A stretch of 33,382 nt of DNA from positions 1 through 33,382 of IMG/VR virus record IMGVR_UViG_3300029787_000186; one strand, 5' to 3'. Below are positions 1-33,382 of this stretch, one piece after another. Source of the DNA: a virus. How positions within the stretch are numbered: position 1 is the first letter of the stretch; each line of letters begins with the position of its first letter. The notes beneath the pieces are model-generated. The model was not told where the DNA came from, made no database searches, and was given only the letters and a program-made list of their open reading frames with translations. Both the position numbers and the translations under genes were made by a program.

Positions 1-195
1 GATGATGTCAATATTTTTGAACTGATTTCCATCCAGTGTCGTAATATCTTTATATATTGGTACACCGGGGAAATTTTTATTAAGCACTTTGTGGCAATAC
101 TTGTCAATCTCACAAAAACCAACGATGTCAAGCTCGTCGCCCCACACCCACGATGCTGCCAGTGAGAATCCACCAATACCGCTAAATAAATCAAG
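1..195. repeat. Terminal redundancy, left copy (pairs with 33188-33382)
   Basis: Bases 1-195 match 33188-33382 in direct orientation. I see mismatches at 1, 100, 101, 103 and 118, which is about 97 percent identity. The repeat lies inside the C5 methyltransferase gene and keeps its frame. The simplest reading is that the contig wraps around a circular or circularly permuted genome of about 33187 bp. The mismatches suggest reads from closely related strains or sequencing error rather than a single clone. Confidence 0.9.
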
Positions 196-234
196 AAGTC
201 GCACACCTACTACACTGTTTTCTTTTTTTACCAT
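1..234 (-). CDS. C5 cytosine DNA methyltransferase, 5' end (gene continues at the right end of the window)
   Basis: This is the N-terminal part of the methyltransferase whose remainder is at 32498-33382. It starts with ATG at 232-234 and reads MVKKENSVVG, then motif I (DLFSGIGGF, residues 15-23), which binds S-adenosylmethionine. The frame runs off base 1. Bases 1-195 repeat 33188-33382, so closing the circle gives one uninterrupted 307-residue protein. Its start overlaps the end of the small zinc-ribbon gene by 44 bases, which suggests translational coupling. This copy codes Lys where the right-end copy codes Thr (bases 100-103). Catalytic motifs are described under the right-end entry. Confidence 0.9.
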   Translation of the reverse strand, partial: MVKKENSVVGVRLLDLFSGIGGFSLAASWVWGDELDIVGFCEIDKYCHKVLNKNFPGVPIYKDITTLDGNQFKNIDII

Positions 235-406
235 AACTCACAAAATTGCTATAGTGTCTTTCAACGAATCTTTTCTTCTTATCACTTATACTTCTATCAT
301 AGACTATTGATTCCCAACAGTGACCACAACTTTTACAATAGAAGATCTTTTCGTCTGCTGCTCTAGCATCATTACTAGAATGATTTGCTCTTTTTTCACA
401 ATGCAT
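191..406 (-). CDS. Small zinc-ribbon-like protein, 71 aa
   Basis: A short protein with two CxxC pairs (C24/C27, with C30 nearby, and C65/C68) separated by a basic, hydrophilic stretch. This is the spacing of a zinc ribbon, so it probably binds one zinc ion. Many phage proteins of this kind bind DNA or a protein partner, but nothing here identifies the partner. Its start overlaps the end of the upstream beta-class methyltransferase by 11 bases, and its end overlaps the start of the C5 methyltransferase by 44 bases. It therefore sits between two DNA methyltransferase genes and is probably co-translated with them. No closer family was recognised. Confidence 0.6.
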   Translation of the reverse strand: MHCEKRANHSSNDARAADEKIFYCKSCGHCWESIVYDRSISDKKKRFVERHYSNFVSYGKKRKQCSRCATS

Positions 407-1097
407 TTATTACCTCTTGTTTACCAAATAATGTTTTTTGCGATGTATGATTATTAATTCTTTCATAGGCCACATCAACGTATTCTGGATTTAACTCGCT
501 CCCAATCCAATTTTTGCCCAACTTTAAACAAGTCATCGCAGTAGTACCGCTTCCCATAAATGGATCATATACTAAATCGCCTGGAGTGCGTGCTATGAGT
601 GGCAAATACGCTTCTATAGGATCCTGCGCAGGATGCACGCGTAAATTCTTTGGGAAGTTAGATTGTGGATTGACACCAGTAAGTAAATCAAATGTAGATA
701 TACCTCGATGATGAGCATCCATAGAGATTTTACCATTGGGCAAACTCATAGCAATTGGTGTAATAGTTTTAATCCAAGGATTCTTTATGTGCATGGTAGC
801 GCCAAGATTGCGTCTATGATAAAACAACCACTGGCGAAATCCATCTAAAGCATTGTACAAGGTCCACATATGATCCTGCGACATAAATACATAAATAGCA
901 GTTTTGGCCACACGCTCCATTTCTTTACACAACTTAGATAACCAAGCGTCAAAATCGGGTTTATTGTCATCACTATACTCGCCATAATTCTTTTTAGCAT
1001 TCCAAGGCGGTGAAGTAACAATAATATCTACATAGTCATCTGCCATGCGTGCCATAGTATCAAAACAATCTTCGTTATATATCTTATTTAACTGCAT
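396..1097 (-). CDS. Beta-class N4-cytosine/N6-adenine DNA methyltransferase, 233 aa
   Basis: Transfers a methyl group from S-adenosylmethionine to an exocyclic amino group in DNA. The catalytic motif TSPPW is at residues 28-32 and the AdoMet-binding motif DPFMGSGTTA is at 178-187, followed by ELNPEY at 201-206. Catalytic motif before AdoMet motif is the beta-class order. The aromatic residue is W rather than the Y usual in adenine enzymes, which leans towards N4-cytosine but does not prove it. The region between the motifs (about 35-170) should hold the target recognition part. The protein is short but has all core motifs. No restriction partner is adjacent, so an anti-restriction or regulatory role is more likely than a complete restriction system. 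Confidence 0.92.
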   Translation of the reverse strand: MQLNKIYNEDCFDTMARMADDYVDIIVTSPPWNAKKNYGEYSDDNKPDFDAWLSKLCKEMERVAKTAIYVFMSQDHMWTLYNALDGFRQWLFYHRRNLGATMHIKNPWIKTITPIAMSLPNGKISMDAHHRGISTFDLLTGVNPQSNFPKNLRVHPAQDPIEAYLPLIARTPGDLVYDPFMGSGTTAMTCLKLGKNWIGSELNPEYVDVAYERINNHTSQKTLFGKQEVINAL

Positions 1098-1296
1098 CTT
1101 GTATTTGATTAGTTATATCATGCTCTTTACCATTTGTAATTTTGTTGGCAAAAAACACTTTACTGTTCCTTTTTAGTGTGATTAATTCTTTAATCTGAAA
1201 CAAAAAACTTGAGTATGTCTCAGCTTCCACTATCTGATCACACCACTCCCCATCGTAATTATCATATTCTACTGATCCTGCGTAGTTGACTTTCAT
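1084..1296 (-). CDS. Hypothetical protein, 70 aa
   Basis: Not recognised. I chose the ATG at 1294-1296 because it forms an ATGA overlap with the stop codon of the upstream PP-loop gene; the open frame extends eight codons further upstream but those would lie inside that gene. The protein begins MKVNYAGSVEYDNYDGEW and is mixed alpha/beta in appearance, with no cysteine pairs or membrane segment. Its end overlaps the start of the beta-class methyltransferase by 14 bases. Position between a PP-loop enzyme and a DNA methyltransferase suggests a link with DNA modification, but that is context only. Confidence 0.65.
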   Translation of the reverse strand: MKVNYAGSVEYDNYDGEWCDQIVEAETYSSFLFQIKELITLKRNSKVFFANKITNGKEHDITNQIQDAVK

Positions 1297-2069
1297 AATC
1301 CGCAGTAGCCTTCTTCGCACATAAAGAGTTCTTGTTGATCTACAAATTCAACTTCATCTATAGGTTTGCAGCTTCTATGTAAATAAATCTTCTCACTACT
1401 TCCTTTTTTACTTGAGTCGCGTATGGCCTTGTCAACTTTGACAACTTTATCCCACTCTTGTGGTAGTTTTTCTTTTAATTCTTCCCATTGACGATCGCCA
1501 TGATAAGGACAAAACACACACGATGATTTTGGCGGTTCTGGAAACAACAATTCTTTATATAGATTTTTACAATCACTGCGAGACATCCTTATATCAATAA
1601 GTGGATAGTAATAATCAATTCTCGGCAGCATAGATACTTTCATGCGTTGTATCTCATCCATAGTAATGCCTAGCCAAACTTGTGTTTTTGGCATACGCTT
1701 ATGTTTTTTTAAACCGTACAAATCGCGTATTTTTTTTACAACTACATCAATCTTATATTCTTTTGTACATTGCCGTCTAAGCATTCCGCGACCTTCATCA
1801 CTAAATGCAGGTATACTAGCAAAGCGTTGGCCAGTTGAATTTTGTTGATTTAATAAATCTTTATATAAACTTTTTTTAACTACATGAATAGGTATGCCAT
1901 TGTTATACTTCGCCCAATCTTCTAAGTATTCTAATATTTCATATGTGCGCGGTAATTCTGCACCAGGATCAGCAAATATTGCATGGTCTGCGCGATCTAT
2001 GCGACCAAGTGAACTCATTAAATACATAGCAGTTGACTGCACACCTAATCCTAGTGAAATAATCTTCAC
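1293..2069 (-). CDS. PP-loop (PAPS reductase / adenine nucleotide alpha-hydrolase-like) protein, 258 aa
   Basis: An N-terminal PP-loop signature, SLGLGVQST (residues 5-13), binds ATP or a related nucleotide, as in PAPS reductases, DndC-type and tRNA-thiolation enzymes. A later CVFC pair at C184/C187 followed by H190, with C101 and C167 upstream, could hold a metal or an Fe-S cluster. The substrate is unknown. I chose the GTG at 2067-2069: it gives the family-typical beginning MKIISLGLG and a GTGA overlap with the upstream gene. The longer ATG start at 2102 would add eleven residues overlapping that gene. Phage members of this family are often annotated as PAPS reductases, but no sulfate-assimilation gene is nearby. 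Grouping with methyltransferases and nucleases hints at DNA modification. Confidence 0.88.
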   Translation of the reverse strand: MKIISLGLGVQSTAMYLMSSLGRIDRADHAIFADPGAELPRTYEILEYLEDWAKYNNGIPIHVVKKSLYKDLLNQQNSTGQRFASIPAFSDEGRGMLRRQCTKEYKIDVVVKKIRDLYGLKKHKRMPKTQVWLGITMDEIQRMKVSMLPRIDYYYPLIDIRMSRSDCKNLYKELLFPEPPKSSCVFCPYHGDRQWEELKEKLPQEWDKVVKVDKAIRDSSKKGSSEKIYLHRSCKPIDEVEFVDQQELFMCEEGYCGL

Positions 2070-2458
2070 GAAACTGGAAACTCCATATACTGGTAAAACC
2101 ATTTACGCTTTTCATTTTGTGAATTTCTAGCGCGATGTATTGCAAGTGTGATATGATTCTCATTATTATATCTAACGTAGGCCACTTTCTCTAGTGGCGC
2201 GAAATACACTGCAATCACATCTACAGACTGCTTATCTATATATTTGTGTAGTTTTATCTCAATACTGCTTTTGGTCTTATAAGTCATTACAGTTTTTACC
2301 TGGACACGGTGCAGTTTCCCATTAGATTCAACCAACATATCTACATTTGCGTCATCGCAGACTGGCACATATACATTTAAATCTTGATTTAACAGATCTT
2401 CAATAACGCGATTCTCACCAATAATGCCTTTACGGACAGTTGTCAGATCTTCTCTCAT
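2066..2458 (-). CDS. PD-(D/E)XK endonuclease-like protein, 130 aa
   Basis: Resembles the small PD-(D/E)XK family that includes group I intron-associated endonucleases. An early acidic residue is E15 (in GEN). The second is D40 in NVDMLV, and the catalytic QxK is Q53/K55 in RVQVKT. The segments YVPVCDD and VDVIAVYF are typical of this fold. It probably cleaves or binds DNA using a divalent metal. It is in a run of overlapping genes: it overlaps the upstream gene by four bases (ATGA) and the PP-loop gene by four bases (GTGA). No intron or homing target is visible around it. It might act as a resolvase or repair nuclease instead. Confidence 0.8.
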   Translation of the reverse strand: MREDLTTVRKGIIGENRVIEDLLNQDLNVYVPVCDDANVDMLVESNGKLHRVQVKTVMTYKTKSSIEIKLHKYIDKQSVDVIAVYFAPLEKVAYVRYNNENHITLAIHRARNSQNEKRKWFYQYMEFPVS

Positions 2459-2970
2459 TTTAATATTTCACCATTAAACAATCCGCCATTCTTCTTGTAC
2501 TGAATAAATAAACTTTTAAGTGAGTGTAACTGAGATTGCTCTAATGTATAGTTGGGACCATAACCCATATCTTTAATGTTGTAGTCTTGCAAAAACTCTG
2601 CTGCTCTGACACCGCCTAAGATTGTAAAGGTTGGAAATGACGCATGAACCAGTATATACATATCAGCATCACTGACTTTCTTTTTTGTTTTGGCTTGTAA
2701 ATATCCAGGATTAAATGTTGTGGTCTTTACATCGATCGTAGTTCCATTTACTTGTAAATCATAACCGCGTCTATGCGGTCCAATAGATAAATCCGGATAA
2801 GTGTTAAAGTATTTGGCAACGGCTATTTCACCGCCAGTGCCAATTATATCTGGATCAAGTTTTCGACGACCGTTGGAGCTGACTCCATTTGTCTGGTTCT
2901 GAACTAATCGCCCCATTCCATTCAGAGTTGCCATTTGCATCTCTGTCTGGTTCAGTGTTATTGTTATCAT
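2455..2970 (-). CDS. PD-(D/E)XK nuclease-like protein, 171 aa
   Basis: The central part carries a plausible nuclease core: E48 in GTGGEIAVAKYF, D71 in GYDLQV, and D80-V-K82 in TIDVKTT. The N-terminus (ITLNQTEMQMATLNG) looks like phage proteins of this type that begin with ITLS-like strands, so I keep the first ATG at 2970 even though it overlaps the upstream gene by 116 bases. Later ATGs exist at about 2934 and 2916. The likely role is DNA cleavage or binding. The natural substrate is not evident. It is the second of three PD-(D/E)XK proteins encoded within about 1.8 kb. Confidence 0.78.
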   Translation of the reverse strand: MITITLNQTEMQMATLNGMGRLVQNQTNGVSSNGRRKLDPDIIGTGGEIAVAKYFNTYPDLSIGPHRRGYDLQVNGTTIDVKTTTFNPGYLQAKTKKKVSDADMYILVHASFPTFTILGGVRAAEFLQDYNIKDMGYGPNYTLEQSQLHSLKSLFIQYKKNGGLFNGEILK

Positions 2971-3325
2971 TAGTATCCTCGGTATGTGTGGTTTTTTGTT
3001 CGTGATCTAATGCTGCAGCAAGTATTGCATAGTTAAAACTGTCTATACATCTGCTATAAAAGTTTTCATCTGAAAATTGTGTACCAGTTTTAGCGTGAGT
3101 ACACATAGCATCGTCGCCTTTACTTTTGTAGACCATCAGCGCCTGCATCGGTGTGACACCAACGCGCCTTGCAACTGACTTAAAATTTTTAAGTTTGTCA
3201 TCGTTATTAGATGTGTATTCAATTGATTTCGCATCGCTGACTGCAATTGCGTCTTTAATAAACTTGTCTCTGAATTTGTTAAATGCCTTATTTGACATTG
3301 AGTATGATTTTTTAAACATTGGCAT
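2855..3325 (-). CDS. Conserved phage hypothetical protein, 156 aa
   Basis: The N-terminal 100 residues have a recognisable phage pattern: AKSIEYTSNNDDKLKNFK, then GVTPMQALMVYKSKG, then a helix SFNYAILAAALDHE. I have seen this arrangement in short phage proteins of unknown function, some near nucleotide-modification genes. The last 45 residues are low complexity (T, N, D, E rich) and overlap the next gene by 116 bases. I chose ATG at 3323-3325: it has GGAG five bases upstream and a TAATG overlap with the upstream stop. A GTG two codons earlier is the alternative. Function unknown. Confidence 0.7.
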   Translation of the reverse strand: MPMFKKSYSMSNKAFNKFRDKFIKDAIAVSDAKSIEYTSNNDDKLKNFKSVARRVGVTPMQALMVYKSKGDDAMCTHAKTGTQFSDENFYSRCIDSFNYAILAAALDHEQKTTHTEDTNDNNNTEPDRDANGNSEWNGAISSEPDKWSQLQRSSKT

Positions 3326-3534
3326 TAACACTCCATATCGTTTTGTATTCCTTTTTTTGGCGCATCAATCTTTCTTAAAATACTATCTGTAACTTGCTCT
3401 GCGATTGATAGCCGAGTCTCACTACTAGATAAATCAATTGTGATCTTGGAATACTTTTTTAAAATGTCGCAAACTGCTTCACCTACGACTTCTACTAATT
3501 TTGAACGCGGAGTCAAGGCTGAACCCACCTGCAC
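3325..3534 (-). CDS. Hypothetical protein, 69 aa
   Basis: Not recognised. The frame has no upstream ATG; it would start with GTG at 3532-3534 or a second GTG at 3526-3528. The product is mainly helical in appearance (SKLVEVVGEAVCDILKKY) with no motifs. It fits snugly between the Holliday-junction-resolvase-like gene (15-base gap) and the next gene (TAATG overlap), which supports it being real. Function unknown. Confidence 0.55.
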   Translation of the reverse strand: MQVGSALTPRSKLVEVVGEAVCDILKKYSKITIDLSSSETRLSIAEQVTDSILRKIDAPKKGIQNDMEC

Positions 3535-3549
3535 GAACCTGGATTTTGA

Positions 3550-3879
3550 TTACTTGTCATTTCTGACTCCGCGTAATTTTTCAATAAGTTCTGTCATTAA
3601 ATCTTCACTAAACACAAATAGCCATTTCTTATGATCACCTCTAAGCGCAACCACATTGGCATTTTTAAAAAACTTGTATATTGAAAAGCGTTTGTATCGC
3701 TTTACTTGAATCAGCATTAATAATTCATCAATGCTTGCTTTTATATCTATATCTGGACTTTCGCCTAACGCTCTGCCATCGCTACCAAATGCGCGTTGCA
3801 CTTTGACTCCGAGGTCGCGCAAATAATGCACGACCTCATTTTCGCCTGAATATCCTTTACGACCAGATTTACTTGGCAT
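3550..3879 (-). CDS. Holliday junction resolvase-like PD-(D/E)XK nuclease, 109 aa
   Basis: A compact nuclease similar to archaeal Hjc and phage resolvase-like proteins. E13/E15 is in GYSGENEV, the metal-binding acidic pair is D43/D45 in SPDIDIKA, and Q58-V-K60 is in LIQVKRYKR. The basic N-terminus (MPSKSGRKGYSG) is typical of the family. It probably cuts branched DNA during recombination or before packaging. Its ATG shares a base with the stop of the upstream SSB gene, so the two are co-translated. That pairing fits a recombination/replication role. Confidence 0.82.
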   Translation of the reverse strand: MPSKSGRKGYSGENEVVHYLRDLGVKVQRAFGSDGRALGESPDIDIKASIDELLMLIQVKRYKRFSIYKFFKNANVVALRGDHKKWLFVFSEDLMTELIEKLRGVRNDK

Positions 3880-4415
3880 TAGAAAGGCAACTCATCGTCT
3901 TTGACTGCGCCTTCTTCAGCTTTTAATATGTTGCCACCATCAATGTATGCGTCAAAATCAATCTTAGATTGAATCTCTGACCACGCTTTTTTACACAGAT
4001 TTTCTACTGGCTCTGGCTTGCAAGGTGTTACAGTATATAAAGTATCCTTGCCTTCGCCTTGTCGTTTGACCATAATGTCGTATTCAGTGCATACACCCCA
4101 ATCTTTACTATCGTTTAATTGTTGAATCGTAGTTAAGATGGTTTTTTGATGTATGCTGATGAATTTAATTGCACCATCTACCCATACTGGAACTAAAGCA
4201 AAGTAGCGTGGCTTTTTATCACCTTTTTGCACCATTGGAGTTTTAGATCTAAGTGGCGCACCGCTATCTAATCTTAACTCCTCGCTCCAATCTTCATAAC
4301 CTTCCATCAAACCGCCAACAATACGAAACCTATTGTCACCAGATTGAAATTTGTAATAAAGGTTAGACGAGTCACTTTCGGGTATATTAATGTTTGAGAA
4401 TGGATCTGATCCCAT
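3879..4415 (-). CDS. Single-stranded DNA-binding protein, 178 aa
   Basis: A phage-type ssDNA-binding protein. The core begins with YYKFQSGDNRFRIVGG (about residues 20-35), continues with EGYEDW, and has the aromatic and basic residues expected of an OB-fold. The C-terminus ends in an acidic tail, DDELPF (173-178), the tip that recruits replication and repair partners in SSB families. Start: ATG at 4413-4415 with AGGAG seven bases upstream. A small hairpin with arms ACAGAA/TTCTGT lies in the leader at about 4442-4460. The next gene downstream is a Holliday-junction-resolvase-like nuclease. Confidence 0.88.
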   Translation of the reverse strand: MGSDPFSNINIPESDSSNLYYKFQSGDNRFRIVGGLMEGYEDWSEELRLDSGAPLRSKTPMVQKGDKKPRYFALVPVWVDGAIKFISIHQKTILTTIQQLNDSKDWGVCTEYDIMVKRQGEGKDTLYTVTPCKPEPVENLCKKAWSEIQSKIDFDAYIDGGNILKAEEGAVKDDELPF

Positions 4416-4468
4416 TGTAATTTCTCCTGTTGTCTATCTTTACAGAATGTGGTGTTCTGTTTAGGTAA

Positions 4469-4496
4469 GAGGAGCCTAGTTCACGCTAGGCTTCTC
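4469..4496 (+). terminator. Stem-loop with U-run, terminator-like on the plus strand
   Basis: An 11-bp stem with one G-U pair and the six-base loop TTCACG, formed by 4469-4479 and 4486-4496. Reading rightwards it is followed by AGTTTTTATC, as in an intrinsic terminator. Read leftwards the stem has an A-C mismatch and no U-run. The stop codon of the minus-strand gene at 4476 lies inside the stem. No rightward gene ends here, so it might block antisense transcription, or act weakly in the leftward direction. Confidence 0.5.
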
Positions 4497-4754
4497 AGTT
4501 TTTATCACTTCATAACCACGTCTGTCAATTAACGCTTCAACGCGCGCCAACGTATCCATATCAACGACTGAACGTATACCAATATCACTAGCAATAAGTT
4601 TGTTGGTTCGTCCAGGAATGAATGTTTTTTTATTTTTTAATAGTTTTGCAAGTTCAATTGCAAATTGGATCCGCTCTTGCCTATCCTTAATTCTTACCGT
4701 GTAAATCACAGAGCAGCACCGCTCGGAAGTAGTGGTAAGTGGATAGACATACAT
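4476..4754 (-). CDS. Hypothetical protein, up to 92 aa
   Basis: Not recognised. The clearest part is the last 75 residues, a helix-rich segment (RQERIQFAIELAKLLKNKK) followed by FIPGRTNKLIASDIGIRSV and MDTLARVEALIDRRGYEVI. The first 15 residues lie inside a long inverted repeat (4710-4784), so the true start may be the GTG at 4709, just after that structure, giving 77 residues. It lies between the HTH genes and the SSB gene and could be an early regulator, but there is no direct evidence. Confidence 0.55.
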   Translation of the reverse strand: MYVYPLTTTSERCCSVIYTVRIKDRQERIQFAIELAKLLKNKKTFIPGRTNKLIASDIGIRSVVDMDTLARVEALIDRRGYEVIKTEKPSVN

Positions 4755-4784
4755 ATAAACCGAGGTAAACGTAGGTGCTGCTCT
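4710..4784 (-). repeat. Long inverted repeat upstream of or overlapping the 4476-4754 gene
   Basis: Arms AGAGCAGCACC (4710-4720) and GGTGCTGCTCT (4774-4784) are perfectly complementary. An inner pair CTCGG (4722-4726) and CCGAG (4760-4764) extends the stem after a bulge. A minus-strand transcript would fold this just before or across the first codons of the downstream gene. It could control translation or be a protein-binding site. No U-run follows it in the leftward direction. Confidence 0.55.
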
Positions 4785-4796
4785 TTTGCGGAGTTT

Positions 4797-4985
4797 TTAT
4801 TTTGTTTCAATAGTCTCAATTTTGTCTAAACTTGAAATTTTAATTAGTGTCCTATTTCCGTAGCATTTTAGTATCAATTCTAAATTTTTTAAATTACGCT
4901 TTCTTAACTCTAATGCGCTCATTAAACTGCGCTTTGAAACACCTAAATAGTTAGCAGCTTCAGTTGTGTTTAACCAACCTTTCAT
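4797..4985 (-). CDS. Small HTH protein, Cro- or excisionase-like, 62 aa
   Basis: A winged-HTH-like N-terminus, LNTTEAANYLGVSKRSL, is typical of excisionases and small AlpA/MerR-type regulators; the remainder is a short strand-rich part ending IKISSLDKIETIETK. I chose ATG at 4983-4985 because it makes an ATGA overlap with the upstream XRE gene; three codons further upstream are also open. Being co-transcribed with a small repressor-like gene and near the integrase, it may be the directionality factor or a Cro-like early regulator. The sequence does not separate these two. Confidence 0.72.
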   Translation of the reverse strand: MKGWLNTTEAANYLGVSKRSLMSALELRKRNLKNLELILKCYGNRTLIKISSLDKIETIETK

Positions 4986-5185
4986 TGTGGCCACTCTATT
5001 TGATCAATTGTTCTATCTAGGACGAGCGCAATCTTACTTTTCCACTTCATTAGAAACGGTCTTCTACCGTTCATCATGTCAGATAAATACCCACCAGAAA
5101 CTTGTATATACTTCGCCAGTTGATTTTGACTTAAATTATTTTCAAGCATTCTAAGGCCAAGTGGTTGTTTGTGGAAATGTTTCAT
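4982..5185 (-). CDS. XRE-family HTH regulator, 67 aa
   Basis: A single Cro/CI-type helix-turn-helix: LSQNQLAKYIQVSGGYLSDMMNGRR (about residues 18-42) in a 67-residue protein, the size of Cro-like regulators. The frame is open to 5242, but ATG at 5183-5185 is favoured because the longer version would run through the promoter/operator region. There is no clear Shine-Dalgarno. A promoter-like pair, TTGCAT (5223-5228) and TAAACT (5199-5204, both read on the minus strand), would start RNA only a few bases before the ATG, so the message may be nearly leaderless, as for lambda cI from PRM. It is divergent from the larger HTH regulator. Confidence 0.8.
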   Translation of the reverse strand: MKHFHKQPLGLRMLENNLSQNQLAKYIQVSGGYLSDMMNGRRPFLMKWKSKIALVLDRTIDQIEWPQ

Positions 5186-5293
5186 ATTTGTCGCATTTAG
5201 TTTAATAAATGAAACAATGCATATGCAAGTATTTTGTTGCATATGTTAGAATATTTGTATAAACTACGGTGTTATATATATAAGGATAGGCAT
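5186..5293. promoter_or_regulatory. Divergent promoter/operator region of the lysogeny switch
   Basis: Between the leftward XRE gene and the rightward HTH regulator. It contains a perfect palindrome, CATATGCAA (5220-5228) and TTGCATATG (5237-5245), separated by eight bases, a good operator for a dimeric repressor. Leftward promoter candidate: TTGCAT / TAAACT (5223-5228 and 5199-5204, 18-base spacing). Rightward candidates: TTGCAT (5237-5242) with TATAAA (5258-5263), or a -10 TAGAAT at 5246-5251. An ATGCGACA motif is at 5189-5196 (minus orientation), and another is just inside the rightward gene at 5310-5317. The rightward RBS is AAGGATAGG before the ATG at 5294. Confidence 0.7.
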
Positions 5294-6133
5294 ATGACAA
5301 TTCAAAAATATGCGACATATAATGAAGCGGTAATAGCTTTGTTAGCAATCGCAAAAACAAAAAAACGATCCATAGAAAGCATTTCGCAAGAGACTGGTAT
5401 CAATCGTACTTCTTTTTATAGATGGGGACCTAAAAGTAACCACAAAGTGAGTACAAGCTCTGCTCACTCTATAGCAAATTCGCTTGGTTATAACATTAAA
5501 GAGCAAGGCAACCACGTTATCATTGCACCACATACCGATGATGACAAAACTCAAGGAGAAGAGATGGATACTTTACATAAGATTCAAGGTGACTTAATTG
5601 AAAATCAAAAAGTTGTAATTGATATGCAAAAAGAACAGATTGCAACGCTAAAAGAAGAACGCACTCAAGCATGGCCAGATGATCCTGCAAAAAACAAATT
5701 GTTTACACAAGTTAATGCTCATTGTCGATCTACAATTGAACTTAAAAATGTTTTTAGTTTCAACAAACCAATAGAGCGTTGCATTACTAATATGCAAGGT
5801 TTTGAAAAACTTGCAGACGGTCTTAAAATGCCATATGAAACTTTTAGAGATGAGTATTTTGCAGAAAACCAATGGCATCCAAATGACGATCATCCTGCTG
5901 AAACGCTATTTAGTAAACACTCTGCTAAAGATGTCCTAGAATATTCTAAAGATGCTAGAGAGATATTGCGCAATTTAAAATATAAATTTATGGGATATGA
6001 TTATTTATCATTTTACGTTGACTATGAGTACAATAATCGTATTGTTAAAACTATAGCAGCAATTAGACTGGAGTTCGGTATTAAAAGAGTAACTGCGCAA
6101 GCAAAAACTACTATTTTAAATGACTTAAACTAA
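5294..6133 (+). CDS. HTH transcriptional regulator, probable repressor, 279 aa
   Basis: The N-terminus holds a helix-turn-helix (SIESISQETGINRTSFYRW, about residues 26-44). It is followed by an acidic linker (HTDDDKTQGEEMD), a coiled-coil-like stretch (GDLIENQKVVIDMQKEQIATLKEE), and a C-terminal domain of about 140 residues that I do not recognise, ending VDYEYNNRIVKTIAAIRLEFG. No LexA/S24 Ser-Lys autocleavage motif is seen, so it is not a classical cleavable CI. I chose the ATG at 5294 because AAGGATAGG lies just upstream; the frame is open back to 5234, but that part is operator. It faces away from the small XRE gene and precedes the integrase by 33 bases, so it is likely the lysogeny regulator. 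Confidence 0.75.
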   Translation: MTIQKYATYNEAVIALLAIAKTKKRSIESISQETGINRTSFYRWGPKSNHKVSTSSAHSIANSLGYNIKEQGNHVIIAPHTDDDKTQGEEMDTLHKIQGDLIENQKVVIDMQKEQIATLKEERTQAWPDDPAKNKLFTQVNAHCRSTIELKNVFSFNKPIERCITNMQGFEKLADGLKMPYETFRDEYFAENQWHPNDDHPAETLFSKHSAKDVLEYSKDAREILRNLKYKFMGYDYLSFYVDYEYNNRIVKTIAAIRLEFGIKRVTAQAKTTILNDLN

Positions 6134-6166
6134 ACCTCACCACACCACAACAAGGAGATAGACAAC

Positions 6167-7276
6167 ATGGCATCAACTTTCATAAGAAAGGACCGTAAAA
6201 AAAAGTTCGGTATTACTTTTTTTGATCCTGCAAAACAAAAGCGCGTACAAAAGCTATTTGCTAGTAAAGTAGAACAAAAGCATTGGCATACGCATTGGCA
6301 GATGATTGAAAATAAATACTATAATAATGATCCAACCTGGAAAGATAGTTACGAAGAACAAGGCGATCACATTACGCTTGCACAGTTATTTAATAAGTAT
6401 AAATCCAACAAACTAAACAATATGTTAGATCCAACTACTAAGCGTAAGTATCTTGCATCAATTAACAGTTGCTTAGAAGTATTTGGTGACAATCAAATTG
6501 TGCATCAAATCCGCACTTTAGAGCGTAATGGCAAGTTAGGTTGGGAAATCTATAAAAGTGAGCGAGAAACACTAGGTAGGACGCGTAACGGCATCAATAG
6601 TTATATGCAAGAGTTGAAAGTATTCTTTGAGTGGGCAAAGCGACGCGAACTGATTGATAAAGACATCATTATCAAAGATGACTTCTTCCAGGAAAATGAA
6701 ATTGCTCATAAAGAAATTAAAAAGTGGACTGAAGACGAGATACATACATTGCACACACATCCCGATGTAACTGAAGCTGAAAAAGATATGATGTTTTTGT
6801 ACATCTATACTGGTTTTCGCGCTAATGCATTTTTAGGTAGCAATAAAGACAAGCCTTGGCAAGAGTTTCACTGGCAACACGTTGATTTTGATAATGGCTA
6901 TGTGTACATAGATAGTAACAAAAAGAAAAAGAAGATTGGTGAGCGTGAGCAACATCGTATTCATCCAAGCGCTTGGGCCATACTAAAGAAATGGAAAGAT
7001 AATGGCAATGTAAAGCCGATACCGATGACTTACAGTGGTCTTAAAAAGATTATTGCTAGGATCAGTAAAAAGACTAGAATACAGTTTACGCATCACGATC
7101 TTAGACGCTTGCATGGTCAGTTAGCTGAATTGTATTTTCATAGTATGGATGCAGCGCAACAATCGCTAGGACATACAAATTCCAGTGTTACTCAAAATCA
7201 TTATGTAAAAACAAGCGATTCAACGCAAGATTATATTAATGATGGAGTAGCCAAACAATTCCACCACAAACGGTAG
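6167..7276 (+). CDS. int: Tyrosine recombinase (phage integrase), 369 aa
   Basis: Catalyses integration between attP and the bacterial attB. The N-terminal arm-binding region (MASTFIRKDRKKKFGITFFD) is followed by a core-binding SAM-like domain (about 65-165). The catalytic domain shows R218 (YTGFRANAF), a basic K region at 252-256, H310 and R313 (HHDLRR), H336 (LGHTNSSV) and nucleophile Y346 (QNHYVK), so the active site is complete. Start ATG follows AAGGAGATAGACAAC. The candidate attP lies directly downstream (7302-7548), the usual arrangement. It is co-directional with the HTH regulator upstream, so the two may be transcribed together. Confidence 0.97.
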   Translation: MASTFIRKDRKKKFGITFFDPAKQKRVQKLFASKVEQKHWHTHWQMIENKYYNNDPTWKDSYEEQGDHITLAQLFNKYKSNKLNNMLDPTTKRKYLASINSCLEVFGDNQIVHQIRTLERNGKLGWEIYKSERETLGRTRNGINSYMQELKVFFEWAKRRELIDKDIIIKDDFFQENEIAHKEIKKWTEDEIHTLHTHPDVTEAEKDMMFLYIYTGFRANAFLGSNKDKPWQEFHWQHVDFDNGYVYIDSNKKKKKIGEREQHRIHPSAWAILKKWKDNGNVKPIPMTYSGLKKIIARISKKTRIQFTHHDLRRLHGQLAELYFHSMDAAQQSLGHTNSSVTQNHYVKTSDSTQDYINDGVAKQFHHKR

Positions 7277-7301
7277 GCAACGTAAGGATTGTGACATTGG
7301 A

Positions 7302-7548
7302 GAGTTTTAAAAGTGTCAACATAATGTCAACAGATAGGTGCATTTTTATGCATATTTGTGCATTATTTACCATAAATTCGGTATTGACAAAACGATCTAA
7401 TTTTAGGTGTTTTGTCGACGAGCAAACATTAATTTGGCGGAGTAGCTCAGCTGGTTAGAGCAGTGGAATCATAATCCACTCGACACCGACGACAAAATTA
7501 GATTTTGTCACATAATGTCATAATCCTGTTATGACACTTTTAAAACTC
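7302..7548. other. Candidate attP: 5' half of a CAU-anticodon tRNA within nested inverted repeats
   Basis: Bases 7436-7482 reproduce the 5' half of a tRNA: acceptor strand GGCGGAG, D-arm AGCTCAGCTGGTTAGAGC, and an anticodon stem GTGGA/TCCAC closing the loop ATCATAA with CAT at 7470-7472. No T-arm or 3' acceptor follows, so it is not a functional tRNA. It matches the elongator tRNA-Met type of proteobacteria. Around it are inverted repeats: GACAAAACGATCTAATTTT (7386-7404) against AAAATTAGATTTTGTC (7494-7509), and GAGTTTTAAAAGTGTC (7302-7317) against its exact complement (7533-7548). ATAATGTCA repeats at about 7320 and 7512 look like integrase arm sites. The right arm overlaps the end of the tail gene at 7540. 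Confidence 0.82.
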
Positions 7549-8583
7549 TTCTTCAATGCTAAGATTAATATTGTACTTATTAATCGCTACTTGAGCCATA
7601 TTTAAACTATTTTGAGCGAATCTTGCAAATATCATCTCACTTTCCGAATCAGCTCCGGTTGATGACTTATCTATGCAAAATATAAATGGTCTAGCGGGAC
7701 CATCAGTAATATTCCAAACATCACCTACAAAAGAATCATCATCGTAATCTACGCTATGATATTCGTCTGGCATTACATCAGTAGAATCTAAATAACTAAA
7801 AGTCATAGTATATGCTAAACGGCCACTATGTATAAATGCAGCATTGCTCTGCAAACTAAATGGACTTTTAGAAGTAGACGTTGCAGTGCGTCCATACGAT
7901 GATGCAATACCGTAACGCTGACCACCTGCCGATTCCTGGACTTTGACTTTATCATATATAATACTTCTTTGTAATTCTATATCTGGAGCGTGTGGCATCT
8001 CATACGCTTCGCCAATCATTATATTGCCAATAGACAACTTAGTTGAATTATCAAATGCAGTATCACCTTCAAACTGAATACCCCAGTATCTGTAGCCAGT
8101 AAGATCTCCACTTGCGGATATTTTAAATATGGTTGTGCCATCACTCGCAGGTGTAATTAATCCAGTAGGTGCAGATATACTAATAGTGTCTGCATTGACT
8201 ACTTCAGTAATTGCAATGCTTGCAACTGTAGCAGCGCCTGTACCATCTACGTCATCCACATGGCTTGCTAAAGTGCCAATAAAAACTCTAATTCTACCAT
8301 TACATGAATCTAAATTGTGATTAAGTATTGCAACATAGTTTTGTCGGTATGAAGTGCTTCCTAAATCATAATTTAAAAGCACATGATCAGCGCCACTATC
8401 TACCGTAGTGTCAAATGTAACTTGATTCAGTGGCCTACCATCATGCAGATCGCTGATTGTACCAGTTTCAAAATTAATCAAATTAGAACCAGTAACAATT
8501 GATCCAGTTGATGTGCCATGCGCAGTGCGGTGACTGATTAAATCAGTATAAAATTTTGGTATTCCTATGTTCATGTTAGCCAT
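7540..8583 (-). CDS. Probable tail-tip/baseplate protein, 347 aa
   Basis: The last gene of the late operon. A strand-rich, Ser/Thr/Asp/Gly-rich protein with no motif I can name. Segments such as VTFDTTVDSGADHVLLNYDLGS and YRYWGIQFEGDTAFDNSTKLSIGNIMIGEAYEMPHAPD look like beta-sandwich tail proteins, and the last third (YGRTATSTSKSPFSLQ) resembles domains found in tail-tip components. Its start overlaps the stop of the LamG-containing tail gene (TAATG). Position after the tape measure and tail-hub-like gene supports a role at the tail tip, but the exact role is unknown. Its last codons fall inside the right arm of attP. Confidence 0.72.
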   Translation of the reverse strand: MANMNIGIPKFYTDLISHRTAHGTSTGSIVTGSNLINFETGTISDLHDGRPLNQVTFDTTVDSGADHVLLNYDLGSTSYRQNYVAILNHNLDSCNGRIRVFIGTLASHVDDVDGTGAATVASIAITEVVNADTISISAPTGLITPASDGTTIFKISASGDLTGYRYWGIQFEGDTAFDNSTKLSIGNIMIGEAYEMPHAPDIELQRSIIYDKVKVQESAGGQRYGIASSYGRTATSTSKSPFSLQSNAAFIHSGRLAYTMTFSYLDSTDVMPDEYHSVDYDDDSFVGDVWNITDGPARPFIFCIDKSSTGADSESEMIFARFAQNSLNMAQVAINKYNINLSIEEEF

Positions 8584-11411
8584 TAGCCGACCTCTCTTGT
8601 CACTATGCTCACTTTACCTGGCGAGCGTTGTAAATTAATTATCATAAAATATTGATTGCTCCAAGATTCACCTCCAGGATCTACACCCATATCGCTATAG
8701 CTTACAATATCACCAGTTTCCATTTTAAAGCCTTTAGCGGGATTAACAACTTCACACGATACTATCTTTTTAACATCGCCTAAGATTCCATTATAATACG
8801 AAAAAAAATCTCTATTAATATCAGTGTTTGGTGTCGTAGGTATAGTACCAATGTTCATATCTAAGTTTATATCTTTTATATTTTCTTGACTGTGAAAGTG
8901 ATATTTATTTCTAGCGGTTGTGTTTTTTGCATTTACAACTGTCATATATCTACTTGTTTCGCCTGCGTGTTTTTCAGTAGATATATTCATTTCAGTTACA
9001 ATATCTGATAGACTTGTATTTTTAATACGCAAATTAGATGTATCTTCTTTAGTCAGTGTATGATCTGCGCTTAATTCAGACTGTTGCAGTGGATAGATAT
9101 ATTTTAGTTTACCAGATGGTGAATATTTTGCAATAAATGCAAATTCATATTGTAATTTTTCTAAAATAGTTTTTAATGGTGCTTGTTCTAATATCCAGTA
9201 TCGTATTTTCCAATTATCTTTTGCGCGATCTACATTTAAAGCGGACCACCCACCTGGATCATTGTTATCGTGACCTGCAAAACGAATAAGCAGATCACGG
9301 TGTGCATCGTGGCCATGTGTAATAGCATCTCCATCCCAACTCGCAGTTAATCCATCTGCGCCACAATATACATATTTTAGATCTTTTCTTTCTCTACCTG
9401 CACTATCTGGCTCATCTATAGCAACACCAGAAGTTGCAGTCATATAAACATTAGTCACTACTGCATCGTATGTGCCACTGGCAGTTTTAGCACCTACAGA
9501 AATAGTACCTGGAACTGCATCTTGATTATCTAAATTAGAATTAAAATTTGCTACTGAATATTCTGAGCCACTACTGTCAATATCGGTGCTGCCAGAAGTA
9601 GCCTGTAAACTTGGAGATCCATGAGATAGCGCAGTTACATCTGTGCCATATACTTTAGCTGATAACTGTGCAGTGTTTGACGCATCTGGCGATAAGCTAC
9701 CTTTAACAAATACTTTTAAATCACTTAAAGCTCCACTGAAATCTGGCATTGCAATGTCTACATAATCATAAGCAGTATTAGTTTCATTAGAAATGGTTGC
9801 ATCACCGCTTGGTGCTAATACGTTGGTATGATTGCTCCAGTCACTATTAATATCAATTGATGCGCTATCGCCATAGATTCTAAAACGTCTTGTAATATTG
9901 ACATCTACTCCTACTGTATTAATATCGTATTTAGATGTAGTGTTGCTATCAGCCGTTAAAACTGGAAATAAATCAGATGATGAATCATAGTAATTAATGA
10001 GCAAACTGCTATCACTGATTGCCTTGTGCATCGCAAAATAAATTTTACCACCAGTCGCTTTTACGACTGGCAATGGAAATACTTTATTTTTTTTAGTTTC
10101 AGTAGTAGCGTTATTAGCATCGTAATCACCATATGCAATTGGTGTATATACATTATTACTGCTTTTAGCTTGTGGTATACTAATCTTATCCCAAGGTCTA
10201 ATTGAACTTAACGTCACATTAACATTCTCAATGTTATGATTTATATCTGTAAGTCTACCGTGAAATATTTGGATACAGTTGTCCAGGTCTGTATCATCAT
10301 TAATTTGAGAAAATATTCTAACACCACGATTTAAATAAGTATTGCTACCAAGTAATAATTCAGCGCTAAGTGAATCACCTTGATACTGATAGTTGGCAAT
10401 ATCAATAGATAGATTATTGCTTGCTGCTTTACTGGTTGTTAGATCAATACTTTCTCTAAGTGTAGGATTTTGGCTAGTAATAGCGCCATTATAAAATACA
10501 CTTTCGCAAGTGGTGTTATTTAAGGCCAGTGGTAAGAATCCACCATAGTTAGCGCCTTGCACTAAACCAGAAAAGTTGCCTTGCAAATCACGCACAATCG
10601 GATCGCCATTATTAAACTCCCAATAGCTTATTAGATTGGCAGAGCTTGCATAATTTCCACTATCTTCCATGAAGGACAAGTAATTACTAGAGTTATATAA
10701 CGCGGTGACTTCTGTGCTAGTTAGTTTTTCATTCCATATACCAAATCTTTTAATCTGAAACTCACCAAAATGCGTACTCTCAGTGTCACCTCTACGACCA
10801 AAGTAAGCGCGACCAGATGTGTAAGTAGGTGTGCTGACATTAGCAGTGCCTGCATTGGTCACTGCATTGATTGTAACGCTACCTGCTGACTCACTAGCAG
10901 TGTAGATTGAAGTACCAGTCACTACACCGCTTGCTTCGGTAAGTGCAAAATCTGTTGCAATGGCCACAAAGTACCAGGTGTTTAATGCAATAGATTGATT
11001 ACCTACCATTGATTCACGATTACTACTTCCACCACCAGTATTATTACCCCAAGCAAAGTTTATTTTTTCACCATTATCTTTATAAACAAATAAACCTGCG
11101 TAATCATTATCTGACACCACATCGTTATGAAAGATCCACTCAAATGCACCCGCAGTAGTAAACTTTACCCAAAATGCAACCGTTGCGCCAGTAGAGCTTC
11201 CAAGTGATATTGCAGAGTTTGCATCTACCGCACCACAGTCCACAAAATCATCAGTGCCGTCAAATGTTAAATACGAATCTTGATTGAAAAACTGAAAGAG
11301 CCAATTTTCACTGAGATTAGTTGCATTAAATTCAGTAATGCTATCCCAGGTGCGTGACTCTTCGCTATACTGGTTGTGTATAGATGAGAATGTACTTTTA
11401 CCAAGTGCCAT
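8583..11411 (-). CDS. Large tail-tip protein with N-terminal LamG-like domain, 942 aa
   Basis: The N-terminal part (about 47-245) is a LamG/concanavalin-like jellyroll: YLTFDGTDDFVDCG, an AFWVKF strand, the LNTWYFVAIA strand and the closing FGIWNEKLTSTEVTALYN. Such domains commonly bind sugars. The C-terminal third (about 690-942) has WKIRYWILEQAPLKTILEKLQYEFAFIAKYSPSGKLKYIYPL and a final strand-rich domain, resembling tail-hub proteins. The protein may therefore be a tail hub with a built-in host-glycan-binding domain. It directly follows the tape measure gene, the usual place for distal tail and hub proteins in siphoviruses. Only the LamG part is certain. Confidence 0.82.
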   Translation of the reverse strand: MALGKSTFSSIHNQYSEESRTWDSITEFNATNLSENWLFQFFNQDSYLTFDGTDDFVDCGAVDANSAISLGSSTGATVAFWVKFTTAGAFEWIFHNDVVSDNDYAGLFVYKDNGEKINFAWGNNTGGGSSNRESMVGNQSIALNTWYFVAIATDFALTEASGVVTGTSIYTASESAGSVTINAVTNAGTANVSTPTYTSGRAYFGRRGDTESTHFGEFQIKRFGIWNEKLTSTEVTALYNSSNYLSFMEDSGNYASSANLISYWEFNNGDPIVRDLQGNFSGLVQGANYGGFLPLALNNTTCESVFYNGAITSQNPTLRESIDLTTSKAASNNLSIDIANYQYQGDSLSAELLLGSNTYLNRGVRIFSQINDDTDLDNCIQIFHGRLTDINHNIENVNVTLSSIRPWDKISIPQAKSSNNVYTPIAYGDYDANNATTETKKNKVFPLPVVKATGGKIYFAMHKAISDSSLLINYYDSSSDLFPVLTADSNTTSKYDINTVGVDVNITRRFRIYGDSASIDINSDWSNHTNVLAPSGDATISNETNTAYDYVDIAMPDFSGALSDLKVFVKGSLSPDASNTAQLSAKVYGTDVTALSHGSPSLQATSGSTDIDSSGSEYSVANFNSNLDNQDAVPGTISVGAKTASGTYDAVVTNVYMTATSGVAIDEPDSAGRERKDLKYVYCGADGLTASWDGDAITHGHDAHRDLLIRFAGHDNNDPGGWSALNVDRAKDNWKIRYWILEQAPLKTILEKLQYEFAFIAKYSPSGKLKYIYPLQQSELSADHTLTKEDTSNLRIKNTSLSDIVTEMNISTEKHAGETSRYMTVVNAKNTTARNKYHFHSQENIKDINLDMNIGTIPTTPNTDINRDFFSYYNGILGDVKKIVSCEVVNPAKGFKMETGDIVSYSDMGVDPGGESWSNQYFMIINLQRSPGKVSIVTREVG

Positions 11412-13283
11412 TTATGCTAAGTTTTGATTTGTAGCGCGAGCAATCTCTGGGATTAAGGTATCTCTGACAAATGATTCATTGCCTACCATATTACCTTGTA
11501 TGTTTACGGTTACACCGCCACCAGATGCGCTACGATTCATTTGCGCTAAATTACCAACACCAATATTTTGTACCGCTTCGCGTCTCATAATAAATTCACC
11601 TGCTTGCGCCATGATTGGAACATTGTCTTGACCTTGCACCATGCCACCTTGTGCAAAGCGTTGTATGCCGTTATTTTTAATTAAGCCACCAGTGTGTCCT
11701 ATAAAGGCGCTTGCCAGATTTAATGCACCACTTGCTGCTGCACCTTGGGGACCGGTAAGCGCTATAAGTTGCGCAGCAGTGCGTAGAAATACTTTTAAAG
11801 TTTGCGTGCTATCACCACTGGCATTTTTGAAACCAGTTACTGCGCCTTCTAAAGTTCCAAATGTACCCGCTAAATTATTATTTACATCTATTGCGTCTTT
11901 GCCGGATTGAATGCGTTTTTTCTGCTCTTCCACTAATCTGTTAATCGTATTAACATATTCTATTTCTTGTGCAGTTAAATTTTCAGCATTAACAATAAAA
12001 TCTCCATCTGTTAAAATTGCCAATCTATTAACAGAAACTTTATCTTTTAATGCAGTAATGAGTAATTGCTCTGCATCAAACATCATCTTCATAGTTTTTA
12101 ATCTTTTTTCATCCATACCTTCATTTTCAGCAAAAATTAGAAACGTCTCACGTTGTAACGCGGTAAGTGCTTTTGTGAGTTCTGTATTTTCTAATATTAC
12201 GGTATTATTTTGCTGAAGTTGTTGAGCATATCTAGCAGTTGAGTTAGTTAAATTTTGTGTTGATGTATTCGTTTGTTGAGTAGCAGTATTTAAATTTCCA
12301 AATGCGTTAGTCATTTTTAATACTTTATCAACTGCAAGTACTCCGGCAAGCGTAAGAAGAACGGCTGCTACTGCTTTAACATTTAGAGTCAATGCAGCCG
12401 TTGTAAGCGCAGCTTTAATAGCTACTCTACGATAAAATATTAATGCTGCCGTTGCAACACCAATAGATGTTGCAAAGCGTGCAAGTTTTTCAAGGTCAAT
12501 AGCTCTAAAAAACTTTTCAGTATTTTGCGCCATTGAAGTAAGCGCAGGCAACATTAAATCACCAATCATAGCTTGAAACCTAGTAATTGAATCTTGCATA
12601 TTAGAAACTGCGCCAGTAAATGTTTTAGATAAACGCTTACTGCTACCTTGTATACCCGCAACTGGATCAATTAATGCTGAGATTAATGCAGATCTAAATT
12701 GTGGTAATGTAAGTTTGGAAAGGTCGTCAATACCTTGCGCATCTTTGATTAATTGTAGTATACCACGCTCTCTAAGTATATCTGCAGCACCTGCGCCACC
12801 TGCGAAAGCTCGACCAAGCGCACTCGCAGCTTCTGTGGCAGTTGTTCCCATAAATGCTGCTAAGTCTGTAACTGCGCTTAATGTTTTTTCTGAATCAACA
12901 CCAAACGCTTCTAATTGCGCACCTGCCTGGACTACATCTTGAAGTGCAAACGGTGTTGTAGCAGCAATATTATTAAAAGTTTCAAACGCTTGTTTTGCAG
13001 CTTCGGTAGAACCAGTTAATCCAACTAAGCGAGTTTGTACATCTTGAAAACCAGATGATGCTCGCACAAATCCACTAATAGATTTTGCAGCACCTACAAA
13101 TGCAAATGATGCTAATAATAATGTATTTCTTAAACGACCAATACTTTTACGCAATCCAGAAGTTGATCCGCGTAGTTTATCATTTTCTTTTCTATAACCT
13201 TCAGCGCCTTTTTGCGCTTTCTCAAAATCACGCTTGGCAGTTTCAAAGCCTTTAGAACGTATTTCAATTATGAATTTGGCCAT
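11412..13283 (-). CDS. Tail tape measure protein, 623 aa
   Basis: Sets tail length and is ejected with the DNA. The N-terminus is helical and charged (FETAKRDFEKAQKGAEGYRKENDKLRG), followed by a hydrophobic segment (LLLASFAFVGAA). Then comes the typical tape measure region with GFQDVQTRLVGLTGSTEAAKQAFETF and Ala/Gly-rich helices (TATEAASALGRAFAGGAGAADILRERGI), a second hydrophobic stretch around 285-320, a Gln/Asn/Thr-rich stretch, and the C-terminal GGLI...RFAQGGMVQGQDNVPIMAQAGEF signature common in tape measures. At 623 residues it predicts a short tail, roughly 90 nm by the usual 1.5 angstrom-per-residue rule. It overlaps the chaperone gene upstream by 20 bases. Confidence 0.93.
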   Translation of the reverse strand: MAKFIIEIRSKGFETAKRDFEKAQKGAEGYRKENDKLRGSTSGLRKSIGRLRNTLLLASFAFVGAAKSISGFVRASSGFQDVQTRLVGLTGSTEAAKQAFETFNNIAATTPFALQDVVQAGAQLEAFGVDSEKTLSAVTDLAAFMGTTATEAASALGRAFAGGAGAADILRERGILQLIKDAQGIDDLSKLTLPQFRSALISALIDPVAGIQGSSKRLSKTFTGAVSNMQDSITRFQAMIGDLMLPALTSMAQNTEKFFRAIDLEKLARFATSIGVATAALIFYRRVAIKAALTTAALTLNVKAVAAVLLTLAGVLAVDKVLKMTNAFGNLNTATQQTNTSTQNLTNSTARYAQQLQQNNTVILENTELTKALTALQRETFLIFAENEGMDEKRLKTMKMMFDAEQLLITALKDKVSVNRLAILTDGDFIVNAENLTAQEIEYVNTINRLVEEQKKRIQSGKDAIDVNNNLAGTFGTLEGAVTGFKNASGDSTQTLKVFLRTAAQLIALTGPQGAAASGALNLASAFIGHTGGLIKNNGIQRFAQGGMVQGQDNVPIMAQAGEFIMRREAVQNIGVGNLAQMNRSASGGGVTVNIQGNMVGNESFVRDTLIPEIARATNQNLA

Positions 13284-13650
13284 CTTGCTCTTCTTTAATT
13301 AATGCATTATACTCTTCATCAATAGCTGAAAAGACTACTAATCTTTCGTAGTCTGCTTCATCTAAACTTTTGTATAGCGGAATATTAAATCGCTTTACTG
13401 CCATATACTCCTCGACTGCAATAGATGTCTCGTAGTCACAAAAATAGCTAGAATCTGCACAGTGGACGAGATTGTGGTATAAATTAGCACCTTGCGTAAA
13501 CTTGCTCTCTGGATCTTCAGCAATAATTCTATCGACTTCATTCCAAAGCTCGTCCTCATCAAAAGTTATTTTTTTGCGTAGCGTAGGAGACAATGCGGTG
13601 TATGGAAACACCAAGTCTCTGGATGGTTGTTTTTTAAAATACATCCACAT
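13264..13650 (-). CDS. Tail assembly chaperone, T part (made as a -1 frameshift extension of G)
   Basis: The open frame gives 128 residues from an ATG at 13650, but it also reads continuously back through VIKHRVA into the G gene at a slippery site (13671-13677). The main product is therefore probably a G-T fusion of about 222 residues, as in lambda gpG/gpGT. The visible sequence is acidic and helical (SLDEADYERLVVFSAIDEEYNALIKEEQDG), like other T parts, which contact the tail tube subunit. It lies between the major tail/G genes and the tape measure gene, exactly the chaperone position. Independent translation from 13650 cannot be excluded. Confidence 0.82.
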   Translation of the reverse strand: MWMYFKKQPSRDLVFPYTALSPTLRKKITFDEDELWNEVDRIIAEDPESKFTQGANLYHNLVHCADSSYFCDYETSIAVEEYMAVKRFNIPLYKSLDEADYERLVVFSAIDEEYNALIKEEQDGQIHN

Positions 13651-13667
13651 CGCTACACGGTGCTTAA

Positions 13668-13931
13668 TTACTTTTTTTTGTTTGGCTCTTTGTAATAATT
13701 ATAAACTTCCATTAATACTTCATCTACCTGGTTGTCATCTAAATGGCCAAGCGCTTTCTCTGCATCAGTAAATGCAAAGTCCATCACCCATTCGAGTACG
13801 ATGTAGAACTTAGCAGTGTCTACTTCGCCACCGATGCCAACTGCTTGTATTTCAAGTTTATGAAGTTTGCGTCTATCTTTAAAAGTCAGTTTACGGCATT
13901 CAAATGTGCCGTGTTTTGTTTTGACGGTCAT
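13668..13931 (-). CDS. Tail assembly chaperone, G part, 87 aa
   Basis: A short acidic/helical protein between the major tail protein and the tape measure gene. It begins MTVKTKHGTFECRKLTFKDRRKL, then shows FYIVLEWVMDFAFTDAEKALGHLDDNQVDEVLMEVYNYY, a composition often seen in tail assembly chaperones that coat the tape measure before tube polymerisation. The last codons are AAC AAA AAA AAG TAA, containing the classical -1 slippery heptamer A-AAA-AAG, so a minority of ribosomes should continue into the T frame. Sequence similarity alone would not name it; the gene order and the frameshift site do. Confidence 0.85.
   Translation of the reverse strand: MTVKTKHGTFECRKLTFKDRRKLHKLEIQAVGIGGEVDTAKFYIVLEWVMDFAFTDAEKALGHLDDNQVDEVLMEVYNYYKEPNKKK
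13671..13677 (-). other. Programmed -1 frameshift site, A-AAA-AAG
   Basis: On the minus strand the G gene ends AAA AAA AAG TAA. Slippage of one base back at A-AAA-AAG, the same heptamer used in E. coli dnaX, continues as GTA ATT AAG CAC CGT and enters the T frame with no stop until 13264. A run of eight A bases extends the slippery tract. I did not find an obvious strong stimulatory stem-loop directly 3' of it. Confidence 0.85.
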
Positions 13932-13961
13932 ACCTATCTCTCATGTATATGATCATCCAGG

Positions 13962-14957
13962 TTACGATATAGTAATACTTATAATGTTGTCAGTTTCACT
14001 AGCTGCAAATGCTCTAAATGGAATATTTTGCATCATGTAATCGCCATTTTCTGGCTGAGAATTATCTATCATTGCATCGGGAATTGATATTGTAAATCCG
14101 CTTGATTCAGCTATTTCAATAGCAGTTCCTGCGCTATCGCCTTTTAATTGAACTGCTATGTCTTGAATAGTATCATCACGCTTTGCCATTAAACTACCAG
14201 TGACTTCGTATGGTCCAGTTTGACAATATCCATATGGATTATAATCGGTAGTATCAATGTAGCCAACTCTGGCAAGCGGCCTAGCAATCGTTATTTCCCA
14301 AGAATTTAAAACAAGTGGTTGCGCTCCATCTGCATTTGTTATTTTAGAGCTATTAAGTGAAAAAATATTTTTAGGTGTTGCAGTATCTAAAGTTTCACTG
14401 CTTGCAGCTAATGTATTTTCTACTGGACGATAGCCAGTAACAAATGTTGATTCTACAACCATTTCTCCACCATTAGTGCCAATGTCTTCACGCATTGTCA
14501 TTGAGGTGCAAAAACATCCTACCATGACTGAACTAATATTAGTTGCATCTGAACCACCGTTTTTAAATAGTAAAGTAACGGCATTAACTGTATTAGTATT
14601 GTGCTTCATTGTACCAGTAGATGATGCAGGAGTCAATGCTGCAGCACTTGTACCATCACCAAATAAAGGTAAACAAGACTTTAGAACCGCAGTAGGTGTG
14701 CCACGCATTGTCAAGGTCACTTCATACATCTGCGTATCTGGTCTATGGTGTCCTTGAGATTCCAACTGACCATAAATACCACTTTTGTTAGGCGCTACGT
14801 CTATAGTTGCACCTGCGTGTTGTATGTTAAAATCTGTTACTTGTAAAAAATTCCAGGTATCGCCCGCAGCGTGTGACGTACCTAAAGCAACATTACTACC
14901 TTTACTACCGATAGCAACAGATATATCCGATCTAGATTGAAAATTAGTTTCAGCCAT
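13962..14957 (-). CDS. Major tail tube protein, 331 aa
   Basis: Placed between the tail-completion gene and the tail chaperones, where siphoviruses encode the tube subunit. The N-terminus (SDISVAIGSKGSNVALGTS) and the segment TWNFLQVTDFNIQHAGATIDVAPNKSG look like tube proteins of this fold. The remainder is strand-rich with Ser/Thr-rich loops, and the end (PFRAFAASETDNIISITIS) is a typical final beta strand. Its length is within the range for tubes with an added surface domain. The ATG overlaps the stop of the small upstream gene (TAATG). Confidence 0.82.
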   Translation of the reverse strand: MAETNFQSRSDISVAIGSKGSNVALGTSHAAGDTWNFLQVTDFNIQHAGATIDVAPNKSGIYGQLESQGHHRPDTQMYEVTLTMRGTPTAVLKSCLPLFGDGTSAAALTPASSTGTMKHNTNTVNAVTLLFKNGGSDATNISSVMVGCFCTSMTMREDIGTNGGEMVVESTFVTGYRPVENTLAASSETLDTATPKNIFSLNSSKITNADGAQPLVLNSWEITIARPLARVGYIDTTDYNPYGYCQTGPYEVTGSLMAKRDDTIQDIAVQLKGDSAGTAIEIAESSGFTISIPDAMIDNSQPENGDYMMQNIPFRAFAASETDNIISITIS

Positions 14958-15133
14958 TATTTAGTTTCCTTTTTAATTATCGGTTCTAAATGCTTTTCTA
15001 AGTCTTTAGGCACTTCAGTTACCTCAACTGACTCACCACTGAGCAAAATCTTATGTTTGTTTTTACTCCAGTATGCACAAAAATTCTTTTCATCTGAAAG
15101 TTTAAAATAACTTTCTTTTGCTTTATATCTCAC
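14957..15133 (-). CDS. Hypothetical small tail-region protein, 58 aa
   Basis: A short gene starting with GTG at 15131-15133, overlapping the upstream stop as GTGA, and ending in TAATG with the major tail gene. It encodes MRYKAKESYFKLSDEKNFCAYW, then SKNKHKILLSGESVEVTEVPKDLEK and a Lys/Glu-rich end. The perfect start/stop overlaps on both sides make it convincing. No family is recognised; small ORFs at this place can encode tail accessory proteins. Confidence 0.75.
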   Translation of the reverse strand: MRYKAKESYFKLSDEKNFCAYWSKNKHKILLSGESVEVTEVPKDLEKHLEPIIKKETK

Positions 15134-15567
15134 GATACGATCTCCATAACTTTAAAACTTGCTTCTATGTTTGCTTCAAGTAAGTTGCTATCGTCATCAT
15201 TGCGTAAATATTCTATGTTGTTTACCATAGCATTATGCCACTGGCGCTCACTTGAAACTGTATAATTTTCATTGTTTTTTATCAATCTTTTTATTCTTTC
15301 AGCAACTAAACTTACTTGCTTAATACTATTTTTTGTGTAGTTACCACCAAAATCAATTTGATAATTGATGTTAATTGTATACTCACGAACCGATCCAGTA
15401 GTCAGTTGACTATCTAATGAATCTGATACTGGAGTTACCAAAAAACTTTGGTTTGGCCTATCTGATGTGTCATCATAAAGAATCGCTATGTTAAACTCAT
15501 CAGCAAGTATCGTATGCAAATTGTCAATAACTTTTTCGTAGATGACATTAGTATAAGTAATAGCCAT
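15130..15567 (-). CDS. Probable tail completion (terminator) protein, 145 aa
   Basis: The beginning ITYTNVIYEKVIDNLHTILADEF and the later INYQIDFGGNYTKNSIKQVSLVAERIKRLI look like tail terminator proteins, which cap the tube and join it to the head. Its place, after the head-tail connector and before the major tail gene, fits that function. The typical size is 130-150 residues. Identification is from gene order and general appearance, not from a named motif. Confidence 0.7.
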   Translation of the reverse strand: MAITYTNVIYEKVIDNLHTILADEFNIAILYDDTSDRPNQSFLVTPVSDSLDSQLTTGSVREYTININYQIDFGGNYTKNSIKQVSLVAERIKRLIKNNENYTVSSERQWHNAMVNNIEYLRNDDDSNLLEANIEASFKVMEIVS

Positions 15568-15591
15568 CTACTTAAACCTTAATAGATGACA

Positions 15592-16572
15592 TCATCGGTA
15601 TATTTGACCAGACTTAACGCTACCTATTGGTATGGTGTCAGATTGAAAGATCACTGACCATTCATCATTGAGTGTATACACTCCCGCCTGGAATCTGATT
15701 TCAGCTCCATAAGCTAGTTCTTGGTAGTCTCCATTAATAACTTCACCATCAATACTCTTATTCATGCGCAAGCCATCTTCATTTTTTATATATACATCAT
15801 ACTTAACTGTACTTGTGGTCCCAGGCGAAAATGTGCCTGCATTGCTGATAACGACTCGCACTTCATCGTATGATACGCTAGGCGGTTGATTTATCATTAT
15901 ATCTTCTATGTAACCAGTAGTAGATCCATTAATAGAAATCTCTGATATAATACCAGATTCTGATCTAAACGATGTTTCATTGGCCATCACATATTCTTTG
16001 CGCTTTAGCTTATCTAATAGTCCAGTGCCTTCCTCATTAGTTGCCATTGCTTCTATCTCTGCTGCGCGCTCTGGATCTTGACTGCGCACCAGGTCAGCGC
16101 AGGCAAGTATTGCATTAATTCTTATTACGATAAAATCATATTCGCGATCAGCAGCGCCTTGATAATTGGAATTGCCACGCTTGTATACTGGTCTATTAAG
16201 ATAGCTACGCATCCGATCTGCTTGTTCTTTACATACTGTAGTCTTTAAACTATCCCAATCTTGACCGGCTTCAAAAACTTTTGCATTTAATGCACTTACG
16301 CTTGATGATGCTAAAAAGTATTGTACAGAATCAGTGCTAGAACTGTAATTTGCTTCGTTATCTGCGTTAGGAGTATCTGTCACCATACTTGCTTCAATTT
16401 GGTCAACGAACAACTGGGAAATGCTTCCAGTGCCACTTAGCTGATACAAATTTGACGTGTCTGTTGTAAACCAACTGGATGGTAAAATGCGCTTACGATC
16501 ATAGCGATCTATGTCACTTACAATTGCTTGTAAGTCAGTAGTGTTGTTACAAAATGCAGTATAATAACTCAT
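15592..16572 (-). CDS. Probable head-tail connector/virion protein, 326 aa
   Basis: The N-terminal 200 residues are mainly helical with MSYYTAFCNNTTDLQAIVSDIDRYDRKRIL at the start. This resembles adaptor proteins of the head-tail interface, including DWDSLKTTVCKEQADRMRSYLNRPVYKR and a later REYDFIVIRINAILACADLVR. From about residue 215 a strand-rich domain begins (TGYIEDIMINQPPSVSYDEVRVVISNAG), so it appears to be a two-domain or fused protein. It sits between the lysis genes and the tail completion gene. Its start makes an ATGA overlap with the small gene upstream. Function inferred mainly from position. Confidence 0.6.
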   Translation of the reverse strand: MSYYTAFCNNTTDLQAIVSDIDRYDRKRILPSSWFTTDTSNLYQLSGTGSISQLFVDQIEASMVTDTPNADNEANYSSSTDSVQYFLASSSVSALNAKVFEAGQDWDSLKTTVCKEQADRMRSYLNRPVYKRGNSNYQGAADREYDFIVIRINAILACADLVRSQDPERAAEIEAMATNEEGTGLLDKLKRKEYVMANETSFRSESGIISEISINGSTTGYIEDIMINQPPSVSYDEVRVVISNAGTFSPGTTSTVKYDVYIKNEDGLRMNKSIDGEVINGDYQELAYGAEIRFQAGVYTLNDEWSVIFQSDTIPIGSVKSGQIYR

Positions 16573-16757
16573 GCGAATGCTAACTCTCTATTATTAGGTA
16601 AAATGGTGACATCGGGTATCGGTGTTGACATAATAATTTCCATCATGATATACAATATTAGTTTATGATTCATTTTACGAGAATCTAAATCTTGACACAT
16701 AAGTTGCAGTGTTTCCATAACGCGTATAAGATTATCTATTTTTTGTGAATCATCCAT
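16569..16757 (-). CDS. Hypothetical protein, 62 aa
   Basis: A small protein, MDDSQKIDNLIRVMETLQLMCQDLDS..., mostly helical, with a weakly hydrophobic middle (LILYIMMEIIM) that may be a membrane or coiled-coil segment. It overlaps the endolysin gene end by eight bases and the connector gene start by four bases (ATGA), so it is probably translated. Not recognised. Confidence 0.6.
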   Translation of the reverse strand: MDDSQKIDNLIRVMETLQLMCQDLDSRKMNHKLILYIMMEIIMSTPIPDVTILPNNRELAFA

Positions 16758-17238
16758 ATTTATTAACTATTTCTATAAAATGTTTTTCGGTTCCCGCACC
16801 TTTGGCAGTGTTATAAAACTTCTTCCATTGTCGTGCTTGTTCTTTCAAAGTCTTTGGTAAAGGCTCTTTCACGCGTCTCCAATGCATCCGACACATAAGA
16901 ATTTGCGCTGCAATGTTTGTCGTGAGAATAAACTTCCAGTCAGCATCTTTTGGATCGGTAAAATACTTTAAGTCAACATTACTGGCGCGACTTACATCTT
17001 TCATTAATTTTGGCCTGTAGAATAAATAATTCTTAATACAATCAACGCTTGTCCAAGGTTCTATTTGGAAAAAACCACGCGCAATATTTGAGCCACCAAT
17101 TTGCATCAGATACACATATTTTGACTCAACTAAGCCAGTGTTGTAAACCAAATCAATTGCATCTGGTGTTGCGTATTTGTCACCTAGTTTTTGTAAAACC
17201 TCAGTGATGATGCGCTTCATTTGTTTCTTATCTACCAT
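16750..17238 (-). CDS. Peptidoglycan-degrading lysozyme/lytic transglycosylase-like endolysin, 162 aa
   Basis: A muramidase-like protein. The core has VYNTGLVESKYVYLMQIGGSNIARGFFQIEPWTSVDCIKNYL, in which the Glu of VESKY is a good catalytic candidate and ARGFFQIEP resembles the GxxQ part of lysozyme-like folds. WRRVKEPLPKT and a C-terminal helix follow. I chose ATG at 17236-17238, four bases after the stop of the upstream gene. The frame is open to 17415, and the extension encodes a strongly hydrophobic stretch, but it overlaps a well-formed gene by 173 bases and probably is not used. It acts on the cell wall at lysis, after the membrane proteins encoded upstream. Confidence 0.82.
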   Translation of the reverse strand: MVDKKQMKRIITEVLQKLGDKYATPDAIDLVYNTGLVESKYVYLMQIGGSNIARGFFQIEPWTSVDCIKNYLFYRPKLMKDVSRASNVDLKYFTDPKDADWKFILTTNIAAQILMCRMHWRRVKEPLPKTLKEQARQWKKFYNTAKGAGTEKHFIEIVNKYG

Positions 17239-17242
17239 TTTT

Positions 17243-17488
17243 TTACCATGCTTTACAAGACCAATATCGTGCAGTAAGTTTATTTGTAGCGGTATCACAT
17301 CTATGTCTTGCCCGAAATGATCTACGTCTTGCCGGGTTGTTTTTGCGTATACGCATATTAGGATCACCGAAACGCACCAAACGCACAGTACCATTTTGCT
17401 TTGCCAGTACCGCAAACTTTTTGGATTTACCTGGTGTGCGCTTTGGTTTATTGTATTTTGAAAAACGCTCTCCTCTATAGGTGATCAT
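17243..17488 (-). CDS. Small basic conserved phage protein, 81 aa
   Basis: A strongly basic protein of a family I recognise from many marine and proteobacterial phages: it starts MITYRGERFSKYNKPKRTPG, continues with KFAVLAKQNGTVRLVRFGDPNM and ends RRRSFRARHRCDTATNKLTARYWSCKAW. Its function is not established; some members are annotated as DUF6321. I chose ATG at 17486-17488, two bases after the stop of the upstream membrane protein. An ATG 17 codons earlier would overlap that gene. It is a short, dense charge-rich fold with a conserved C-terminal ARYW motif. Confidence 0.78.
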   Translation of the reverse strand: MITYRGERFSKYNKPKRTPGKSKKFAVLAKQNGTVRLVRFGDPNMRIRKNNPARRRSFRARHRCDTATNKLTARYWSCKAW

Positions 17489-17490
17489 TT

Positions 17491-17724
17491 TTAGAACTTC
17501 CAGACCAATCGTACGCACGCCATAACAACGTCCATACATTCCTTGGCAATCGCTTCGCGCTCTTTCTCGGTGATTTTGCCATCTTTACTTGCGCGGTGAT
17601 ATGTCCTTGCTACGTCTTTCAGCTCTTTAATTACTAAACGATACTTAGTAGCTACCATTGTACCCATTACTGTAAATAATAACACTAACATATATGCAAA
17701 ATTGGTTGCGTTTATCCAATCCAT
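17491..17724 (-). CDS. Single-TM small protein, holin-like, 77 aa
   Basis: One N-terminal membrane segment (FAYMLVLLFTVMGTMVA, about residues 9-25) followed by a charged helical tail, VIKELKDVARTYHRASKDGKITEKEREAIAKECMDVV. Similar proteins with KxGKIT-EKE repeats occur in phage lysis regions. It lies directly before the endolysin area, with other single-TM genes upstream, so a holin or spanin-related job is likely. It may alternatively be a virion assembly membrane protein. Confidence 0.7.
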   Translation of the reverse strand: MDWINATNFAYMLVLLFTVMGTMVATKYRLVIKELKDVARTYHRASKDGKITEKEREAIAKECMDVVMACVRLVWKF

Positions 17725-17725
17725 T

Positions 17726-17818
17726 CTATTTTCTCCTAATTGACTTTTTAGTCATTTTCTTTTTCTTTTTCTTCGGACGGCCACGCTTAGTGCCGTATGT
17801 TCCAGGTCCTTTTGGCAT
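17726..17818 (-). CDS. Tiny basic peptide with AT-hook-like core, 30 aa
   Basis: Encodes MPKGPGTYGTKRGRPKKKKK with a Lys-rich tail ending KSIRRK. The G-T-Y-G then K-x-GRPKKK pattern is a conserved micro-ORF in many phages; RGRPKKK also matches a minimal AT-hook, which contacts the DNA minor groove. Its ATG overlaps the upstream stop (TAATG), and the next gene begins one base after its stop. Function unknown. Confidence 0.75.
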   Translation of the reverse strand: MPKGPGTYGTKRGRPKKKKKKMTKKSIRRK

Positions 17819-17949
17819 TACTTGCTCCTTTTTCTAATTTTCTTAATTTTCCCGCTTGCAGTCCTAGCATATCTAAATTGTTTAGTTTCTCTAATTAACG
17901 TACCGTAGTAGCGCTTACCTCCAAACATCCAACTAACTCTTTTAGCCAT
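17818..17949 (-). CDS. Tiny basic protein, 43 aa
   Basis: Encodes MAKRVSWMFGGKRYYGTLIR followed by ETKQFRYARTASGKIKKIRKRSK. It is very basic with no cysteines or membrane segment, possibly nucleic-acid binding. Both ends overlap neighbouring genes as TAATG, strongly suggesting a real gene. Not recognised. Confidence 0.7.
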   Translation of the reverse strand: MAKRVSWMFGGKRYYGTLIRETKQFRYARTASGKIKKIRKRSK

Positions 17950-18164
17950 TACTGCGACTCCTTTAATATTTGTTTAATTTCACTAAGATCTCTCTTAATG
18001 TACTCAAACTGAACATCAACAACTTTTTGATCAGCTTTATATTCTAAATCTTGCTCTAGCTGCGCAGTCTTTTCATTCATAGTTCCCCAACCTAGCGCCA
18101 GTGAGAAACCTAGCATTGCGATGGTAATAATGTTTCCAATTGATATACCGCCTTGGATCTTCAT
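17949..18164 (-). CDS. Single-TM plus coiled-coil protein, 71 aa
   Basis: A membrane segment (IGNIITIAMLGFSLALGWG, about residues 9-27) followed by a coiled coil (EKTAQLEQDLEYKADQKVVDVQFEYIKRDLSEIKQILKE). This layout occurs in spanins and some holin-associated proteins. It is the third of three consecutive genes with this layout, followed by the endolysin region. Its ATG starts immediately after the stop codon of the previous gene. Confidence 0.7.
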   Translation of the reverse strand: MKIQGGISIGNIITIAMLGFSLALGWGTMNEKTAQLEQDLEYKADQKVVDVQFEYIKRDLSEIKQILKESQ

Positions 18165-18485
18165 TTAGTGTCTACCATTTATTCGACTGACAGAGCCTTT
18201 CACTTCAGCAATATCCTGGCTAAGTTCATTTAATTCTTTTGTAATTGCTTCTCGGTGTGATTGACTGGTGCGATCACTAACATTAAATCTATCCACTACT
18301 TTAATAGTCATTCCTTGAGTGTTACTCATTTCAGTAGATAGCTTCATTAAATCTTGTTTAATACGCTCTAGGTCTTCATTTTGAGCAGATTGAGAACGAA
18401 TCAAGTTGACTATCATATAACCAAAAAAAACGGCAGTTAAACCCGCAAATCCAAGTTCAGTGTATTGTGATGCAAGCGCTTCCAT
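18165..18485 (-). CDS. Single-TM plus coiled-coil protein, 106 aa
   Basis: An N-terminal membrane segment (LGFAGLTAVFFGYMIVNLI, residues 11-29) precedes a long charged helical region with heptad-like leucines (NEDLERIKQDLMKLSTEM, then ITKELNELSQDIAEVKGSV). Probably anchored in the inner membrane with the helix exposed. The position before the endolysin suggests a lysis (holin or spanin) role. It touches its neighbours end to end, so all three TM/coiled-coil genes are one translational unit. Confidence 0.7.
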   Translation of the reverse strand: MEALASQYTELGFAGLTAVFFGYMIVNLIRSQSAQNEDLERIKQDLMKLSTEMSNTQGMTIKVVDRFNVSDRTSQSHREAITKELNELSQDIAEVKGSVSRINGRH

Positions 18486-18766
18486 TACTTTTTTCTCTTA
18501 AATGGATTTATGGAAAACTCTTGATACCATTTCTTCAGCTCCTCTACTTCTGCGTCGTGCAAACTTTGTAATTCATCAATGCGCTCATCAAAATGTTTTG
18601 CTTGTGCTTCCAGGTGATCTATTCTTGTCACTAGCGTGTGATATGTGTACACAATCGCACCCACAACCGCAATTACATTTACAAGGAAGCGAATATTGAT
18701 TGTCACACTCATTTGATCCGACCACGTTGTCGCTGAGATTGAACGAGCGTCTTTTATTTCTGTCAT
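18485..18766 (-). CDS. Single-TM plus coiled-coil protein, 93 aa
   Basis: An internal membrane segment (FLVNVIAVVGAIVYTYHTLV, about 27-46) is followed by a coiled coil (TRIDHLEAQAKHFDERIDELQSLHDAEVEELKKWYQEF) and a basic end KRKK. This is the first member of the three-gene TM/coiled-coil series. Its ATG at 18764-18766 follows immediately the stop of the tiny membrane peptide gene. Lysis or membrane-associated function inferred. Confidence 0.7.
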   Translation of the reverse strand: MTEIKDARSISATTWSDQMSVTINIRFLVNVIAVVGAIVYTYHTLVTRIDHLEAQAKHFDERIDELQSLHDAEVEELKKWYQEFSINPFKRKK

Positions 18767-18856
18767 TTATACTATTAGCCATCTAATTATATACATAAAT
18801 AAAAAAATTACACCTACAAGACCTACAAAAAAGTAAAAATCATTATCTTCGTACAC
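18767..18856 (-). CDS. Tiny membrane peptide, 29 aa
   Basis: A short frame starting with GTG (18854-18856) encodes a peptide that is nearly all membrane segment: after four charged or polar residues (YEDND) it runs FYFFVGLVGVIFLFMYIIRW. A good Shine-Dalgarno, GAGGAAG, lies about six bases upstream inside the end of the previous gene, and the stop directly touches the next ATG. These features make this small ORF credible. It could be a holin accessory or a small toxin-like peptide. Confidence 0.6.
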   Translation of the reverse strand: MYEDNDFYFFVGLVGVIFLFMYIIRWLIV

Positions 18857-19136
18857 TCTTTACTTCCTCATATGTATGATGATAATAACACCAGTTAGTG
18901 CCGTCATAAAGTTTAGTATACCAATGGACCGTGCTATCCTGGTCATAGATTTCATTAAAGATTGTAGAATAGTGAGTAGAGTCTAAATGAACTGGATAGC
19001 TAGTGGTTGCTAACGCTTGGCATCCAATAAAAATGCGTAGCGCAATGATGCAGGCAATATTTAAAAATATTGCTTCTACATAGCTATTTTGTGTCAGATT
19101 TCTGATCTTTTTCTTTAATTGCATTCTCATATCCAT
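18843..19136 (-). CDS. Hypothetical protein with N-terminal hydrophobic segment, up to 97 aa
   Basis: A basic N-terminus (MQLKKKIRNLTQNS) leads to a hydrophobic stretch (AIFLNIACIIALRIFIGC) like a signal or membrane segment, with a weak lipobox-like IGC. The rest is polar and rich in aromatic residues (VHWYTKLYDGTNWCYYHHTYEEV), apparently a secreted domain. Starts are possible at 19136 or 19124. It overlaps the small coiled-coil gene upstream by 41-53 bases in a different frame, a layout reminiscent of Rz/Rz1 but not proven. Function unknown. Confidence 0.55.
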   Translation of the reverse strand: MDMRMQLKKKIRNLTQNSYVEAIFLNIACIIALRIFIGCQALATTSYPVHLDSTHYSTIFNEIYDQDSTVHWYTKLYDGTNWCYYHHTYEEVKSVRR

Positions 19137-19221
19137 TTATTAGAAACTGAACCTCACTTACCTCTCTTTGTAGTAAAGCAAGTCTAGCTTTTAGCTCTTT
19201 TATTCGATCTTGTTCGTTCAT
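19084..19221 (-). CDS. Small coiled-coil protein, 45 aa
   Basis: Encodes MNEQDRIKELKARLALLQRE and continues VSEVQFLINGYENAIKEKDQKSDTK, a single amphipathic helix. Its ATG overlaps the stop of the preceding gene (TAATG), and its end overlaps the next gene. Small coiled-coil ORFs of this kind are common before lysis genes. Function not known. Confidence 0.62.
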   Translation of the reverse strand: MNEQDRIKELKARLALLQREVSEVQFLINGYENAIKEKDQKSDTK

Positions 19222-19457
19222 TAAGATTTAGAATCTTCGTATGCTTTTTTAACTGCATCTGTCCAAAAAGAATTAGCCAATGCTTTGACTTCGTCAGACT
19301 CGTTAGAAATATCAGCATCTGGCATAAATGAACTACGATGATATGAGTATGATAGTTCCTTACCATTTTCTACAATCGCAGTTTTCATACGTTGCTGAAT
19401 ACATTTAAACTCACCACGAACTTCATAATCGTATGTTACTTTTTTTTCTAAAGCCAT
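19221..19457 (-). CDS. Conserved small phage protein, 78 aa
   Basis: A short protein (MALEKKVTYDYEVRGEFKCI, then MPDADISNESDEVKALANSFWTDAVKKAY) that resembles a small family found near tail-fibre genes of marine phages, where the pattern of IS-E-x-EVxAxAxxxWT is recognisable. Start ATG has AAGGAG (in TAAGGAGTCAAAA) nearby. It lies right after the fibre-like gene. Function unknown. Confidence 0.68.
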   Translation of the reverse strand: MALEKKVTYDYEVRGEFKCIQQRMKTAIVENGKELSYSYHRSSFMPDADISNESDEVKALANSFWTDAVKKAYEDSKS

Positions 19458-19506
19458 TTTTGACTCCTTATTGTTATTTGTTCCATTTAATTAGTCCAAT
19501 TAAAAT

Positions 19507-20406
19507 TTACGTAAAATATGTTCCGACAATTTGGAAACCACAATCAGACGCATTAAACGCATCGTTAGTACATACAATCCTTGTTCCATCATCAGCAGCA
19601 AAATTCATAGAAAATTGTGTTACACCTGTGGAAAGACCAAAATTCAGATGCCCGACTCCATTGTAATCAATCTTTTCTGTCTGTACTAAAAACGCACCAC
19701 CACTTCTACCTGAAGTAGAACTAGATGTAAAAGGTAAACCAGCTAAAGCAGTAGAAGAACTTCCAGTTGAGCCTATGGATTGCATTGATATTGAGAAATT
19801 GACACAATTGCCTATCTTAGTATAGAACCCAGTCGCTGTTAAACTACCTCCAGCTTCATTAATAGTTGGAGTAAATGTGCCTTCCTCATATTCATCTAAA
19901 ACCTGTGCATCTGAGCTAGCGTTCTGAGTGTCTGGAAATTTTATTTGACCAAATGCTAATGTTAATACTCCATCAGTATTTATGCTCATTTTTTCACTTG
20001 TTGATCCGCCAGTTCTTGTCTTAAATATTAATGTACCTTCATTTACTCCGCTTGATGATACTCCAGTAATTTGAGCAAATGTTTGTAAACTCCCCCCGGT
20101 CTGATTTCCTTGAAAATACATTGACGGGCCAGTTCCAGCTAAAAAAGAACTTGTATCTTGTAAAACTAATGCAGTTGTATCTCCCGCAACTCTTACTTCA
20201 TCTTTAAAAATATGAACATCTGATGTTGGTTGACCACCTATACCAATTCTATCTGTGTTTAAATACAAGGGAGATGCAGTACCATCTCCATCAACTACTT
20301 GAATGGCATTACTACCATTACCAGCCACAAGGCTATCTGTGTTTCCACTTAATTTTAAAAGTGATGTATAGCTACTTGCTATACTTGCTCCTGTTAAACT
20401 TGCCAT
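19507..20406 (-). CDS. Tail fibre/appendage-like protein, 299 aa
   Basis: A Ser/Thr/Gly-rich protein with the beta-helix-like repeat pattern seen in marine phage fibres: AGNGSNAIQVVDGDGTASPL, YLNTDRIGIGGQPTSDVHIF, KMSINTDGVLTLAFGQIKFP, and then a C-terminal domain of short strands (EEGTFTPTINEAGGSLTATGFYTKIGNCVNF) common in phage tail-fibre ends. It is located between head genes and lysis genes rather than beside the tail genes, which is unusual but seen in some marine siphoviruses. It could be a receptor-binding protein or a capsid decoration fibre. ATG preceded by AAAGGAG. Confidence 0.72.
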   Translation of the reverse strand: MASLTGASIASSYTSLLKLSGNTDSLVAGNGSNAIQVVDGDGTASPLYLNTDRIGIGGQPTSDVHIFKDEVRVAGDTTALVLQDTSSFLAGTGPSMYFQGNQTGGSLQTFAQITGVSSSGVNEGTLIFKTRTGGSTSEKMSINTDGVLTLAFGQIKFPDTQNASSDAQVLDEYEEGTFTPTINEAGGSLTATGFYTKIGNCVNFSISMQSIGSTGSSSTALAGLPFTSSSTSGRSGGAFLVQTEKIDYNGVGHLNFGLSTGVTQFSMNFAADDGTRIVCTNDAFNASDCGFQIVGTYFT

Positions 20407-20433
20407 AATTAACTCCTTTCCATGAGTTAGTTT

Positions 20434-20449
20434 GCGTGGCCTACCACGC
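20434..20449 (-). repeat. Short perfect hairpin between fibre-like and upstream genes
   Basis: GCGTGG (20434-20439) and CCACGC (20444-20449) form a six-bp stem with a four-base loop. In the minus-strand transcript it is followed by AAACTAAC rather than a U-run, so it is not a canonical terminator. It may be an RNA-processing or partial-termination element just before the fibre-like gene. Confidence 0.5.
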
Positions 20450-20457
20450 GGTTATTA

Positions 20458-20790
20458 TTAATCTATTAACGAATACTTTCGATCTTCGTCCTCGAATTTT
20501 ATTAAAATTTCATTCCAATTTGATCCGCTTACATACTCAGACATCGTAGAAGTCATGCTAGTTGCCGACTCACCTACCATGTCTGAAAATGCAAGTTTAA
20601 GTGCGCCATTAATTGACACATCGCTACCACCTTGCTCCACCGCCCATGCTTTTAACATTTTACCCAATCCACCAGAGTAACCTGCTGCAGTTAAACCTGC
20701 ACGCATAGCATCATTAAAATTCTTTGCATCTGTAGTACCGGCTATATCTAGCCAGTATTCTTTAAAAGAATCATTGATGCTTTTAGCCAT
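20458..20790 (-). CDS. Hypothetical head-region protein, 110 aa
   Basis: Not recognised. A mixed helical protein (SINDSFKEYWLDIAGTTDAK, then FNDAMRAGLTAAGYSGGLGKM, then a middle LKAWAVEQGGSDVSINGALKLAF) with no membrane segment. It starts in a TAATG overlap with the small gene upstream and lies two genes after the capsid gene, so it may be a virion accessory or decoration protein. Confidence that it is a gene is good; the function is open. Confidence 0.68.
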   Translation of the reverse strand: MAKSINDSFKEYWLDIAGTTDAKNFNDAMRAGLTAAGYSGGLGKMLKAWAVEQGGSDVSINGALKLAFSDMVGESATSMTSTMSEYVSGSNWNEILIKFEDEDRKYSLID

Positions 20791-20939
20791 TACTTATCTT
20801 CTTTCTTCTTAGGTTTTGGTTTCGGTTTCGGCTTACCATTTATATCACACTCAATAAATCGTTCTTCAAAACTATCAATGTCGTGTGTCTTTGAATCGTA
20901 TGTAACGATTCTACCATTTGGTTTTTTAAAGTATCTCAT
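20790..20939 (-). CDS. Small conserved phage protein with KP-repeat tail, 49 aa
   Basis: Encodes MRYFKKPNGRIVTYDSKTHD, then IDSFEERFIECDINGKPKPK and a Lys/Pro-rich basic end. The pattern MRYFKKPxGxxxxYDxKTHD occurs in small ORFs next to marine phage capsid genes. The KP repeat is a low-complexity basic tail. The gene overlaps its neighbour as TAATG. Function unknown. Confidence 0.72.
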   Translation of the reverse strand: MRYFKKPNGRIVTYDSKTHDIDSFEERFIECDINGKPKPKPKPKKKEDK

Positions 20940-20953
20940 TTATTCCTCTATTT

Positions 20954-20978
20954 CCTGGGGACCATAACGATCCCCAGG
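20954..20978 (-). repeat. Stable hairpin just after the capsid gene
   Basis: CCTGGGGA (20954-20961) and TCCCCAGG (20971-20978) form a perfect eight-bp GC-rich stem with a nine-base loop in the 56-base gap between the capsid gene and the next gene. No U-run follows, so it is not an obvious terminator. It may protect the 3' end of the capsid message or reduce read-through, raising capsid output relative to its neighbours. Confidence 0.6.
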
Positions 20979-20995
20979 ATAGTAGTGATGTTTCT

Positions 20996-21865
20996 TTAAG
21001 AAACGTCAGTTAACATATATACACCAAAAGAGTCTTGCACTTCAATCACACCGCACTTGAGTGATACTACATACTCAGTGTGCTGATATGACGCGTCGCG
21101 CTCAGTCTCAACATTGATTAAACCGGCAGATGATATTCCAAGTCCAAGAGCATTCTTGGAGAACATACCCGCAGGACAATCATTGTTGCCGTCTTCGGTG
21201 ACTTCTTGACTAAAGTAAATATCTACTCCGGCCAACTTTCCAACGTATCCATTTGCAAGCATTTCACCAGAAACTGGATTATCTGCAAACGTACCACTTG
21301 AAGTAGCAATAAGTAGTCCTTGAATACCTTTTGCACCCCAAATTTGTTTGCTATTTCCGACGTAGCTAAATGGCATTGGCGCTCCTGCTGCATGAAGCTG
21401 ACGAGCAGCATCAAAGAACATATCAAGCGTAAGTGCGTTACCCGCTGAACCAGAAGTTTGAGAAAAACCACTGAAAAGATCTGTTAAAAGATCATCCACC
21501 TTCAAAGCTGCAGCGTGACCAAGATTGTCGGCAATATTGCCACTTAGGTCATATGGTGCTGCAAGCATTGCTAAATCGGTAATGTCAGAACGTACAACGT
21601 AGTTAGCGATTATACATTCGTGCGCACCGGTTGCAACGGCAATAGATGATCTTTCTGATCCTTCAGAAAGCGAGGTTACATCCGAAGATGCTTTAGCGGT
21701 CATGTCTACAAAAGTAACAGATGCAGCGCCTTGCGGAGCGATTGCACTGTTAACAAGAGGAGCCATGACATTGGTTTTAGTGAATGCCATTATGACATCT
21801 GGGAGAATTTGATCTGACGCGGTTACTTGATAATTGGCGAAAGATGATTTTTGTGTTACGGCCAT
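20996..21865 (-). CDS. Major capsid protein, 289 aa
   Basis: Follows scaffold and head genes. The sequence has the features of an HK97-fold capsid: N-terminal arm (MAVTQKSSFANYQVTASDQI), a segment near LPDVIMAFTKTNVMAPLVNS, then an E-loop-like region with ASVTFVDMTAKASSDVTSLSEG and RSDITDLAMLAAPYDLS. The A-domain-like part includes MFFDAARQLHAAGAPMPFSYVGNSKQIWG and the terminal strands ECxVSLKCGVIEVQDSFG. The length is typical for small capsids with a separate scaffold. Gene order is the strongest support; I do not assign a specific capsid subfamily. Confidence 0.86.
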   Translation of the reverse strand: MAVTQKSSFANYQVTASDQILPDVIMAFTKTNVMAPLVNSAIAPQGAASVTFVDMTAKASSDVTSLSEGSERSSIAVATGAHECIIANYVVRSDITDLAMLAAPYDLSGNIADNLGHAAALKVDDLLTDLFSGFSQTSGSAGNALTLDMFFDAARQLHAAGAPMPFSYVGNSKQIWGAKGIQGLLIATSSGTFADNPVSGEMLANGYVGKLAGVDIYFSQEVTEDGNNDCPAGMFSKNALGLGISSAGLINVETERDASYQHTEYVVSLKCGVIEVQDSFGVYMLTDVS

Positions 21866-21867
21866 GT

Positions 21868-22179
21868 TTATTCCTTATATGGTTTTTTTAAAGTTCCAGG
21901 ACCAAAGCCAGAGAAAACACCAAGTGAACTCGGTTTTTTCCCACGCGCGATACGCTCTACGTTTTCTTGCGTTTGGTCAACAAAGTCAACGGCACTGATA
22001 GACTTACCATCTCGCGTCGCAATTGGATAACCTTCCTTGTCAGTAGTCATCTTCAAGCGATCACTTGGATCGTGGTCTACACCAAAGACTTTGTCTTTTT
22101 TACCGTTAACTGTCGCCACGATTTGGACTAAATATGTTACCGAACTTTCCAAATGTGTTTGTCTTTTTAGACTTCTCAT
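21868..22179 (-). CDS. Hypothetical head-region protein, up to 103 aa
   Basis: A basic protein between scaffold and capsid genes, with the central text VNGKKDKVFGVDHDPSDRLK, then DKEGYPIATRDGKSISAVDF and a Gly/Pro end (GVFSGFGPGTLKKPYKE). The ATG at 22179 overlaps the scaffold gene by 74 bases; a GTG at 22119 would shorten the overlap to 14. A weak AAAGG lies close to the ATG, so the start remains open. Possibly a capsid accessory protein. Not recognised. Confidence 0.6.
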   Translation of the reverse strand: MRSLKRQTHLESSVTYLVQIVATVNGKKDKVFGVDHDPSDRLKMTTDKEGYPIATRDGKSISAVDFVDQTQENVERIARGKKPSSLGVFSGFGPGTLKKPYKE

Positions 22180-22687
22180 AACCTTTCGGATCGTTCAGCA
22201 CAAATTCTAGCGCAGAGCTATAACCGCCATTTGAACTAGGCGATGAATTATCTACGGCTACCTTGGAACTATTATTAAATAATTTATCGCGAACTACTTT
22301 TAATTTTGGAAGTGATAAATCACTAAAAGTAACACGATCTTCTTCATCAAAGTCCTTTAAAAGCTCGGCACGCATAGCGTCCTCTTGCTCTTTCGCAGAA
22401 ACTACAATTGGCTCAAGTTCTGCAATTTTAGCACCACGCTCTTCAGCGAGTTGCTGCCATTGATTTTGCTCTTCCATTTGCTTTTGCCTGCTATGATCAA
22501 CCTGCTTTTGCAGTTTGACAAGTTCGGCTTCTGCTTTTTGACTTCTCTGGCGATATTTCTTGCTTTCAGCAATCAGTTCTCCAACATCGCCTTGTGTTGG
22601 CTGATCCTGGCTATCAGTGGCCATCTCTTGAGCTTTTTGAGGTTGCTCTTCCTGTGGTGCGTCCTGCACCTTGTTTTGTTCATCCAT
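22106..22687 (-). CDS. Head scaffolding protein, 193 aa
   Basis: Acidic and glutamine-rich at the N-terminus (DEQNKVQDAPQEEQPQKAQE), with a long central helical region (AESKKYRQRSQKAEAELVKLQKQVDH, then EEQNQWQQLAEERGAKIAELE) predicted to be a coiled coil, and a basic, Ser/Asn-rich C-terminus. This is the pattern of phage scaffolding proteins. It lies directly upstream of the head accessory and capsid genes. The scaffold is expected to be removed on maturation; no protease gene is visible, so it may leave intact or be cut by an unrecognised protein. Confidence 0.85.
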   Translation of the reverse strand: MDEQNKVQDAPQEEQPQKAQEMATDSQDQPTQGDVGELIAESKKYRQRSQKAEAELVKLQKQVDHSRQKQMEEQNQWQQLAEERGAKIAELEPIVVSAKEQEDAMRAELLKDFDEEDRVTFSDLSLPKLKVVRDKLFNNSSKVAVDNSSPSSNGGYSSALEFVLNDPKGYEKSKKTNTFGKFGNIFSPNRGDS

Positions 22688-22701
22688 GAACTGTCTCCTT
22701 T

Positions 22702-23211
22702 CTACACTCTGTAGACAACGGTTCGTTTTTTCAAATGTTTTTGCAAGTTTTTAGCAACTTGCGAAGCAAAAATGTGACCGACTGCTTCTTCAACATCCGG
22801 TCCTAGTTTATTACTAGAAGCGATGACACGTTTTGTTTTCTTGCCGTGTACCATGCTTTTAGAACGTGCATCATCTGCCATACCTCTATCCCGCGCAATG
22901 CGAGTATTTACAAAGCCATAAATCCACGTTAATTCACCGCGTATAAATTCAGCGTGTTGTAAAATAAAATGTTTAAACAGTTTGCCAGTTAATTTGAGAT
23001 TAACTGGATGTGTTTGTTTGCTAATCTGACCTTGTTTTTTAAATGCATTTGCGCTTTTTTGCTCTCTATATACTTTGCTATACTTAGTAAACGGCTTGCC
23101 ATTTGCGTCAATGCCTTTATCAATTTGCTTTAGATGAGTTTTGACTAAAATCTTACCATACTGTTTTAGATCAGATTTTGGAAAATCAATTATTTTTTTA
23201 AAATCAAACAT
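22702..23211 (-). CDS. HK97-gp10/virion-morphogenesis-like neck protein, 169 aa
   Basis: The pattern KQIDKGIDANGKPFTKYSKVYRE, then HPVNLKLTGKLFKHF and a later IYGFVNTRIARDRGMADDA, is that of the virion morphogenesis/gp10-like family that helps join head and tail. Here it sits between the MuF-like and scaffold genes rather than next to the tail completion gene. It may be a head-joining protein or a morphogenesis factor. The basic ends (KKTKRV and KKRTVVYRV) are consistent with DNA or portal contact. Confidence 0.7.
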   Translation of the reverse strand: MFDFKKIIDFPKSDLKQYGKILVKTHLKQIDKGIDANGKPFTKYSKVYREQKSANAFKKQGQISKQTHPVNLKLTGKLFKHFILQHAEFIRGELTWIYGFVNTRIARDRGMADDARSKSMVHGKKTKRVIASSNKLGPDVEEAVGHIFASQVAKNLQKHLKKRTVVYRV

Positions 23212-23875
23212 CAGTAGGCAACCATAAATGTCTGCAATTCACACCGCCACGCGCTGAAAAACCATCGCTCTTGATCACTTTTATCTCATTCTTAGTGAGT
23301 GGCTGACTATCTAAATATTCACGGCATACTGGACGATTTTTTTTATCTCTGGGACCAGAATAATTATACTTTGTGTCATCTGGTAAGTCTGCTGCCATCG
23401 TTGCAATGACACTTTGCTGATAGTTTGCGAGCTGAGTGCCAATGACATTATCTATTCTTGGCACTTGAGTGCGTAAATTTGCTTTAATTAAATCTTCCAT
23501 TTCAAATCTATCTAAACGATTTGCAATTCCTTGTGCCATTGATGCACGCATACTACTTGCCACAGTTCTTGAAAGTCCTTCTATGTTTGAGCGTTGTATA
23601 TTCTGGAGAGCCACGAGTTGTGTTTCTGTTGCAACCCCAAAAAACGGCAAATCAGCAAGAAGAGTTTCTGTTGTAGCCATGTAGGAGTTGATTCCGGCAG
23701 AGATGCCCAACTCTTCAACAAAATAGGACGTAAAGTCAATCGCAGCGATAATAAGTAGTATCTCTTCCACTGATAAACCATCATCTTCTAACTCCTTTGT
23801 ATCTGATACAAATTGCGTAGTTGCATTATCCAGGCTACTTTGATAAGCATTGATGGCATCATCAATTTGTGCCAT
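23204..23875 (-). CDS. Mu F-like minor head protein, 223 aa
   Basis: The N-terminal 160 residues are helical; the C-terminus contains the MuF/SPP1 gp7-like signature: YNYSGPRDKKNRPVCREYL, then a DGFSARGGVNCRHLW ending with two conserved Cys-containing patches. It overlaps the portal gene, its usual partner. Members are minor capsid proteins present in few copies and needed for infectivity. Length is on the short side for the family, without an extra C-terminal toxin-like domain. Confidence 0.85.
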   Translation of the reverse strand: MAQIDDAINAYQSSLDNATTQFVSDTKELEDDGLSVEEILLIIAAIDFTSYFVEELGISAGINSYMATTETLLADLPFFGVATETQLVALQNIQRSNIEGLSRTVASSMRASMAQGIANRLDRFEMEDLIKANLRTQVPRIDNVIGTQLANYQQSVIATMAADLPDDTKYNYSGPRDKKNRPVCREYLDSQPLTKNEIKVIKSDGFSARGGVNCRHLWLPTDV

Positions 23876-25217
23876 TAGCTAAAATATTTAATAGTTTGTT
23901 TTTCGGCTTATCTTGTTCTGCATTTTCTGCTTGCAGATTAGCAAATTTTTGTTTGTCTTCTTCACTGGCATCGGGATTATTATAATCAAACCAGTCTTGT
24001 GGTGTTGCAAGATTGCGTGAAAAGCGCCAATCCCATAACATAACTTCACTTTCTGGTGTTAGTGCGTAGTTTGGCTCTAAGAAATCAACACTGTAGTCTT
24101 CACCAAGATCAGTTCTAGCTTCTACTTGTATAATTTTACGATCAATCTCATATCTGCGATGTTCCCAAGGTCGCCAGGTATCTTCAGTCATTGCAGCACG
24201 CTCGTCAATGTTTTCCATTTCAATGATTGCAAGACTAGCAGCACTAGGTGCATTTCCAGAATCATTGCGAGCATACTTTGCTCTAATATGGTTGTTATTT
24301 AGTGTAGACTCTACTAAGAATCTTGTGCCTTCTATAATCTCGCTTAGTGAACCACCACTATTTGTAACACCGAAATTTGCACCATCTGGAAGATATAAGA
24401 TTTTATCAGTGCCGATAGTGATGCGACTTGCGTCATCAACTCCAGAAACAAACTTAATACCCATAGCACCGTACTTAATCGCGATACTTAACTCAAGTAA
24501 GGCCACGTTGACGGCTAAATCTGTTTGCGCAATATCTAACGCATTACCAACGTAAAAATCTCGTATTGGCGGGTATCTATGAACGAAAGTAAACGGCAAA
24601 ATATCGTATGGATTTAAATTGGATTCATTGGCTTGTATCATTCTGCCATTTTCATCTAATAAATAATGCTGACCTGGTTGACCATCTCTCGCTTCAGTCC
24701 AAACGGCATGAACTGGATCTTGTATGCGCGCATTTGCATGGTATTCTACTGGATAGCAGATACCGATTGGTTTATTTGCAGGATCACCCGCTAGAAAGAT
24801 AGGCTCAAAGTGCGAAATAATCTCATATTCAATCTTTTGCGTAAGCTCGTTCCACTTACTGCGAAATGCCATAGTGCCTAATAAAAAAGTTAAACGCTCA
24901 AGTAGTCTTCTCTGCGCGTTAAGTGAATACATATCGACATAATTAGTGTAGTTCTCATTTACTCGGAGTCTAGGCGGTTTCTTGTACGTCATCGCTCTAA
25001 GTGAGCATACGCGTCTTGTCAGATTATTCACCGGAATCACTGCTTGACGTAAAGTTTCTGGTCCGAAATAATTACCTACATAATCTTCAATATTGATTCC
25101 TTCATAGAAATCCATCAGATAATCACGCTCTTTAGTTCTTTCGTCCTCTATGTAACGTAATTTTCTTTTAAGTGCGGATGTAACCGCTTCTTGTGACAAG
25201 TCCGGAATAGTCAGCAT
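23862..25217 (-). CDS. Portal protein, 451 aa
   Basis: The channel protein at one capsid vertex through which DNA is packaged and ejected. The typical arrangement is present: an N-terminal helical region, a strand-rich part (PPRLRVNENYTNYVDMYSL), the central FTFVHRYPPIRDFYVGNALD, then the stem/crown-like helices (DIAQTDLAVNVALLELSIAIKYG), and an acidic end (DNxDASEEDKQKFANLQAENAEQD). Position after the large terminase and before the MuF-like gene is diagnostic. Its start is preceded by a GC-poor spacer with no strong motif. Confidence 0.9.
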   Translation of the reverse strand: MLTIPDLSQEAVTSALKRKLRYIEDERTKERDYLMDFYEGINIEDYVGNYFGPETLRQAVIPVNNLTRRVCSLRAMTYKKPPRLRVNENYTNYVDMYSLNAQRRLLERLTFLLGTMAFRSKWNELTQKIEYEIISHFEPIFLAGDPANKPIGICYPVEYHANARIQDPVHAVWTEARDGQPGQHYLLDENGRMIQANESNLNPYDILPFTFVHRYPPIRDFYVGNALDIAQTDLAVNVALLELSIAIKYGAMGIKFVSGVDDASRITIGTDKILYLPDGANFGVTNSGGSLSEIIEGTRFLVESTLNNNHIRAKYARNDSGNAPSAASLAIIEMENIDERAAMTEDTWRPWEHRRYEIDRKIIQVEARTDLGEDYSVDFLEPNYALTPESEVMLWDWRFSRNLATPQDWFDYNNPDASEEDKQKFANLQAENAEQDKPKNKLLNILANGTN

Positions 25218-25238
25218 TCTACATAATGGTTAAATAGT

Positions 25239-26567
25239 TTACACATAGTCAATTACTCCCGCCATCCTGGAGCGCATTGGAAAGAGATTTACCAAGGCAA
25301 AACGCAAAGCATCGTTTGCGTGATCAAAGCGTCCATCTTTCAGTGGCATCTCTTTTAACTGCTGCTCATTTCTATGCTCTGGATAGCGATAATTTTCATA
25401 TGCCTGGATACTTTCTACGCATTTAGGTGACACAAATAGGTGCGGATCACCATTTGCATCTTCAAACCAACGTCTAACGTGGCCTACACCCGCTACGACA
25501 TTGCGCGTGGTAGCGTCCTTCTTATATTTAAGAATCATAGATTGCTGCTTAAAGACAAAAATATCACTCACACCGCTTTGAAGTGACACACCCGCACCTG
25601 CAGGATCGCAGAACATACCGTGAAAGTTGTAGCCTAAAGATTTGATTTTACGCGCAAAATCTTCAGTCTTTGTATTTTTCATCGCTACTTCGTCAATTTG
25701 ATAAATATCTGCCATGCCGGATGTGTTGTGTTTGACCTGGAATACTGAACAGTGTGCTGCTCGGTAGCCGAAATCAATACCCGCGTATGTGGGTAGAGAC
25801 GGATCGAATCTGAGGTCGTTTTTGATGTTTTGAAACCTATCAAACGGGTAAACGCGACCTGCAAAGCTGACAAACTCCGCAAGAATTTCCTGGCGCACCG
25901 TTTCATCAGTGAGTGTTTTTCTAAGTTCATCTAAGTCATCCTTAAAAAATGGTGAAAGTGTGGATGGAAACTGCCATGATTCCCACTCTGGGTATTTCTC
26001 ATCTTGTCCTCTATCGTATAATCTTGAAAAGTAGTTAAATCCACGCGGTGTAGAGCAAAATAGCGCCCATCCACCACGATCTGACAGTGTAGGTCTGAGA
26101 TACATCTCATAAGTATTTTTTGGTATTAAGGCCATCTCATCAATGACCAGATAATCAACTCCATCGCCTATGAGTGAGTCTGGTGCGTCTGCACTTTTGA
26201 CGGCTAGTTCACTGTTCAAACCTGCCATCTTCATGTAATACAAGTCTCCACTAATCTCTTTCTTGCTTTCTATGGGTAGCTTGAGATCAGTCATTATAAT
26301 GCGCTTGACTTCGCGTGCTATTTTCTGCGCTAAGTTGTAGTTTGGTCCCACGATCCAACCTCTAGTATTAGGTGTGAGTAACCAAGGTATGATTTCATAA
26401 GCTGCCATGTAGCTTTTACCGCTACGTCTACCCATGCAGACAACTCTGAAACGCTTTTCGTCTTTGGTGAGTGGTCCTACGCTATGAATGGCCCACTGTT
26501 GTGGCGTTGGGTTGTACCCCAAGATCTTCCAGAGCTTTCTCCGGTTCACTATCTGCTTTACCTTCAA
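25239..26567 (-). CDS. terL: Terminase large subunit (packaging ATPase/nuclease), 442 aa
   Basis: Cuts and pumps DNA into the prohead. Walker A GRRSGKS is at 46-52; Walker B (YLVIDE) ends at D143-E144; CSTPRG (171-176) is a coupling motif. The RNase H-like nuclease has D265 in AGIDFGY, D321 in FCDPAG and acidic residues in RFDHANDALRFA (413-424). All key residues are present. The ATG at 26567 lies 86 bases inside the small terminase gene, and the next in-frame family-like text begins YNPTPQQWAIHS. The next gene is the portal. Confidence 0.96.
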   Translation of the reverse strand: MKVKQIVNRRKLWKILGYNPTPQQWAIHSVGPLTKDEKRFRVVCMGRRSGKSYMAAYEIIPWLLTPNTRGWIVGPNYNLAQKIAREVKRIIMTDLKLPIESKKEISGDLYYMKMAGLNSELAVKSADAPDSLIGDGVDYLVIDEMALIPKNTYEMYLRPTLSDRGGWALFCSTPRGFNYFSRLYDRGQDEKYPEWESWQFPSTLSPFFKDDLDELRKTLTDETVRQEILAEFVSFAGRVYPFDRFQNIKNDLRFDPSLPTYAGIDFGYRAAHCSVFQVKHNTSGMADIYQIDEVAMKNTKTEDFARKIKSLGYNFHGMFCDPAGAGVSLQSGVSDIFVFKQQSMILKYKKDATTRNVVAGVGHVRRWFEDANGDPHLFVSPKCVESIQAYENYRYPEHRNEQQLKEMPLKDGRFDHANDALRFALVNLFPMRSRMAGVIDYV

Positions 26568-26874
26568 ATCCTGCTTCTTTTAAAACGTTCTCCAGGTTGC
26601 CGACTAAGTCTAGCTGATTCTTGTCAGTTTGACCTAAGTAATTTTTACCAAGAAAGATAAGCAGTGCATTGGATCCCATCTCCAATGCGTTCTTCCATTG
26701 TGCTTTGCGTAGGTTGAGAAGCATCTCAGATTTACCCGCTTCGTACTCTTTGGTATAGCGCTTGCGGATCGTGGATTCATCTACCTGGAAGTATTTGCCT
26801 ATTTCTACATGAGTGCAGCCGAAACTGGCGAGCATTCGTACTTTCTTTGGATCTATTAATTTTGGTTTAGCCAT
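26482..26874 (-). CDS. terS: Terminase small subunit, 130 aa
   Basis: DNA-recognition part of the packaging motor. The N-terminal HTH (VRMLASFGCTHVEIGKYFQVDESTIRKRY, about 12-40) is typical of phage TerS proteins of the homeodomain-like type, followed by a helical oligomerisation part (AQWKNALEMGSNALLIFLGKNYLGQTDKNQL) with the common LKxYLGQxDK motif, and an acidic C-terminal tail. It immediately precedes and overlaps terL. Packaging site sequences cannot be placed from this alone. Confidence 0.88.
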   Translation of the reverse strand: MAKPKLIDPKKVRMLASFGCTHVEIGKYFQVDESTIRKRYTKEYEAGKSEMLLNLRKAQWKNALEMGSNALLIFLGKNYLGQTDKNQLDLVGNLENVLKEAGFEGKADSEPEKALEDLGVQPNATTVGHS

Positions 26875-27192
26875 CTATATAAAGTCAGTTAGTTGACAAC
26901 ACTTGTTTAGTGCGCGTCGCCAGTAAGTTTTAGCGCTTGATGCGCTGATGTCCAGTTTGGTAGCTATGGATGGGAATGTGTGTTGGTTTGTGCGCATTTT
27001 AAATACAATTCTTTCGCGTTCTGACAACTGGTCATAAATGTGATGTGCGGAGAGCTGAAGCCATCGCATCTCGGTTGGAATTAAGCCGCTTTGGAAGATT
27101 GCCAGTTTCTCTTTGAACTCTGTGGACTGGTCTATTGCGTCTTCCAACAAGTCGGCATCCGCATCACTTAAGTTATGCCAAGCAGTTGTCAT
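26875..27192 (-). CDS. Sigma-region-4-like HTH protein, possible late-gene regulator, 105 aa
   Basis: The C-terminal half is a LuxR/sigma-region-4-type HTH: LSERERIVFKMRTNQHTFPS, then IATKLDISASSAKTYWRRAL (about 56-95). It is the first gene of the late operon, where RinA/ArpU-type or Q-like regulators often lie. I chose the ATG at 27190-27192; the frame is open back to 27264. Directly before that ATG is TGTCGCAT, the complement of a motif found at the lysogeny switch, and a -10-like TATATT lies nine bases upstream, so the message may be leaderless. The role is inferred from the HTH and position. Confidence 0.75.
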   Translation of the reverse strand: MTTAWHNLSDADADLLEDAIDQSTEFKEKLAIFQSGLIPTEMRWLQLSAHHIYDQLSERERIVFKMRTNQHTFPSIATKLDISASSAKTYWRRALNKCCQLTDFI

Positions 27193-27509
27193 ATGCGACA
27201 GAATATACACAATTGTTAGTGTTCGCAAAATGGTAAAATTTTTCTGAGACGCACTACCTACCAAGCCGAAATGCTGCCTTGGTGTACCCGGATTCCTGGA
27301 AGTTGTGGTTCTTTATTCCACGGCCTACCGTCGAGCAATTTCGGATATGTCACCACAATGTCAACACATCGCGATGATGTCCGCATATTACTTTTTTGAT
27401 TCATCACACACTAACAAGCTATTCATTAGGTGTTCGCTTTTTGTTGTATATGCGACACTTTATTCGTACTTTTAGACAGTAAACAATTAACATATATAAA
27501 GGATAGACA
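27193..27509. promoter_or_regulatory. Divergent intergenic region feeding the late operon and the small rightward genes
   Basis: A 317-base region between opposed genes. It contains ATGCGACA at 27193-27200 and 27450-27457. A leftward promoter candidate has TATATT nine bases before the ATG at 27192 and a weak TTGCGA about 15 bases upstream of it. An imperfect inverted repeat pairs CCGAAATGCT (27266-27275) with AGCAATTTCGG (27334-27344), with a smaller GTGG/CCAC hairpin (27305-27308, 27318-27321) inside. The palindrome CATCGCGATG is at 27367-27376. The rightward RBS is AAAGGATAGACA before the ATG at 27510. No gene is seen. Confidence 0.6.
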
Positions 27510-27689
27510 ATGTATATAGTAATTCACCAATACCACAATGAGAGACTCGCACAACGCGGGTTAAATCCATTTGTAACAGAAGTTTTTCATTTTAATAAAG
27601 TAAGTGATGCAATTAAAAAACATGATCACGTTTTAAATGACAATACTTATTCAGTACAAATATCAAAAGAAATTAAACTATATAAATAA
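27510..27689 (+). CDS. Hypothetical protein, 59 aa
   Basis: A short protein (MYIVIHQYHNERLAQRGLNP, then FVTEVFHFNKVSDAIKKHDH and a C-terminal strand/helix) preceded by the strong AAAGGATAGACA motif at the right distance from ATG, so translation is very likely. It is the first gene of a rightward small-gene cluster. No family recognised; it looks like a small soluble alpha/beta protein. Confidence 0.65.
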   Translation: MYIVIHQYHNERLAQRGLNPFVTEVFHFNKVSDAIKKHDHVLNDNTYSVQISKEIKLYK

Positions 27690-27714
27690 AAATAAAATAA
27701 AGGATAGACAATAC

Positions 27715-28419
27715 ATGAGACACACCACAAAACTAATAACAAGACCATACGCAAGCCCTAAAACAATCAAATCATTATTTTACGGCTTTGCTAATTTCAT
27801 AATGTATTTAGCACCCTGGAAAATAAGCGGGTTTAATAGTTGCTCCGCAGCTACTCCCGGCTGCATTGACTCGTGTTTATATAACGCGGGCCGCGGACGT
27901 TTTTCTAATGTACAACAAGCGCGAATAAATAGGACCCGGTTTTTTTATAGAGAGCGCGGCGCATTCCTGGACAAATTACACCATGAAATAAAACTAAATA
28001 TAAATTGGGCTATTAAGCGCGATTTAACACCGGTTTTTAGATTAAATGGTACATCTGATATTAGATTTGAATTATACGGTATTTTTGAAAAATACCCGGA
28101 TATTACATTTTATGATTATACTAAAATTATTAATCGTAAAAATTTACCTGATAACTATCATTTGACATTTAGCCGTGCGGAAAGTAACCAGGAAAACGTA
28201 TTAAAAGCTATTGAACGCGGTCTAAATGTAGCCGCCGTATTTAGTGGCGAATTACCAAAAACATATTTAGGCCGGGAAGTAATAAACGGTGATAAACATG
28301 ACCTACGTTTTTTAGACCCGGAAAATATAATAGTTGGTTTAACCGCAAAGGGACCGGCTAAAAAAGATCAAAGCGGCTTTGTAATTCATAACGCCGCCCA
28401 AATGCAATTAGCTGCATAA
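27715..28419 (+). CDS. GP88-like phage protein, 234 aa
   Basis: Resembles the GP88 family first noted in mycobacteriophages and common in environmental phages; the family has no assigned function to my knowledge. The diagnostic segment is SGFNSCSAATPGCIDSCLYN (about 43-62), with three Cys in C-x(6)-C-x(3)-C spacing, then AGRGRF and a block RINRTRFFYRERGAFLDKLH. A later RLNGTSDIRFE motif and TFYDYTK follow. The cysteines may bind metal. The ATG at 27715 has AAAGGATAGACAATAC upstream; the open frame extends to 27637 but overlaps the previous gene. A nuclease or modifying enzyme is possible but unproven. Confidence 0.78.
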   Translation: MRHTTKLITRPYASPKTIKSLFYGFANFIMYLAPWKISGFNSCSAATPGCIDSCLYNAGRGRFSNVQQARINRTRFFYRERGAFLDKLHHEIKLNINWAIKRDLTPVFRLNGTSDIRFELYGIFEKYPDITFYDYTKIINRKNLPDNYHLTFSRAESNQENVLKAIERGLNVAAVFSGELPKTYLGREVINGDKHDLRFLDPENIIVGLTAKGPAKKDQSGFVIHNAAQMQLAA

Positions 28420-28515
28420 ATGAACATAATAATAAAATATATCATCTATTTAATTGTAAGTATTATATTAGTATTTACTATTTTAGGTGATGAATTAAAA
28501 AATAAAAAAGGATAG
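28420..28515 (+). CDS. Tiny membrane peptide, 31 aa
   Basis: Encodes MNIIIKYIIYLIVSIILVFT followed by ILGDELKNKKG. It is one hydrophobic segment with a short charged tail. It begins directly after the GP88-like gene stop, and its own TAG stop lies inside the AAAGGATAGACAA RBS motif of the next gene, a tight coupling. It has no clear own Shine-Dalgarno, so it may depend on re-initiation. Function unknown. Confidence 0.5.
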   Translation: MNIIIKYIIYLIVSIILVFTILGDELKNKKG

Positions 28516-28523
28516 ACAATACT

Positions 28524-28688
28524 ATGAAATATGATAATCAATATATTACTGATATTGCTAAATGGATATATAACAACCACGATACACCAATTGAAGAAAT
28601 TATATATTTATTAAAAAAAGCATATAAAAACACCGACGAAATAAAAAAAGAATACGATACCGCTTTTAAATTCTTTAAATCTTCATAA
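28524..28688 (+). CDS. Hypothetical small helical protein, 54 aa
   Basis: Encodes MKYDNQYITDIAKWIYNNHD, then TPIEEIIYLLKKAYKNTDEI and a final helix. It is preceded by AAAGGATAGACAATACT at good spacing and followed by a terminator, so it is convincing as a gene. No family recognised. It probably is a small all-helical protein. Confidence 0.65.
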   Translation: MKYDNQYITDIAKWIYNNHDTPIEEIIYLLKKAYKNTDEIKKEYDTAFKFFKSS

Positions 28689-28710
28689 TAGACACACTTA
28701 ACACTAAACT

Positions 28711-28739
28711 AAAAAACCTGCTTATATAGCGGGTTTTTT
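28711..28739 (+). terminator. Intrinsic terminator
   Basis: AAAAAACCTGC pairs with GCGGGTTTTTT around the loop TTATATA, with one G-U pair in the stem, giving a GC stem flanked by an A-run and a T-run. It ends the rightward unit 27510-28688. Confidence 0.85.
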
Positions 28740-28776
28740 GGGTGCAAACACTAACTTAATAAAGGATAGACAACAC

Positions 28777-29142
28777 GTGAATAATAAAGAAATAGCAAAA
28801 AAAATTACATCTATGAGATTAAACACACCAAATAATCATAGTGTGATCTGTTTTGATTTGAAAATTTTTGACAAAGGTTACAAAGATCATACTTTGCATT
28901 TATATGCTGAAGGTGTTTACAATCATACGATCCGCAAAGAAAAAGCAAAAGGCTATAAAAGTTATCATATTAGTTTTTTTAATGTTGACGATGATAACGA
29001 GCATTATTTTACCGCATATGGTGATACCGCTTTAGACATTGCAAAAGAAATTAAAAGACAATTTCCATTTTTTAATAGAAAACTTGTTAAAGGATCATGG
29101 AAAAGATATTTTGGTGATATAATGATTATTACACCGCACTAA
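28777..29142 (+). CDS. Hypothetical protein, 121 aa
   Basis: Starts with GTG (28777-28779), which has AAAGGATAGACAACAC upstream; the open frame continues to 28738 but that part lies in the terminator. The protein is basic with a strand-rich middle (NHSVICFDLKIFDKGYKDHTLHLYAEGVYNH) and a helical C-terminus (ALDIAKEIKRQFPFFN). It is bracketed by two similar terminators, so it is its own transcription unit, and a promoter should lie between 28690 and 28777. Not recognised. Confidence 0.65.
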   Translation: MNNKEIAKKITSMRLNTPNNHSVICFDLKIFDKGYKDHTLHLYAEGVYNHTIRKEKAKGYKSYHISFFNVDDDNEHYFTAYGDTALDIAKEIKRQFPFFNRKLVKGSWKRYFGDIMIITPH

Positions 29143-29160
29143 CTAACATAACACCACACT

Positions 29161-29191
29161 AAAAACCCGCTCATATAGCGGGTTTTTTTTT
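29161..29191 (+). terminator. Intrinsic terminator
   Basis: AAAAACCCGCT and AGCGGGTTTTTTTT form a nine-bp or longer GC-rich stem with the loop CATAT, followed by a run of T. It ends the rightward gene at 29142. Its arms closely resemble those of the terminator at 28711-28739. Confidence 0.9.
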
Positions 29192-29207
29192 GCCTAATAA
29201 CCACCAC

Positions 29208-29270
29208 TTTTTACCGTGTTTTTTGCGAGATTTTACCGCGTTTTTCGGTCCCATTTTTACCAGGTTTTTG
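29208..29270. repeat. Three short iterons, TTTTACC-NG-GTTTTT type
   Basis: Three similar units with ACC at 29213-29215, 29235-29237 and 29259-29261, i.e. 22 and 24 bases apart: TTTTTACCGTGTTTTTT, TTTTACCGCGTTTTT and TTTTTACCAGGTTTTT. Regular spacing at two helical turns suggests binding sites for a replication or regulatory protein. They are in the gene-poor region 29192-29859. Confidence 0.55.
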
Positions 29271-29403
29271 GCCATGCTGCAATTATCAATTTTTACTCAC
29301 TGTACCATTTTGAACATTTTTTTTTACTAATTTTTTACAAAATTTAGCGCGCAACTCCAAATTCTTTATATTATATGCCAACGGGTATTTTTTTTTATAT
29401 ATA

Positions 29404-29616
29404 TCACTGGCGGGTAATTTTTTTTTTCATTTTGTTTGTCCAGGATAGTTTCTTTCGGATGTGCCAACGCATAAAACAACCATCTAAATTCTTAACTCTG
29501 AGATCATCAAACCAGTTCAAAATTGCGCCACATTCAAGCTCGTCATCATACTTTCTTGCGAACGCACACAACTTATCAGCGTTTTTTGAGAATTTACAAA
29601 ATTCACTCATAATCAC
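29404..29616 (-). CDS. Possible small protein, 70 aa or less
   Basis: A frame with believable protein-like text (KNADKLCAFARKYDDELECG, then AILNWFDDLRVKNLDGCFMR) inside an otherwise repeat-rich region. It could start at GTG 29616 or ATG 29610. No Shine-Dalgarno is evident and AT-rich repeats surround it, so it may be chance. If real, it would be translated towards the terminators from the origin side. I report it as doubtful. Confidence 0.35.
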   Translation of the reverse strand: MIMSEFCKFSKNADKLCAFARKYDDELECGAILNWFDDLRVKNLDGCFMRWHIRKKLSWTNKMKKKITRQ

Positions 29617-29857
29617 TGGCAGTGCGAGGAATGGGAATATGGAGAATATGGAGAATTTGACTCTCTCTCTCCTCTATAAACTCACTGCGAACATATTCTC
29701 TTTTAGCGTACCAATGAGAATTTGCACTGCCTAGTTTTGCGAACAAATTCCCCATATTCCCCATATTCTCCATATTCTCATCGTCCGCTATTTTGCAGTT
29801 TTGCGAACAAATTCTCCATATTCCCCATATTCTCTTTTTGCGAACGTTCGCGCGAAC
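29558..29857. repeat. Repeat-rich region: candidate replication origin
   Basis: A 38-base direct repeat occurs at 29733-29770 and 29797-29834 with one mismatch: it begins AGTTTTGCGAACAAATTC and continues as tandem CCATATTC/CCATATTCTC units. The complementary text is at 29633-29658 (GGGAATATGGAGAATATGG and onward), making a large inverted repeat with the first copy. The hexamer GCGAAC occurs at 29558, 29687, 29739, 29803, 29840 and 29852. A perfect 12-bp palindrome GCGAACGTTCGC is at 29840-29851. The neighbour is the primase-helicase gene. Together this resembles an iteron-type origin. Confidence 0.65.
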
Positions 29858-29859
29858 AC

Positions 29860-31701
29860 CTATAAAAAATCATCAATTTCAGTGCGCTTAATAAAATATT
29901 CACCATGCTTAAACTTGCCAATCAAACCTTGATCTTCCAACTTATCGATCCAGTTTGACACCGCATTATTACTACTCAAATTCATTTCACTGTTAAGCGC
30001 TTCAGCAAACTGGGATCGCGAGAAATTATCTCCATCAGTAGCAATCGCATCTAGCAACCTGGTTTCCGGTGACTCCTCACTATCCAAATACCAAAAACTC
30101 TCATTCTTCGGCAATGGCTTTATATATTTCAGCGCCAGTGTATCTTTAGTACCATCAAACTTAATCCCAAGCGCTACATCGTGATAATCACTAGCCGTCC
30201 TTGTCTTAGTAATCTTAAACACTTTCAGATCTTTATGCTTACCAGTATTGGCCACCTGCACCAGGTTATCTAGCCAATTAACGTAAGTGCTGCCACCATA
30301 CACCATAAAATGATCCAATGGTTGCTTCTCGGCCATCTTCTTATGATGCGATACCATAACCATAGCAATCTTATAGCGTAACTTTAACTCTGTAATCCGA
30401 CTCAACAATTCTTGCAGCTTATCATTTTTATCCATAGCAATATCAGAACTTGTATATAAATTATCAATCACCAACACATCATAATCACCAGTCATTAGAT
30501 TCTTTTCAATAGTAACATACGCATCGCTAAATAACTTATGCTCATCAAAACTAGCTATCTTAAAGTTTTTGTTTAGGTACTCGCGACACGTTGGATACTC
30601 TTCCACCAGGTAGCGCATCTGCTTATCAAGTCTTTCTTGCATCATCTGGTCCAACATCTCAAACTGCACAAACAACACCTTCCTTGGCTTCTGTATTACA
30701 AACTGGCCCATGAACGGCACTCCCATCGCAATACTCACACCAAGCTGAAGCGCTAACACACTTTTACCTACATTACTCATTCCACTGATTCCAGTGGTCC
30801 CACTTTCAAGCAAGATCTCATCGCATATATATTGTACTGGCGGTAAATCTCTAGCTAAGAAGTCATCAGCCGTGAACACTTTCGCAGCGCCCAACTCATC
30901 TGCACCAAACACTTGAGCCGAATCCATTAGTGTCATTAGGTCACTCGCACTGTGGCCATCAGCAAAATAGTCTGTTAAATCATACTGATTTGGATATTCA
31001 CTTCCCCACTTTATAATTTTAACCACACGGTCTTTTTTATATAGCGCTTTGGCAACTTTCTCAGCTCCTTCTCTACCCGCATTGTCATTATCAAAACAGA
31101 TCACAATATCTTTATATTTATCTAGTACCGCTAAATTTTTAGGCAGTGCGCCTGCACCACTGGTGAAAGTGATAGCAGGCACACCATTACAGTTTGCGGT
31201 TATTGCATCTTTTTCGCCTTCGCAGAGAAGTAATGTGCGTGTGTTTTGGGAGTTTAGGATAGGAAACACTTTACATTCTGCATCGCCAAACTGTATGCCT
31301 TTATGATACTTAACGTGATCTTCAGTAATTTTAAATACCAGTTGCAACTTCTGATCCTTGTCGCGCCTTATGCCTACATCATAATCAAGCGCATTTTCAT
31401 TCCAAGGTAGTCGCATCTCTTTAAATATTTGTTCGTAATGATCCAAAAAACGTACCCGCGCGTCATCGTAACCAGACTCATCCAGGCGCTCAAACATCTT
31501 AGTGCGTATTCGTAGCTTTACTTCATCGCTTACAATTGTGTCATCTTCTGTAAACCAATTCTTTTTGCATCTATGGCAGTGGGCAAAGTCTTGATTGACT
31601 GATATGCAGTAATCGTTCTTCTCAGATTGTACACACTCCGCAGGTGCATCCGATGGACACTTTGCCCGCGTACCATTACGGTTTAGCTGATCAAAGTTCA
31701 T
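29860..31701 (-). CDS. TOPRIM primase / RecA-fold helicase, 613 aa
   Basis: A bifunctional replication protein. An N-terminal zinc finger has C15, C23 and the C42-HR-C45 pair (HCHRCKKNWF). The TOPRIM domain (about 150-225) has E161 in CEGEKD and D204/D206 in CFDNDNAG. The helicase domain has Walker A GMSNVGKS (307-314) and a Walker B-like YDVLVIDN (about 417-424), with RecA-like helical text between, as in RepA/AAA_25 proteins. A C-terminal winged-helix-like part (RSQFAEALNSEMNLSSNNAV) ends the protein. It probably primes and unwinds DNA. It lies beside the repeat-rich candidate origin at its 3' end. Confidence 0.92.
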   Translation of the reverse strand: MNFDQLNRNGTRAKCPSDAPAECVQSEKNDYCISVNQDFAHCHRCKKNWFTEDDTIVSDEVKLRIRTKMFERLDESGYDDARVRFLDHYEQIFKEMRLPWNENALDYDVGIRRDKDQKLQLVFKITEDHVKYHKGIQFGDAECKVFPILNSQNTRTLLLCEGEKDAITANCNGVPAITFTSGAGALPKNLAVLDKYKDIVICFDNDNAGREGAEKVAKALYKKDRVVKIIKWGSEYPNQYDLTDYFADGHSASDLMTLMDSAQVFGADELGAAKVFTADDFLARDLPPVQYICDEILLESGTTGISGMSNVGKSVLALQLGVSIAMGVPFMGQFVIQKPRKVLFVQFEMLDQMMQERLDKQMRYLVEEYPTCREYLNKNFKIASFDEHKLFSDAYVTIEKNLMTGDYDVLVIDNLYTSSDIAMDKNDKLQELLSRITELKLRYKIAMVMVSHHKKMAEKQPLDHFMVYGGSTYVNWLDNLVQVANTGKHKDLKVFKITKTRTASDYHDVALGIKFDGTKDTLALKYIKPLPKNESFWYLDSEESPETRLLDAIATDGDNFSRSQFAEALNSEMNLSSNNAVSNWIDKLEDQGLIGKFKHGEYFIKRTEIDDFL

Positions 31702-32368
31702 CTTGCAAGCGGGAAAGATTTACAATACTGTCAAACGCTTTGATACCTGCTTCTATTTTTTCTCTTTTAATTATATGCTGATGAAACTTTAATTCTTCTT
31801 TCTCAAATCTGAGTACCATACCATACATAGGTTTGAGTCCTTTGTTATCGCGAGCTTCTTTACTGGCTTTCGGATATTGATCTTCAAACATCTTTATATA
31901 TGCACCTAACTGAATCTTATGTTCCTTATACAGATATTTACTTGTCTTCCAGTCTAGCATAATCAGATCATCACCGATTGAGCCTATACAATCTGCCGTG
32001 CCACCAACGCGCCAAGATTCATCTACCAGTTTCATTTCGCTCTTATGTGGCTTAAATTTTACTTTCTCGGCCCATTCTATATATCCACCAAACGCAACCA
32101 TTGCTTGCTCAGTTTGATTGCGGGTAAAGTCGCGCGTATCAATGTTTAAACCTTTCTGGTGTCCTTCAATAAGTAAGTGAACTAGCGTGCCGATTTGACC
32201 TGCTTCTCTCAGCTCTTCTTTGTCGTCTATACCTTCAAGGCACATTCTCCTGGTCCAATTAAGCAGCGCTTGTTTATTCCAACCTAGTTGCGATCCAATA
32301 AGTGTAGTGACACTTTTTACTTTTGAGCCGTCTTTTAACTTATAATCTGGCCTTCTTTTTTTTGGCAT
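31691..32368 (-). CDS. RecB/Cas4-like PD-(D/E)XK exonuclease, 225 aa
   Basis: A nuclease of the RecB-like family: GTLVHLLIEGH supplies H64, GGTADCIG supplies D126, DWKTSK supplies D139 and K141, and the trailing QxxxY is at Q153/Y157. The order H, D, D-x-K, Q-x(3)-Y is that of RecB/AddB/Cas4-type nucleases. No four-cysteine Fe-S cluster of Cas4 is seen. It likely processes DNA ends in recombination. It overlaps the primase-helicase gene by 11 bases. Its start has AAAGGATAGGAATA upstream. Confidence 0.87.
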   Translation of the reverse strand: MPKKRRPDYKLKDGSKVKSVTTLIGSQLGWNKQALLNWTRRMCLEGIDDKEELREAGQIGTLVHLLIEGHQKGLNIDTRDFTRNQTEQAMVAFGGYIEWAEKVKFKPHKSEMKLVDESWRVGGTADCIGSIGDDLIMLDWKTSKYLYKEHKIQLGAYIKMFEDQYPKASKEARDNKGLKPMYGMVLRFEKEELKFHQHIIKREKIEAGIKAFDSIVNLSRLQDEL

Positions 32369-32462
32369 TATTCCTATCCTTTCTCATGTACATTACCACA
32401 CACAATAGCCAACCTATAAACAAGGCTATTATTACCAGGTATATTGTGATAACACTTTGCAT
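32340..32462 (-). CDS. Tiny membrane protein, 40 aa
   Basis: Encodes MQSVITIYLVIIALFIGWLL followed by CVVMYMRKDRNNAKKKKARL: one membrane segment and a basic tail. It overlaps the start of the nuclease gene by 29 bases, and the RBS of that gene lies inside it. No strong Shine-Dalgarno precedes it. Composition is clearly membrane-like, but the ORF is short. Function unknown. Confidence 0.5.
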   Translation of the reverse strand: MQSVITIYLVIIALFIGWLLCVVMYMRKDRNNAKKKKARL

Positions 32463-32497
32463 TAATTAATTTTTACCCGCACGGCTGCTACCACCAC

Positions 32498-33382
32498 CTA
32501 ATTAAATGTTTTAGCATTTTTGCGGGCAATGTATTTAAATATTTCATACGCACACTGTGGCACTATTGCGTTTCCCAGTCCTTTAAGTCGGTCCACCCGA
32601 TTGGGTATCCCATTAGCCACTCTACCCAGTTCGGGTTCAGTGTGCCACCAACTCCCGCTTCTGGCTCTACTCTGAAATCCAGTCTGTTTGTCGGATCTTC
32701 TGATCTTTTGTGGTTCTTGCTCCATCCTTTGTGATCGCTTTTTGTTGGAGTCGGAAACATTTTCTTTACAACTGATTCCATCAATTGACCTTGTTCTCTG
32801 TTTCTGTCTTTGCGATTTAATAATTTTAGTGTTGCTTCGACTGTCTGTGAAATTGTAACTGGACTTGCGTTTGGAGTCGGAAATTTCTTGTGAGTGCGCC
32901 ACAATCCAGATACGTTTGCGGTTGTGCCACGCTCCAACATCGGCAGCCGATACAATAGTCCACGACGCATCATACCCGATTTCGGTAAGATCTGCAATGA
33001 CTCTGACTCCTCCTCGAACAGTGAGCATTGGAACATTTTCAATGAGTGCGTATCTTGGTCGTACTTCGCTAATGACTCTAAGCATTTCAAACCAAAGACC
33101 GGATCGTGTTGTTTCTCCAGTTTCTTCATTGATTAACGACTTCCCGCGACCTGCAATAGAAATATCCTGGCAAGGAAATCCACCAGTAATGATGTCAATA
33201 TTTTTGAACTGATTTCCATCCAGTGTCGTAATATCTTTATATATTGGTACACCGGGGAAATTTTTATTAAGCACTTTGTGGCAATAGGTATCAATCTCAC
33301 AAAAGCCAACGATGTCAAGCTCGTCGCCCCACACCCACGATGCTGCCAGTGAGAATCCACCAATACCGCTAAATAAATCAAG
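32498..33382 (-). CDS. C5 cytosine DNA methyltransferase (main part; start lies at 234 of the left end)
   Basis: Methylates carbon 5 of cytosine. In the 307-residue closed protein: motif I DLFSGIGGF (15-23), catalytic motif IV GFPCQ with C84, motif VI ENV (128-130), motif VIII-like NRKRIW (about 167-172) and motif X GNAIVP (283-288). Between motifs VIII and X the sequence is short and rich in Lys, Arg, Ser, Gln (target recognition part), ending WWHTEPELGRVANGIPNRVDRL. No nuclease is paired with it. The segment 32563-33129 carries a second open frame, described separately. The gene is intact across the circle junction. Confidence 0.93.
   Translation of the reverse strand, partial: LDLFSGIGGFSLAASWVWGDELDIVGFCEIDTYCHKVLNKNFPGVPIYKDITTLDGNQFKNIDIITGGFPCQDISIAGRGKSLINEETGETTRSGLWFEMLRVISEVRPRYALIENVPMLTVRGGVRVIADLTEIGYDASWTIVSAADVGAWHNRKRIWIVAHSQEISDSKRKSSYNFTDSRSNTKIIKSQRQKQRTRSIDGISCKENVSDSNKKRSQRMEQEPQKIRRSDKQTGFQSRARSGSWWHTEPELGRVANGIPNRVDRLKGLGNAIVPQCAYEIFKYIARKNAKTFN
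32563..33129 (-). CDS. Overlapping alternate-frame ORF inside the C5 methyltransferase gene, 188 aa
   Basis: A complete frame on the same strand, one base out of phase with the methyltransferase, covering its residues about 98-286. It reads like a protein: SLFEEESESLQILPKSGMMR, then RGLLYRLPML, KFPTPNASPVT, MFPTPTKSDHKG and an ending GGTLNPNWVEWLMGYPIGWT. The SGMM, PTPTxSDxKG and WVEWLMGYPxGWTDL patterns are ones I know from phage proteins often annotated as methyltransferase-related. The stop codon lies inside the motif X codons of the main gene. ATG at 33127-33129 has GGGAAG about 11 bases upstream. It may be a real dual-coded protein or a footprint of an ancestral frame. Confidence 0.5.
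   Translation of the reverse strand: MKKLEKQHDPVFGLKCLESLAKYDQDTHSLKMFQCSLFEEESESLQILPKSGMMRRGLLYRLPMLERGTTANVSGLWRTHKKFPTPNASPVTISQTVEATLKLLNRKDRNREQGQLMESVVKKMFPTPTKSDHKGWSKNHKRSEDPTNRLDFRVEPEAGVGGTLNPNWVEWLMGYPIGWTDLKDWETQ
33188..33382. repeat. Terminal redundancy, right copy (pairs with 1-195)
   Basis: Direct repeat of bases 1-195 with five mismatches. It contains methyltransferase codons; the differences give one amino-acid change (Thr here, Lys in the left copy) and otherwise silent or edge changes. It supports wrapping of a circular genome map. Confidence 0.9.

Follow-up and report, generated by a model that had tools for sequence, protein, structure and literature searches.

The question raised by this locus is whether a phage gene for a C5-cytosine DNA methyltransferase (MTase) also encodes, in another frame, a second protein, and what that protein would do. 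In the window, that is, the whole 33,382-nucleotide stretch of DNA that was analysed, a 188-codon open reading frame (32563-33129, minus strand) lies wholly inside the MTase frame (32498-33382, minus strand) in phase +1, just as the original prediction had described, and the peptides quoted there are present in both frames. The analyses below confirm that the nested frame is real and not the product of chance, and it very probably encodes the DNA-recognition subunit of the same methylating enzyme. Our main reading, to which we assign a probability of about 0.88, is that the locus specifies a two-subunit C5-cytosine DNA methyltransferase, with an alpha subunit and a nested beta subunit both derived from one stretch of DNA. 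The features on which the argument rests are listed here, the residues of alpha being counted throughout from window base 33382.

32498-33382, minus strand: C5-cytosine MTase frame (alpha subunit), 294 codons within the window and incomplete at the contig end
1-234, minus strand: start of alpha; from the ATG at 234-232 come 13 further codons (MVKKENSVVGVRL), so that alpha totals 307 aa
32879-33382, minus strand: alpha catalytic domain, motifs I-VIII, with PCQ at 33167-33175, ENV and RKR; predicted C5 MTase large domain
32651-32878, minus strand: alpha linker, its DNA common with the beta recognition region; predicted to be disordered (pLDDT about 40) and weakly conserved as protein
32498-32587, minus strand: alpha motif X and C-terminal helix (LKGLGNAIVPQ...)
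32563-33129, minus strand: beta subunit, 188 aa, with an ATG start, nested in alpha in the +1 frame
32905-33099, minus strand: beta core (VFGLKCLESLAKYD...LPKSGMMRRGLLYRLPMLER), over alpha motifs V-VIII, with conservation in both frames
32650-32904, minus strand: beta recognition region, with FPTP / FPTPTKSD modules; the conserved frame is that of beta
32584-32646, minus strand: beta motif IX (GTLNPNWVEWLMGYPIGWTDL), over the run-up of alpha to motif X

The window repeats its first 195 bases (1-195) at its other end (33188-33382) with 97.4% identity. Since the two ends repeat each other, the alpha gene could be joined across them into a gene of 307 codons, and what was recorded is probably an entire genome (circular or terminally redundant, with a small number of variant bases) that was cut within the MTase gene. 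Once the ends are joined, a second DNA methyltransferase gene (396-1097, minus strand; PHROG 67, E 4e-39) is found directly upstream of the nested MTase, and a phosphoadenosine phosphosulfate reductase-like gene (1293-2102, minus strand; PHROG 424, E 1e-42), a candidate for an auxiliary or DNA-modification role, lies near the methylases. No restriction enzyme was identified among the scanned neighbours of the locus. At the beta start, a TAA is located two codons 5' of the ATG, the ATG is preceded by a weak Shine-Dalgarno-like sequence (GGGAAG), and the start codon is conserved in some relatives only.

Alpha belongs to the C5-cytosine DNA methyltransferases, as it matches Pfam PF00145 (E 1.1e-43, with the match limited to residues 1-228) and has the catalytic domain with its PCQ, ENV and RxR motifs, in which P70, C71, E115, N116, R155 and R157 are invariant; it also matches PHROG 363 (E 2.6e-78). 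AlphaFold modelled alpha residues 1-168 mostly well as a C5 large domain, and a fold search of the PDB with the alpha model gave M.HaeIII (1dct) and M.HhaI as the best matches. Residues 169-271 were mostly predicted with a pLDDT below 50 and were followed by an ordered motif X helix. The beta frame was matched by PHROG 1008 ('DNA methyltransferase', E=1e-19), which bears out the earlier impression that its patterns resemble those of stand-alone phage proteins. When beta was modelled alone the pLDDT was 55.9 with no confident fold, and no match to the PDB was obtained either in a profile/sequence search with beta or in a fold search with its lone model. The poor model of lone beta would fit a subunit that folds on its partner, without proving so.

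Over the overlap in the window the +1 frame contains no stops. When the synonymous codons of alpha were shuffled 500 times, a mean of 3.9 stops was obtained and the +1 frame was open over the overlap in 0 of the 500 shuffles. Across 24 relatives, chosen as representatives each more than 30% diverged in DNA upstream of the overlap, only 3 real stops were found in +1 against about 92 expected from synonymous shuffles. Similarly, a larger set of 106 relatives (35 + 71 representatives) had 6 stops in +1 against 281 expected between the beta start and motif VIII, and 1 against 122 in the block of the target-recognition domain (TRD). Upstream of beta the pooled +1 stops were near chance (206 against 247 expected); one group of the larger set had zero stops there, which carries no weight since that group was picked for its open upstream frame. 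The zero alpha-frame stops in the TRD were likewise excluded as evidence, since the loci had been selected for an intact alpha.

The reduced synonymous variation looked for in the overlap was also found. In the 24 relatives, the ratio of observed to expected synonymous variation was 0.99 over alpha codons 1-84, before beta, and fell to 0.79 from the beta start to motif VIII, 0.70 in the TRD and 0.30 in motif IX, recovering to 0.86 past motif IX and the overlap. The suppression within the overlap was seen again in two larger groups. Before beta, the differences between relatives sit at alpha codon position 3, and from motif VIII to motif IX they are mostly at beta position 3, which is alpha position 1, across phyla. 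Within motif IX, pairs that were 6-15% diverged differed by 0.034, 0.030 and 0.242 at beta positions 1, 2 and 3, respectively, and an alpha-guided alignment gave the same codon-position pattern. The motif IX stretch (32584-32646) also holds 10 of the 13 columns that are invariant among 49 beta sequences. Where the beta core lies over alpha motifs V-VIII, conservation is seen in both frames and that of alpha dominates. Both frames are therefore open and selected, and the codon-position pattern shows that selection is handed over to beta at motif VIII and returns to alpha at motif X.

Between motifs VIII and IX the alpha frame drifts and is predicted to be disordered. A module common to the window and two of its relatives (L014 and L024), SQTVxAT...QGxLxExVVxxMxPTP, can be recognised in beta and not in alpha, and in the TRD block the normalised protein similarity was higher for beta than for alpha in 84.5% of 4753 pairs, both being low. 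The selection observed suggests that beta, and not alpha, holds the functional recognition region. The original prediction had offered, as one of its options, that an older target-recognition domain had left the second frame as a relic; this is the wrong way round, since it is beta that is the selected recognition domain and the overlapping part of alpha that is filler.

The arrangement is not confined to the window. When viral contigs were scanned with the protein of the second frame, 206 relatives were obtained, 80 of which were retrieved, and in nearly all of these the alpha match spans the same DNA in the other frame. An unbiased viral scan was performed with alpha residues 1-84 alone, which lie upstream of the overlap in the window, and all 80 of the loci that it yielded keep beta in +1. 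These comprise 74 loci nested with an intact alpha, four that are cut by the contig end and have the beta core, and two (L177 and L188) in which alpha is interrupted. L203 and L244 were at first scored as being without motif IX, which was ruled out as each has a beta with a diverged motif IX. That a second protein is made from this gene, as had been proposed, thus appears strongly supported by frame-specific selection in every readable relative.

The beta profile also picked out 80 loci in genomes of bacteria and archaea, of which 75 were nested. By their record labels these loci are from Pseudomonadota, Spirochaetes, Bacteroidota, Actinomycetota, Bacillota and Planctomycetota, as well as from Verrucomicrobia-type and archaeal bins. 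In an even draw, 21 of 398 species genomes matched in the phylum of Acinetobacter (about 5%, the centre genome being counted), where 18 of the 20 loci retrieved read as nested, and 3 of 299 matched in the phylum of the Bacillota bin holding L099. Searches of E. coli gave four genomes only, with relatives of a nested phage copy, and a plasmid search gave five plasmids; none in either search was identified as M.EcoHK31I. In one further relative (L266) alpha ends after about motif VII, motif X is in +1 and a motif-IX match is in the third frame, so this locus is either frameshifted or differently arranged. Finally, in L001, L018, L020 and similar loci, alpha starts with ATGAATGAG and a +1 ATG is located four bases past the alpha ATG, with +1 open over nearly the whole gene (about 300 codons) and its upstream part little constrained. 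A beta extending up to the alpha start was considered for loci with such starts; we do not claim the upstream stretch as coding, since it is under no clear constraint (0.94-0.96) and its openness is near chance.

The same parts are found in other arrangements. Gp70 of mycobacteriophage Daenerys is one chain of 543 aa in which PTP modules, RLAAAFPEWMMGWPAGWVT and RICGNGVCPQQA come after motifs I-VIII in the same frame; we read these as TRD, IX and X. The alpha profile aligned with gp70 residues 2-188 (hhalign E 5e-44), and PHROG 1008, the family that matches the window beta, matched residues 346-542 (2e-72); direct alignment of beta with gp70 by hhalign covered just one TRD stretch, and the link through PHROG 1008 is the stronger one. 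Gp70 is like the window locus in having the same catalytic domain and the same TRD/IX family, but is a single chain in a single frame with motif X after IX. In TiroTheta9 the same two halves are neighbouring genes, and in Elephantoon (gp85/gp84) and phiBT1 there is a longer +1 overlap with motif X in the second frame. Where relatives have the beta region as a gene apart, this gene carries motif X; in both TiroTheta9 and Elephantoon it is separately annotated with its own start. In Streptomyces phage phiBT1 (L277, about 1254-2300), gene 9.1 is annotated as 'may be inactive', and an unannotated +1 frame at this gene encodes a TRD, motif IX and motif X. A transition series can thus be drawn up among the relatives: the monomer, gene pairs with little overlap, gene pairs that overlap at length, and fully nested genes with X in alpha; the order is by arrangement alone, with no direction of change implied. 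The earlier suggestion that some phages express the region in frame was right in substance, since it is in frame in Daenerys gp70 and a separate gene in TiroTheta9 and Elephantoon.

These relatives also bear on whether beta could be reached by programmed +1 frameshifting from alpha, producing an I-VIII-TRD-IX fusion to which a second shift might add motif X. Such a fusion would place the domains in canonical order on one chain, and 96 of 213 loci have a +1 frame that is open from close to the start of alpha. However, the beta frame is constrained from about 70 codons before motif VIII, a stretch that a shift after VIII would leave untranslated, and the separate genes of TiroTheta9 and Elephantoon, with starts of their own, also argue against frameshifting, which we consider unlikely.

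Readings without a second protein fare worse. The DNA conservation of motif IX is very strong, as might be expected if the bases formed a DNA or RNA element such as an origin or a regulatory or packaging site; this is very improbable given that variation in the TRD and IX tracks the beta codon phase across phyla, with position 3 free and positions 1 and 2 held, and that the same protein region is found in frame within Daenerys gp70. It could also be supposed that alpha is functional alone and that the +1 frame is open through codon composition or as a relic of an old recognition domain. Since about a third of representatives also have +1 open upstream of beta, without clear constraint there, open frames alone are indeed weak evidence, but the scarcity of +1 stops (3 against 92), the confinement of synonymous suppression to the overlap and the conservation of TRD and IX in the beta frame and not in alpha already contradict this explanation, and we give it next to no credence.

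For the two-subunit enzyme we infer separate translation of beta, formation of a heterodimer, methylation activity and a protective role. Alpha, translated from the upstream start, would contribute the domain for AdoMet binding and catalysis (I-VIII), followed by a flexible linker and motif X. Beta would have an internal +1 start of its own and be translated separately, giving the small domain with its core segment, target-recognition region and motif IX. The two may then associate to form one active enzyme that methylates a specific site, and this methylation would probably shield the phage DNA against host restriction.

In public records the nested second gene is mostly absent from annotations. 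A Paenibacillus larvae phage record has both frames annotated; one CDS is annotated across the alpha/beta pair in Acinetobacter ABMM1, Salmonella S9-5 and a Leptospira plasmid, and the locus is annotated as hypothetical in Lacticaseibacillus R9.1 and Pseudomonas phPA-G. Our literature searches found no description of the nested alpha/beta arrangement in phages. It seems reasonably likely that nested alpha/beta enzymes are an ancient and widespread class of C5 MTase whose specificity subunit is often unannotated, that enzymes regarded as 'complete' or 'may be inactive' (phiBT1 9.1) are two-subunit, and that beta modules have been swapped between phages with the second frame kept open as a linker. 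Cloning, annotating or assigning specificity from alpha alone would miss the recognition subunit. Furthermore, two genes overlap here over a long distance on the same strand, and the handover of selection from one frame to the other can be measured; with relatives that are in-frame, split or nested, the origin of long overlaps becomes open to experiment.

Amongst known methylases, the large domain of M.HhaI and M.HaeIII resembles alpha, but these enzymes are single chains with no detectable sequence or fold match to beta; the L-x-P...MGYP pattern of beta motif IX is presumably shared with their canonical motif IX. The AquI-type split methylases are like the window locus in having the catalytic and TRD/IX parts on separate polypeptides, and in the actinophage examples the TRD/IX part is related to the window beta. 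The small subunit of M.AquI carries motifs IX-X (PMC3404938). In the window, in contrast, LKGLGNAIVPQ places motif X in the alpha frame, and beta stops after IX and is entirely nested. The closest layout is that of M.EcoHK31I, an E. coli YGGCCR methylase. Lee, Kam and Shaw are said to have described it in 1995 with an alpha of 309 aa and a beta of 176 aa in an alternative frame within alpha, as against 307 and 188 aa in the window. M.EcoHK31I consists of two polypeptides, the larger with motifs I-VIII, X and a predicted TRD and the smaller with motif IX (PMC3404938). The window locus likewise has a large subunit with I-VIII and X, from whose frame motif IX is missing, and, judging from sequence and selection, motif IX would be in a smaller polypeptide encoded in the other frame within the large gene; the likeness is one of described architecture and not of sequence, and the window locus differs in lying on a phage contig. 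Dual coding on this scale, which the original prediction took to be rare, is not so for the nested MTase family, for which M.EcoHK31I is an experimentally studied precedent. The nested layout was therefore already known from that one bacterial enzyme; what is new is the breadth of the architecture, the evidence for the frame switch and the transition series, by which a one-enzyme curiosity becomes a general architecture.
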